DNA from: Gammaproteobacteria bacterium
GTDB taxonomy: Bacteria > Pseudomonadota > Gammaproteobacteria > Steroidobacterales > Steroidobacteraceae
Length of the DNA: 44,371 bases
Reading direction: 5' to 3'
Assembly: GCA_027307325.1 (NCBI GenBank)
Contig: DAHUXE010000141.1
Location: forward strand, 1 to 44,371
The notes beneath the pieces were generated by a model that was not told the origin of the DNA, ran no database searches, and saw only the letters and a program-made list of their open reading frames with translations. A program made the position numbers and the translations under genes. Below are positions 1 to 44,371 of this stretch, piece after piece; within the stretch, counting starts at the first letter, position 1, and each line of letters opens with the position of its first letter.

Positions 1-1
1 T

Positions 2-1153
2 GAGGAGCGCTCGCCAGGCGCAGCGGCGTACGGCGCGCGTGGCGGCTGGGAGCGCGTGGTGTACTGCCGTGAGGCGCACGATCCCGGAGGTCCGGAGTGT
101 TCCTTCCGCCGGCCACACTGGCATCACGCCGTCGAGCGCGAGTGCGCCGCGGTTGCCGCGGGGGTCGCGCTGCTCGAGCTCCCGGGCTTTACGCGATTCG
201 AGGTCTCGGGCGCAGGAGCTGCCGCCTGGCTCGACCACCTGATCGCCGGCGAGCTGCCGCGCGCCGGCCGCACGGCGCTCAGCTACGGCTGCTCGCCGCG
301 CGGCGGCATCGTGATGGAGATGACGGTCACACAGCTGCCCGACGGGCGCTTCTGGCTGCTGTCGGCGGCGGCCGCGGAACGGCACGACGCGGATTGGCTG
401 CAGAGGCATCATTCGCGGGCGCACGGCGCAGTCGGCATCGCGAACCTCACCGAGCGCTTCAGCACGCTGGTCGTCGCGGGGCCGCGCGCGCGCGAGCTGC
501 TCGCGCGCATCACGGCGGCGGATCTCTCCAACGCGGCGTTTCCATGGCTCGCCGCACGGACGATCGAAGTCGCCGGAGTCCCGGTGCTCGCGCTGCGGGT
601 GAGCTACGTGGGCGAGCTCGGCTACGAGCTCCACGTGCCGATGGAGCATCTCGCGGCGGTGCACGCGCAGGTCGTGGAGGCCGGGCGCGAGCTCGCGCTC
701 AAGCCCTTCGGCATCTACGCGGTCGAGAGTCTGCGTCTCGAAAAGTGCTATCGGAGCTGGAAGGCGGACCTGACTACCGAGTACTCGCCGCTCAGCGCCT
801 CGCTCGAGCGCTTCGTGCGGCTCGACAAGACGGCGGACTTCATCGGCCGCGACGCGCTGCGCAAGCAGGCTGCCGCGGGCGTAGCGGAGCGGCTGGTGCC
901 GCTCCTGGTAGAGCCGGGAGACGCCGACGCGGCGCCGGTCTCCATCGTCTTTCGCGGGCCGCAGGCGGTCGGCCTGGTCACCTCGGGCGGCTACGGCTAT
1001 CGACTGAAGCAGAGCATCGCCCTTGCGTACCTGCGTACCGATCTCACCGCTCCCGGCACCGAGCTCGAGGTGGAGATCTTAGGGGCACGCCGCCGCGCGG
1101 TGGTTGCGCGCGAGCCGCTCTACGATCCGGACAACCGGCGCCTGCGAGCCTGA
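2..1153 (+). CDS. GcvT-type C-terminal part of a dimethylglycine/sarcosine dehydrogenase-like protein (5' partial)
   Basis: The frame is open from base 2 with no start, so the gene begins outside the window. The first readable residues (GARGGWERVVYC) match the linker between the FAD oxidase domain and the GcvT domain in dimethylglycine dehydrogenase-like fusions. The remaining ~365 residues form a complete aminomethyltransferase (GcvT) fold ending in the C-terminal barrel (GLVTSGGYGY). This family passes one-carbon units from N-methyl groups to tetrahydrofolate. It is a paralogue of the gene at 6143. One oddity: where T-proteins carry the folate-activating Asp, this protein has Glu (codon 317-319). 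Its 3' end overlaps the convergent ggt gene by 34 bp. Family call is firm; the substrate is unknown. Confidence 0.85.
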   Translation, partial: EERSPGAAAYGARGGWERVVYCREAHDPGGPECSFRRPHWHHAVERECAAVAAGVALLELPGFTRFEVSGAGAAAWLDHLIAGELPRAGRTALSYGCSPRGGIVMEMTVTQLPDGRFWLLSAAAAERHDADWLQRHHSRAHGAVGIANLTERFSTLVVAGPRARELLARITAADLSNAAFPWLAARTIEVAGVPVLALRVSYVGELGYELHVPMEHLAAVHAQVVEAGRELALKPFGIYAVESLRLEKCYRSWKADLTTEYSPLSASLERFVRLDKTADFIGRDALRKQAAAGVAERLVPLLVEPGDADAAPVSIVFRGPQAVGLVTSGGYGYRLKQSIALAYLRTDLTAPGTELEVEILGARRRAVVAREPLYDPDNRRLRA

Positions 1154-2868
1154 TGCAGCACGCGCGCGCGCCCGCGGCCACGCGGGTCCGAGACCGCGAC
1201 CGTGCCGGAAGCGTCGGCCGCGATCGCCTCGATGTCGCCGTTCCAACCCTGATTCACGAACACGTAGCCGCGTTGCTCGAGGGCCGCGCGCACCGCCGGG
1301 TCGAGCGTGCCATAGGGCTCCTCGAACAGGGTGTTGGGCGGCAGCAGCTGGTGGTGCACGCGCGGCGCGGCGACCGCGGCTGCGAGCTGCGTGTGGAAGT
1401 CGTGCCAGTCGGTGATCACCTGGAAGATCCACCCGGCGATGCGCGAGCCGCCGGGTGTGCCGATGACCAGCGCGACGCGGCCGTGCTCGATCAGGATCGT
1501 CGGCGTCATGGTCGACAGCGGCCGCTTGCCCGGGGCGATCGCGTTCGCGTCCGCGCCCACGACGCCGTAGAGGTTCGCCGCGCCTGGCTTGGCCGAGAAA
1601 TCGTCCATCTCGTTGTTGAGGAGGAAACCCGCACCGCTGACCACCTGCCCGGAGCCGAAATCGTCGTTGAGCGTGTAGGTATTGGACACGGCGTTGCCGG
1701 CGCGATCGACGATCGAGAAGTGGGTGGTGTCGTGGTGGCCGGCGCCGCCGAGGCCGGGCTGCACCGCCGCCGTCGGGGTCGGCGCCGTGGTGCTCACCTC
1801 GTGCGCGCGGCGCGCGAGGTAGGCGGGGTCGAGGAGCTGCGCGACGGGATTTGGGTTGAAGTCGGGATCTCCGAGGTAGACGGCGCGGTCGGCGAACACC
1901 CGCTTTTCCATCTCCGCCACGAGGTGCACGTACTGCGCGGAGTTGAGCGGCACTCCCGCGAACGCGCCGGCGAGATCGGCCTTCATCGCCAGCAGCGAGA
2001 TGAGCGCAATGCCGCCCGAGCTCGGCGGCGGCGCGGTAATCACGCGGTAGCCGGCCCAGGCGCCCTCGAGCGGCTTGCGCCACACGGGCCGATAGGAGGC
2101 GAGGTCCGCGGCCGTGACGTGGCCGTGGCCGCGCGCCATCTCCCGGACGATGAGCTCGGCGGTGTGCCCGCCGTAGAAGCCCCGCGGACCGTCCGCGGCG
2201 ATCGACTCGAGAGTGCTTTCGAGCTCGCCCTGGCGGAGGGTGGCCTCGGGAGCGAGCTTGCCGAAGTAGTCGAGGAAGTTGCCGCGCCCGTGGAGCTCGC
2301 CGGCGCGCTTGTCCCGCAGCGCGACCAGCAGCGGACTCACGCGAAAGCCCGCGTGCGCGTAGCCGATCGCGGGGGCGAGGTCGACGCGCCAGGGAAGCTT
2401 CGCGAAGCGGCGGTGCAGCTCGGCGAGGCCCGCCACCGTCCCGGGGACGCCGGCGGCGCCGGCGCCCACCGTGCTCGCGTCCGGCACCACGTTGCCCGCG
2501 GCGTCGAGATACATCGCCGCGCTGGCGCTCGCAGGAGCGCACTCGCGGTAGTCGAGGAAGTAGGCCTGGCCGTCGATCCAGAGCGTGGCGAAGCCGCCGC
2601 CGCCGAGATTACCGGCCTCGGGGAGCGTCACCGCCAGCGTGAAGGCCACCGCGATCGCGGCATCGACCGCGTTCCCGCCCATGGCGAGGATATGCGCCGC
2701 GGTGTCGGCACCATAAGAGTCGGGCGCAGCGACGGCGGCAGTGCCGGGGGCTGCGGGTCGCGAGGCCGCGTGCGCTGCGCCGCCGGCGATGAGGAGTGTC
2801 AGTGCGCAGAGCGTCGCGGAGCAGACGCGGCGGGCGGGGGTCAGGGTGAGGCTCGTCACGGCTCGCAT
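1120..2868 (-). CDS. ggt: Gamma-glutamyltransferase (periplasmic, Ntn hydrolase)
   Basis: This 582-residue protein cleaves or transfers the gamma-glutamyl group of glutathione and related compounds. A signal peptide is visible (charged start, then a hydrophobic run ending AAHAAS, about residues 1-35), so it should act in the periplasm. The proenzyme is expected to self-cleave before Thr381 in the HDTTHFS motif, giving large and small subunits; the oxyanion/substrate motifs PLSTMTPT and GTPGGSRI follow. Length fits the family. The last ~16 residues are Arg-rich and lie in the overlap with the convergent gene, so they may be a non-conserved tail. It starts 32 bp from the divergent EamA gene, leaving little room for two separate promoters. 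Confidence 0.93.
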   Translation of the reverse strand: MRAVTSLTLTPARRVCSATLCALTLLIAGGAAHAASRPAAPGTAAVAAPDSYGADTAAHILAMGGNAVDAAIAVAFTLAVTLPEAGNLGGGGFATLWIDGQAYFLDYRECAPASASAAMYLDAAGNVVPDASTVGAGAAGVPGTVAGLAELHRRFAKLPWRVDLAPAIGYAHAGFRVSPLLVALRDKRAGELHGRGNFLDYFGKLAPEATLRQGELESTLESIAADGPRGFYGGHTAELIVREMARGHGHVTAADLASYRPVWRKPLEGAWAGYRVITAPPPSSGGIALISLLAMKADLAGAFAGVPLNSAQYVHLVAEMEKRVFADRAVYLGDPDFNPNPVAQLLDPAYLARRAHEVSTTAPTPTAAVQPGLGGAGHHDTTHFSIVDRAGNAVSNTYTLNDDFGSGQVVSGAGFLLNNEMDDFSAKPGAANLYGVVGADANAIAPGKRPLSTMTPTILIEHGRVALVIGTPGGSRIAGWIFQVITDWHDFHTQLAAAVAAPRVHHQLLPPNTLFEEPYGTLDPAVRAALEQRGYVFVNQGWNGDIEAIAADASGTVAVSDPRGRGRARVLHQARRRRLSGS

Positions 2869-2900
2869 GATGCCATCAGGCGTGAGGCGGTGGCGAGCCG

Positions 2901-3737
2901 ATGAGCGCTCTCGTGATCGTTCTGCCCCTGTGTGCGGCGGTGCTGCACGCTACGTGGAACGCGGCGCTGCGCTCGAGCGCCGATCGCATGTGGTTCGTCA
3001 ACGTGATGAGCTTTGCGACGACCCTTGCGGCCGTGCCCTGCGTGCTGCTGCTGCCGATGCCCGCGAAGGAGTGCTGGGCGTACCTCGCCGTCTCGGCGTT
3101 TTTGCAGGCCGTCTATGCCTTCCTGCTCGCGTATGCCTATGCCCTCGGCGAGCTGGGGCTGGTCTACCCCATCGTGAGGGGAAGCGTGCCGCTGCTCGTG
3201 ACGGCAGGCGGCTTTCTGCTCGCGGGCCAGCAGCTCGGCGGGCTGGCGCTGCTCGGCGTGATGCTGGTCTCCGCGGCGATCGTCAGCCAGGCTGTCGGCA
3301 GCGCCCGCACGGAGCGCAAGGCGGTTACGCACGCGATCGTGACCGCCCTTTTCGTGGCCAGCTACGTGATCGCCGACGCGCTCGGCGTACGCCTCTCGGG
3401 CAACCCCGAAGCGTACGCGGCCTGGATCTGGGTGCTCTACGGCGCACTGATGCCGGCGGGCTACCTGCTGGTGCGCCGTCGCATGACGCTCGATCTTCGC
3501 GCCCGCGATACCTGGAAGGCCGTCGCCGGGGGGCTGCTCTCGTTCGGCAGCTACGGCGCCATCATCGCCGCACTCGCCTTAGGCAACGTCGGCGCAATCT
3601 CGGCGCTGCGCGAGACCAGCATCGTCTTTTCAGCCCTGATCGGCCGGCTGTTCCTCGGCGAGGCTCTGAGCGTCCGCCGGGCACTCGTGTGTCTCACGGT
3701 CACCGCCGGAGCCGTCATGATCGGGTACGCACGCTGA
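2901..3737 (+). CDS. EamA-family (DMT superfamily) membrane transporter
   Basis: A 278-residue, almost wholly hydrophobic protein with about ten membrane segments in two similar halves, the layout of the drug/metabolite transporter superfamily. The second half carries the typical GNVGAISALRETSIVFSAL helix and ends LFLGEALS...GAVMIGYAR, as in EamA domains. Members export or import amino acids and other small metabolites; nothing in the sequence fixes the substrate. ATG at 2901 was chosen because the first helix begins at once; there is no strong Shine-Dalgarno sequence. It is divergent from ggt and is followed after 81 bp by the methyltransferase gene, so it could serve either glutathione breakdown or the methyl-transfer genes. 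That link is inference. Confidence 0.85.
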   Translation: MSALVIVLPLCAAVLHATWNAALRSSADRMWFVNVMSFATTLAAVPCVLLLPMPAKECWAYLAVSAFLQAVYAFLLAYAYALGELGLVYPIVRGSVPLLVTAGGFLLAGQQLGGLALLGVMLVSAAIVSQAVGSARTERKAVTHAIVTALFVASYVIADALGVRLSGNPEAYAAWIWVLYGALMPAGYLLVRRRMTLDLRARDTWKAVAGGLLSFGSYGAIIAALALGNVGAISALRETSIVFSALIGRLFLGEALSVRRALVCLTVTAGAVMIGYAR

Positions 3738-3818
3738 CGAGCGGTCCGGTAAAATGAAGCCTCGACACCAAGCGCGCCTGAAGACCGCGCTACCTCTGAT
3801 TACATTCCGGAGACACTC

Positions 3819-4964
3819 ATGGCAGCCAGGGCCAGATCGAAGGCGAAATCAGCGAAAGCAAAGTCAGCGAAAGCAAAGTCAGCCCGCGTGACGTCCGCCG
3901 GCCAAGCCAGGCGCGCCGGCAAGGGAAACGGCACGGAGCGCGGGCTGCTGACGCGCCTCAAAGAGGGCGCGGTAATCTGCGCCGAGGGCTACGTGTTCGA
4001 GCTGGAGCGGCGCGGCTACCTGCAGGCCGGTGCTTTCGTGCCCGAGGTGCTGTTCGAGCACCCGGAGGTGGTCGAGCGGCTGCACAGGGATTTCGTGCAC
4101 GCGGGATCGGACGTGACGCAGGCGCTCACCTACTATGTGCACCGGGAGAAGCTGCGCCTGATCGGGCGCGAGAAGGATCTGGCGCCGATGAACCGGGCGG
4201 CGCTCAGGATCGCGAAGAAGGTGGCGCGCGAGACCGGAACGCTGTTCGCCGGGGACATCTGCAATACCAACATCTACGATCCCAACGACCCGAAGGCGAT
4301 CAAGGAGGTCGAAAGGATTTTCGACGAGCAGGTGGGCTGGGCGGTGGAGGCGGGAGTCGACTATTTCGTCGCCGAGACCCTCGCGTGGGTGGGAGAGGCG
4401 GAGCTCGCGCTGCAGGCGATCCGGCGGCAGTCCAGGGTGCCGGCGGTCGTCACCTTCGCGATGCACCAGGAGCCGTTCCTGCGCGACGGGCTCACGCCGG
4501 CCGAGGCTTGCCGGCGCATGGAGCAGGCCGGCGCCGATGTCGTCGGTCTCAACTGCCACCGCGGACCTGCGACCATGATGCCGCTGATCCGCGACATCCG
4601 GCAGGCGGTCAAGTGCCACGTGGCGGCCTTGCCGGTGCCGTACCGCACCACGCCGCAGCAACCCTCGTTCATGTCGCTCACCGACCCTTGTTGCAACAAC
4701 CAGCGCGCCTTCCCGGTGGGACTCGATCCCTTCATGGCGACACGCTCGGAGATCTTCGATTTCGGGCGCGAGGCGTTCGCGCTCGAGGTGCGCTATCTCG
4801 GCGTGTGCTGTGGCGCCGGGCCGCATCACATCCGCGCGCTCGCCGAGAGCCTCGGGCGCCATCCGCCGGCGAGTCGCTATACCGTGGACATGTCCAAGCA
4901 CTCGTTCTTCGGCACCGACAGGATGATCCGCAGGATCCAGACGGAGTATCGCGACAAGGCCTGA
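3819..4964 (+). CDS. Betaine-homocysteine S-methyltransferase-like protein
   Basis: A 381-residue member of the homocysteine S-methyltransferase (Pfam S-methyl_trans) family. The three zinc-ligand cysteines are in place: Cys246 (GLNCHRGP) and Cys330-Cys331 (GVCCGAGPHHIRAL). The layout is closest to betaine-homocysteine methyltransferases, which move a methyl group from glycine betaine to homocysteine and release dimethylglycine. The neighbouring DAO-GcvT fusions are of the class that oxidises dimethylglycine or sarcosine, so a betaine-demethylation route is likely but unproved. GGAGA lies 5 nt before the ATG. The first ~40 residues are a Lys/Ala/Ser-rich extension (KSAKAKSAKAKSA) made by a DNA repeat and absent from the core fold. 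The methyl donor could be another compound. Confidence 0.88.
   Translation: MAARARSKAKSAKAKSAKAKSARVTSAGQARRAGKGNGTERGLLTRLKEGAVICAEGYVFELERRGYLQAGAFVPEVLFEHPEVVERLHRDFVHAGSDVTQALTYYVHREKLRLIGREKDLAPMNRAALRIAKKVARETGTLFAGDICNTNIYDPNDPKAIKEVERIFDEQVGWAVEAGVDYFVAETLAWVGEAELALQAIRRQSRVPAVVTFAMHQEPFLRDGLTPAEACRRMEQAGADVVGLNCHRGPATMMPLIRDIRQAVKCHVAALPVPYRTTPQQPSFMSLTDPCCNNQRAFPVGLDPFMATRSEIFDFGREAFALEVRYLGVCCGAGPHHIRALAESLGRHPPASRYTVDMSKHSFFGTDRMIRRIQTEYRDKA
3851..3880 (+). repeat. Two perfect 15-bp tandem repeats inside the methyltransferase gene
   Basis: The 15-base unit agcgaaagcaaagtc occurs twice in a row (3851-3865 and 3866-3880), flanked by partial copies on both sides. It encodes the basic SAKAK repeats near the N-terminus. 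It stays in frame and is poorer in G+C than the surroundings, which suggests slippage expansion. Confidence 0.9.
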
Positions 4965-5016
4965 AGCGCTCAGCATCCGCGAGCGGAGGGGTAGGCGCAG
5001 GGGGCTCACTTTTGGT

Positions 5017-5102
5017 CAAGTTCGATAACTGTGTAAGTTGCGTCCGTTGAGCCCCTCTACGGTGGGTCTGGCGGGCCAAGTTCAATGAACGTCGAACTTG
5101 CG
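5017..5102. promoter_or_regulatory. Twin operator-like repeats upstream of the LysR gene
   Basis: The 196-bp gap between the methyltransferase stop and the LysR start has two related sites exactly 60 bp apart, beginning at 5017 and 5077. Each starts CAAGTTC and ends with (A/C)TTGCG or GTTGCG about 20 bases later. The right copy contains a full dyad, CAAGTTC-N10-GAACTTG (5077-5100), with an inner GTTCAATGAAC palindrome. The left copy is degenerate on its 3' half. Six helical turns of spacing suits a LysR-type tetramer. Binding by the adjacent regulator is inference. Confidence 0.6.
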
Positions 5103-5160
5103 CCAGGAGGACCATTGCGCCCTGTACGCTAAATTGCCTGACGGCGACGGAGAGTAAGGG

Positions 5161-6126
5161 ATGGACAAGAAAGCGATCGACCGGCGCTGGCTGCCACTCA
5201 ACGCACTGCGCGCCTTCGAAGGGGTGGCCAAGCACGGCAGCTTCACCGCGGCGGCGAATGCGCTGCTCATCTCACAGAGCGCGCTGTCGCGTCACGTGAT
5301 CGCGCTCGAGCGGCTCACCGGGGTACAGCTCTTCGAGAGGCGTCCGCACGCGCTGACCCTCACCAGGGCGGGCCAGCATCTGCTGCCGGCGGTCGTCAAG
5401 TCCTTCGACCGGCTCGAGTACGCGCTCGATGACATCCGCAACGAGGGTGCCCCGGTGCAGCGCACGCTGCGCGTGCAGATGCCGCCGAGCTTCGCCGTGC
5501 AGCTCGCAGTCCCGATCCTGCGCGACTTTCGCCGCACCTGCGCCGACGTCGACATCGATCTCATCAGTCCCTATGGCGTGGGTCCCCCGTTGGGCGATAT
5601 CGACGTCGCGGTGGTGTACTCCAGGCCCGCGGTGAGTGATCTGGTCACCGACCTGCTGTGGTCCGTGCGCCAGTCGGTCGTCTGTCATCCCGCCATCGCC
5701 GCCACACACGCCGGCAAGGGGCTCGCAGCCTTCATCCAGGCGAACGAGCTGATCCACGTCAGGATCGCCGACGCGCCCCGCCACCATTTCTGGAAGGAAT
5801 TCGTCCGGCAGAATGGCCTCGCCGGCGTCGATGTCGAGCGCGGCATGGTGTTCGATACCGCCGTGCTCGCGGCGCAGTACGCCCTCGGGGGACAGGGGAT
5901 CGCGGTGCTCGACACCAATCTGTTCGCCGAGGAGATCCGTACGGGCAGGCTGGTGAAGCCATTCGACGCCACGCTCGACGACGGCTACGGCTACTACCTG
6001 ATCACGCAGCCCGAGGGTCTGTCGGACACGGCGATCGCGCTGTTCCGCTCCTGGCTGATCGGGCGCTTCGGCAGCGGCGCCGCCGCGGCGGTGCCGCCGG
6101 TGCAGCTCGCCGTGTCGAACGAATGA
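5161..6126 (+). CDS. LysR-family transcriptional regulator (GcvA-like)
   Basis: A 321-residue LysR-type regulator. The winged helix-turn-helix is at about residues 13-72 (LNALRAFEGVAKHGSFTAAA, then SQSALSRHVIALE), and a periplasmic-binding-protein-like effector domain follows from about 95. The N-terminal pattern WLPLNALRAFE and the IAVLD motif resemble the GcvA/AmpR branch. GGAGAG ends 6 nt before the ATG. The next gene, the DAO-GcvT oxidoreductase, starts 16 bp after its stop, so both are probably on one transcript. Location suggests control of the demethylation genes, with the repeats at 5017-5102 as candidate autoregulatory sites. The effector is unknown. Confidence 0.9.
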   Translation: MDKKAIDRRWLPLNALRAFEGVAKHGSFTAAANALLISQSALSRHVIALERLTGVQLFERRPHALTLTRAGQHLLPAVVKSFDRLEYALDDIRNEGAPVQRTLRVQMPPSFAVQLAVPILRDFRRTCADVDIDLISPYGVGPPLGDIDVAVVYSRPAVSDLVTDLLWSVRQSVVCHPAIAATHAGKGLAAFIQANELIHVRIADAPRHHFWKEFVRQNGLAGVDVERGMVFDTAVLAAQYALGGQGIAVLDTNLFAEEIRTGRLVKPFDATLDDGYGYYLITQPEGLSDTAIALFRSWLIGRFGSGAAAAVPPVQLAVSNE

Positions 6127-6142
6127 AGCGGCCGGAGGTCTC

Positions 6143-8554
6143 GTGAAGAACGACGTGCGGGTGGTAGTGATCGGCGGCGGGGTGGTCGGCACCAGCGTGC
6201 TCTACCACCTGACCAAGGCGGGTTGGAAGGACGTGCTGCTGATCGAGCGGGGCGAGCTGACCTGTGGCTCGACCTGGCACGCGGCCGGCGGCATGCACAC
6301 CATCAACGGCGACCCCAACGTCGCCAAGCTGCAGCAGTACACCATCAACCTGTACCAGGAGATCGAGCGGATCTCGGGGCAATCCTGCGGCATGCACGTC
6401 ACCGGCGGCATCATGCTGGCCGGCACCCGCGAGCGGCTCGACTGGCTGAAGATGGCCAAGGCGCGCGGCCGCTATCTCGGCATGGAGCTCGAGATCATCT
6501 CGGTCGACGAGGCGGCACGGCTCTTCCCGCTCATGAACAAGGAGCACTTCGTCGGCGCGCTCTACGACCCGATCGAGGGTCACGTCGATCCTTACGGCGT
6601 CACGCATGCCTCTGCCAAGGCGGCGCAGATCGGCGGCGCGCAGCTGGTGCGCCATACGCGCGTCACGGACCTGAAGGCCCGCGCCGACGGCAGCTGGGAC
6701 GTCATCACGGATCACGGCAACGTGCACGCCGAGCACGTGGTGAACGCGGGCGGGCTGTGGGCCCGCGAAGTCGGCCGCATGGTCGGAATCGAGCTGCCGA
6801 TTCTGGCGATGGAGCATCAGTACCTCATCACCGAGGACATTCCGGCCCTCAAGGGGCAGAAGGAGCAGCTGCACTGCATCGACTTCGAGGGCGAGATCTA
6901 CACGCGCCAGGAGCGCGGCGGCATGCTGCTCGGCACCTACGAGCGTGCCGGCGTGCCGTGGTCGCCGCGCGAGACGCCCTGGGACTTCACGCAGAGCCTG
7001 CTGCCGAACGACCTCGAGCGTATCGCGCCGAGTCTGGAAGTGGGCTTCGAGCATTTTCCGGCCCTCGGGCAGGCCGGCATCCGCAAGGTGGTCAACGGTC
7101 CCTTCACCTTCGCCCCGGACGGCAATCCCCTGGTCGGCCCGATCCGCGGCCTGCGCAACTTCTGGGTCGCATGCGGCGTCATGGCCGGCTTCAGCCAGGG
7201 CGGCGGGGTCGGGCTGGCGCTGTCGCACTGGATGGTGGACGGCGATCCGGGCGCGGACATCTGGGGCATGGACGTTGCGCGTTACGGTGACTGGGCCACG
7301 CTCGCCTACACCAACGCCAAGGTGCGCGAGAACTACTCACGGCGCTTTCGCATCCGCTTCCCCAACGAGGAGCTGACCGCGGCGCGGCCGCTGCGCACCA
7401 CGCCGATCTACGAGCGGCTCGAGGCCAACCACGCGGTGTTCGGCGACTATTGCGGGCTCGAGCACGCGCTGTGGTTCGCGCCGAGCGCCGCGGACGCGAG
7501 CGAGGTCGTCACCTTCCACCGCTCGAACGCGCATGCCCACGTCGGCGCCGAATGTCGCGCGGTACGCGAGTCGGTCGGATTGCTGGAGATCTCCAACTAC
7601 GGCAAGTTCGACGTGACCGGGGCCGGCGCCGAGGAATGGCTGTCGCACGTGATGGCGAACCGGGTGCCGAAGGTCGGCCGGATCGCCCTGACGCCGATGC
7701 TGAACGAGCGCGGCAAGCTGATCGGCGACTTCACCATGGCGCGCCTGGCGCAGGACCGGGTGTTTCTGGTCTGCACCTGGGCGGCCGAGGATTACTACCG
7801 GCGCTGGTTCGAGCGCCATGCGCCGCCCGCCGGCGTCGCGGTACGCCCATGCGCGATGCAGTACGTGGGGTTATCGGTGGCAGGGCCGCGCGCGCGCGCC
7901 CTGCTGCAGAGCGTGACGCACGAAGACCTCTCCACGAAGGCGTTTCCGTTCCTCAGCTTCCGCCGCATGGATGTCGGGATGATCCCGGCGCTGGTAGGGC
8001 GCATCAGCTTCACCGGGGACCTCGGCTACGAGATCTGGGTGACGAGCGAGTATCAGCGTGCGCTCTATGACCTGCTGGTCGGAGCGGGCGCCGAGCACGA
8101 CCTGAAGCTCCTCGGCGGCCGGGCGCTCAACGCGCTGCGGCTCGAGAAGAGCTTCGGCACCTGGGCGCGCGAGTATCGCCCGATCTATGGACCCCATGAG
8201 GCCGGACTCGGCCGCTTCGTCGATCTCAGCAAGGATAGCTTCGTGGGTCGCGCCGCGGCGCTGGAGGAAGAGGAGAGCGGCGGCAAGCTGCGGCTGCTCA
8301 CCTTCACGGTCGAAGCGCGTGACGCGGACGCCTCGGGCGACGAGCCGATCTGGCACGACGGCAGGGTGATCGGTTGGGTGACGTCGGGCGGCTACGGCCA
8401 CAGCGTGCAACGCTCGCTGGCACTTGGCTACGTGCCGAAGGAATACGCGGGCCTGGCGAGCGGATTCGAGATCGAGATTCTCGGCGAGCGCTGCCAGGCG
8501 AAGCCTCAGGCGACCGCGGCGTTCGATCCCGACGGCACCCGCATGCGCGGCTGA
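6143..8554 (+). CDS. FAD-dependent oxidoreductase fused to GcvT domain (dimethylglycine/sarcosine dehydrogenase-like)
   Basis: An 803-residue two-domain enzyme. Residues 1-370 are a DAO-type FAD domain, with the nucleotide-binding IGGGVVG at 10-16 and STWHAAG at 43-49; the His there (His46) matches the residue that holds FAD covalently in dimethylglycine and sarcosine dehydrogenases. A linker domain follows, then a GcvT fold from about 440 to the end, keeping the folate-site Asp (GDFTM, codon 7727-7729). The reaction expected is oxidative N-demethylation with the formaldehyde unit passed to tetrahydrofolate. It lies 16 bp after the LysR gene and is a paralogue of the truncated gene at the left edge. 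The substrate (dimethylglycine, sarcosine or another N-methyl amine) cannot be read from sequence. Confidence 0.92.
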   Translation: MKNDVRVVVIGGGVVGTSVLYHLTKAGWKDVLLIERGELTCGSTWHAAGGMHTINGDPNVAKLQQYTINLYQEIERISGQSCGMHVTGGIMLAGTRERLDWLKMAKARGRYLGMELEIISVDEAARLFPLMNKEHFVGALYDPIEGHVDPYGVTHASAKAAQIGGAQLVRHTRVTDLKARADGSWDVITDHGNVHAEHVVNAGGLWAREVGRMVGIELPILAMEHQYLITEDIPALKGQKEQLHCIDFEGEIYTRQERGGMLLGTYERAGVPWSPRETPWDFTQSLLPNDLERIAPSLEVGFEHFPALGQAGIRKVVNGPFTFAPDGNPLVGPIRGLRNFWVACGVMAGFSQGGGVGLALSHWMVDGDPGADIWGMDVARYGDWATLAYTNAKVRENYSRRFRIRFPNEELTAARPLRTTPIYERLEANHAVFGDYCGLEHALWFAPSAADASEVVTFHRSNAHAHVGAECRAVRESVGLLEISNYGKFDVTGAGAEEWLSHVMANRVPKVGRIALTPMLNERGKLIGDFTMARLAQDRVFLVCTWAAEDYYRRWFERHAPPAGVAVRPCAMQYVGLSVAGPRARALLQSVTHEDLSTKAFPFLSFRRMDVGMIPALVGRISFTGDLGYEIWVTSEYQRALYDLLVGAGAEHDLKLLGGRALNALRLEKSFGTWAREYRPIYGPHEAGLGRFVDLSKDSFVGRAAALEEEESGGKLRLLTFTVEARDADASGDEPIWHDGRVIGWVTSGGYGHSVQRSLALGYVPKEYAGLASGFEIEILGERCQAKPQATAAFDPDGTRMRG

Positions 8555-8563
8555 TCGATTCAG

Positions 8564-9028
8564 CTACGCTATGAACATCGCCAGGGCGCTGGCGGTGAGC
8601 GCCGGCTTGCTCTCGCCCTCGATCTCCATCGTGTTCTCGGTCGTCACGAGATAGCGCCCGCCGCCTTTATCCTCGACGCTGGAGATGCGGATGTGGTTGC
8701 GAACGCGTTTGCCCGAGCGCACCGGCGCCACGAAGCGCACCTTCTCGAGCCCGTAGTTCACCACCGACTTCGGCGTGATGCGCCCGAGCAGCACCTCGAA
8801 GCCCGTCGGCGCGAGCAGCGACAGCGTGAGAAACCCGTGGGCGATCGTGCCGCCAAACGGGCCGTCGCGCGCAGCCCGCTCGGCGTCGAGATGGATCCAC
8901 TGGTGATCGCCAGTGCAGTGAGCGAACTCGTTGATGCGGTTCTGGTCCAGGAGAATCCACGAGGAGACACCGATCTCCTCGCCGATGTACCTGGCCAGCT
9001 CTGCGACGGGCATTCGGCTCGCGGGCAT
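8564..9028 (-). CDS. MaoC-like enoyl-CoA hydratase (hot-dog fold)
   Basis: A 154-residue single hot-dog protein of the MaoC/(R)-enoyl-CoA hydratase type. The catalytic Asp/His block is present as FAHCTGDHQWIHLD, followed by the typical AARDGPFGGTIAHGFLTLSL helix. Such enzymes hydrate 2-enoyl-CoA to (R)-3-hydroxyacyl-CoA, which can feed polyhydroxyalkanoate synthesis. An upstream start at 9094 is possible, but it would place the promoter and operator bases inside the gene, and the family normally begins near MPASRMPVAEL; I therefore choose the ATG at 9028. It is divergent from a phasin gene, which supports a PHA role. Its 3' end lies 9 bp from the convergent oxidoreductase stop, so a shared function with that gene is not implied. 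Confidence 0.85.
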   Translation of the reverse strand: MPASRMPVAELARYIGEEIGVSSWILLDQNRINEFAHCTGDHQWIHLDAERAARDGPFGGTIAHGFLTLSLLAPTGFEVLLGRITPKSVVNYGLEKVRFVAPVRSGKRVRNHIRISSVEDKGGGRYLVTTENTMEIEGESKPALTASALAMFIA

Positions 9029-9069
9029 GTCCGATCTTACCAAGGGCGCGCGACTTGCTCGCCCGCAGT

Positions 9070-9097
9070 AATATAACCAGTATGCATTGCACAATAA
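9070..9097 (-). promoter_or_regulatory. Predicted promoter of the MaoC-like gene with operator in the spacer
   Basis: Read leftward, TTATTG (9097-9092), a 16-nt spacer and TATATT (9075-9070) form a plausible sigma-70 promoter about 45 bp before the start at 9028. The dyad TGC-ATT-GCA (9083-9091) lies wholly within the spacer, a classic position for repression. Confidence 0.45.
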
Positions 9098-9197
9098 CTC
9101 TGCGTTATCTGGGCGCCTTTGATCTATAAAACAGCATATAGATCATCTAGATATATTCAGTTCACCTTGGCGATCATAAATATATTGCAATGCATAC
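9080..9197. promoter_or_regulatory. Nested inverted repeats and twin TGC-N3-GCA operators of the PHA divergon
   Basis: A 12-bp perfect inverted repeat, GTATGCATTGCA (9080-9091) and TGCAATGCATAC (9186-9197), flanks an AT-rich island unlike the surrounding DNA. Each arm holds TGC-N3-GCA, which resembles the TGC-rich dyads I recall for the PHA repressor PhaR. The arms lie almost symmetrically, 55 bp from the MaoC start and 58 bp from the phasin start. A second perfect dyad sits inside: TGATCTATA (9120-9128) and TATAGATCA (9137-9145). Confidence 0.6.
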
Positions 9198-9212
9198 CAA
9201 AATTCGTAGAAT
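9185..9212 (+). promoter_or_regulatory. Predicted phasin promoter overlapping an operator
   Basis: TTGCAA (9185-9190), a 16-nt spacer and TAGAAT (9207-9212) make a fair sigma-70 promoter 40 bp before the phasin ATG. The operator arm TGCAATGCA (9186-9194) covers the -35 element, so a bound repressor would block RNA polymerase. Confidence 0.5.
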
Positions 9213-9251
9213 GGCATGTATCAACCGCAGACTGCTCCCCGGGGAGTTGCC

Positions 9252-9626
9252 ATGACCGACCGTACCTACGACCTCAACGCCTGGCTCGAGACCTACAAGG
9301 ACACCGTCACCTCCTTCAGCAGGGCTCAGCAGGATGGCTTCAGGGCGCTGGAGCGCTTCGCCCGTTTCAACTACGCCGTCGCCGGCGACTACCTCGATGC
9401 GGGCCTCGCGCACGCCAAGGCGACCGTGACTGCGCGCGCCGCGGTCGGCGCTCAAGCGGTCGCCGACCTGCTCGCGAAGCAGGCGGAGCTCGGCAACCAG
9501 CTGAGCGAGAAGCTCCGCGCCCGCGCGCAGGAATTCTCCAGCCTGGCTTCCGAGGTGCAGGAATCGGTCGGGAGCTTCGCGGCCGACGCCGCAACACGCG
9601 CCGCCGGTACGAAGAAGGCGGCCTGA
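9252..9626 (+). CDS. Phasin-family PHA granule-associated protein
   Basis: A 124-residue, Ala-rich, almost entirely helical protein typical of phasins, which coat polyhydroxyalkanoate granules and control their size. The N-terminal part (NAWLETYKDTVTSFSRAQQDG) and the amphipathic helices through about residue 100 match the phasin pattern; the tail GTKKAA is basic. I chose ATG 9252, preceded by GGGGAG at a good distance; a longer frame from 9216 would run back over the promoter region. A strong terminator follows, so the gene is probably monocistronic. No PHA synthase or repressor gene is in the window. Phasin-like proteins also occur in strains that make no PHA, so the role rests partly on the neighbouring hydratase. 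Confidence 0.85.
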   Translation: MTDRTYDLNAWLETYKDTVTSFSRAQQDGFRALERFARFNYAVAGDYLDAGLAHAKATVTARAAVGAQAVADLLAKQAELGNQLSEKLRARAQEFSSLASEVQESVGSFAADAATRAAGTKKAA

Positions 9627-9661
9627 AGACGCATAGCTGACAGACGCTGCTCGCACATCAC

Positions 9662-9695
9662 GAGGGCGATCCTTAGCCGGGTCGCCCTCTTTTTT
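9662..9695 (+). terminator. Rho-independent terminator after the phasin gene
   Basis: A perfect 8-bp stem GAGGGCGA (9662-9669) and TCGCCCTC (9682-9689) with a 12-nt loop is followed directly by six T. It is the clearest intrinsic terminator in the window. Confidence 0.92.
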
Positions 9696-9748
9696 CACCC
9701 GCGCGCCCGGGTAGATTGCGCCGCCCGTATCCGGCAGCATGGGCGTGG

Positions 9749-10999
9749 ATGCCTTCGCGTGCTCGCCGTTTCCTCCAGTCTCTCGCGCTGGTGCTCGTGG
9801 TGCTGCACGCGCCGGCACTGCACGCGCAGGACGTAGCGGGCATGAGCGGCCTCTACGGCCGCTACGACATGACGCGTGAATCCTCCGGCACGAGCTGGCA
9901 GCCGGACTCGACACCCACCGAGGGCATCCACGGAATGCAGGGCGCGTGGATGACGATGCTGCATGGATTCGTGGATGCGATCTACGACGCGCAGGGCGGC
10001 CCGCGCGGCAACTCCCAGTCCTTCTCCACCAGCATGCTGATGCTCATGGCGCGGCGCGAACTCGAGGACGGGGCGTTCGGCGTGCGCCTTGCGGCTTCGG
10101 GCGAGCCGCTCATGGGCGGGAGCGGCTATCCACTCCTCCTGCAAACGGGAGAGACCGCCGACGGGCGCGTACCGCTCATCGACCGGCAGCACCCGCACAA
10201 TCTGCTGGTCGAAGCCGCCGCGACCTACAGCCGCGATCTCGGCCCCGCGAGCAGCGTGTTCGTCTACGCGGGCCCCGCGGGCGAGCCGGCGCTCGGACCC
10301 AATACCTTCATGCACCGCCTCTCCGGGATGGACAATCCCGAGGCGCCGCTCACGCATCACTGGCTCGATTCGACTCACGTGACCTTCGGTGTAGTGACCG
10401 CGGGCTACGTGTGGCGGCAGTTCAAGCTCGAGACTTCCGCCTTCAACGGGCGCGAGCCCGATCAGCATCGCTACGAGGTCGAGCTGCGTCCGCTCGATTC
10501 CTGGTCGGCGCGTCTCGCCTGGAACCCTGGGCGCGACTGGTCGATGCAGGTGAGCACTGCACGCCTCGCGAGCCCGGAGCAGCTCGAGCCGGGCATTGCC
10601 GTACATCGCACCACGGCTTCTGTCAGCTACAACGCGCCTTACCCGGGCGAGTGGTGGCAGACGACTCTCGCCTGGGGCCATAACTCCCCGTCACAAGGCC
10701 CCTCGGGCAGCGGCTGGCTGCTCGAGTCGGCTCTCAAGCTCACGCCCGTGCAGACGCTGTTCGCTCGGGCGGAGCGGGTGGCGAAGGACGAGCTGTTCCT
10801 GGCCGGCACACCGCTCGCCGGCGAGACGTTCACGGTCGCAAAGCTCTCGCTCGGCTACATCTACGATTTCCTCGAGCGCGACGCGTTGAGCGTCGGTATC
10901 GGGGGACTGGCGAGCAGCTACAGCTACCCTGCGGCGCTCAATACCGCCTACGGTTCTCGTCCCACCTCGTACCTGCTGTTCCTGCGTGCGCGGCTCTAG
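9749..10999 (+). CDS. Putative secreted/outer-membrane beta-barrel protein of unknown function
   Basis: I do not recognise a named family. The 416-residue product from ATG 9749 begins with a clear signal peptide (RARRFLQSLALVLVVL, ending ALHAQD). The rest is rich in alternating hydrophobic/aromatic strands and Gly/Ser turns, and it ends in an aromatic strand (SYLLFLRARL), a pattern of outer-membrane barrels. Several His/Met-rich stretches (GIHGMQGAWMTMLHG, MLMLMARRE, DRQHPHNLL, LTHHWLD) could bind metal, as in proteins near copper-resistance loci; that is speculation. A TTG start at 9716 would only add a non-conserved leader. The next gene starts 3 bp after the stop, so the two are almost certainly co-transcribed and may both act outside the cytoplasm. 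Confidence 0.7.
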   Translation: MPSRARRFLQSLALVLVVLHAPALHAQDVAGMSGLYGRYDMTRESSGTSWQPDSTPTEGIHGMQGAWMTMLHGFVDAIYDAQGGPRGNSQSFSTSMLMLMARRELEDGAFGVRLAASGEPLMGGSGYPLLLQTGETADGRVPLIDRQHPHNLLVEAAATYSRDLGPASSVFVYAGPAGEPALGPNTFMHRLSGMDNPEAPLTHHWLDSTHVTFGVVTAGYVWRQFKLETSAFNGREPDQHRYEVELRPLDSWSARLAWNPGRDWSMQVSTARLASPEQLEPGIAVHRTTASVSYNAPYPGEWWQTTLAWGHNSPSQGPSGSGWLLESALKLTPVQTLFARAERVAKDELFLAGTPLAGETFTVAKLSLGYIYDFLERDALSVGIGGLASSYSYPAALNTAYGSRPTSYLLFLRARL

Positions 11000-11002
11000 C
11001 CT

Positions 11003-11974
11003 ATGATCCGGCGCTTGAATAACGCGCGCCTCACACGCAGGCAGGTACTCATGGGCGGGGTCGTCGGCTTCACGGCTGTCATGGCGCCGCGCGCGGTGCT
11101 GCGCGCTTCACTGCGGCCGCCGGCCGCGGCGGCGGGAACCGTGACGATCGGCGGCGACCTCAGCGTAAACCGGCTCGGCTTCGGCGCGATGCGGGTCACC
11201 GGGAAGGGGATCTGGGGCGAGCCGCCCGACGGCGCCGAGGCGCGCCGCGTACTGCGGCGGGCAGTGGAGCTCGGCGTCGACTTCATCGATACCGCGGATG
11301 CCTACGGGCCGGAGGTGAGCGAGCGGCTGATCGCCGAGGCGCTCCATCCGTACCCGCGAGGCCTGGTGATCGCGACCAAGGGCGGCTTGACGCGCCCGAG
11401 CGCCCCGCAGTGGGTGCCGGACGGGCGGCCGCAGCATCTGGCCGAGGCGTGCGAGGGGAGCCTGCGGCGGCTGAAGCTCGAGCGCATCGATCTCTACCAG
11501 CTGCATCACCTCGATCCGCAGGTGCCGCTCGAGGACTCGATCGGCGAGCTGGTGCGGCTGCAGGCGCAAGGCAAGATTCGCCACATCGGCGTTTCCAACT
11601 TCAGGCTCGAGGAGCTCGAGCGGGCACGCCGCGTCGCGCGCATCGTCTCGGTGCAGAATCGCTACACCGTCGTCGATCGTACTTCCGCCGACGTGCTGCA
11701 GGCGTGCACGCGCGACGGTCTCGCGTTCATTCCCTGGGCGCCGATCGCGCGCGGCTCGAGCGAGGCTCTGGAGAAGGGCGCAGGGAGCGAGGCGCTCGAA
11801 GCGCTGGCACGCGCGCACCGGGTGAGCGTATTCGAGATCGGGATCGCGTGGCTCCTGGCTGCGTCGCCGGTGATGTTGCCGATCCCGGGCACCTCGTCAG
11901 TCGCGCACCTCGAGCAGGACGTGGCGGCCGCCGGCATCCGCCTGAGTGCCGCCGAGCTTGCCAGCCTCGGGTAG
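11003..11974 (+). CDS. Aldo/keto reductase with twin-arginine signal
   Basis: A 323-residue aldo/keto reductase. The catalytic tetrad is visible: Asp96 and Tyr101 (FIDTADAYG), Lys126 (IATKGG) and His168 (YQLHHLD); GVSNF and the NADPH-site region near SVAHLEQ follow. It therefore should reduce carbonyl groups with NADPH. Unusually for an enzyme using a cytoplasmic cofactor, it begins with a Tat-like signal, LTRRQVLMGG (residues 10-19) then a hydrophobic stretch to about 37. Aldo/keto reductases with Tat signals are known. It starts 3 bp after the putative barrel protein. Whether it is exported, and with which substrate, cannot be told. Confidence 0.88.
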   Translation: MIRRLNNARLTRRQVLMGGVVGFTAVMAPRAVLRASLRPPAAAAGTVTIGGDLSVNRLGFGAMRVTGKGIWGEPPDGAEARRVLRRAVELGVDFIDTADAYGPEVSERLIAEALHPYPRGLVIATKGGLTRPSAPQWVPDGRPQHLAEACEGSLRRLKLERIDLYQLHHLDPQVPLEDSIGELVRLQAQGKIRHIGVSNFRLEELERARRVARIVSVQNRYTVVDRTSADVLQACTRDGLAFIPWAPIARGSSEALEKGAGSEALEALARAHRVSVFEIGIAWLLAASPVMLPIPGTSSVAHLEQDVAAAGIRLSAAELASLG

Positions 11975-12002
11975 CGGCCGGGCGGCGCGGCGCATCGGCG
12001 CC

Positions 12003-12034
12003 GCACGGGTGACCCGCGGGCGGATCACCCGTGC
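12003..12034. terminator. Strong hairpin between convergent genes, possible bidirectional terminator
   Basis: GCACGGGTGA (12003-12012) and TCACCCGTGC (12025-12034) form a perfect 10-bp stem with a 12-nt loop in the 75-bp gap between the aldo/keto reductase and urcA ends. There is no T tract on either side, so it may act with Rho or only protect 3' ends. Confidence 0.45.
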
Positions 12035-12049
12035 TGCGGGGCGCATGCT

Positions 12050-12409
12050 TCAGCCGTGCTGCAGGCGCGCGGCGTACACCGAGGCCAGCATCGGGCTGTT
12101 GACGTCGCGCACCGCGCGTGCGATCGCCTCCGCGGCGCAGGTCTTAGCGGCGGCCGCGGCCCGCAGATCGCGGAACACATCGGCCGCACACACCTCGTGC
12201 GCCGCCGCCACGATGCGTCCGTAGAGAGCGATCGAGCCCTGCTCGGTCGACAGGTTGAGATCCGCGTAGCGGACCTTGATCGCCGGGGGCGAGCCGGCGG
12301 TGGCGGCATGTGCGCTGCCGACGGCGCCGATGGCGGCGCAAGCCGCAAGCGCGCTGAGGGCCATGGCGGCGCGCAGGCGTCCGCCGGTGCTGAGCGTTGC
12401 TGAGGTCAT
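12050..12409 (-). CDS. UrcA-family small secreted protein
   Basis: A 119-residue protein with a signal peptide (hydrophobic run ending GSAHAAT) and the UrcA pattern: VRYADLNLSTEQGSIALYGRI, then two conserved cysteines (AHEVC, KTCAAEAIA) that could form a disulfide. UrcA proteins are small periplasmic proteins of unknown function, common in sphingomonads and some gammaproteobacteria, often in many copies per genome. ATG 12409 was chosen over 12430 because AGGAG sits 7 nt before it and the signal peptide then starts properly. It stands alone between convergent and divergent neighbours. Confidence 0.85.
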   Translation of the reverse strand: MTSATLSTGGRLRAAMALSALAACAAIGAVGSAHAATAGSPPAIKVRYADLNLSTEQGSIALYGRIVAAAHEVCAADVFRDLRAAAAAKTCAAEAIARAVRDVNSPMLASVYAARLQHG

Positions 12410-12700
12410 GGGCGTCTCCTGTGGGGACATTCGGTTTCGGGTCCTTCAAGCGCGTCACGATCTTCGCGACGCTGATGGTCAGATTCCCAACTTGCGCGTT
12501 GCGTTTAAAGGGTCGCGCCACGAGTTGATCCCCGGGGGCGACGGCTTCGTACCGGGCGCACGCCGCGGTTTTCCGCGCGCTGCGGGCCACGCGGCGTGCG
12601 CCGCCGGCGCCGCGGATTCGTCCCGTAAATCAACGGAGTCGTCCCAGTGCGCGCGGCGGCGGCGCTTTGGCGGCGGTGGGCGTAGGCTATGCTCCCGGGA
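12410..12700. other. 291-bp gap between urcA and the histidine kinase gene
   Basis: Apart from the urcA Shine-Dalgarno sequence I find no gene here. A small repeat CGTCCC occurs on both sides of a less GC-rich stretch (about 12610-12640). Promoters for the divergent urcA and kinase genes must lie here, but I cannot place -35/-10 elements with confidence. Confidence 0.5.
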
Positions 12701-13924
12701 ATGAGCGCCTCACCACTCGAACGGATCACTCCCACATTCCTCGGCGTGGCGCGTGACGGCGACGCCGCGGGCGAGCGCCGCGCCGCCCGCGCCCGCCGCA
12801 ACTTCTGGCCGCAGCTCGCGGTACTCACCGGATTCTGGATCTATGTCGCGCTCTCGAACGTCATGTATGCCAACACGATGGGCGAGAGCCTGAAGCAGTT
12901 CAGCGTCACCGACTTCTTCGCGCCCTGGGACGCGCGCCTCATCCAGCACCTGATCCTCTATCCACTCTTCATCCTGTGCGCCTGGACGTCGCTGCGCGTC
13001 GGCTGGCGGCCCCTGTGGCGCACGCTCCCCATCCAGCTCTCGGGCGCGCTCGGCTTCGCGGTGCTGGCGGCGCCGGCGCTGGTGCTCGGTGAGATGGCCA
13101 TGGGCGAGTGGCACGGCACCACAGGCGTCACTCATCCGATGGGGAGGAGCTACGAGAACTGGGCCGAGTTCTTCGCCGGCCCCGCCGTGCCGACCTGGAT
13201 CGCGAGCGCCACCAGCTTCATGGTGACCTACGGATTCGGTCTGGCGCTCATCACCAGCTTCGGTTTCTACCAGCGATTGCGGGACTCGCAGCTGCGCTCG
13301 GCGGCGCTCGAGCGCGCGCTCGGTGCGGCGCATCTCGCGGCGCTGCGCATGCAGCTCTCGCCGCACACTCTCTTCAACCTCCTGCACACCATCCGCGGGC
13401 AGATCACCTGGGACCCGCCGGCTGCGCAGGCGATGGTCGTGCAGCTCGGTGATCTGCTGCGGCGGCTGCTGACGGCGGGGGAACAGGAGTTCTCGCGTCT
13501 CGGCGACGAGCTGCAGTTCGTACAGCTGTACCTCGAGCTGCAGCAGCGGCGCTTCGCCGACCGGCTGAGCGTCGCCGTGCCACGGCGCGATGCGGCGCCG
13601 CTCGCCTGGGTGCCGAGCCTCATCCTGCAGCCGCTGGTGGAGAACGCGGTGCTGCACGGGCTCGGAGGCCACGACGGTCCGGTGAGCGTGCGGGTGGAAG
13701 CCGGGATCGCGGGCGAGACGCTGGTGTTGCGGGTCGTCAACGACCTCGCGCCCTCCCGGGGCGGGGTCAACGGGCCTGGGATCGGGCTCGCCAACGTGCG
13801 CGAGCGGCTGGCGGTGCAGTTTGGCGAGCGCGCCAGCTTCACGGCCGGTCCGGGCGGCGAGCGCGAATGGGTGGCGGAGATCCACATGCCGCTGCTGCGC
13901 GACGGGCCGGAGGCGGCCCAGTGA
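12701..13924 (+). CDS. LytS/YehU-type sensor histidine kinase (membrane)
   Basis: A 407-residue kinase of the Pfam His_kinase (PF06580) type. Four membrane helices are visible before about residue 190. The phosphoacceptor region follows as LRMQLSPHTLFNLLHTIRG (His222), then the ATPase domain with ILQPLVENAVLHGL (N box) and GPGIGLANVRERL (G box). It should pass phosphate to the LytTR regulator downstream, whose start overlaps this stop by one base (TGATG). Start choice is uncertain: ATG 12701 is used, 12689 is also possible. There is no periplasmic sensor domain, so the signal is probably sensed in or at the membrane. Confidence 0.9.
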   Translation: MSASPLERITPTFLGVARDGDAAGERRAARARRNFWPQLAVLTGFWIYVALSNVMYANTMGESLKQFSVTDFFAPWDARLIQHLILYPLFILCAWTSLRVGWRPLWRTLPIQLSGALGFAVLAAPALVLGEMAMGEWHGTTGVTHPMGRSYENWAEFFAGPAVPTWIASATSFMVTYGFGLALITSFGFYQRLRDSQLRSAALERALGAAHLAALRMQLSPHTLFNLLHTIRGQITWDPPAAQAMVVQLGDLLRRLLTAGEQEFSRLGDELQFVQLYLELQQRRFADRLSVAVPRRDAAPLAWVPSLILQPLVENAVLHGLGGHDGPVSVRVEAGIAGETLVLRVVNDLAPSRGGVNGPGIGLANVRERLAVQFGERASFTAGPGGEREWVAEIHMPLLRDGPEAAQ

Positions 13925-14709
13925 TGGACGTCATCATCGTCGACGACGAGCCGGCGGCGCGGCGCACCGTGCGCGAGTGCTGCGAGCGCGAAGGGGACTT
14001 CAAGGTGGTCGGCGAATTCGGCGACAGCCGCACGGGCCTCGAGGCGATTCGCGCACGGGCGCCGCACGTGCTGTTTCTCGACATCGAGATGGACTCGATG
14101 ACCGGGATGGCACTGGCGCGCGCGCTCGATCCGGCGACGCTGCCGCTCATCGTGTTCGTGACCGCCTACGACCACTATGCGCTCGAGGCCTTCGAGGTGA
14201 GCGCGGTCGACTATCTGCTCAAGCCCTTCGACGACGTGCGCTTCAGGGCGACCGCCGCGCGGGTACGCCGCCGCCACGGCGACGGGCACAGCGGGGGTGA
14301 TCGCCAGCGCTCGCTCGAGGCGCTGCTCGAGCAGCTCGAGCGGGGCGCACGGGCGCGCGAGGCGCAGCCGCGCGTGCTGGCCGAAGCCGGCAGCCGCATG
14401 CACATGCTGGACGTCGCGCAGGTCGAGGTGGTCGAGGCGGACCGCAATTATGTACGTCTCACCATCGGGCGCGAGGTGTTTCACGCGCGCAGCACGCTCG
14501 CCCAGGCGGAGCGCTCCTTCCAGACACAGCCGATGCTGCGCATCAGCCGCTCGTGCCTAGTAAACATGACTCACGTGCGCGAAGTCAGCCGCACGCCGCG
14601 TGGTGACTTCATCCTGGTAGTGGCGGGCGGTACCACGGTGACGAGCAGCGAAGGCTTCCGCGATCCTGTCCGGCAGTATCTCGAGCGCCTCAAGCTGGCG
14701 CCGGCCTGA
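13924..14709 (+). CDS. LytTR-type response regulator
   Basis: A 261-residue regulator. The receiver domain (1-115) has acidic pocket VDDEP, phosphoacceptor Asp53 (VLFLDIEMDS), and the switch Lys in DYLLKPFDD. After a charged linker (about 115-155) comes a LytTR DNA-binding domain, with VEVVEADRNYVRLTIG and FLRISRSCLVN-like features (LRISRSCLVNMTHVREV). Members bind paired direct repeats. It is translated from an ATG overlapping the kinase stop, so the two form a two-component system. Targets are not evident; the next gene downstream is an MFS transporter 51 bp away, which may be in the same transcript. Confidence 0.93.
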   Translation: MDVIIVDDEPAARRTVRECCEREGDFKVVGEFGDSRTGLEAIRARAPHVLFLDIEMDSMTGMALARALDPATLPLIVFVTAYDHYALEAFEVSAVDYLLKPFDDVRFRATAARVRRRHGDGHSGGDRQRSLEALLEQLERGARAREAQPRVLAEAGSRMHMLDVAQVEVVEADRNYVRLTIGREVFHARSTLAQAERSFQTQPMLRISRSCLVNMTHVREVSRTPRGDFILVVAGGTTVTSSEGFRDPVRQYLERLKLAPA

Positions 14710-14760
14710 GCCGACCGCTACAGTCCCGCGCGGGCTAAGCGGGCGGCGACCTCCTCACCC

Positions 14761-16017
14761 TTGAGTACTGCGATTCCGACTCGGCGGGCGGCGCTCTCGG
14801 CACTCGGTGTGCTGACCGGGATCAACCTGCTCAACTACCTCGACCGCTACGTGGTATCGGCCATCGTGCCGGACCTGCAGGGCGCGCTGCGCCTCACCGA
14901 CACCGAGCTCGGCGGGCTCATGTCCGCCTTCATGCTGGTCTACATGATCACGGCGCCGGCCTTCGGCAGCTGGGGCGATCGCGGCTCGCGTACCCGGCCG
15001 ATCGCGCTCGGGGTGTTCGTGTGGAGCCTGGCGACGGCGCTCTCGGGGCTGGCGCAGAGCTATGCGCAGCTGCTCGCGGGGCGGGCTCTGGTCGGCATCG
15101 GCGAGGCCGCCTACGTCGCCATCGCGCCGGCGCTGCTCGCGGACTGCTTCGCGAGCGCGGGCCGCGGGCGTGTGTACGCCGTCCTCAACATGGCGATCCC
15201 GGTGGGGGCGGCGCTCGGCTACATCGTCGGCGGCCTGGTGAGCGCCCACTGGGGCTGGCGCGCGGCGTTCTTCGTCGCGGGCGTGCCGGGGATGCTGCTC
15301 TCGGCCGCGGTGCTGTGGCTGCCCGATCCGCCGCGCGGCGCGGCGGACGGCCCGGGTCACCAGCCTTTGCCGGCCGCGGCTGCGGCGAGCCCGCTCGCCA
15401 TCTACCTGGGGCTGGTGCGGCGCTGGCCCTATGTCGTGGTCGTGCTCGGCTATGCCGCCTATACGTTCGGTCTCGGGGGCCTCGCCTTCTGGATGCCGAC
15501 CTTTCTCGAGCGCGTGCGCCACGTCCCGCCGGCCGCGGCCACCACCGGCTTCGGCGCGATCGTGCTCGTGACCGGGTTCGCCGGCACCTTCGCCGGCGGC
15601 TGGCTCGGCGATCACCTGCTGCGCTTCTCGCGCCAGGCCTACCTGTGGTTGTCGGGGGTACTGACGCTGCTGGCGGTTCCGTGCGCGCTGCTCGCGCTCC
15701 TGGCGCCGACGCCGGCGATCTACTATCCCGGCATCGTGGCTGCGCAGCTGCTGCTGTTCATGTCGACCGGCCCGATCAACGCCGCCATCGTCAACATCGC
15801 CGGCCCGCTCGAGCGCGCCTCCGCAATCGCCCTCAGCATGTTCGCGATCCACCTGTTGGGAGATGTGCCGTCCCCGGCCCTCATCGGCCGCGTGTCGCAC
15901 CTGAGCTCGCTCGGCGAGGCGACCCTCATCGTACCGATCGCATTCGCGGCCGCGGGCATGATCTGGCTGGCCGCCGCACGCGTGAACGAGCGCGCGGCAC
16001 GGCCGGCGGCCGTGTGA
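14761..16017 (+). CDS. MFS transporter (Spinster-like)
   Basis: A 418-residue transporter with 12 membrane helices. The signature LNYLDRYVVSAIVPDLQ in helix 1 and WGDRGSRTRPIALG in the loop after helix 2 are typical of the Spinster-like branch of the major facilitator superfamily; the substrate is unknown. The only reasonable start keeping helix 1 is the TTG at 14761, without a clear ribosome-binding site. Its stop overlaps the GTG start of the next gene (GTGTGA). Confidence 0.87.
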   Translation: MSTAIPTRRAALSALGVLTGINLLNYLDRYVVSAIVPDLQGALRLTDTELGGLMSAFMLVYMITAPAFGSWGDRGSRTRPIALGVFVWSLATALSGLAQSYAQLLAGRALVGIGEAAYVAIAPALLADCFASAGRGRVYAVLNMAIPVGAALGYIVGGLVSAHWGWRAAFFVAGVPGMLLSAAVLWLPDPPRGAADGPGHQPLPAAAAASPLAIYLGLVRRWPYVVVVLGYAAYTFGLGGLAFWMPTFLERVRHVPPAAATTGFGAIVLVTGFAGTFAGGWLGDHLLRFSRQAYLWLSGVLTLLAVPCALLALLAPTPAIYYPGIVAAQLLLFMSTGPINAAIVNIAGPLERASAIALSMFAIHLLGDVPSPALIGRVSHLSSLGEATLIVPIAFAAAGMIWLAAARVNERAARPAAV

Positions 16018-16601
16018 GCCGCCGCGCGCCGCGCGTCGACGCCTCGCTCCCGCCGGCGGCGCGCCCGCTCGCCACCGCGAGCGCCGCCGCCGTCGCGGCC
16101 CGGTTCGATGCCGCGCTGCGCGCGCGCGATGGTGCCCTGGGGGCGCACTGCATCCACGAGCTGTGGATGCGCGGCGAATTCGGCGCACGGATCGAGGCGG
16201 CGCTCGAGGCGCTGTGGCGGCGTGCCGCCGCCTCGGTGCCCGAGTGGCTGCCCATGCGTTACATCGAGTGGCTGCCGACCGCGTACGAAGCGGCGCTCGG
16301 CTTCGCCGCCGGCCGCCGCGGCCGCAGTAACGTCTACCTCATCCTGCTCGATTTCGCCGACCGGCGGCGCGGGCCGTACGGCGTGTACGTGGGCATGAGC
16401 CGCTACACACCCGCCGAGCGCTTCGATCAGCACAAGGCCGGCATTCACGCCGCCGGTAGCGTGCTGAAGCGCGGCCTCGAGGTGCTCACGGGACCGACGC
16501 TGCATCTGCAGCGCCTGGCGCGTGCGGAGGCCGAGCGCATCGAGGGCTCGCTCGCACAGGCGCTCGCCGCTGCCGGGCTACTGGTGGAGGGCGGTCACTA
16601 A
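16014..16601 (+). CDS. Conserved hypothetical protein with GIY-YIG-like C-terminal region
   Basis: A 195-residue protein from a GTG that overlaps the MFS stop. I do not know a named family. Residues 106-143 read VYLILLDF, then YGVYVGMSRYTPAERFDQHKAG, which looks like a GIY-YIG nuclease core: VY and YVG in place of GIY and YIG, Arg135 and His140 in the expected order, and a Glu in a following helix (RAEAERIEGSL). The N-terminal half is helical with HCIHELWMRGEFG and EWLPMRYIEWLP. A structural or degenerate role is as likely as a true nuclease. The tight junction says it is translated with the MFS gene, but the functional reason is unclear. Confidence 0.7.
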   Translation: MSRRAPRVDASLPPAARPLATASAAAVAARFDAALRARDGALGAHCIHELWMRGEFGARIEAALEALWRRAAASVPEWLPMRYIEWLPTAYEAALGFAAGRRGRSNVYLILLDFADRRRGPYGVYVGMSRYTPAERFDQHKAGIHAAGSVLKRGLEVLTGPTLHLQRLARAEAERIEGSLAQALAAAGLLVEGGH

Positions 16602-16619
16602 GCGATACAGTGGCGACGC

Positions 16620-16880
16620 ATGAAGAAGCTGAAGAACGAATCGGGGCTCTTCAAGGCGGCACTGCAGGCGGCGATGAAGTACGCCGAGGAGCGCGGGGCG
16701 GTCGAGTTCGAGCCCGGCGACTCTGCCAGCGACAAGCTGCTGTTCGTTTACCGGCTGCTGGTGCACGACAAGCGGCTGCAGCCCCTGCCTGAAGATCAGG
16801 TGAGCGAGGCCGCCCTGCGGCACAAGCTCGCGGTGTGGTACGCACGGCAGCTCCCCGCCGATCACCCGCTGCTCAGCTAG
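16620..16880 (+). CDS. Small conserved protein (DUF5062-like)
   Basis: An 86-residue basic-acidic protein, MKKLKNESGLFKAALQ..., with the central segment SDKLLFVYRLLVHDKRLQPLP and the end KLAVWYARQLPADHPLL. From memory this matches DUF5062, a family of small gammaproteobacterial proteins of unknown function; I cannot search to confirm. It has no signal peptide or membrane segment. It lies 18 bp after the GIY-YIG-like gene, in the same direction, and is convergent with the ferredoxin reductase. Confidence 0.75.
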   Translation: MKKLKNESGLFKAALQAAMKYAEERGAVEFEPGDSASDKLLFVYRLLVHDKRLQPLPEDQVSEAALRHKLAVWYARQLPADHPLLS

Positions 16881-16931
16881 TTGATTGGCGACGAGCGTCG
16901 TTTTGCCCGCGACGCAAGCCGGACACGAATC

Positions 16932-17711
16932 CTATCTCGTGACGAAGGCGCGCTCGATGACGTAATCGCCGGGCTCGCCGCTGCGCGGCGAAATGTGGAA
17001 GCCGCGCGCATCGAGGAGCTTCGAGGTATCGCGGAGCATCGCCGCGCTGCCGCAGACCATGACGCGATCGCTCAGCGCGTCGAGCGGTGGCAGATCGAGG
17101 TCGCGCGTCAACCGGCCCGACTCGATGAGAGCGGTGAGGCGGCCGCGGTGCACGTAGGGCTCGCGCGTGACGGTCGGGTAGTAGTGCAGCTGCGCGCGCA
17201 CCAGCGGCCCGAGCAGCTCGTGGTGCCTGAGCGCCTCGATGCGGGTACGCACCACGCCGGTTTCGCGTGCCCACCGGACTCCGTGGACCAGCACCACCAC
17301 CTTGAAGCGCTCGTAGACCTCCGGGTCGCTGATGAGGCTGAGGAAGGGCGCGGCGCCGGTACCGGTGCTGAACAGGTAGAGCCGCTCGCCGGGCTTCAGG
17401 TCGTGCAGTACCAGCGTGCCGGTGGGCTTGCGGCTCACCAGAACGATGTCGCCGGGGCGCACGTGCTGCAGCTTCGAGGTGAGCGGACCGTCGGGCACCT
17501 TGATGCTGAGAAAGTCGAGATGTTCCTCGTAGTTGGCGCTGGCGATGCTGTAGGCGCGCAGCAGCGGCCGCCCCGCGACGGGCAGCCCGACCATGACGAA
17601 CTGGCCGTTCTCGAACCGCAGGCCACGGTCGCGCGTGGTGCTGAAGGAGAACTGCGTATCGGTCCAGTGATGCACGGCGAGCACCCGCTCGCTGCCGACG
17701 GCCGTTGCCAA
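16932..17711 (-). CDS. fpr: Ferredoxin/flavodoxin-NADP+ reductase
   Basis: A 259-residue bacterial-type ferredoxin-NADP+ reductase. The FAD-binding RAYSIASA (about 53-60), KPTGTLVL loop, NADP-binding STGTGAAPFLSL, and VMVCGSAAML are in order, and the C-terminus ends GDYVIERAFVTR as in short bacterial FPRs. It moves electrons between NADPH and ferredoxin or flavodoxin and is often linked to oxidative stress or iron-sulfur repair. Start is TTG, with AAGGAG 7 nt before it. It stands alone, convergent with the small gene at 16620. Confidence 0.93.
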   Translation of the reverse strand: MATAVGSERVLAVHHWTDTQFSFSTTRDRGLRFENGQFVMVGLPVAGRPLLRAYSIASANYEEHLDFLSIKVPDGPLTSKLQHVRPGDIVLVSRKPTGTLVLHDLKPGERLYLFSTGTGAAPFLSLISDPEVYERFKVVVLVHGVRWARETGVVRTRIEALRHHELLGPLVRAQLHYYPTVTREPYVHRGRLTALIESGRLTRDLDLPPLDALSDRVMVCGSAAMLRDTSKLLDARGFHISPRSGEPGDYVIERAFVTR

Positions 17712-17808
17712 GGATCTGCTCCTTCCGCTGTTGGTATCCGGAGCGGATGTTAGCTTGCCGTGGCGGGCGCGCTCTGCGTATTTGTACTCATGGGCTCAGA
17801 AGCGCGGG

Positions 17809-18699
17809 TTATGAAGAGCCCGCCTGTGTCAGCGCCCAGGCACACAACCACACACATGCGAGGCCGAGCGCGAAGTACAGCCACGCCATGCGCTTCTCGC
17901 GCCTCTCCATGCGCTCGGGACCGAGCGGCGAGATGAGGAACGGCCGCCCGTCGGCGGGCTCGGAGACGACGCTGACGCGCTCGATAGCGGACTCGAGCTT
18001 CTGCGCCTCGCACTCCTGCGCGGCTGCCCGGCGCGCGTTGTCCCATTCCGCAGCGTTCAGCTGGCCGTCATGGTCGGCGTCGAAGCGCGCGAGCAGCCGC
18101 TGCTGATCCTGCTTCCATTCGTGGAGCCTGGCCGCGGTGGCGGCGGCGAGGTCGCCGGTCTCGGAGTGCGAGCGCAGCTCGCCGGCGACGCACAGCTGCA
18201 CGCCGACCTCGAGGAGCTGCTCGGTATAGCGATAGGGGCCCATGAGGAGCGCGGTATTGACGGCGGGGGGACCGCCCAGGGGCCGCGAGGTGTTGCCGTA
18301 CCAGGTGTTGATCCGCGAAGGAGTGACCTCCGCCTTTACCGGGCCGACCAGGCACTGGGCATCGTCGTCGGCGAGGACGAACAGCTCGACGCTGGTCGCG
18401 CTCTCGATGGTGCGCCACTCCACCCGGCCCCGGGAGTCGCGGTGCTGTTCGGCGATCCTGAAGTCCCACCACACACAGGCGCGGCCGCTCAGCGGCGCGG
18501 CGCTCGGCGCCGCTCCGGCGGGCCGGGCGTGTCCCTGGACTTTCACGTAGCCCTGGGCGGCGGAGCGGATGTGGACCAGCGGCGTGTCGGCGAGCAGCCG
18601 GTCGCGGCGCAGCCGGCGGAAGAACCCGTAGAGGCACAGCAGCGCGCCCGCGCCGGCGGCGGCGGCGATCAGCGCCGGATTGTGCACGTGGCCGACCAT
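17809..18699 (-). CDS. GIDE-domain membrane protein with an EF-hand
   Basis: A 296-residue protein with an N-terminal membrane helix (about 8-27) and a C-terminal one (about 272-292). Between them is a GIDE-type domain like that of the E3 ligase MULAN and its bacterial relatives: PLVHIRSAAQGYVKVQG, CVWWDFRI, and ATSVELFVLADDDAQCLVGP. There is no RING finger. Residues 207-218 form a canonical EF-hand loop, DADHDGQLNAAE, with ligands at positions 1, 3, 5, 7, 9 and 12, so calcium binding is likely. A lemA gene lies 49 bp upstream in the same direction; LemA and GIDE genes are often neighbours. Function is unknown. Confidence 0.85.
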   Translation of the reverse strand: MVGHVHNPALIAAAAGAGALLCLYGFFRRLRRDRLLADTPLVHIRSAAQGYVKVQGHARPAGAAPSAAPLSGRACVWWDFRIAEQHRDSRGRVEWRTIESATSVELFVLADDDAQCLVGPVKAEVTPSRINTWYGNTSRPLGGPPAVNTALLMGPYRYTEQLLEVGVQLCVAGELRSHSETGDLAAATAARLHEWKQDQQRLLARFDADHDGQLNAAEWDNARRAAAQECEAQKLESAIERVSVVSEPADGRPFLISPLGPERMERREKRMAWLYFALGLACVWLCAWALTQAGSS

Positions 18700-18748
18700 T
18701 GCGGGTGCGCTAACGCTCGCGCTGCGAGTCGCGAACGCGCCGCCCGGC

Positions 18749-19321
18749 TCAGCGTGAGAACGCCGCCTTCAGGTCGACGTCCGACTTCTCGTCCGTCTGG
18801 AAGTGCAGCAGCTGGGCCTCGGGAAAGCTGCCGAGCCCGGCGATCAGCACACCGGGGAACGAAGAGATGCGTACGTTGTTGGTGTTGACCGCGTCGTTGT
18901 ACACCTCGCGCCGGTCGGCGATCGCGGTCTCGAGCCCGCTGATGCGGTCCTGCAGGTGACGGAACGCTTCGTTCGCCTTGAGGTCGGGGTAGTTCTCGGC
19001 GACCGCGTACAGTCCCGACAGGCCGGTGCGCAGCTCGCGCTCGGCGCTCCCCAGGGAGGCGACGTTGCCGGAGCTGCGCGCCGCATCGACGCCGGCGCGG
19101 GCGTGCATGACGCGCTCGAGCGTGCCCGGCTCGTACTGCATGTACTGCTTGCAGACTTCGACGAGCTTCGGCAGCTCATCGTGGCGCTGGACCAGCAGCA
19201 CGTCGATGTTGGACCAGGCGAGCTTCACCGCGGCGCGCACCTGCACCAGGCCGTTGTAGGCGCCGATGAAATACCCGACCACCGCGACGAGCACGAACAG
19301 CACGACCAGTAACCCGAGCAT
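18749..19321 (-). CDS. lemA: LemA-family membrane protein
   Basis: A 190-residue protein with one N-terminal membrane helix (2-20), then a four-helix cytoplasmic domain with the family block YNGLVQVRAAVKLAWSNIDVLL and the Asn-rich NNVRISSFP. LemA proteins are widespread and of uncertain function, possibly membrane organisation or stress. AGGGAG precedes the ATG. It is first in a two-gene unit with the GIDE-domain gene. A CRP-like site lies about 105 bp before its start. Confidence 0.93.
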   Translation of the reverse strand: MLGLLVVLFVLVAVVGYFIGAYNGLVQVRAAVKLAWSNIDVLLVQRHDELPKLVEVCKQYMQYEPGTLERVMHARAGVDAARSSGNVASLGSAERELRTGLSGLYAVAENYPDLKANEAFRHLQDRISGLETAIADRREVYNDAVNTNNVRISSFPGVLIAGLGSFPEAQLLHFQTDEKSDVDLKAAFSR

Positions 19322-19425
19322 CGGACGACTCCCTGAAAGAGGCGGGCATTGCCGGCAGACAGTCGGGGCGCAGCATACCCGTTACAAGCTTGCGCCAGTG
19401 TGAAGGGTTCGGCACCCGGCGGGGA

Positions 19426-19441
19426 CGTGATCCGCGTCACA
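19426..19441. promoter_or_regulatory. CRP/Clp-like site upstream of lemA
   Basis: CGTGA-TCCGCG-TCACA matches nine of ten key bases of the CRP consensus TGTGA-N6-TCACA (read on the minus strand as TGTGA-N6-TCACG). It lies in the 173-bp gap between the lemA start and the end of the gntR gene. Single chance matches in GC-rich DNA are possible. Confidence 0.35.
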
Positions 19442-19494
19442 CAAGCCCGGGGCGGTACGCGGCGCTGCGGGTAGCCGCGCGGCGGCGGCCGCCG

Positions 19495-20229
19495 TCAGCC
19501 CGTGGTGACGCGCACCCCGAGATCGATCCCCGCCAGCTCGTAGCCCTTGCTGAAATCGCGGATGTGCCGCGTCATCCACTGGTGCGCGACCCCCGGCTCG
19601 CGCCGCTCGAGCGCCTCCACCAGGCGCCGCTGGGCGGTCGCGATGCGGGTCCGCGCCTGCGGCACCTTGTCGATCATGACGCCGAGGGAGGGCTCGAGCA
19701 GCTGCAGCAGCGGCTCCTGCGCGAGTCCCAGCACCGGGTTATGGGTGGCCCGGCCGATGCAACGAAAGAACCCGGCACAGGAGTGCACCGCCTGCGCGGT
19801 GCTCGCGCGCCGTGCGCTGAAGGCATCCGCCGCCGCCGTGATGCACTCGAGGTCCGCGGCGGTACGCGTGCGCGCCGCAACCTGCGCCAGCGGCGGCTCG
19901 AGGATGGTGAGCGCCTCCCACACGTCGCGCACCGTGACGTCGTGCAGCAGCAGGGCGTGGCTCACGCCGGCGGCGACCGCCTGGTGGTGCGGGCGACTCA
20001 CCGACATGAGCTTCGAGCCCGGTCGGCGCTGCACCAGTCCGCGGCTCTCGAGCTCGCGCAGTGCCTCGCGCACCGTCGAGCGGTTCACCCCGAACTGCCG
20101 GGCGAGCTCGGTCTCCGACGGCAGCCGCTCGCCCTCGCGCAACGCGCGCGACAGGATACGGTCGCCGATGGTCACCGCCACCTTACGGTAGGCGGGCTCG
20201 ATGAGGAGCGGCGTGAATTCGACGCTCAC
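19495..20229 (-). CDS. GntR-family regulator (FadR/FCD subfamily) of the leucine-degradation divergon
   Basis: A 244-residue regulator. The winged helix-turn-helix lies at about 15-80 ([29 protein letters not shown] split by turns), followed by an FCD effector domain from about 100 to the end. Its GTG start overlaps the stop of the isovaleryl-CoA dehydrogenase gene (GTGA), so the two are translated together and the regulator probably controls its own operon. The dyad TTGTCGGACAA in the divergent promoter region (21434-21444) fits the FadR-subfamily operator pattern TNGTNNNACNA. The ligand may be an acyl-CoA of leucine breakdown; that is inference. Confidence 0.9.
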
Positions 20230-21398
20230 GCGGCCGCCTCGAACAGCTCGCGGCCGATGAGCATGCGGCGGATCTCCTGGGTGCCGGCGCCGATCTCGTA
20301 GAGCTTGGCGTCACGCAGCAGCCTCCCGGCCGGGTAGTCGTTGATGTAGCCGTTGCCGCCCAGTGCCTGGATGGCATCGAGGCCGGCCTGGGTGGCGTGC
20401 CCGGCCGCGAACAGGATGCAGCTCGCGGCGTCGCGCCGCCGCACGGTGCGGGCATCGCAGGCGCGCGCCACCGAGTAGACATAGGCGCGCGCGGCGTTGA
20501 GCGCGGCGTACATATCGGCGACCTTGCCCTGCATCAGCTCGAAGGTGCCTACGGGAACACCGAACTGCCTGCGCTCGCGGATGTAGGGCAGCACTACGTC
20601 GAGCGCGGCGGCATGCAGGCCGAGCGAGCCGCCGGCGAGCACGACGCGCTCGTAGTCGAGGCCGCTCATCAGGACGCGCACGCCGCCGTTCTCGGCGCCG
20701 ACCATGTTGGCCGCGGGAATGCGGCAGCCGTCGAACACCAGCTCCGAGGTGCTCGAGCCGCGCATGCCCAGCTTGTCGAGCTTCGGCGCGCTCTCGAAGC
20801 CCGGGGTACCGCGCTCGACGACGAAAGCCGTGATGCCGCGCGAGCCAGCCGCCGGGTCGGTCTTGGCGTACACCATGACGACGTCGGCATCCGGGCCGTT
20901 GGTGATCCACATCTTGCGGCCGTTCAGCAGGTAGCAGTCGCCGCGCCGCTCGGCTTTGAGCTGCATCGACACGACGTCCGAGCCGGAGCCGGGCTCCGAC
21001 ATGGCGAGCGCGCCGACGTGCTCGCCGGAGAGCAGCTTCGGCAGGTAGCGCGCGCACTGCTCTTCGCTGGCATTGAGGCGCAGCTGGTTCACGCACAGGT
21101 TCGAGTGCGCGCCATAGGAGAGGCCGACCGCCCCCGAGGCACGCGAGATCTCCTCCATGACGACGACGTGGGCGAGATAGCCGAGGCCGGCGCCGCCGAG
21201 GCGTTCGGGTACGGTGATGCCGAGCAGGCCCTGGGCCCCCAAGTCCGGCCACAGGTCGCGCGGAAAGGCGTTGCTGCGGTCGATGTCGGCGGCGCGCGGG
21301 GCGATCCTCGCCGTGGCGAAGCGCCGCACCTCGCGGCGGATCTCATCGAGCTCGGGACCTAAGCCGAAGTCGCTGTCGGTGCAGTCGAGCGGGTTCAT
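20226..21398 (-). CDS. liuA: Isovaleryl-CoA dehydrogenase
   Basis: A 390-residue acyl-CoA dehydrogenase. General family motifs are present: [13 protein letters not shown] (FAD/substrate), KMWITNG, and the C-terminal [21 protein letters not shown] split region with [20 protein letters not shown]. What marks it as isovaleryl-CoA dehydrogenase is [15 protein letters not shown], which places the catalytic Glu on helix G rather than near the C-terminus as in most acyl-CoA dehydrogenases. It makes 3-methylcrotonyl-CoA, the substrate of the carboxylase encoded on the facing side. ATG 21398 is used; an upstream ATG at 21452 would run through the operator. Confidence 0.93.
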
Positions 21399-21429
21399 GT
21401 GGGCTTGCCTTCCCCGTGGACCAGATCGT

Positions 21430-21456
21430 ATGATTGTCGGACAAACCGGCAATCAT
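21430..21456. promoter_or_regulatory. FadR-type operator in the liuA / mcc divergent promoter
   Basis: TTGTCGGACAA (21434-21444) is a perfect 11-bp palindrome that fits the FadR-subfamily consensus TNGTNNNACNA at every fixed position. It is embedded in a wider dyad, ATGATTG (21430-21436) and CAATCAT (21450-21456). The site lies in the 70-bp gap between the two divergent operons, one of which encodes a FadR-type regulator. Confidence 0.7.
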
Positions 21457-21468
21457 GGCAAGTGCCCC

Positions 21469-23073
21469 ATGCCCCGCATCACCACCCGTGCAGACCGCGA
21501 GTCCCAGGAATACCGTGACAACGCGCGCGCCATGCGCGCGCTCAGCGAGGACCTGCGGCGCGAGGTCGCGCGGGCGGCGCGCGGCGGCTCCAGGGCGGCG
21601 GTGGACAAGCACCGCGCGGCGGGCAAGCTCTCCGCCCGCGAGCGGGTGCGCGTGCTGCTCGACACCGGGAGCCCGTTCCTCGAGCTGTCGCAGCTCGCCG
21701 CGCACGGCATGTACGGCGGCGACATTGCCTGTGCCGGCATCGTCACCGGCATCGGCAGGGTAGGGGGGCGCGAATGCGTGATCGTCGCCAACGATCCGAC
21801 CGTCAAGGGCGGCACCTACTATCCGATCACGGTGAAGAAGCACCTGCGCGCCCAGGAGATCGCGCGCGACAACCGCCTGCCTTGCGTCTATCTGGTAGAG
21901 AGCGGCGGGGCGTTCCTCCCGGCGCAGGACGAAGTGTTCCCCGACCGCGAGCACTTCGGCCGCATCTTCTACAACCAGGCGACGCTCTCAGGAGCCGGCA
22001 TCGCGCAGATCTCCGTGGTGCACGGCTCGTGCACCGCCGGCGGCGCCTATGTGCCGGCGATGTCGGGCGAGAACGTCATCGTGCGCAACCAGGGGCGGGT
22101 GTTTCTCGGCGGTCCGCCGCTCGTGAAGGCCGCGACCGGCGAGGACATCGACGCAGAGACGCTCGGGGGAGCCGACGTGCATTGCCGCGAGTCCGGCGTG
22201 TGCGATCACTACGCCGAGAACGACACGCACGCTCTGGCCATCGCGCGGCGTATCGTCGCGCGCCTGAGGCCCGCGGCCGCTACGGCGCCGCCGCTTGCGC
22301 CCCGCGAGCCGCAGTACGATCCGGCGGAGCTCTACGGGGTGGTTCCAACGAGCCTGCGCAAGCCCTACGACGTGCGCGAGGTGATCGCGCGGCTGGTGGA
22401 CGATTCCGAGCTCGACGAGTTCAAGGAGCTCTACGGCACCACCCTGGTGTGCGGCTTTGCGCACCTCGGCGGCTACCCGGTCGGTGTCCTCGCCAACAAT
22501 GGCGTGCTGTTCTCCGCGAGCGCGCTCAAGGGGACGCATTTCATCGAGCTGTGCACGCGCGAATCCGTCCCGCTGCTCTTCCTGCAGAACATCACCGGCT
22601 TCATGGTGGGCGCCCGTGCCGAAGCCGGCGGCATCGCCAAGGACGGCGCCAAGCTCGTCACGGCGGTCGCCTGCGCCCCGGTGCCGAAGCTCACGGTGAT
22701 CGTCGGCGGCAGCTATGGCGCCGGCAACTACGCCATGTGCGGCCGTGCCTACGAGCCGCGCCTGCTCTTCCAGTGGCCCAACGCGCGCATCTCCGTCATG
22801 GGCGGGGAGCAGGCGGCGAGCGTGCTTGCAACCGTGAAGCGCGCGGCGGTGGAGCGCGCCGGCGAGCAGTGGCCCGCGGCGGAGGAGGAGGCGTTCAAGA
22901 CGCCGATCCGCGAGCAGTACGAGCGGCAGGGGCATCCGTACTACTCCTCGGCGCGGCTGTGGGACGATGGTGTGATCGACCCCGTCGACACGCGCCGCGT
23001 GCTGGCGCTGTCGCTCGCGGCCGTGCGGCACGCGCCGCTCGAGCCGGCGCGCTTCGGCGTGTACCGGATGTGA
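21469..23073 (+). CDS. liuB: 3-Methylcrotonyl-CoA carboxylase, carboxyltransferase (beta) subunit
   Basis: A 534-residue carboxyltransferase. The N-terminal half holds [18 protein letters not shown] and [16 protein letters not shown]; the C-terminal half holds [28 protein letters not shown] and [17 protein letters not shown], the two crotonase-like domains of this family. Together with the biotin-carrying alpha subunit 7 bp downstream it carboxylates 3-methylcrotonyl-CoA in leucine breakdown. Neighbouring isovaleryl-CoA dehydrogenase makes its substrate, which favours this over propionyl- or geranyl-CoA carboxylase. ATG 21469 lies just outside the operator; another in-frame ATG at 21430 would overlap it. 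Confidence 0.93.
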
Positions 23074-23080
23074 CGCGCCA

Positions 23081-25063
23081 GTGAAGACGCTCCTGGTCGC
23101 CAACCGCGGAGAGATCGCGTGCCGCATCTTCCGCACGGCGCGCCGCCTGGGTTGGCGCACGCTCGCGGTATTCTCGGACGCGGACGCACGCGCGCGCCAC
23201 ACCTGCGAGGCGGACGAGGCGCTGTGGATCGGACCCGCGGCCGCGCGCGACAGTTACCTCGACATCGGCCGCATCATTGCCGCGGCGCGCGCCGGCGGTG
23301 CCGACGCCATACACCCGGGCTACGGCTTTCTCTCCGAGAATGCGCAGTTCGCCGCGGCGTGCAGCGATGCAGGAATCACCTTCGTCGGGCCGCCGGCGAC
23401 GGCGATCGCCGCGATGGGCTCGAAGATAGTCGCCAAGAACCGCATGCGGCAGGCGGGCGTGCCGGTATTGCCGGGCTATGCGGGCCCCGAGCAGGATTTG
23501 CAGCAGCTCGCCGCCGCGGCGCACACGGTCGGGCTGCCCCTCATCGTCAAGCCGGCCGCCGGCGGCGGCGGCAAGGGCATGCAGATCGTGCGCCAGGAGT
23601 CCGAGCTCACCGCGGGCCTCGCCGCGGCGCGGCGTCTCGCGGAGAGCGCCTTCGGCGACGGAGCGCTGCTGCTCGAGCGGTTCCTGCCGAGCCCACGCCA
23701 TCTCGAGGTGCAGGTCTTCGGGGACAGCCACGGCAACCTCGTGCACCTCGGCGATCGCGACTGCTCCGCGCAGCGGCGCCACCAGAAGGTCATCGAAGAG
23801 GCGCCGGCCCCCAACGTTCCCGACGCGGTGCGCGCGCGGCTGCGCGCCGCGGCGCTGGTGGTGGCGCGCGAGATCGGCTACGTGAGCGCGGGCACGGTCG
23901 AGTTCCTCTACGACGGGCGCGAGTTCTATTTTCTGGAGATGAACACGCGGCTGCAGGTGGAGCACACGGTGACCGAGGCGGTCACCGGCCTCGATCTCGT
24001 CGAGTGGCAGCTGCGGGTGGCGGACGGCGAGCGGCTGCCCCTGTCGCAGAACGAGGTGCGGCTCAGCGGGCACGCCATCGAGGCGCGCGTGTGCGCCGAG
24101 GATCCGGAGCGCAATTTTCTCCCGAGCGCCGGCTGCCTCGCGCTCATGCAATGGCCGCGGCTGGAGTCGGTACGGGTCGATGCCGGATTCGGCAGCGGCG
24201 ATACCGTGCCCGACTGCTACGACTCGCTACTCGGCAAGGTCATCGCCTGGGCTCCCGAGCGGACTCTCGCCGCCGAGCGGCTGGCGGCGGCACTCAACGA
24301 CACCTTCAGCGCCGGCGTGCGCACCAACGAGCGCTGGCTGGCGCGGGTGCTGCGCTCACGGCGCTTTCTCGAGGTACGGCATAACATCGCGCTGCTCGAC
24401 AAGGGGGCAGGGGAGTTTGCCGCGCCGTCCGCCCTGGCGCCCGAAACGCTGATTCTCGCCGCCCTCGCGTTCCACAGCGCCGGCGCCGCCGGCGACGCTG
24501 ATCCGTGGGCGGCGCGCGACGGCTTCACGCCCAATCTGCCCGCGGCGGTTTGCTACACGTTGTCCTGGAAGGGACACGCGCACACCGTGGAGCTCGGCTG
24601 CACGGCTGGGACTCCAACGTCCGCGACCGTCGACGGGCGCACCCTGCTGCAGGTTGCGGACCTTGCCTATGCCGCCGGAGCTCGCGATGCGGGCACGATT
24701 GCCGCGCGCCTCGTCGAGCGGCGCCGCCGCGCGCGTTGCCGCGTCGCGGGCGCACAAGTCACGCTCTGGGAGGAGGACGCGCACTACGATTTTCTGCTCG
24801 AGGATCCGCGCACCCGGGAGTTCACCGCCAGCGCGACCACCGGGGGGCTCACCACCCCGCTCCCCGGTGTCGTAGTGTCGGTGCCGGTCTCGGTCGGCCA
24901 GAAGGTGGCTCCGGGCGAGGTGCTCATGGTGATCGAGGCCATGAAGATGGAGCACACCATCACCGCGCCCTACGCCGGCACGGTACAGGCCATCCGCTTC
25001 GCACGCGGGGAACGAGTGCCCGAGGGGAGCCAGCTGCTGGAGCTAGCGCGCACGGACGAGTGA
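23081..25063 (+). CDS. liuD: 3-Methylcrotonyl-CoA carboxylase, biotin-containing (alpha) subunit
   Basis: A 660-residue protein with three parts in order: biotin carboxylase (1-450; KTLLVANRGEIACRIFRTAR, ATP loop KPAAGGGGKGM, and FLEMNTRLQVEHTVTE), a linker domain, and a C-terminal biotinyl domain in which EAMKMEHT gives the biotinylated Lys622. It starts at GTG, 7 bp after the beta subunit. The usual liu genes for methylglutaconyl-CoA hydratase and HMG-CoA lyase do not follow, so the last steps of leucine breakdown must be encoded elsewhere. Confidence 0.94.
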   Translation: MKTLLVANRGEIACRIFRTARRLGWRTLAVFSDADARARHTCEADEALWIGPAAARDSYLDIGRIIAAARAGGADAIHPGYGFLSENAQFAAACSDAGITFVGPPATAIAAMGSKIVAKNRMRQAGVPVLPGYAGPEQDLQQLAAAAHTVGLPLIVKPAAGGGGKGMQIVRQESELTAGLAAARRLAESAFGDGALLLERFLPSPRHLEVQVFGDSHGNLVHLGDRDCSAQRRHQKVIEEAPAPNVPDAVRARLRAAALVVAREIGYVSAGTVEFLYDGREFYFLEMNTRLQVEHTVTEAVTGLDLVEWQLRVADGERLPLSQNEVRLSGHAIEARVCAEDPERNFLPSAGCLALMQWPRLESVRVDAGFGSGDTVPDCYDSLLGKVIAWAPERTLAAERLAAALNDTFSAGVRTNERWLARVLRSRRFLEVRHNIALLDKGAGEFAAPSALAPETLILAALAFHSAGAAGDADPWAARDGFTPNLPAAVCYTLSWKGHAHTVELGCTAGTPTSATVDGRTLLQVADLAYAAGARDAGTIAARLVERRRRARCRVAGAQVTLWEEDAHYDFLLEDPRTREFTASATTGGLTTPLPGVVVSVPVSVGQKVAPGEVLMVIEAMKMEHTITAPYAGTVQAIRFARGERVPEGSQLLELARTDE

Positions 25064-25112
25064 ACGCTAAGATTCTGCAAGCAGGACCGCTGCAAGAGCC
25101 AGGGAGGAGAGC

Positions 25113-25664
25113 ATGGACAAGTCATTGGCGACGGGATTGGTGATCGGTGCGGCGGTGGCCGCCGGAGCCGGCGCGCTCGCGGGGCTGAAGCTCATGACCA
25201 AAGGCCCGGAATATGCGCAAGTCCTCGAGGTGACTCCGGTGACCAGGACCCTGCGCACCCCGCGGCAGGAATGCCACGCAGTGCGCGTCACGCGCCAGGC
25301 GCCGGTGAAGGATGAGCACCAGCTGACGGGCACGATTGCCGGCGCCCTCATCGGCGGCGTGCTTGGCCACCAGGTCGGCGGCGGCAGCGGGCGCGACCTC
25401 GCGACCGTCGCGGGGGCCGCGGGCGGCGGCTACGCCGGCAATCGCATCCAGAAGAATCTGCAGGATCGCAATACCGTCACGACCGCCGAGCAGAAATGCG
25501 ACCGGGTCTATGACAGCTCCGAGAAGATCATCGGCTACGCGGTGCGCTATCGTCTCGGCGGCCGCGAGGCGACCGTGCGGATGGACCACGACCCGGGGCC
25601 GCGAATTCCGCTGCGTGACGGGCGGCTCGACCTGGGCGCCGCGGAGCCCGGAAAACCGGGCTGA
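25113..25664 (+). CDS. Glycine-zipper 2TM-domain protein
   Basis: A 183-residue protein with an N-terminal membrane or signal segment (SLATGLVIGAAVAAGAGALAG) and a central glycine zipper, TIAGALIGGVLGHQVGGGSGRD...GAAGGGYAGNRIQ, of the type seen in Rick_17kDa_Anti/SlyB-like envelope proteins. Two Cys residues (QECHAV, EQKCDRVY) flank the zipper and could pair. There is no lipobox. AGGGAGGAG precedes the ATG. Function is unknown; it probably sits in the envelope. It is 49 bp after liuD but looks unrelated to leucine breakdown. Confidence 0.82.
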   Translation: MDKSLATGLVIGAAVAAGAGALAGLKLMTKGPEYAQVLEVTPVTRTLRTPRQECHAVRVTRQAPVKDEHQLTGTIAGALIGGVLGHQVGGGSGRDLATVAGAAGGGYAGNRIQKNLQDRNTVTTAEQKCDRVYDSSEKIIGYAVRYRLGGREATVRMDHDPGPRIPLRDGRLDLGAAEPGKPG

Positions 25665-25688
25665 AGCGCCCGGCGCGCTCTGCAGCAG

Positions 25689-26405
25689 CTACTTCGCGGC
25701 GGGCGCTGCGGCCGGCGGCGCGGCGCCGCGGGCCAGCGCGATCACCTTGTCGGTGAGCACCAGCAGCTCCCTGAAAGCCTGCTCCTCGTCGGCCGATTCA
25801 CCGGGACTCACCACTACGTAACGCCCATTGACGACCAGCTTGGGGATGCTCTCGATCCGGTAATCCTCGGCCATCTGGTCCGCCTGCACGGTCTGATTGT
25901 TGACGCCGAAGGAGACGTAGGCGTTGGCGAACCTGGCGGCGTCGCCTCCCTGCCCGCCGACCCAGTCGGCGATCGACTGCTCGTCGAAGAGGCTCTGGTG
26001 CTCGTCGTGAATCGCGCGGAACAGCGCCGCGTCCAGCTTCTTCAGATCTCCGGTGGCCTCGAGCGAATAGTAGGCGCGCGAGAGGTTCATCCATGGCAGC
26101 CGGCCGAAGCTGACCGGCACGCGCCTGAAGGCGACGTCCTTCGGGAGCGCCGCCGCCCAGGCGCTCACCAGCGGGCTGAACCTGGCACAGTGCGGGCAAC
26201 CGTAGGAGAAGAATTCGATGACTTCGATCTTCCCTGGGCTCGAGGTGGGCCGCGGCGGCGTGAGCAGACGGTAGTCGCGTCCCTCTGCGAGCGGCGCCGA
26301 CGCCGGAGCGCCGGTGCCGGGTGCCGCGGTAGCGAGTGCCGCGGCCAGTGCCGTGGCGGCGAGACATAACGCGGCGAGGCTCAGGGAACGGCTGCGGGTC
26401 GGCAT
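25689..26405 (-). CDS. dsbA: Thiol:disulfide interchange protein DsbA
   Basis: A 238-residue periplasmic thioredoxin-fold oxidase. A signal peptide ends near residue 28 (ALATAAPG), the active site is Cys70-Pro-His-Cys73 in EFFSYGCPHCARF, and the cis-proline loop is ESIPKLVVNG. CPHC is the classic DsbA motif. ATG 26405 lies 25 bp inside the upstream glycosylase gene and has GGAG 5 nt before it, so translation of the two is likely coupled. The C-terminal tail is Ala/Pro-rich. Confidence 0.93.
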   Translation of the reverse strand: MPTRSRSLSLAALCLAATALAAALATAAPGTGAPASAPLAEGRDYRLLTPPRPTSSPGKIEVIEFFSYGCPHCARFSPLVSAWAAALPKDVAFRRVPVSFGRLPWMNLSRAYYSLEATGDLKKLDAALFRAIHDEHQSLFDEQSIADWVGGQGGDAARFANAYVSFGVNNQTVQADQMAEDYRIESIPKLVVNGRYVVVSPGESADEEQAFRELLVLTDKVIALARGAAPPAAAPAAK

Positions 26406-26980
26406 TCGGTCGGTCTCCGTCGGACGGTAGAAACGTAGCACGAAGCGCGGTCGAAGAACCTCCAGGGACGCCGTGCCCACTCGCCCGCGTAGTCGACGCC
26501 GATGCGCGCACTGCGCCCAATCCCGATCCGTGGGGGGCGCCGCGGGCGCTCGATCCAAAGCTCGGAGCCGAGCAGGTCCGCGCCGTTCAGGCGCCGGTCG
26601 ACGTGCATGGCGCGGCACAGGAGCCCCGGTCCCCAGGTCTTGTCCGTGATTCCGTCCAACGGTTCCAGCGCGCGCAGCAGTACCGCGTGCGGAATTCCCT
26701 CCTGCGCCGTCACCACATTAAGGCAATTCCAGAATCCGTAGATGAAATAGACATAGGCGTGTCCGGGAGGACCAAACATCACCTCGGTGCGCGCGGTGCG
26801 CCCGCGCGAGGAATGTGCCGCGCGGTCGCGGGGACCCAGGTACGCCTCAGTCTCGACGATACGGCCGCGCCGCACGCTGATTCCGTCGTCGTGCACCAGG
26901 TGCATACCGATCAGCTCGCGCGCGACGTTTAGTGCACTGCGTGCGAAGAAAGCGCGCGCAGGCTTGATAAACTGTCCCAC
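26381..26980 (-). CDS. mpg: 3-Methyladenine DNA glycosylase (AAG/MPG type)
   Basis: A 199-residue alkyladenine glycosylase, which removes alkylated purines from DNA. The catalytic block RIVETEAYLGPRDRAAHSSRG is present, with Glu45 as the base and Tyr47 as the intercalating/stacking residue, then YVYFIYGFWNCLNVV and LLRALEPLDG, and GPGLLCRAM. Start is GTG 26980, which keeps the conserved FF..SALNVARELIG beginning. It overlaps dsbA by 25 bp on the same strand. The gene is divergent from the L,D-transpeptidase. Confidence 0.92.
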   Translation of the reverse strand: MGQFIKPARAFFARSALNVARELIGMHLVHDDGISVRRGRIVETEAYLGPRDRAAHSSRGRTARTEVMFGPPGHAYVYFIYGFWNCLNVVTAQEGIPHAVLLRALEPLDGITDKTWGPGLLCRAMHVDRRLNGADLLGSELWIERPRRPPRIGIGRSARIGVDYAGEWARRPWRFFDRASCYVSTVRRRPTECRPAAVP

Positions 26981-26996
26981 CGCCTGATGCTAAGGG

Positions 26997-27051
26997 AATC
27001 CCGGGATTTTCAAGATCGGGATCGTAATCGAGTGCATTTTCATAGTAAAAT
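26997..27051. promoter_or_regulatory. Palindrome and -10-like box between mpg and the L,D-transpeptidase gene
   Basis: AATCCCGGGATT (26997-27008) is a perfect 12-bp palindrome just before the mpg start. TAAAAT (27046-27051) resembles a -10 box for the rightward gene, though no convincing -35 is seen. Used as such it would put transcription start right at the ATG 27059. Confidence 0.35.
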
Positions 27052-27058
27052 CAATGTA

Positions 27059-28093
27059 ATGGACGATCAGCAGCGACGTGCGATGCGCCTGTCACCCTGG
27101 GGGGCCCTGGGAATTGCGTGCGCGCTCGGCCTTGCCTCGCCCGTCGTCGCGAGTGTCTATCCTCTGCCGGCCGACGGCTCCGCCGTGGTGGGGACGGACG
27201 AGGCCGTAACCACGGTGTACTCGGATACGCTGCCCGACCTCGCGCATCGCTACAGCCTCGGCTACTACGAGATCATCCGCGCGAACCCCGGCGTCGACGT
27301 GTGGCTGCCGGGTGCCGGCAGGCGCATCGTGCTGCCGGGCCGGCGCATCCTGCCGACCGGGCCTCGCGAAGGCCTCGTCGTCAACCTTCCCGAGCACCGC
27401 CTCTATTACTATCCGAAGCCGCGCAACGCGCGCGAGCAGCGCGTGGTCATCACGTATCCGATCAGCATCGGCAAGATGGACTGGCGCACGCCGCTCGGCG
27501 AGACGCGTGTCATCGCCAGGATCCGCAATCCCGCCTGGTATCCGCCCGAGTCGATTCGCAAGGAGCATGCGGCCAACGGCGATCCGCTGCCGAAGGTGGT
27601 GCCCGCAGGTCCCGACAACCCGCTCGGCGCCTTTGCGCTGCGGCTCGCAGCCGGCGAGGGCGAGTACATGATCCACGGCACCAACAACCCGACCGCGGTC
27701 GGCATGTCGGTGACGCACGGCTGCATCCGCATGTACCCCGAGGATGTTGCCGCGCTCTTCCCGCTGGTGGCCGTCGGCACCAAGGTGTGGCTGGTCAACG
27801 AACCCGTGAAGGTCGCATGGGTAGACGGCAAGCTGCTGCTCGAGGCCCATCCACCGGTGGACGAGGAGGGTCAGAGCGTGGAGCCCGACCTTGCGCTTCT
27901 CTCGAAGCTCCTCGATCAGGCGCTCGGGGACAGCACGGCCGCGATCCACTGGGATCTGGCGCGCCAGACGCTGCAGGCGGCGGACGGTATTCCGACGGTG
28001 GTGGGCCTCGCCGCGACGCTCGATGCGCCCGCCGCGGATACCAATGCGCCGGCGCGGCTCGCGACGGGAACCGCGGAGACGGTGAAGCGTTAA
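27059..28093 (+). CDS. L,D-transpeptidase (ErfK/YbiS/YcfS family)
   Basis: A 344-residue periplasmic protein. After a signal peptide (about 1-32, LASPVVASVY) comes a LysM-like stretch (about 50-95, DTLPDLAHRYSLGYYEIIRANPGVDVWLPGAG), then a YkuD catalytic domain with HGTNNPTAVGMSVTHGCIRM, in which His220-Gly-Cys222 is the active site. Such enzymes attach Braun-type lipoprotein or make 3-3 cross-links in peptidoglycan. Both ATG 27059 and ATG 27083 are possible starts; neither has a strong Shine-Dalgarno. It meets yqjK tail to tail with 4 bp of overlap. Confidence 0.9.
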   Translation: MDDQQRRAMRLSPWGALGIACALGLASPVVASVYPLPADGSAVVGTDEAVTTVYSDTLPDLAHRYSLGYYEIIRANPGVDVWLPGAGRRIVLPGRRILPTGPREGLVVNLPEHRLYYYPKPRNAREQRVVITYPISIGKMDWRTPLGETRVIARIRNPAWYPPESIRKEHAANGDPLPKVVPAGPDNPLGAFALRLAAGEGEYMIHGTNNPTAVGMSVTHGCIRMYPEDVAALFPLVAVGTKVWLVNEPVKVAWVDGKLLLEAHPPVDEEGQSVEPDLALLSKLLDQALGDSTAAIHWDLARQTLQAADGIPTVVGLAATLDAPAADTNAPARLATGTAETVKR

Positions 28094-28407
28094 GGTTCCG
28101 CGCGCGAGGCGCGCAGCCGCGTCAGCAGGCGCACGAGCTGCGCCGCGCGTCCGATGAATGCGAGCGCCCCGCGGGCCCACAGGACGAACGTCAGCGCCCT
28201 GCGCGTGCGCCCGAGGAGCAGAACTCCGGCGAGCGCGGCCCAGGCGAGCGGGTGACGCAGACCGCCGGCGGCGGCCTGCTGTGCCGAGGTGCGTAACAAT
28301 CTCACCGGATCGAGGGCAGCAAGCCGCGTCGCGAGCTCCTCGCGCTGCGCATCGGCCTGCCTGAGAAGCACGCGGCGCCGCGCCTCGAGTTGCTTCAGGC
28401 GGCTCAT
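28090..28407 (-). CDS. yqjK: YqjK-like protein
   Basis: A 105-residue basic protein: a coiled, Arg/Leu-rich N-terminus (MSRLKQLEARRRVLLRQ) then a hydrophobic segment (LAWAALAGVLLL) and further helices. It matches YqjK-like proteins in size and pattern, and it is third in the yqjD-yqjE-yqjK order known from enterobacteria. Its ATG overlaps the yqjE stop (ATGA). Function is unknown. Confidence 0.8.
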   Translation of the reverse strand: MSRLKQLEARRRVLLRQADAQREELATRLAALDPVRLLRTSAQQAAAGGLRHPLAWAALAGVLLLGRTRRALTFVLWARGALAFIGRAAQLVRLLTRLRASRAEP

Positions 28408-28802
28408 GGACCGCGGGCCCTGCGCTGGTCGCGGTCGAGCTCCTCGACCGAATCCGCGAGGATTCCCGGTCGGCGGTGGAAGATGCGCGCTCCGATGTAT
28501 GCGCACGCGGCGCCGACCAGGAGAAAGGCAAGTCCGCCCGCGAGCAGCCCGAGTACGCGGTGTGAGTCCCATAGCGCCGCGATCAGCGCGACCACGCCGA
28601 AGGCGAGTGCCACCAGGGCGCAGAGAATGGCCGCCACCGCCCAGATCAGCGTCCGCGCCAGCCCGATGAGGTGGATCTCGAGCTCGACCCCCGCGAGCTC
28701 GAGTCGCGTGCGCAGCGCCTCGAGCGCCGCAGCGAGCAGCCCCTGCAGCAGCGGCGGCCGGGCCGGCGAGCTCGCGTCCGCGGGCGCGGAGCCCTCGCTC
28801 AT
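28404..28802 (-). CDS. yqjE: YqjE / phage-holin-family membrane protein
   Basis: A 132-residue protein with a cytoplasmic N-terminal helix (LLAAALEALRTRLELAGVELE) and two membrane segments at about 50-75 and 82-107, the layout of the YqjE-type phage holin superfamily. Despite the name, it is a chromosomal inner-membrane protein with no known lytic role. It overlaps both neighbours by ATGA junctions, so all three genes are one operon. Confidence 0.85.
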   Translation of the reverse strand: MSEGSAPADASSPARPPLLQGLLAAALEALRTRLELAGVELEIHLIGLARTLIWAVAAILCALVALAFGVVALIAALWDSHRVLGLLAGGLAFLLVGAACAYIGARIFHRRPGILADSVEELDRDQRRARGP

Positions 28803-29083
28803 CCCCTGCGTCCCATGATGAGCCCGATGAGCAGGGCGACGCCGCCGGCCACCGCGACCGCAGCCCAGGGGTTGTCGTGCACGTAGTCGTCGACGTCACC
28901 CGCGCGCGCCTTGACCTGCTTCTCGAGGGCCGTCAGCCGGGTGCGCAGCTCCGTCAGCGTGGCCTCGGCCTGCTCCCCCGCCGCGCCCGCCGTCTCGGCC
29001 GAGCTGCGCAGCAGGGCCTCGGCATCGTTCACCAGCGCGCGCAGCTCCTCGGCCAGTTTTCCGCCGTTGAACACGTCCGTCAT
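28799..29083 (-). CDS. yqjD: DUF883 protein (YqjD/ElaB family)
   Basis: A 94-residue protein: a long amphipathic helix (about 8-62), then the motif VDDYVHDNPWAAVAVAGGVALLIGLIMGRR, a C-terminal membrane tail typical of YqjD/ElaB/YgaM. In E. coli these tail-anchored proteins bind ribosomes at the membrane in stationary phase. AAGGAG precedes the ATG. It is first in the yqjD-yqjE-yqjK operon, divergent from transaldolase. Confidence 0.92.
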   Translation of the reverse strand: MTDVFNGGKLAEELRALVNDAEALLRSSAETAGAAGEQAEATLTELRTRLTALEKQVKARAGDVDDYVHDNPWAAVAVAGGVALLIGLIMGRRG

Positions 29084-29210
29084 AGGGGCGCTCCTTGGAA
29101 AAAAGTCTCACCGCGCATGCGGGTTCTGCCTATAGGGATTTACGCATATCCGGCCCGAAACCGCGAGACGGCGGAATTAAGCTGCGCTACTCTCGGCCCG
29201 GAAGCTTCCG

Positions 29211-30341
29211 ATGAACGTGCCGGCCCCCAATCCGCTGCTGGAGTTGCGCAAGCTCGGTGAGAGCGCGTGGCTGGACGACCTCGGCCGCGGCATGCTCGAG
29301 GACGGGAGCCTTGCGCGCCTCATCCGCGAGGACGGTATCGCGGGCGTCACCTCGAATCCGGCGATCTTCGCCAACTCCATGACCACCGACCCGCGTTACG
29401 CCCAGCCGATCGCGCGGCTCCTGCCGACGGTCGGGTCGGCAATGGCGCTGTACGAGGAGCTCGCCCTCGACGACGTGCACGAGGCGGCGGGACTGTTCCG
29501 CGGGCTCTACGACGGCAGCGCCGGCGCCGACGGCTTCGTGAGTTTCGAGGTGTCGCCGCATCTCGCCTACGACGCGGCGGGCAGCCTCGCCGAAGCGCGC
29601 CGCCTGTGGGCGCGTATCGACGTGCCCAACGCCTTCATCAAGATTCCCGGCACCGAGGCCGGGCTGCCGGTAATCCGCACGCTCATCGCCGAAGGCATCA
29701 ATGTCAACGTGACGCTGCTCTTCTCGCCCGAGCGCTACCGCGCCGTGGTGCAGGCCTACATGGACGGCCTCGCCGAGCGCACCCGCACCCGGCGGCCGCT
29801 CGCGGGCGTCGCTTCGGTCGCGAGCTTCTTCCTCAGCCGCATCGATACGCTAGTCGACCGTTTGCTGGATGAGCTGAGCGCACGCGGCCAGCCGGCGGCG
29901 CGCACGCTGCGCGGCAAAGCGGCGATTGCCAGTGCCGCCCGCGCGTACGAGATCTTCGAGGCGACGCTCGCGACGCCCCAATGGCAGTCGCTCAGCACCC
30001 AGGGCGCGCGGCCGCAACGCCTCTTGTGGGCGTCGACCTCGACCAAGGACCCGAGCTACAGCCCGATCAAGTACGTCGAGGAGCTGGTGGTGCCCGGGAC
30101 CGTGAACACCATGCCGCTCGATACCATCAACGCCTACCGGCGCCTCGGCCGCCCGGAACTGCGCCTCGAGCGGCACCTCGCCGAGGGCTCGGATGCGCGC
30201 GAGGGCCTCGAGCGGCTCGACGTCGATCTCGAGGCGGTCGCCGCGCAGCTCGAGCGCGAAGGTGTCGCCAAGTTCATCGAGCCCTTCGACAGGTTGCAGA
30301 AGTGGCTCGAGGACCGGCGGCGCAACCGCAAGACGTCCTGA
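29211..30341 (+). CDS. tal: Transaldolase
   Basis: A 376-residue transaldolase of the longer bacterial form. The Schiff-base Lys144 is in AFIKIPGTEAG; GVTSNPAIF near residue 45, INVNVTLLFS, and LLWASTSTKDPSY complete the barrel. It moves a dihydroxyacetone unit between sugar phosphates in the pentose phosphate pathway. GGAAG lies just before the ATG. The DksA-like gene follows after 19 bp, so the two may share a transcript. Confidence 0.95.
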   Translation: MNVPAPNPLLELRKLGESAWLDDLGRGMLEDGSLARLIREDGIAGVTSNPAIFANSMTTDPRYAQPIARLLPTVGSAMALYEELALDDVHEAAGLFRGLYDGSAGADGFVSFEVSPHLAYDAAGSLAEARRLWARIDVPNAFIKIPGTEAGLPVIRTLIAEGINVNVTLLFSPERYRAVVQAYMDGLAERTRTRRPLAGVASVASFFLSRIDTLVDRLLDELSARGQPAARTLRGKAAIASAARAYEIFEATLATPQWQSLSTQGARPQRLLWASTSTKDPSYSPIKYVEELVVPGTVNTMPLDTINAYRRLGRPELRLERHLAEGSDAREGLERLDVDLEAVAAQLEREGVAKFIEPFDRLQKWLEDRRRNRKTS

Positions 30342-30360
30342 GGGTGCGCGGGAGGTTCAG

Positions 30361-30723
30361 GTGGAAACCGACGCGGTACGCGAGAGGCTGCTCAAACGCC
30401 GGGACGAGCTGCGCCAGCGGGCGAGCGACGCCAGCGCGGACCTGCGGCACGAGGCGGATCCGCTCTCGGCTGACTTTGCCGAGCAGGTGACGCAGCGCGA
30501 GAACGACGACGTGCTCGGCGCGATCTCGCACTCGGCGCGCGCTGAGTTGCAGCAGGTGGAGGCGGCGCTGCGGCGCCTCGCGCAGGGCCGCTACACGACC
30601 TGTGCGGTTTGCGGCGGCGACATCGAGCCCGAACGCCTCGCCGCCGTACCCTACACCGACAAGTGCCGCGCCTGCGCGGAGGGAGCGCGCCCGATGCCCG
30701 GCCGCGGCCGCCCGGGCGGCTGA
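30361..30723 (+). CDS. TraR/DksA-family zinc-finger protein
   Basis: A 120-residue protein from a GTG with GGAGG 5 nt before it. The N-terminal coiled coil contains EADPLSADFAEQVTQRENDDVL, and the C4 zinc finger is Cys81-x2-Cys84 ... Cys102-x2-Cys105 (CAVCGGDIEPERL, KCRAC). DksA itself has Asp residues at the coil tip that work with ppGpp; here the coil is shorter, so this is a DksA-like paralogue. It probably binds the RNA polymerase secondary channel. It lies between transaldolase and the DUF62 gene. Confidence 0.88.
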   Translation: METDAVRERLLKRRDELRQRASDASADLRHEADPLSADFAEQVTQRENDDVLGAISHSARAELQQVEAALRRLAQGRYTTCAVCGGDIEPERLAAVPYTDKCRACAEGARPMPGRGRPGG

Positions 30724-30747
30724 GCGGCGCGCGTCGTCGAGCGAGCC

Positions 30748-31554
30748 TTGGCAGCCTCGGGCGTCATCACCGTTACCACCGACTTCGGACATCAGGGCCC
30801 GTTCGTCGGGGTCATCAAGGGCTGCATTCTCACGCGCTTCCCGGCCGCCCGGATCATCGATCTCACGCACGAGATCGTGGTGCACTGGCCGGCGGAGGCG
30901 GGCTTCTGGCTCTCGCGCGCCTTTGGGTTCTTTCCGCCCGGCACGGTGCACGTGGCGGTCGTCGATCCGGGGGTGGGGACCTCGCGCGACATTCTCGCCC
31001 TCGAGGCGGGCGGACACCTCTTTGTCGCCCCGGACAACGGCCTGCTCGCGCCGGTCGTGAGCCGCGTTCCCGATGCGCGCCTCACCCGGCTCAGCGTGCA
31101 AGGCCTAGCGCGCATAGGGGTTACTCGTCCGAGCGCGACCTTCCATGGGCGGGACATCTTCGCGCCGGTCGCTGCAGAGCTCGCCGCCGGGCGCTGCACG
31201 GCCGGGGATCTCGGCGAGCCGGTGAGCACGCTGGTGCCCTCCTGGGTCGACGATCCGACCGTGGAGCCCGCCAGCGTCGCCGGCGTCGTCATTACCATCG
31301 ACCACTTCGGCAACCTCCTCACCAATATCGACGCGCCTCTCATCGAGCGCTTCCGCCTGCCGGTAGTACACGCCGGCAACCACGCCTTCCCCCTGCTGCG
31401 CACCTACGGCGACACCAGGCCGGGCGAGTATCTGGCCCTCGTCAATTCCTTCGGGGTGGTCGAGATCGCGCGGGCGGAGCACAACGCCGCCGAGGGCCTA
31501 GGCTTGAGCCGCGGTGCCCCGGTGGTCGTCCGTGACGGCACAGATCACGCTTAA
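30748..31554 (+). CDS. SAM hydrolase (DUF62 / SAM hydroxide adenosyltransferase family)
   Basis: A 268-residue protein of the fluorinase/chlorinase fold. VTTDFGHQGPFVG at the N-terminus, DPGVGTSRD, APDNGLLAP and FHGRDIFAPVAA hold the conserved Asp, Arg and His of the hydroxide-using enzymes, which hydrolyse S-adenosylmethionine to adenosine and methionine. The halogenase-specific insertion loop is not apparent. Start is TTG at 30748; there is no strong ribosome-binding site, but the first residues match the family. It follows the DksA-like gene by 24 bp. Physiological role of such proteins is poorly known. Confidence 0.88.
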   Translation: MAASGVITVTTDFGHQGPFVGVIKGCILTRFPAARIIDLTHEIVVHWPAEAGFWLSRAFGFFPPGTVHVAVVDPGVGTSRDILALEAGGHLFVAPDNGLLAPVVSRVPDARLTRLSVQGLARIGVTRPSATFHGRDIFAPVAAELAAGRCTAGDLGEPVSTLVPSWVDDPTVEPASVAGVVITIDHFGNLLTNIDAPLIERFRLPVVHAGNHAFPLLRTYGDTRPGEYLALVNSFGVVEIARAEHNAAEGLGLSRGAPVVVRDGTDHA

Positions 31555-31605
31555 GCCAGGCGCGTTCGGTACTCTTCGCCCCGCAACCGCCCCTTGCGGC
31601 AAGTG

Positions 31606-31682
31606 TTGATCGGCGGCGCCAATCGGCTATAGTTCGCGCCTTGTTGCATGTCGAATTAGCACGTTAGCTGTTGAATTAATTC
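31606..31682 (+). promoter_or_regulatory. Sigma-70-like promoter and palindrome before the small acidic gene
   Basis: TTGATC (31606-31611), a 16-nt spacer and TATAGT (31628-31633) give one of the best promoter matches in the window. Downstream lie TTAGC-ACG-TTAGC and the palindrome GAATTAATTC (31673-31682) in an AT-rich 5' leader of about 60 nt. Confidence 0.6.
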
Positions 31683-31698
31683 GGGATTTACCTACCAG

Positions 31699-31914
31699 AT
31701 GGCTGAACGGGATAACGAGGGCTTCGACCTCGACGAGGAATTCCTGAACAGTCCCCCCGAGGACGGCACCGATTACGACCGGCTGCTCGATCGGGTGGAC
31801 AAGCGCGTCCGCAATCAGGGCAAGCGAGGCAAGGCTGCCTGGAGCCGCCTCGAGGAAGTGCTCGCGGACAAGAAGCTCGAGAAGGATCTCCAGGACTTCG
31901 ACGACGAGCTTTAG
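31699..31914 (+). CDS. Small acidic protein (PA3496-like)
   Basis: A 71-residue, very acidic protein: DEEFLNSPPEDGTDYDRLLDR, then a basic helix (RVRNQGKRGKAAWSRLEEVL), then an acidic end (DFDDEL). The R/W-x2-LEE-x-LAxKKLEKDL pattern is reminiscent of the PA3496-type small proteins of Pseudomonas, whose role is unclear. No signal or membrane segment. It has its own good promoter and stands alone, which suggests it is well expressed. Family assignment is from memory. Confidence 0.72.
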   Translation: MAERDNEGFDLDEEFLNSPPEDGTDYDRLLDRVDKRVRNQGKRGKAAWSRLEEVLADKKLEKDLQDFDDEL

Positions 31915-32042
31915 GCGATCGGGCTTGCGGCAGAACGACAGCTCGCGCTGCTCACCACACGCACAAGCAACGACGGACTGAGACAGCCTTAAGCTGTCAG
32001 GCTGCGGCGTGCAGCCGGCGCCTGGACGCGGAGAATCGAGTC

Positions 32043-34628
32043 TTGACCCGTACGCCCTCTGCCTGGATCGTCCTCAAGTTCGGCGGCACGAGCGTCGCAA
32101 CGCTCGCCAACTGGACCAACATCGCAGGAGTCGTCGCCGAGCGCGCGGCAAGCGGCGCGCGCGTTCTCCTCGTGCACTCTGCGGTGAGCGGCATCACCGA
32201 TCGCCTCCAGCGGCTGCTCGAGACGTCCGTCTGCGAATCCTACGAGGCCGAGCTCGAGGCCATCGAGGAGCGCCACCGGCGCCTCGCGGCCGATCTCGGC
32301 GTGCCGCTCGGAGCAGAGGTCGAGCGGCACCTCGCCGAGCTCGGCGAGCTCGCCGCCGGGATCGCGCTGGTGGGCGAGGTGAGCGACCGCACGCGCGCGC
32401 GCGTCATGGCGGCCGGGGAGCTCATGGCGACCCGGATCGGCGCGAGCTTCCTCGAGGCGGGCGGACTCCCGGTCGCGTGGGCCGATGCCCGAACCATGCT
32501 GCGCGCCGAGGAGCGCCGCAGCGCCTCGGCGAAGTCGAGCGTGCTGTCGGCCGTGTGCAGCTTCGCGCCGGACGCAGCGCTCGCCGCGGCGCTCGCGGCC
32601 CTTCCGGCCATCGTGGTCACGCAGGGGTTCATCGCGAGCGACGACGACGGCAACACCGTGCTCCTCGGCCGCGGCGGCTCGGACACTTCGGCCGCCTACC
32701 TGGCGGCGAAGCTGCGCGCGCAGCGGCTCGAGATCTGGACCGACGTTCCCGGGAGGTTCAGCGCCAATCCGCGCGCCACGCCCACCGCACGGCTGTTGCG
32801 CGCGCTGCATTACGACGAGGCGCAGGAGATCGCGACCAGCGGCGCCAAGGTGCTGCACCCGCGCTGCATTCTGCCCGCGCGGGCGCAGCGCATCCCGCTC
32901 CATGTATACGCCACTCAGGCCCCGCATCTGGAAGGCACGGTGCTGAGCGCCGAGGGTGGCGAGGGCGGCGCGCAGGTGAAGGCGGTGTGCACCAAGAAGG
33001 GCATCACCCTGATCTCGATGGAGAGCCCCGGCATGTGGCACCAGGTGGGTTTCCTCGCGGATGCCTTCCAGGTGTTCAAGCAGCACGGCCTGTCGGTGGA
33101 CCTGGTGTCGACCTCGGAGACCAACGTAACGGTGTCGCTCGATCCGGCGGCCAACACCCTCGACAACGCCCAGGTGGCGGCGCTGGTGGCCGACCTCTCG
33201 CACCTGTGCCGCGTGCAGGTGATCGGCCCGTGCGCCTTGGTGAGCCTCGTCGGGCGCAACATCCGCGCGATCCTGCACCAGCTCGGGGGAGCGTTCGAAT
33301 TCTTCGAGGAGCAGAAGATACATCTGGTGAGCCAGGCGGCCAACGATCTGAACTTCACCTTCGTCGTCGACGAGAACCAGGGCGATCGTCTCGTCGAGCA
33401 GCTGCACGAGCTGCTCATCCGGCCCGTGCCCGGCGACAAGGTCCTGGGTCCCACCTGGCAGCAGCTGTTCGCGGCGCCGCCTGAGGCGGGCGCGCGCCTG
33501 CCGCCCTGGTGGCGCACGCGGCGCGCCGAGCTGCTCGCGGCGCTCGAGGAGCGCGAGGCGGCCTACCTCTACGACCTCGCGACGGTGCGCGCCGCGGCAC
33601 GTGCGCTGCGCGGGCTCAAGTCGCTCGACCGCGTGCACTACTCGATGAAGGCCAACCCGCATCGCGAGATCCTGCGCACGCTGCTCGATGAGGGCATCGA
33701 GTTCGAGTGCGTCTCGCGCGGCGAGATCGAGCACCTGCTCGCCACCTGCCCGGAGCTGGCGCCTGCGCGCATCCTCTATACGCCGAACTTCGCGCCGCGC
33801 GCGGAGTACGCCTGGGCGCTCGAGCGCGGCGTGCGCGTGACCGTCGACAACACCTTTGCGCTCACCGCCTGGCCCGGGCTGTTCCGTGGCCGCGAGATCT
33901 TCGCCCGCCTCGACACCGGCGTCGGCCGCGGCCATCACACCCACGTGCGCACCGCCGGCCCGCGCTCGAAGGTCGGCGTGCCGCTCGCGGAGCTGGCCGC
34001 CCTGGAGCGCGCGGCCCGGGCGGCCGGTGCGCACATCACCGGGCTCGAGGCCCACGTCGGCAGCGGGATCTTCGACGTGACGAGCTGGGAGCACACGGCG
34101 CGGCTGCTGGCCGCAGCCGCGCACGTCATGGAGGAGGTGCGCGTGATCGACGTGGGCGGGGGGCTCGGCGTGCCCGAGCGGCCCGATCAGCCCGGGGTCG
34201 ATCTCGCGAAGCTCGACACGCTGCTCGCGGCGGTGCGGGCCGAGCACCCGCGCCTCGAGGTGTGGCTCGAGCCGGGGCGCTACCTGGTGGCGGCCGCCGG
34301 CGTGCTGCTCGCGCGGGTGACGCAGCTCAAGCAGAAGGGCGGGGTGCGCTTCGTCGGGGTGGCGACCGGCATGAACTCCCTGATCCGTCCGGCACTCTAT
34401 GGCTCATATCATGAGATCGCGAACCTCACGCGCCTCGATGAGCCGGCCACGGAGCTCGTGAGCGTCGTGGGTCCGATCTGCGAGAGCGCCGACGTGCTCG
34501 GCCACGACCGGCTGTTGCCGGTGACGGAGGCGGGCGACGTGCTGCTCATCGCCAATACCGGCGCCTACGGGCACGCCATGAGCTCGCATTACAACTTGCG
34601 CGACCCCGCCGTGGAGCTGATCCTCTGA
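32043..34628 (+). CDS. Bifunctional aspartate kinase / diaminopimelate decarboxylase
   Basis: An 861-residue fusion of the first and last enzymes of lysine synthesis. Residues 1-300 are the kinase (VLKFGGTSV at 10-18, GRGGSDTSAAYLA), 310-465 are tandem ACT domains for feedback control, and 480-861 are a PLP decarboxylase (Lys536 in HYSMKANPH, EAHVGSG, DVGGGLG, WLEPGRYLV, and CESADVLG). Such LysC-LysA fusions are known in Xanthomonas and relatives. Start is TTG 32043, with GGAG nearby. The stop overlaps the apparent CTG start of PBP1b, tying lysine/diaminopimelate supply to cell-wall synthesis. I saw no lysine riboswitch in the 128-bp gap upstream. Confidence 0.95.
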   Translation: MTRTPSAWIVLKFGGTSVATLANWTNIAGVVAERAASGARVLLVHSAVSGITDRLQRLLETSVCESYEAELEAIEERHRRLAADLGVPLGAEVERHLAELGELAAGIALVGEVSDRTRARVMAAGELMATRIGASFLEAGGLPVAWADARTMLRAEERRSASAKSSVLSAVCSFAPDAALAAALAALPAIVVTQGFIASDDDGNTVLLGRGGSDTSAAYLAAKLRAQRLEIWTDVPGRFSANPRATPTARLLRALHYDEAQEIATSGAKVLHPRCILPARAQRIPLHVYATQAPHLEGTVLSAEGGEGGAQVKAVCTKKGITLISMESPGMWHQVGFLADAFQVFKQHGLSVDLVSTSETNVTVSLDPAANTLDNAQVAALVADLSHLCRVQVIGPCALVSLVGRNIRAILHQLGGAFEFFEEQKIHLVSQAANDLNFTFVVDENQGDRLVEQLHELLIRPVPGDKVLGPTWQQLFAAPPEAGARLPPWWRTRRAELLAALEEREAAYLYDLATVRAAARALRGLKSLDRVHYSMKANPHREILRTLLDEGIEFECVSRGEIEHLLATCPELAPARILYTPNFAPRAEYAWALERGVRVTVDNTFALTAWPGLFRGREIFARLDTGVGRGHHTHVRTAGPRSKVGVPLAELAALERAARAAGAHITGLEAHVGSGIFDVTSWEHTARLLAAAAHVMEEVRVIDVGGGLGVPERPDQPGVDLAKLDTLLAAVRAEHPRLEVWLEPGRYLVAAAGVLLARVTQLKQKGGVRFVGVATGMNSLIRPALYGSYHEIANLTRLDEPATELVSVVGPICESADVLGHDRLLPVTEAGDVLLIANTGAYGHAMSSHYNLRDPAVELIL

Positions 34629-36910
34629 GGCGCCTGGCGCTCCGCCTGCTGGCGGCGGCGGCGATCGCCGGCGCGGCCTACGTGCTCTATCTCGATCTGC
34701 TGGTGATCCACCAGTTCGAGGGGCGGCGCTGGACACTGCCGGCGCAGGTTTTCGCAGCGCCCCTCGAGCTGTATGCCGGCCTGCCGCTCCCGGAGGCGGA
34801 GATCGGGCACGAGCTCGAGCGGCTGCATTACCGCAAGGTCGCGCAGCTCGACCGTCCCGGCACCTACCGAGTCAACGGCGCGCGGATCGACGTGGCGCTG
34901 CGGCCGGCGCGCTTCGCCGACGAGAGTCGCGACGCCGAGCTGCTCAGCATCTCGACGGGCCCCCAGGGGATCGAGAGCCTGAAGGACGCCGCCGGGCGCG
35001 AGGTGCCGGTGCTGCGGCTCGAGCCGCTTCTGATCGGCAGCATCTTCCCGAGCCACGGCGAGGACCGCATCGTGCTCACGCCGCGCGAGGTGCCGCCGCT
35101 GCTGCCGGCGGCGCTCAAGGCGGTCGAGGACCGCAGATTCGATTCGCACCGCGGAGTCGATCCGCAGGCGATCCTGCGCGCGCTGTGGGTCGATGCGCGC
35201 GCCGGCCAGATCGAGCAGGGGGGAAGCACGCTCACCCAGCAGCTGGTGCGCAGCTATTTCCTCTCCACGCGCCAGACGCTCGGACGCAAGATCCGCGAGG
35301 CGATCATGGCGATCGCGCTCGATGCGCACTTCACCAAGGACGATCTCATGAACGCGTATATCAATGAGATCTTCCTCGGGCAGGACGGCAACCGCGCCAT
35401 CCATGGCTTCGGGCTCGCGAGCCAGTTCTATTTCGGCAAGCCGCTCGGCGAGCTCGACCTCGCGGAGATCACACTGCTGGTGGCGGTGGTGCGCGGTCCG
35501 TCCTATTACGATCCACGCCGTCACGCCGACCGCGTGCTCGCCCGGCGCAACCTCGTGCTGAAGGAGCTCGCCGATCAGCACGTCGTCACGGCGGCGGACG
35601 CGGCCACCGCCGCCCGGCGGCCGCTCGGGGTCACCCCGCGACCGGCCGGTGCTTACTACCCCGCCTACCTGGATTTCGTGCGGCGTACCCTGCGGCGCGA
35701 CTACCGCGACCAGGACCTCACCGAGGCCGGGCTCTCGGTCTACACGAGCCTCGAGCCGCGGGCCCAGGATGCGGCCGAGCGCGCCCTCGAGTCCGAGCTG
35801 ACCCGGCTCGACCGCATGAAGAAGCACGGCGGCGAATCCCAGTCGCTCGAGGGCGCAGTGGTCGTCACGGCGCCGCAAAGCGGCGATGTCATCGCGATCG
35901 TCGGCGGCCGCGATGTCGGCTACGACGGCTTCGACCGCGCGCTCGATGCGCGCCGCGCCATGGGCTCGCTGGTGAAGCCCTTCATCTATCTCACCGCGCT
36001 CGAGAGCGGCCGCTATAGCGCCGCGACCATCGTGCAGGATGAGCCGGTCGACGTGAAGCTCGCGGGCGGACGTCACTGGCGTCCGGAGAACTTCAGCCGC
36101 GACGTCAACGGGCCGGTGCCGGTGGCGCGCGCCCTGGCCGAATCGCTCAACCTCGCGACGGTCGGCGTGGGCCTCGACCTCGGGCTGGCGAAGGTAACCG
36201 CGACGCTGCAGCGCTTCGGCCTCGAGCGTTCGCCCGAGCAGGTGCCGGCGATGCTCCTCGGGGCGGTCGACGTCACGCCGCTCGAGGCGGCGCAGCTCTA
36301 CAACGGGCTCGCGAACGGCGGATTCCACAACCCATTGCGCGCGGTGCGCGCGGTCATCGGCAGCGACGGCAAGGCGCTCAAGGCCTTCCCGCTGCAGGTG
36401 ACCCAGGTAGCGACCCCCGAGGCGGTCTACCAGCTCGACCGGCTGCTGACACTGGTCATGAATCGCGGCACCGGGCGCCCGGCACGTCCCCTGCTACCCG
36501 TCGACCTCGTCGTCGCGGGCAAAACGGGTACTTCCTCTGACTATCGCGATAGCTGGTTCGCGGGCTTCTCGGGCAGCAATCTCACGGTCGTGTGGGTCGG
36601 TTACGATGACGACGCGCCGACCGGCCTCACCGGCTCCGCCGGCGCGCTGCCGGTATGGGCGCACGTCATGGCGAGTCTCGGCGGCAGCTCGTGGAATGCA
36701 CCGATGCCGGAGGGGCTCGTGGACATGGAGATCGAGTACACGACGGGACTGCGGGTCCTGCCGGGCTGCTCCGACGACCGGGTAACGGTCGCGGTGCCCG
36801 CAGGGACGCAGGCCGCGGCGAAACCCGGCTGCGGCTTCCCGGACGGCGGCAACCCCGTCACCACCCTCATCGATCGCACGCAGCAGTGGCTTCGCAACCT
36901 CGCGCACTGA
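34625..36910 (+). CDS. mrcB: Penicillin-binding protein 1B (bifunctional transglycosylase/transpeptidase)
   Basis: A 761-residue class A PBP. Transglycosylase motifs: AVEDRRFDSHRGVD and GGSTLTQQLVR. Transpeptidase motifs: SLVK (in AMGSLVKPF), SLN, and KTGTSS. The N-terminal membrane helix, LRLLAAAAIAGAAYVLYLD, matches the AAY.VYLD end of the E. coli PBP1b anchor, but it lies upstream of the first ATG/GTG/TTG (GTG 34682). No such codon occurs in frame before it, so I place the start at CTG 34625, which overlaps the previous stop (CTGA) with GGAG 8 nt ahead. The protein polymerises and cross-links peptidoglycan. Confidence 0.9.
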   Translation: MRRLALRLLAAAAIAGAAYVLYLDLLVIHQFEGRRWTLPAQVFAAPLELYAGLPLPEAEIGHELERLHYRKVAQLDRPGTYRVNGARIDVALRPARFADESRDAELLSISTGPQGIESLKDAAGREVPVLRLEPLLIGSIFPSHGEDRIVLTPREVPPLLPAALKAVEDRRFDSHRGVDPQAILRALWVDARAGQIEQGGSTLTQQLVRSYFLSTRQTLGRKIREAIMAIALDAHFTKDDLMNAYINEIFLGQDGNRAIHGFGLASQFYFGKPLGELDLAEITLLVAVVRGPSYYDPRRHADRVLARRNLVLKELADQHVVTAADAATAARRPLGVTPRPAGAYYPAYLDFVRRTLRRDYRDQDLTEAGLSVYTSLEPRAQDAAERALESELTRLDRMKKHGGESQSLEGAVVVTAPQSGDVIAIVGGRDVGYDGFDRALDARRAMGSLVKPFIYLTALESGRYSAATIVQDEPVDVKLAGGRHWRPENFSRDVNGPVPVARALAESLNLATVGVGLDLGLAKVTATLQRFGLERSPEQVPAMLLGAVDVTPLEAAQLYNGLANGGFHNPLRAVRAVIGSDGKALKAFPLQVTQVATPEAVYQLDRLLTLVMNRGTGRPARPLLPVDLVVAGKTGTSSDYRDSWFAGFSGSNLTVVWVGYDDDAPTGLTGSAGALPVWAHVMASLGGSSWNAPMPEGLVDMEIEYTTGLRVLPGCSDDRVTVAVPAGTQAAAKPGCGFPDGGNPVTTLIDRTQQWLRNLAH

Positions 36911-37437
36911 CCGGCGTCCCGGCCCCGGTACGGGGCGCGGCGATCGTGGCGGCGCTGCTCGCCGCGCTGGCCCTCACCGCCTGCGCCGCGGCGGGCCGGG
37001 CACCCGGCGCGCCGGGAGGAGTCGAGGTGCCCGGCTCCGGCGCGGGGAGCCTCCGGCCGCAGCCTTCGGCGCCGTCGCCGAACGCACCACAGGGGCGGCA
37101 GTTTCATCTCGGGCCCGCGGCCAGCGCTCTCGTCGCGCAGGCCCATTCCCAGGCGGGCGCGGGCGAGTACGCAGCGGCCGGGGCAACACTCGAGCGGGCG
37201 CTGCGCATCGAGCCGGACAATCCGCTGCTCTGGGTCGAGCTCGGGCGCGTGCAGCTGGGGGAGGGCAACCCCGCCCAGGCCGACGGCATGGGCCGCAAGG
37301 CGCTCGCGCTCGCGACCGGCGACCCTGCCGCCCAGGCCTCCGCCTGGCGGCTGATCGCCGACTCCCTCCACGCCCGGGGACGCACCGCCGAGGCCCTCGA
37401 AGCGGAGCAGCGGGCGGGGAGTCTCGCGCCGCAGTGA
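36886..37437 (+). CDS. TPR-repeat lipoprotein
   Basis: A secreted lipoprotein of about 183 residues if read from GTG 36886, which overlaps the mrcB end by 25 bp. The lipobox is LTAC (in ALALTACAAAG) after a hydrophobic stretch and two Arg. A Pro/Ser linker follows, then at least two tetratricopeptide-like units (ALVAQAHSQAGAGEYAAAGATL, ALRIEPDNPLLWVELGRVQL, and ADSLHARGRTAEALEAEQ). Alternative starts are CTG 36907 (again a CTGA overlap) and GTG 36946 (which would lose the charged n-region). Next to PBP1b, it may be an envelope partner comparable in place to LpoB, but it shows no sequence likeness I can see. Confidence 0.75.
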   Translation: MASQPRALTGVPAPVRGAAIVAALLAALALTACAAAGRAPGAPGGVEVPGSGAGSLRPQPSAPSPNAPQGRQFHLGPAASALVAQAHSQAGAGEYAAAGATLERALRIEPDNPLLWVELGRVQLGEGNPAQADGMGRKALALATGDPAAQASAWRLIADSLHARGRTAEALEAEQRAGSLAPQ

Positions 37438-37503
37438 AGCCTGCCGCGCCGGGATACCCGCCGGGGCGGCGTGCGCAATGCCTCGCAAATCAGCACCCTG
37501 CGC

Positions 37504-37533
37504 TTGCGCAGTGGGGCCTCCGCACCCTAAACT
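37504..37533 (+). promoter_or_regulatory. Promoter of the metB leader
   Basis: TTGCGC (37504-37509), an 18-nt spacer and TAAACT (37528-37533) put transcription start near 37540, immediately before the aptamer P1 stem at 37542. The -35 lies in a small hairpin (CTGCGC-TT-GCGCAG). Confidence 0.6.
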
Positions 37534-37541
37534 CGTGTCAA

Positions 37542-37659
37542 CTCATCGAGACCGGCTGAGGGATAAGGCCCTTAGACGCCGGGGCAACCGCCAGGCTTAA
37601 CCAACCTGGAAAGGTGCCAACTCCTGCGACTCCTGCGTGAGCGGGCGTCGACAGATGAG
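37542..37659 (+). promoter_or_regulatory. SAM-I (S-box) riboswitch aptamer
   Basis: The layout fits the S-box consensus. P1 is CTCATC (37542-37547) with GATGAG (37654-37659). Conserved core blocks appear in order: CCGGC..GAGGGA, GGCCC, GCCGGGGCAACC, a P3 hairpin (CCAGG/CCTGG), then GGTGCCAACTCC. P4 is a long hairpin (37627-37650), CGAC...GTCG, capped by a GTGA tetraloop. It binds S-adenosylmethionine and here precedes the methionine-synthesis gene metB. Confidence 0.9.
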
Positions 37660-37730
37660 CGGTCTGCGTAGCCTCCTGGGAATTCCCAGCCGAGGATGGA
37701 CGCAACAAGCCTCGCGCCCCGCGCAGGCAC

Positions 37731-37772
37731 GCTCCGCAGGTGTCCGGTGAGCCCAGGGAACCGATGCGGAGC
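37731..37772 (+). promoter_or_regulatory. metB: Ribosome-binding-site hairpin of the metB riboswitch
   Basis: GCTCCGCA (37731-37738) pairs perfectly with TGCGGAGC (37765-37772), which contains the metB Shine-Dalgarno GGAG (37768-37771) 5 nt before the ATG. The same anti-SD strand, GCTCCGCAGG (37731-37740), can instead pair with CCTGCG-T-GAGC (37632-37642) in the P4 arm. SAM would hold P4 and so free the strand to close the ribosome-binding site. A perfect palindrome CTGGGAATTCCCAG (about 37675-37688) lies between; there is no T tract. Confidence 0.65.
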
Positions 37773-37776
37773 AATC

Positions 37777-39018
37777 ATGAGCAGTATTTCCGACCTTCTG
37801 TCATCTGGTGAAGCCGCCGCCAACGGCGTGAGCCAGGTCACGCGGACCGTGCGTGCGGGCGTCGAATGCGGCGACGAGACCGGCTGCGTCATCCCGCCGC
37901 TGCACCTGTCATCGACCTTCGCGTTCCGCGCCTTCGGCGAGAAGCGCGCTTACGACTACACACGCTCGGGAAATCCCACACGCGATCTGCTCGCCGGAGC
38001 GCTCGCCGAGCTCGAGCAGGGGGCGGGCGCCGTGGTCACCTCGAGCGGCATGGCGGCGGTCACGCTCACGGGCTATCTCGTGCCGGCCGGCGCGCGCATC
38101 GTGGCGCCGCACGACTGTTACGGCGGCACCTATCGGCTCTTCGAGGCCTGGCGGCGCCGCGGCGAGCGACAGGTCGAGTTCGTCGACTTCGGCGACGAGG
38201 CTGCGGTGCGCGTCGCGCTCGCCCAGCCGACGGCGCTGCTGTGGATCGAGACGCCGAGCAACCCGCTGCTGCGCATCACGGACATCGCGGCGTTCGCGGC
38301 ATTGGGCCGGGCAAGCGGGGCGCTCATCGTCGTCGACAACACCTTCCTCTCGCCCGCGTGGCAGCAGCCGCTCACCCTGGGCGCGGATCTGGTGGTGCAC
38401 TCGACCACCAAGTACCTGAACGGCCACAGTGACGTGGTCGGTGGTGCCGTAGTGGCGCGCGACAAGGCCTTAGCGGAGCAGCTCCTCTGGTGGGCGAACT
38501 GCTTAGGGCTGACCGGCGCGCCTTTCGACAGCTTCCTGACGCTGCGCGGACTGCGGACGCTCCATGCGCGCCTCGAGCACCACGCGCGCAACGCGCACGA
38601 GCTCGCGCACTGGCTCGAGACCCAGCCGAACGTGCGGCGCGTGTGGTACCCGGGACTCGCGGGCCATCCGGGGCACGCGCTGGCGGCGCGCCAGCAGCGC
38701 GCTTTCGGCGCCGTCGTCACCCTCGAGCTCGAGGGCGGGCAGGAGGCGGTGCGCGAGTTCGTCGCCGACCTCGGCTGCTTCTCGCTGGCTGAATCCCTGG
38801 GAGGCGTCGAGAGCCTGGTGGCGCATCCGGCCACGATGACTCATGCGGCCATGGACCAGGCGGCGCGCCTCAAGGCGGGACTCACCGACGGGCTGATCCG
38901 TCTCTCGATCGGCATCGAGGCCCTGGAGGATCTGCGCGAGGATCTTGCGCGGGCGCTGCAGCGCGCCGCGCGGACGCTGCCCGCGCAGCCGCTCAAGGCC
39001 GCGGCGGCAGGCTGCTGA
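37777..39018 (+). CDS. metB: Cystathionine gamma-synthase (or related Cys/Met metabolism PLP enzyme)
   Basis: A 413-residue PLP enzyme. Lys212 in [16 protein letters not shown] is the Schiff-base residue; [30 protein letters not shown] and [19 protein letters not shown] are the family motifs. Cystathionine gamma-synthase makes cystathionine from activated homoserine and cysteine. O-acetyl/O-succinylhomoserine sulfhydrylase is the main alternative; the SAM riboswitch fits either. ATG 37777 was chosen for its GGAG and for the riboswitch; an in-frame ATG at 37696 is unlikely. It meets leuB tail to tail with 26 bp of overlap. Confidence 0.9.
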
Positions 39019-40063
39019 CGACCGCCTCGGCCGCCGCGCGCGTGCTCAGGTGCCGCGCGCCGGCGGGGACCAGGTCCGCCGTGCGGGCGCCCTGGCTAAG
39101 CGCGGTATCCGCCGCCCGCTCGAGCGCCGCGGCCTCGGCCGCGAGGCCGAGCGAGTGCTTGAGCAGCAACGCCACGCTGTAAATCGCGCCGAAGGGATTG
39201 GCGATGCCGCGGCCCGCGATGTCCGGGGCGGAGCCGTGGATCGGCTCGTAGACCCCACGCCGCCCGTCGCCGAGCGAGGCCGAGGGCAGGAGCCCGAGCG
39301 ATCCGGCGAGCATCGAGGCCTCGTCAGTGAGGATGTCGCCGAACATGTTCTCGGTCACCAGCACGTCGAAGTCGCGCGGGCGGCGGATGAGATGCATGGC
39401 CGCCGCGTCCACGAGGCTGTGCTCGAGCGTCACGTCCGGGAATTCACGCTCGACCACGCGCTGACAGACCGCGCGCCACAGGCGCGAGGTCTCGAGCACG
39501 TTCGCCTTGTCGATCGAGGTGAGGCGTCGGCGGCGCGCGCGCGCGAGGCGCGCGGCCGCGCGTACGATGCGCTCGATCTCGGCGGCCGTATACACGCACA
39601 GATCCGTGGCGCGCACGGCATCGCGTGTCTTGTCGCCGAAGTAGATCCCGCCGGTGAGCTCGCGCACGAATACCAGGTCCACCCCCTCGACCACCTCGGC
39701 CTTGAGAGTCGAGGCACTCGCGAGCGCCGCGTGCACCTTCACCGGGCGGAGATTGGCGTAGACCCCGAGCTCGCGGCGCAGGCGCAGCAGTCCCGCCTCG
39801 GGCCGCACCGGTGCATCCGGCGCCGACCACTTCGGGCCGCCGATGGCGCCGAGCAGCACCGCATCGGCTGCGCGGCAGGCGGCGAGGGTGGCGGCTGGCA
39901 GCGGGTCCCCGTGAGCGTCGATGGCGGCGCCGCCGAAGGGGAGCTCCTCGAGCTCGAGCTCGTGGCCGAAACGCCCGGCCACCGCGCGCAGGCAATGCAG
40001 GGCGGCGGCGGTGACCTCGGGTCCGATGCCGTCCCCGGCGAGTACGGCGATGCGAGCCCTCAT
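38993..40063 (-). CDS. leuB: 3-Isopropylmalate dehydrogenase
   Basis: A 356-residue decarboxylating dehydrogenase of leucine synthesis. [10 protein letters not shown] at the N-terminus, GAIGGPKW, the substrate arginines in [40 protein letters not shown] and [19 protein letters not shown] are all present. Its ATG overlaps the leuD stop (ATGA). It ends the leuA-ilvE-leuC-leuD-leuB operon; its tail overlaps metB by 26 bp. Confidence 0.95.
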
Positions 40064-40632
40064 GCGCGGCGCTCGTACGCCTCGATCTCGCTGCTGCGTG
40101 AGAGGAGGTAGCCGAGCTCGTCCACGCCGTTCAGCAGGCAATGCCGGGCGAAGGCCTCGATGGGGAAGCTCACCCGGGCGCCGCCCGGCAGGCTGAGCGT
40201 GCCCGAGGCGAGATCCACGGTGAGCTCGGCACCGGGATGCGCGAGCAGCCAGCCGCTCGTCGCCTCGTCGACGATCACCGGCAGCAGGCCGTTCTTCAGC
40301 GAGTTGCTGCGGAAGATGTCGGCGATCCCGGTGCTCACCACGGCCCGAAAGCCGTGATCGAGCAGCGCCCAGGGCGCGTGCTCGCGCGAGGAGCCGCAGC
40401 CGAAGTTGCGTCCCGCGACGAGGATGCGGCAGCCGGCGCTCTCGGAACGGTTCAGCACGAAGTCGGGCCGCGGCGCGCCGCGCTCGTCATAGCGCCAGTC
40501 GGCAAACAGGTGTTTGCCGAGTCCGGCGCGGGTCGTGGTGGTGAGAAAGCGCGCCGGGATGATCTGGTCGGTGTCGATGTTGGTGGCTGCGAGCACCACG
40601 GTGCGCGAGGTGAGGGTGGTGAAGGGCTCCAT
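40060..40632 (-). CDS. leuD: 3-Isopropylmalate dehydratase, small subunit
   Basis: A 190-residue swivel-domain subunit. [13 protein letters not shown] near the start and [17 protein letters not shown] in the middle are the defining motifs, followed by [13 protein letters not shown]. With LeuC it forms isopropylmalate isomerase. The ATG at 40632 overlaps the leuC stop by one base (TGATG), with GGAG upstream, and its stop overlaps the leuB start. Confidence 0.95.
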
Positions 40633-42032
40633 CACAGGAGCTCCCGCGGATCGGTTACGCGGCCTCGTACCGCGGACGCCGCCGCGGTCAGCGGGCTCGC
40701 GAGCAGCGTGCGCGCACCGACCCCCTGGCGTCCCTCGAAGTTGCGGTTGCTGGTGCTGACCGCGTACTCCCCGCGCGGCACCGTGTCGCCGTTCATGCCG
40801 AGACACATCGAGCAGCCCGACTCGCGCCATTCGGCGCCGGCCTCGAGGAACACGCGGTCGAGACCCTCGGCCTCGGCCTGGCGCTTCACCTGCTGCGAGC
40901 CCGGCACGACCAGCATCGTGAGCCCGCGGGCGATGCGCCGGCCGCGCAGCACGCGCGCTGCGCTGCGCAGGTCCGAGAGGCGCGCATTGGTGCAGCTGCC
41001 GATGAAGACGACGTTCACCGGCTGGCCGCGGATCGGCGCACCCGGCTCGAGTCCCATGTAGCCGACCGCGCGGGCAAACGCGGCGTCCGGTCCCGCGAGC
41101 GGGATCGTGCCGGTGACCGGCACCACCATGCCGGGATTGGTGCCCCAGGTGATCATCGGCTCGATGGTGCCGGCAGTGAGATGCAGCTTGCGGTCGAAGC
41201 GCGCGTCCGGGTCGGTCGGCAGGGAGCGCCAGCCGGCAAGCGCACGCTCCCAGGCGGCGCCCTTGGGCGCGCGCGGGCGCGTCGCGAGGTAGGCATAGGT
41301 GATGTCGTCGGGCGCGATCATACCGGCGCGCGCGCCGGCCTCGATCGACCTGTTGCAGACGGTCATGCGCTCGTCCATGTCGAGTGCACGGATGGTCGCG
41401 CCGCGATACTCGATCACGTGCCCGGTGCCGCCGGCGACGCCGAGCCTGCCGATGATCGCGAGGATGAGATCCTTGGCGGTGACGCCGGCCTGCAGCGTCC
41501 CGTCGACCTCGACGGCGAGCGTGCGCGGCTTCCTCTGCAGCAGGCACTGCGTGGCGAGCACGTGCGCGACCTCGGTCGTGCCGATGCCGAAGGCGAGAGC
41601 GCCCATGGCTCCGTGCGTGCTGGTATGGCTGTCGCCGCAGACGATGGTCTTGCCGGGCTGCGTGAGCCCGAGCTCGGGCCCGATGACGTGCACGATGCCG
41701 CGCTGCTCGCTCGTGAGTCCGAGGAGCTCCACGCCGAACTGCGCGCAGTTGGCCTCGAGCTCGCGGATCTGCCGCGCGGCGGACTCGATCGTGATCGGCG
41801 CCCCGCCGAACACCTGGGCGGTGCGGGTGGGCGTCGAGTGATCCATGGTGGCGAGCGTGAGGTCGGGGCGCCGCACGCTGAGACCGCGCTCGCGCAGCAG
41901 CGCGAACGCCTGGGGCGAGGTGACCTCGTGGATCAGGTGCAGGTCGACATGGAGCACCGCCGGGGTGGCGGCGGTCTCGGCCGCCACCAGATGGCGTTCC
42001 CAGACCTTTTCAAAGAGCGTTCGCGATTCCAA
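40632..42032 (-). CDS. leuC: 3-Isopropylmalate dehydratase, large subunit
   Basis: A 466-residue aconitase-type subunit. The 4Fe-4S ligands are in [13 protein letters not shown] and [40 protein letters not shown] and [12 protein letters not shown] follow the family. The best start is TTG 42032, 4 nt after the ilvE stop, which gives the usual [14 protein letters not shown] beginning; a longer frame adds an Arg/Pro-rich leader that overlaps ilvE. Confidence 0.94.
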
Positions 42033-42036
42033 GCCT

Positions 42037-42999
42037 TCAGCCCGAGGCGGCCGCGGCGCGCGGCGCCGACATGTCGACATAGTCGAGCCAGCCCCAGCGG
42101 TCCGGAGTCTTCCCGGAGAACAGTCCGAAGAACGCGTTCTGCAGGGTCTCCGTCACGGGCCCCCGCTTGCCGTTGCCGACGGCCAGGCGGTCGACGGAGC
42201 GGATCGGGGTGATCTCGACCGCCGTTCCGGTGAAGAATGCCTCGTCGGCGATGTAGAGGAGCTCGCGGGGAATCGACATCTCGCGCACCTCGATGCCGCG
42301 TTCGCGCGCCAGACGAATCACCGAGTCGCGCGTCAGGCCGCCGAGCACCGAATGCGCGAGCGCGGGCGTCAGCAGCACGCCGTCCTTCACCAGGAAGAGG
42401 TTCTCGCCCGAGCCCTCGCTCAGGGTGCCGTCGGGCGCGAGCCCGATTCCTTCGGCGAAGCCGAGGCGCCGCGCCTCGGAGCCGATCAGCTGGCTCGAGA
42501 GATAGTTGCCGCCCGCCTTGGCGAGCGCCGGCAGGGTATTGGGCGCCACACGGCTCCAGGAGGATACGCAGGCATCGACGCCGGCATCGTCGCCTTCGGC
42601 GCCGAGGTATTTGCCCCATTCCCAGGCGGCTATCGCGACCTCGGTGGGCGGATCGTTCTTCGGCGTCACGCCGATCTCGCCGTAGCCGCGGAACACCACC
42701 GGGCGTATGTAGGCGCCGCGCTTGAGGTTGTTGGCCGAGATCACCTGGCGACACGCCTCGTTGATCTGCTCCGGGGAGTAGGGCATGGCGATGCGGTAGA
42801 TCTTCGCCGAATCGAACAGGCGCCGGGTGTGATCGCGCAAGCGGAATATCGCGATTCCGCGCGGCGTTTCGTAAGCGCGCTCGCCCTCGAAGACGGAGGA
42901 GCCGTAGTGCAGCGCGTGCGACAGCACGTGCACCGTCGCTTTCTCCCACGGCACGAGCTGGCCGTTGAACCAGATGAACTGCGTGGCCGGAATGGGCAT
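42037..42999 (-). CDS. ilvE: Branched-chain amino acid aminotransferase
   Basis: A 320-residue class IV aminotransferase. Lys161 in [19 protein letters not shown] carries [35 protein letters not shown] and [12 protein letters not shown] are the family motifs. It does the last step of leucine, isoleucine and valine synthesis and also the first step of their breakdown. It is placed inside the leucine operon, 15 bp after leuA and 4 bp before leuC. Confidence 0.95.
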
Positions 43000-43014
43000 G
43001 GGAGCTCCTGTACG

Positions 43015-44371
43015 TCAGACCGCGGCCGGCACGGCCGGTGCAGCCGCCGCGCGTGCGCGCGTTCCGGCCTGCGCCAGCTCGATGCGGTTGATCACCTCGA
43101 GGAAGGCGCGAGTCGCGGACTCGATGATGTTCGTGCTCACACTGGCGCCCCGGTAAGTCTTGTGATTGTACTCCACGTAGACGCGCGCCTCGCCCTGCGC
43201 GTCCTCGCCCTCCGACACCGCCTTTACCTCGAACTTGCGCAATTTCACCCGGATGCCGGTCGCGGCTTCGATGGCCTTGAAGGCGGCATCGACCGGCCCG
43301 TCGCCGCTCGCGGCGTGCTCGACGCTGCGGCCGTCGGCGTGGGTCAGCATCACCAGCGCGCGCGCCGCACCCGTGGTGCGCGCCTCGGTGGTGAGCTCGG
43401 TGAGCGTCCAGGGACCCTGCGCCGCGCCTTCCGCGCTCAGCACCAGCGCCTCGATGTCGCCGTCGTAGAGCTCCTTCTTGCGGTCGGCGAGCGCCTTGAA
43501 CTCCTCGAACAGCTGGTTGAACTCGGCTTCGTCGAGCTCGAAGCCGAGCGCCTGCACCCGCTCGCGCAGCGCATGCCGCCCGCTGTGCTTGCCGAGCACC
43601 AGGTGGCTGCGCGACAGGCCCACGTCCTCGGGCCGCAGGATCTCGTAGGTCGAGTAGTGCCGGAGCATGCCGTGCTGGTGGATGCCGGCCTCGTGGGCGA
43701 AGGCGTTCTCGCCCACCACCGCCTTGTTGCGCGGCACGGGCATGCCGGTGATGCTCGAGACCAGGCGCGAGGTGGGATAGAGGCGCGGGGTATGAATGCC
43801 CGTCGCCACGTTGAAGAACGCGGCGCGGGTCTTGAGCGCCATCACCACCTCCTCGAGCGAGCAGTTGCCGGCCCGTTCCCCGATGCCGTTGATGGTGCAC
43901 TCGATCTGGCGTGCTCCGGCAACCACCGCGGTCAGGCTGTTGGCGACGGCCATGCCGAGGTCGTCGTGGCAATGCACCGAGAGGCGGATGGCATCGATCC
44001 CGCGCACGTTCTTGCGCAGATAGCGGAACAGCTCCGCGAACTCGTCCGGCACCGTGTAGCCGACCGTGTCCGGAATGTTGACGGTGGTGGCGCCGGCCGC
44101 GATCGCGGTCTCGACCACCTGCGCGAGGAACTCGAGCTCGGTGCGCGAGGCATCCTCGGGCGAGAACTCGACGTCGTCGGCGAGCTCGCGCGCGCGAGCC
44201 ACGCCGGCTGCGGCGGCGCGCAGGATCTCGTCCTGCGCCATGTTGAGCTTGTACTCGCGGTGGATGGCGCTGGTCGCCAGGCACACGTGGATGCGGTGGC
44301 GCGGCGCCTCCTTGCGCGCGCGGGCGGCGAGGTCGATGTCCTCGGGGTTGCAGCGCGCGAGGCCGCAGATG
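43015..44371 (-). CDS. leuA: 2-Isopropylmalate synthase (5' partial at the window edge)
   Basis: The frame runs off the right end; 451 residues are visible. The readable N-terminal part (ICGLARCNPEDIDLAARARK) lies within the barrel, so about 70 residues are probably missing. LSVHCHDDLGMAVANS, NGIGERAGNCSLEEVVMAL and the metal-site HEAGIHQHGML are present, and the C-terminal regulatory domain (about 43020-43400) follows, ending in an Ala-rich tail. It condenses acetyl-CoA with 2-oxoisovalerate, the first step of leucine synthesis, and is normally inhibited by leucine. A start and any leader or attenuator lie beyond the window. Confidence 0.94.
   Translation of the reverse strand, partial: ICGLARCNPEDIDLAARARKEAPRHRIHVCLATSAIHREYKLNMAQDEILRAAAAGVARARELADDVEFSPEDASRTELEFLAQVVETAIAAGATTVNIPDTVGYTVPDEFAELFRYLRKNVRGIDAIRLSVHCHDDLGMAVANSLTAVVAGARQIECTINGIGERAGNCSLEEVVMALKTRAAFFNVATGIHTPRLYPTSRLVSSITGMPVPRNKAVVGENAFAHEAGIHQHGMLRHYSTYEILRPEDVGLSRSHLVLGKHSGRHALRERVQALGFELDEAEFNQLFEEFKALADRKKELYDGDIEALVLSAEGAAQGPWTLTELTTEARTTGAARALVMLTHADGRSVEHAASGDGPVDAAFKAIEAATGIRVKLRKFEVKAVSEGEDAQGEARVYVEYNHKTYRGASVSTNIIESATRAFLEVINRIELAQAGTRARAAAAPAVPAAV

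Follow-up and report, generated by a model that had tools for sequence, protein, structure and literature searches.

In the window analyzed here, by which we mean the whole stretch of 44,371 nucleotides, a gene for a MaoC-like dehydratase (PF01575; 8564..9028, minus strand, with a second in-frame ATG at 9013-9011) and a phasin gene (PF09361, Phasin_2, 124 aa; 9252..9626, plus strand) point away from a common gap that contains two copies of one palindromic site. This arrangement raises the question of which regulator binds the two sites and whether they serve both genes or chiefly one of them. The preliminary description of this locus had reported a perfect 12-bp inverted repeat with one TGC-N3-GCA in each arm, and the repeat was present as claimed, with GTATGCATTGCA at 9080-9091 and its reverse complement TGCAATGCATAC at 9186-9197; the arms can be extended to 17 nt at 88% complementarity. 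The left arm holds the candidate distal, or auxiliary, operator TGCATTGCA (9083..9091, minus strand), 103 bp upstream of the candidate proximal operator TGCAATGCA in the right arm (9186..9194, plus strand), and both match the palindrome YGCRNYGCR as well as TGC-N3-GCA. The distances given for them, 55 bp to the maoC ATG (9028-9026, minus strand) and 58 bp to the phasin ATG (9252), were correct. The placement of the right-arm site over the rightward -35 was borne out by a consensus scan, which identified the phasin promoter TTGCAA-16-TAGAAT (9185..9212, plus strand), with its -35 hexamer TTGCAA overlapped by the site. Elements similar to this promoter were recognized by eye in relatives.

When 9032-9251 was shuffled 3000 times by dinucleotides, 6 shuffles contained a perfect 12-bp inverted repeat and 17 contained two TGC-N3-GCA sites. 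The 11-mer TATGCATTGCA occurs exactly only at the two arm positions in the whole 2.98-Mb, 199-contig assembly. TGC-N3-GCA alone is common, with 1685 occurrences in the genome and 22 in the window, so that the short motif by itself means little and the case rests on position and conservation. For the same reason, a genome-wide regulon search with bare TGC-N3-GCA was abandoned as useless on its own, and relaxing the 11-mer to two or fewer mismatches gave 68 forward and 57 reverse matches against 41 and 64 in the control, which is little excess. Between the arms, a 9-bp dyad (TGATCTATA/TATAGATCA, 9120-9128 and 9137-9145) exists as previously described; a functional role for it did not hold up, given that 64 of 3000 shuffles produce such a dyad and that L036, L037, and L038, the closest relatives in the comparison, contain no dyad of even 8 bp at this position. 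We therefore dropped it as a third operator and consider it probably incidental.

The palindrome points to PhaR, the regulator that the preliminary description had proposed with caution. According to the portions of the literature available to us, TGC-N3-GCA-type palindromes likewise occur at the phasin promoters (phaP1) of Ralstonia eutropha, Bradyrhizobium diazoefficiens, Sinorhizobium meliloti, and, for the homolog PhbF, Herbaspirillum seropedicae. The motifs given there are YTKNTGCRNYGCANMAR for Ralstonia PhaR (PMC12849132), TGCRNYGCASMA for Bradyrhizobium PhaR (PMC6201568), a YGCRNYGCR core with AT-rich arms for Sinorhizobium PhaR (PMC12542648), and TG[N]TGC[N]3GCAA for the tetrameric PhbF of Herbaspirillum (PMC3206438); PhaR of Paracoccus denitrificans is likewise described as tetrameric in print, in the text accessible to us. 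Within the genus, a longer form of the motif, TTGCANTGCATACAA, from which each window arm differs by a single mismatch, was detected with 0-1 mismatch in 25 of 58 genomes (33 places), compared with one match in the control. Its distribution follows that of the PHB_acc_N (PhaR) genes: exact matches were found in 14 of 18 genomes with two such genes, in 1 of the 8 that have a single one, and in 1 of the 32 that lack them (17/18, 3/8, and 5/32, respectively, when one mismatch is allowed). The contrast between genomes with two PHB_acc_N genes and all others (14/18 vs 2/40) yields a Fisher p of 3e-8, a value that is uncorrected for relatedness.

Conservation was assessed at the phasin promoters themselves. 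In a first sample of 18 phasin loci from named genomes, all 18 carry TGC-N3-GCA 63-78 bp before the ATG, in 14 cases inside TTGCANTGCATACA, and 13 have a second strict TGC-N3-GCA 89-126 bp further upstream. The set was then enlarged with 60 relatives, 296 genomes of the order, 58 genomes of the genus (motif), 217 genomes of the family, and 40 additional stretches; after removal of duplicates, and with 21 order-level matches listed left out, it comprised 101 distinct phasin genes. Ninety-eight of them have TGC-N3-GCA between 30 and 145 bp upstream of the ATG; the other three, namely the second gene of a tandem pair in L085, and L095 and L164, have sites only further up. With the proximal site defined as the one nearest -70, a second strict site lies 80-150 bp upstream of it in 60 of the 98 promoters, whereas 4.0 are expected from an order-1 Markov model of the same windows, and five other windows contain one in only 0-5 of 95-98 promoters. 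When the published PhaR consensus YGCRNYGCR is accepted for the second site, the count rises to 83 of 98 (15 lack it), whereas four neighbouring windows give 7-11 of 97-98. The arms are thus conserved at phasin promoters, and the check on relatives that the preliminary description had called for left its assignment of the sites standing.

Some promoters are built differently. In 20 of 98 promoters, a further site lies downstream, 26-29 bp from the first, instead of or beside the upstream one (7 have both), and 25 have neither. In L093, L094, L097, L098, L100, L158-L160, L162, L165, L182, and L183, this second site stands 26 bp downstream of the first and replaces or joins one about 120-135 bp upstream. 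In L179, L182, and L183, a maoC-like gene precedes the phasin gene in the same direction, and three TGC-N3-GCA sites stand before the phasin ATG. A plasmid search for phasin homologues returned no match.

We sorted the 98 promoters by upstream gene through protein comparison, for which the MaoC of the window and an SDR protein served as probes. The reading closest to the preliminary description, in which the distal site is chiefly the maoC operator, the proximal site the phasin operator, and PhaR plainly co-represses both without interaction between the sites, draws on the near-symmetric 55 and 58 bp to the two starts and on the strict pair present in 10 of 11 maoC-divergent loci. The pair is, however, also retained in 26 of 34 promoters that follow an SDR gene in tandem and in 24 of 53 others, and with the YGCRNYGCR definition the SDR-tandem promoters have it without exception (34/34), compared with 9/11 maoC-divergent and 40/53 other promoters. 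Since the SDR gene is co-directional with the phasin gene, the distal site there cannot be controlling a divergently oriented promoter of that gene, and the pair, being kept with a co-directional upstream gene, belongs to the phasin promoter. The claim that the twin geometry serves two divergent genes is accordingly not supported: judged from sequence comparison, the pair goes with the phasin promoter, and the window employs it in a divergent setting. The distal site is probably auxiliary to phasin, and plain co-repression from two separate operators appears unlikely.

The maoC side points the same way. The leftward promoter whose spacer was said to hold the distal site was not recovered by the minus-strand consensus scan of the gap, which returned only TTGGTA-16-TATGAT (9200-9173), and TATATT, the likely -10 of that promoter, is found 40 bp or less from the distal site in only 2 of 13 loci (the window and L038, with the pairless L163 counted as a miss), so this part of the description was not upheld. 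A different leftward-strand element, TTGNTAAGAT, which we take to be an extended -10, is found in 9 of 13 loci in which maoC is divergent or 1.1 kb away and in none of the 85 other phasin promoters; it sits closer to maoC, well away from the distal site, which is a further point against plain co-repression. The window copy, TTGGTAAGAT (9034..9043, minus strand), leaves 5 bp between its end and the maoC ATG. Four loci (the window, L036, L037, and L038) have an ATG 5-6 bp after TTGNTAAGAT, suggesting that maoC may be transcribed as a leaderless mRNA from this putative -10. This would place the distal operator about 55-63 bp ahead of the probable maoC start, where bound PhaR might repress or activate, and maoC may therefore be co-regulated as a by-product of the operator's position. 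A reading in which PhaR represses phasin but activates maoC, or leaves it unaffected, makes use of this activator-like position and of the activation of R. eutropha phaP3 by PhaR, with predicted sites about 70 and 200 bp upstream (available part of PMC12849132). The leftward -10 on which it depends is itself predicted from sequence, and we regard this reading as improbable, slightly more so than plain co-repression. Further to the left, at 5161-8554, the window encodes a LysR-type regulator followed by a fused FAD oxidoreductase/aminomethyltransferase (DAO, GCV_T), a fusion that presumably resembles enzymes of dimethylglycine or sarcosine catabolism.

The distance between the sites sets these promoters apart from the closest known PhaR-controlled phasin promoters. 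In the accessible parts of the respective papers, two sites around the -35 are stated for R. eutropha, B. diazoefficiens, and S. meliloti: those of S. meliloti phaP1 are 18 bp apart (PMC12542648), those of B. diazoefficiens lie 6 bp on either side of the -35 (PMC6201568), and those of R. eutropha phaP1 are located upstream of the -35 and around the start site (PMC12849132), whereas the second site in the window is 103 bp upstream of the first. Across the collection, spacings are mostly 101-127 bp and fall into clusters of 101-104, 111-116, and 120-127 bp (near 102, 113, and 125), unlike the close-set sites of those three promoters. A Rayleigh statistic for a 10.5-bp period was reached in 0 of 5000 trials with 6-bp jitter (all 60 promoters); after thinning, the values were 0.0098 (44 sequences, 80% identity), 0.049 (21, 60%), and 0.53 (15, 50%), and the best-fitting period of 11.6-12.7 bp is longer than the helical turn of 10.5 bp. 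As proof of looping, helical phasing was hence rejected; it is suggestive and confounded by relatedness.

Looping over about 100 bp, as the preliminary description had suggested, is nevertheless plausible, and given the spacings together with the IHF-like element of relatives described below we would put its chances at about even. PhaR-mediated looping has been proposed for R. eutropha phaP1 and phaP3, which likewise have distant extra PhaR sites, in the form of a dimer-dimer loop modelled on LacI and AraC; these extra sites fall within coding regions or, at the sigma-N-like phaP3 promoter, about 70 and 200 bp ahead of the start, and, in the part of the paper available, the proposal comes without cross-species conservation, a spacing rule, or an IHF-like element (PMC12849132). 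A literature search combining PhaR, DNA looping, and phasin yielded no phasin paper by title among the matches listed. The nearest worked-out parallel among the systems compared is the gal repressosome, which shares the two distant operators. In Escherichia coli gal, the available text describes operators 113 bp, or 11 turns, apart, HU at the apex of the loop formed with GalR, and dependence on helical phase (PMC4693257). The gal loop encloses the promoters, whereas the putative loop here lies upstream of the phasin -35, and gal uses HU, whereas the relatives have an IHF-like site. As a repressor, GalR is presumably unrelated to PhaR.

This IHF-like element was identified with WATCAANNNNTTR, which we take to be the IHF consensus. 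Of 50 gaps bounded by strict sites at 95-135 bp from each other, 6 contain an exact match and 33 a match with at most one mismatch, compared with 0.5 and 9.55 in dinucleotide shuffles, and the reversed pattern matches in 0 and 10, respectively. All 300 permuted patterns stay below 33; the best of them, WRTCAANNNNTTA, is nearly the same motif (7 exact, 30 at most one mismatch). At 60% protein-identity thinning the element is present in 9 of 15 gaps, and 100 permuted patterns average 3.35 and go up to 9, so that one or more permuted patterns equal it at this level. Among the 98 promoters, the matches keep preferred positions: measured upstream from the proximal site, 33 of 50 on the plus strand lie at 54-57 or 43-45 bp and 13 of 31 on the minus strand at 66-69 bp. 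In promoters with a plus-strand match, the phasing of the total spacing gives 0.0003, 0.003, and 0.003 (42, 32, and 16 sequences), and that of the distance from the IHF-like element to the proximal site 0.12 at the 16-sequence level; promoters with a minus-strand match give 0.022, 0.047, and 0.157 (12, 11, and 8 sequences). The element is also present, at one mismatch or less, in 24 of 38 promoters that lack a strict pair, a count made without shuffle control, and we thus rejected the notion that it is special to strict pairs; some of these 38 promoters have a degenerate distal site. Both IHF subunits are encoded in the genome of the window (NCBIfam equivalogs).

The preliminary description had not included IHF, and it is these additions from relatives, an IHF-like element between the operators together with clustered spacings, that hint at a gal-like loop. 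A part for IHF in phasin control of the relatives seems to us a possibility somewhat short of an even chance. In the window itself, IHF is not supported: the best match to WATCAANNNNTTR anywhere in the gap has three mismatches, and no IHF-like site there occupies the loop centre as a bending protein does in gal. A degenerate IHF-like position at 9141..9153 (plus strand; three mismatches, judged by eye) corresponds to that of relatives, in that L102 and L103 have their match 50 and 49 bp from the distal site, the same distance as in the window. IHF is thus unlikely to act at this locus. The search for literature on phasin, integration host factor, and polyhydroxyalkanoate (PHA) led to PMC11332829, in which, as far as the text was available, the mention is confined to the reference list.

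How well PhaR fits this particular genome depends on which PhaR it has, because the PHB_acc_N gene copies within the genus are different paralogues, short and long. The short form (108-118 aa) was read in the genome of the window and in 11 other genomes of the genus (L187-L197). Here it has 112 aa (L005:1354-1692, minus strand), contains PF07879 and PF05233, and scores 132.3 bits against TIGR01848 (cut-off 109.45); it adjoins a pnp-like open reading frame identified by eye. In genome G153, the short form is kept and PF07167, phasin, and the motif have no match. The long form was read in 11 genomes outside the genus (154-190 aa), and within the genus (163-180 aa) it stands upstream of an SDR-type phasin in 13 of 14 stretches; in G126, G269, G311, and G336, the coordinates place phaR, phasin, and a PF07167 synthase in one row. 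The phaR expected by the preliminary description is therefore present in this genome as the short paralogue, which passes the NCBIfam PhaR model, and the long form was not found in the assembly. Its related expectation, that the motif would recur at other PHA gene promoters, found support in relatives, where 21 of the 24 long phaR genes read have TGC-N3-GCA in the 250 bp upstream (8/11 outside the genus and 13/13 within it; L066, L067, and L200 lack it). In the genome of the window, where the check covered the short phaR and the exact 11-mer, no such recurrence was seen: short phaR genes have such a site in 2 of 12 cases, the own copy has none over the same distance, and the exact 11-mer is confined to the maoC-phasin gap. 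Before some long phaR genes, two TGC-N3-GCA sites are 133 bp (L199, L201, and L204) or 122 bp (L244 and L248) apart, so that in these five genomes a distant pair may also govern phaR itself; the 133-bp spacing is off the phase of the phasin pairs.

These observations bear on two further readings. If the long PhaR and a class I synthase have been lost, the sites may be relics that are decaying or used otherwise by the short PhaR. In line with this, only the short PhaR was found, PF07167 (present in 19 of 28 genomes checked) has no match in the 97.9% complete assembly, and the IHF-like element is degenerate in the window. Yet both arms still fit the motif of the relatives with one mismatch, the genome has one match to a class III-like PHA synthase (TIGR01836, 367.6 against a cut-off of 365.3, thus borderline at 2.3 bits above), and the relative G028, which has the same divergent arrangement, possesses both PhaR paralogues and PF07167 synthases. 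The phaR-SDR-phaP-phaC cluster of the relatives, not found in the 199-contig draft, was lost or is unassembled, and such a draft may miss it. We consider this reading rather improbable. That some other regulator recognizing a similar palindrome occupies the pair is more improbable still: PhaR binding is a prediction for this family, which leaves some room for it, but several published PhaR sites match the motif, and the motif co-occurs with PhaR genes and stands before phaR itself.

The match to published motifs, the conservation at phasin promoters, the co-occurrence with two PHB_acc_N genes, and the protein in this genome that passes the NCBIfam PhaR model all sustain the original suggestion of a PhaR-like repressor. 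PhaR is the best-supported ligand, and the sites in the window and throughout the group are very likely PhaR operators, as predicted from these comparisons. The assignment is well supported for the group; given only a short PhaR, no PF07167 match, and a borderline class III-like synthase, it is less certain for this assembly.

We therefore favour, with some reserve, the reading that PhaR binds both operators and that the two together switch the phasin promoter. As long as PHA is scarce, PhaR on the proximal operator would cover the -35 and block phasin transcription, and PhaR on the distal auxiliary operator would contact it, so that about 100 bp would be looped and repression strengthened. 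Upon PHA formation, PhaR would move to the granule and the phasin gene would open. In many relatives, the IHF-like element between the operators, which is degenerate in the window, may bend the loop. A more ambitious version, which we offer only tentatively, would have a PhaR-IHF-PhaR looped complex hold the phasin gene off throughout the group, with the operators whole helical turns apart and nascent PHA granules pulling PhaR off; the divergent locus of the window would then be a derivative whose auxiliary operator was recruited for a second gene and whose IHF site decayed.

To conclude, the pair of sites that first appeared to be the property of two genes sharing a gap is better understood as a property of the phasin promoter. 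PhaR ties bioplastic granules to phasin expression, and the distant auxiliary operator, conserved across the family and accompanied in many members by an IHF-like element, makes the looping proposal directly testable and suggests a possibly tighter natural phasin switch.
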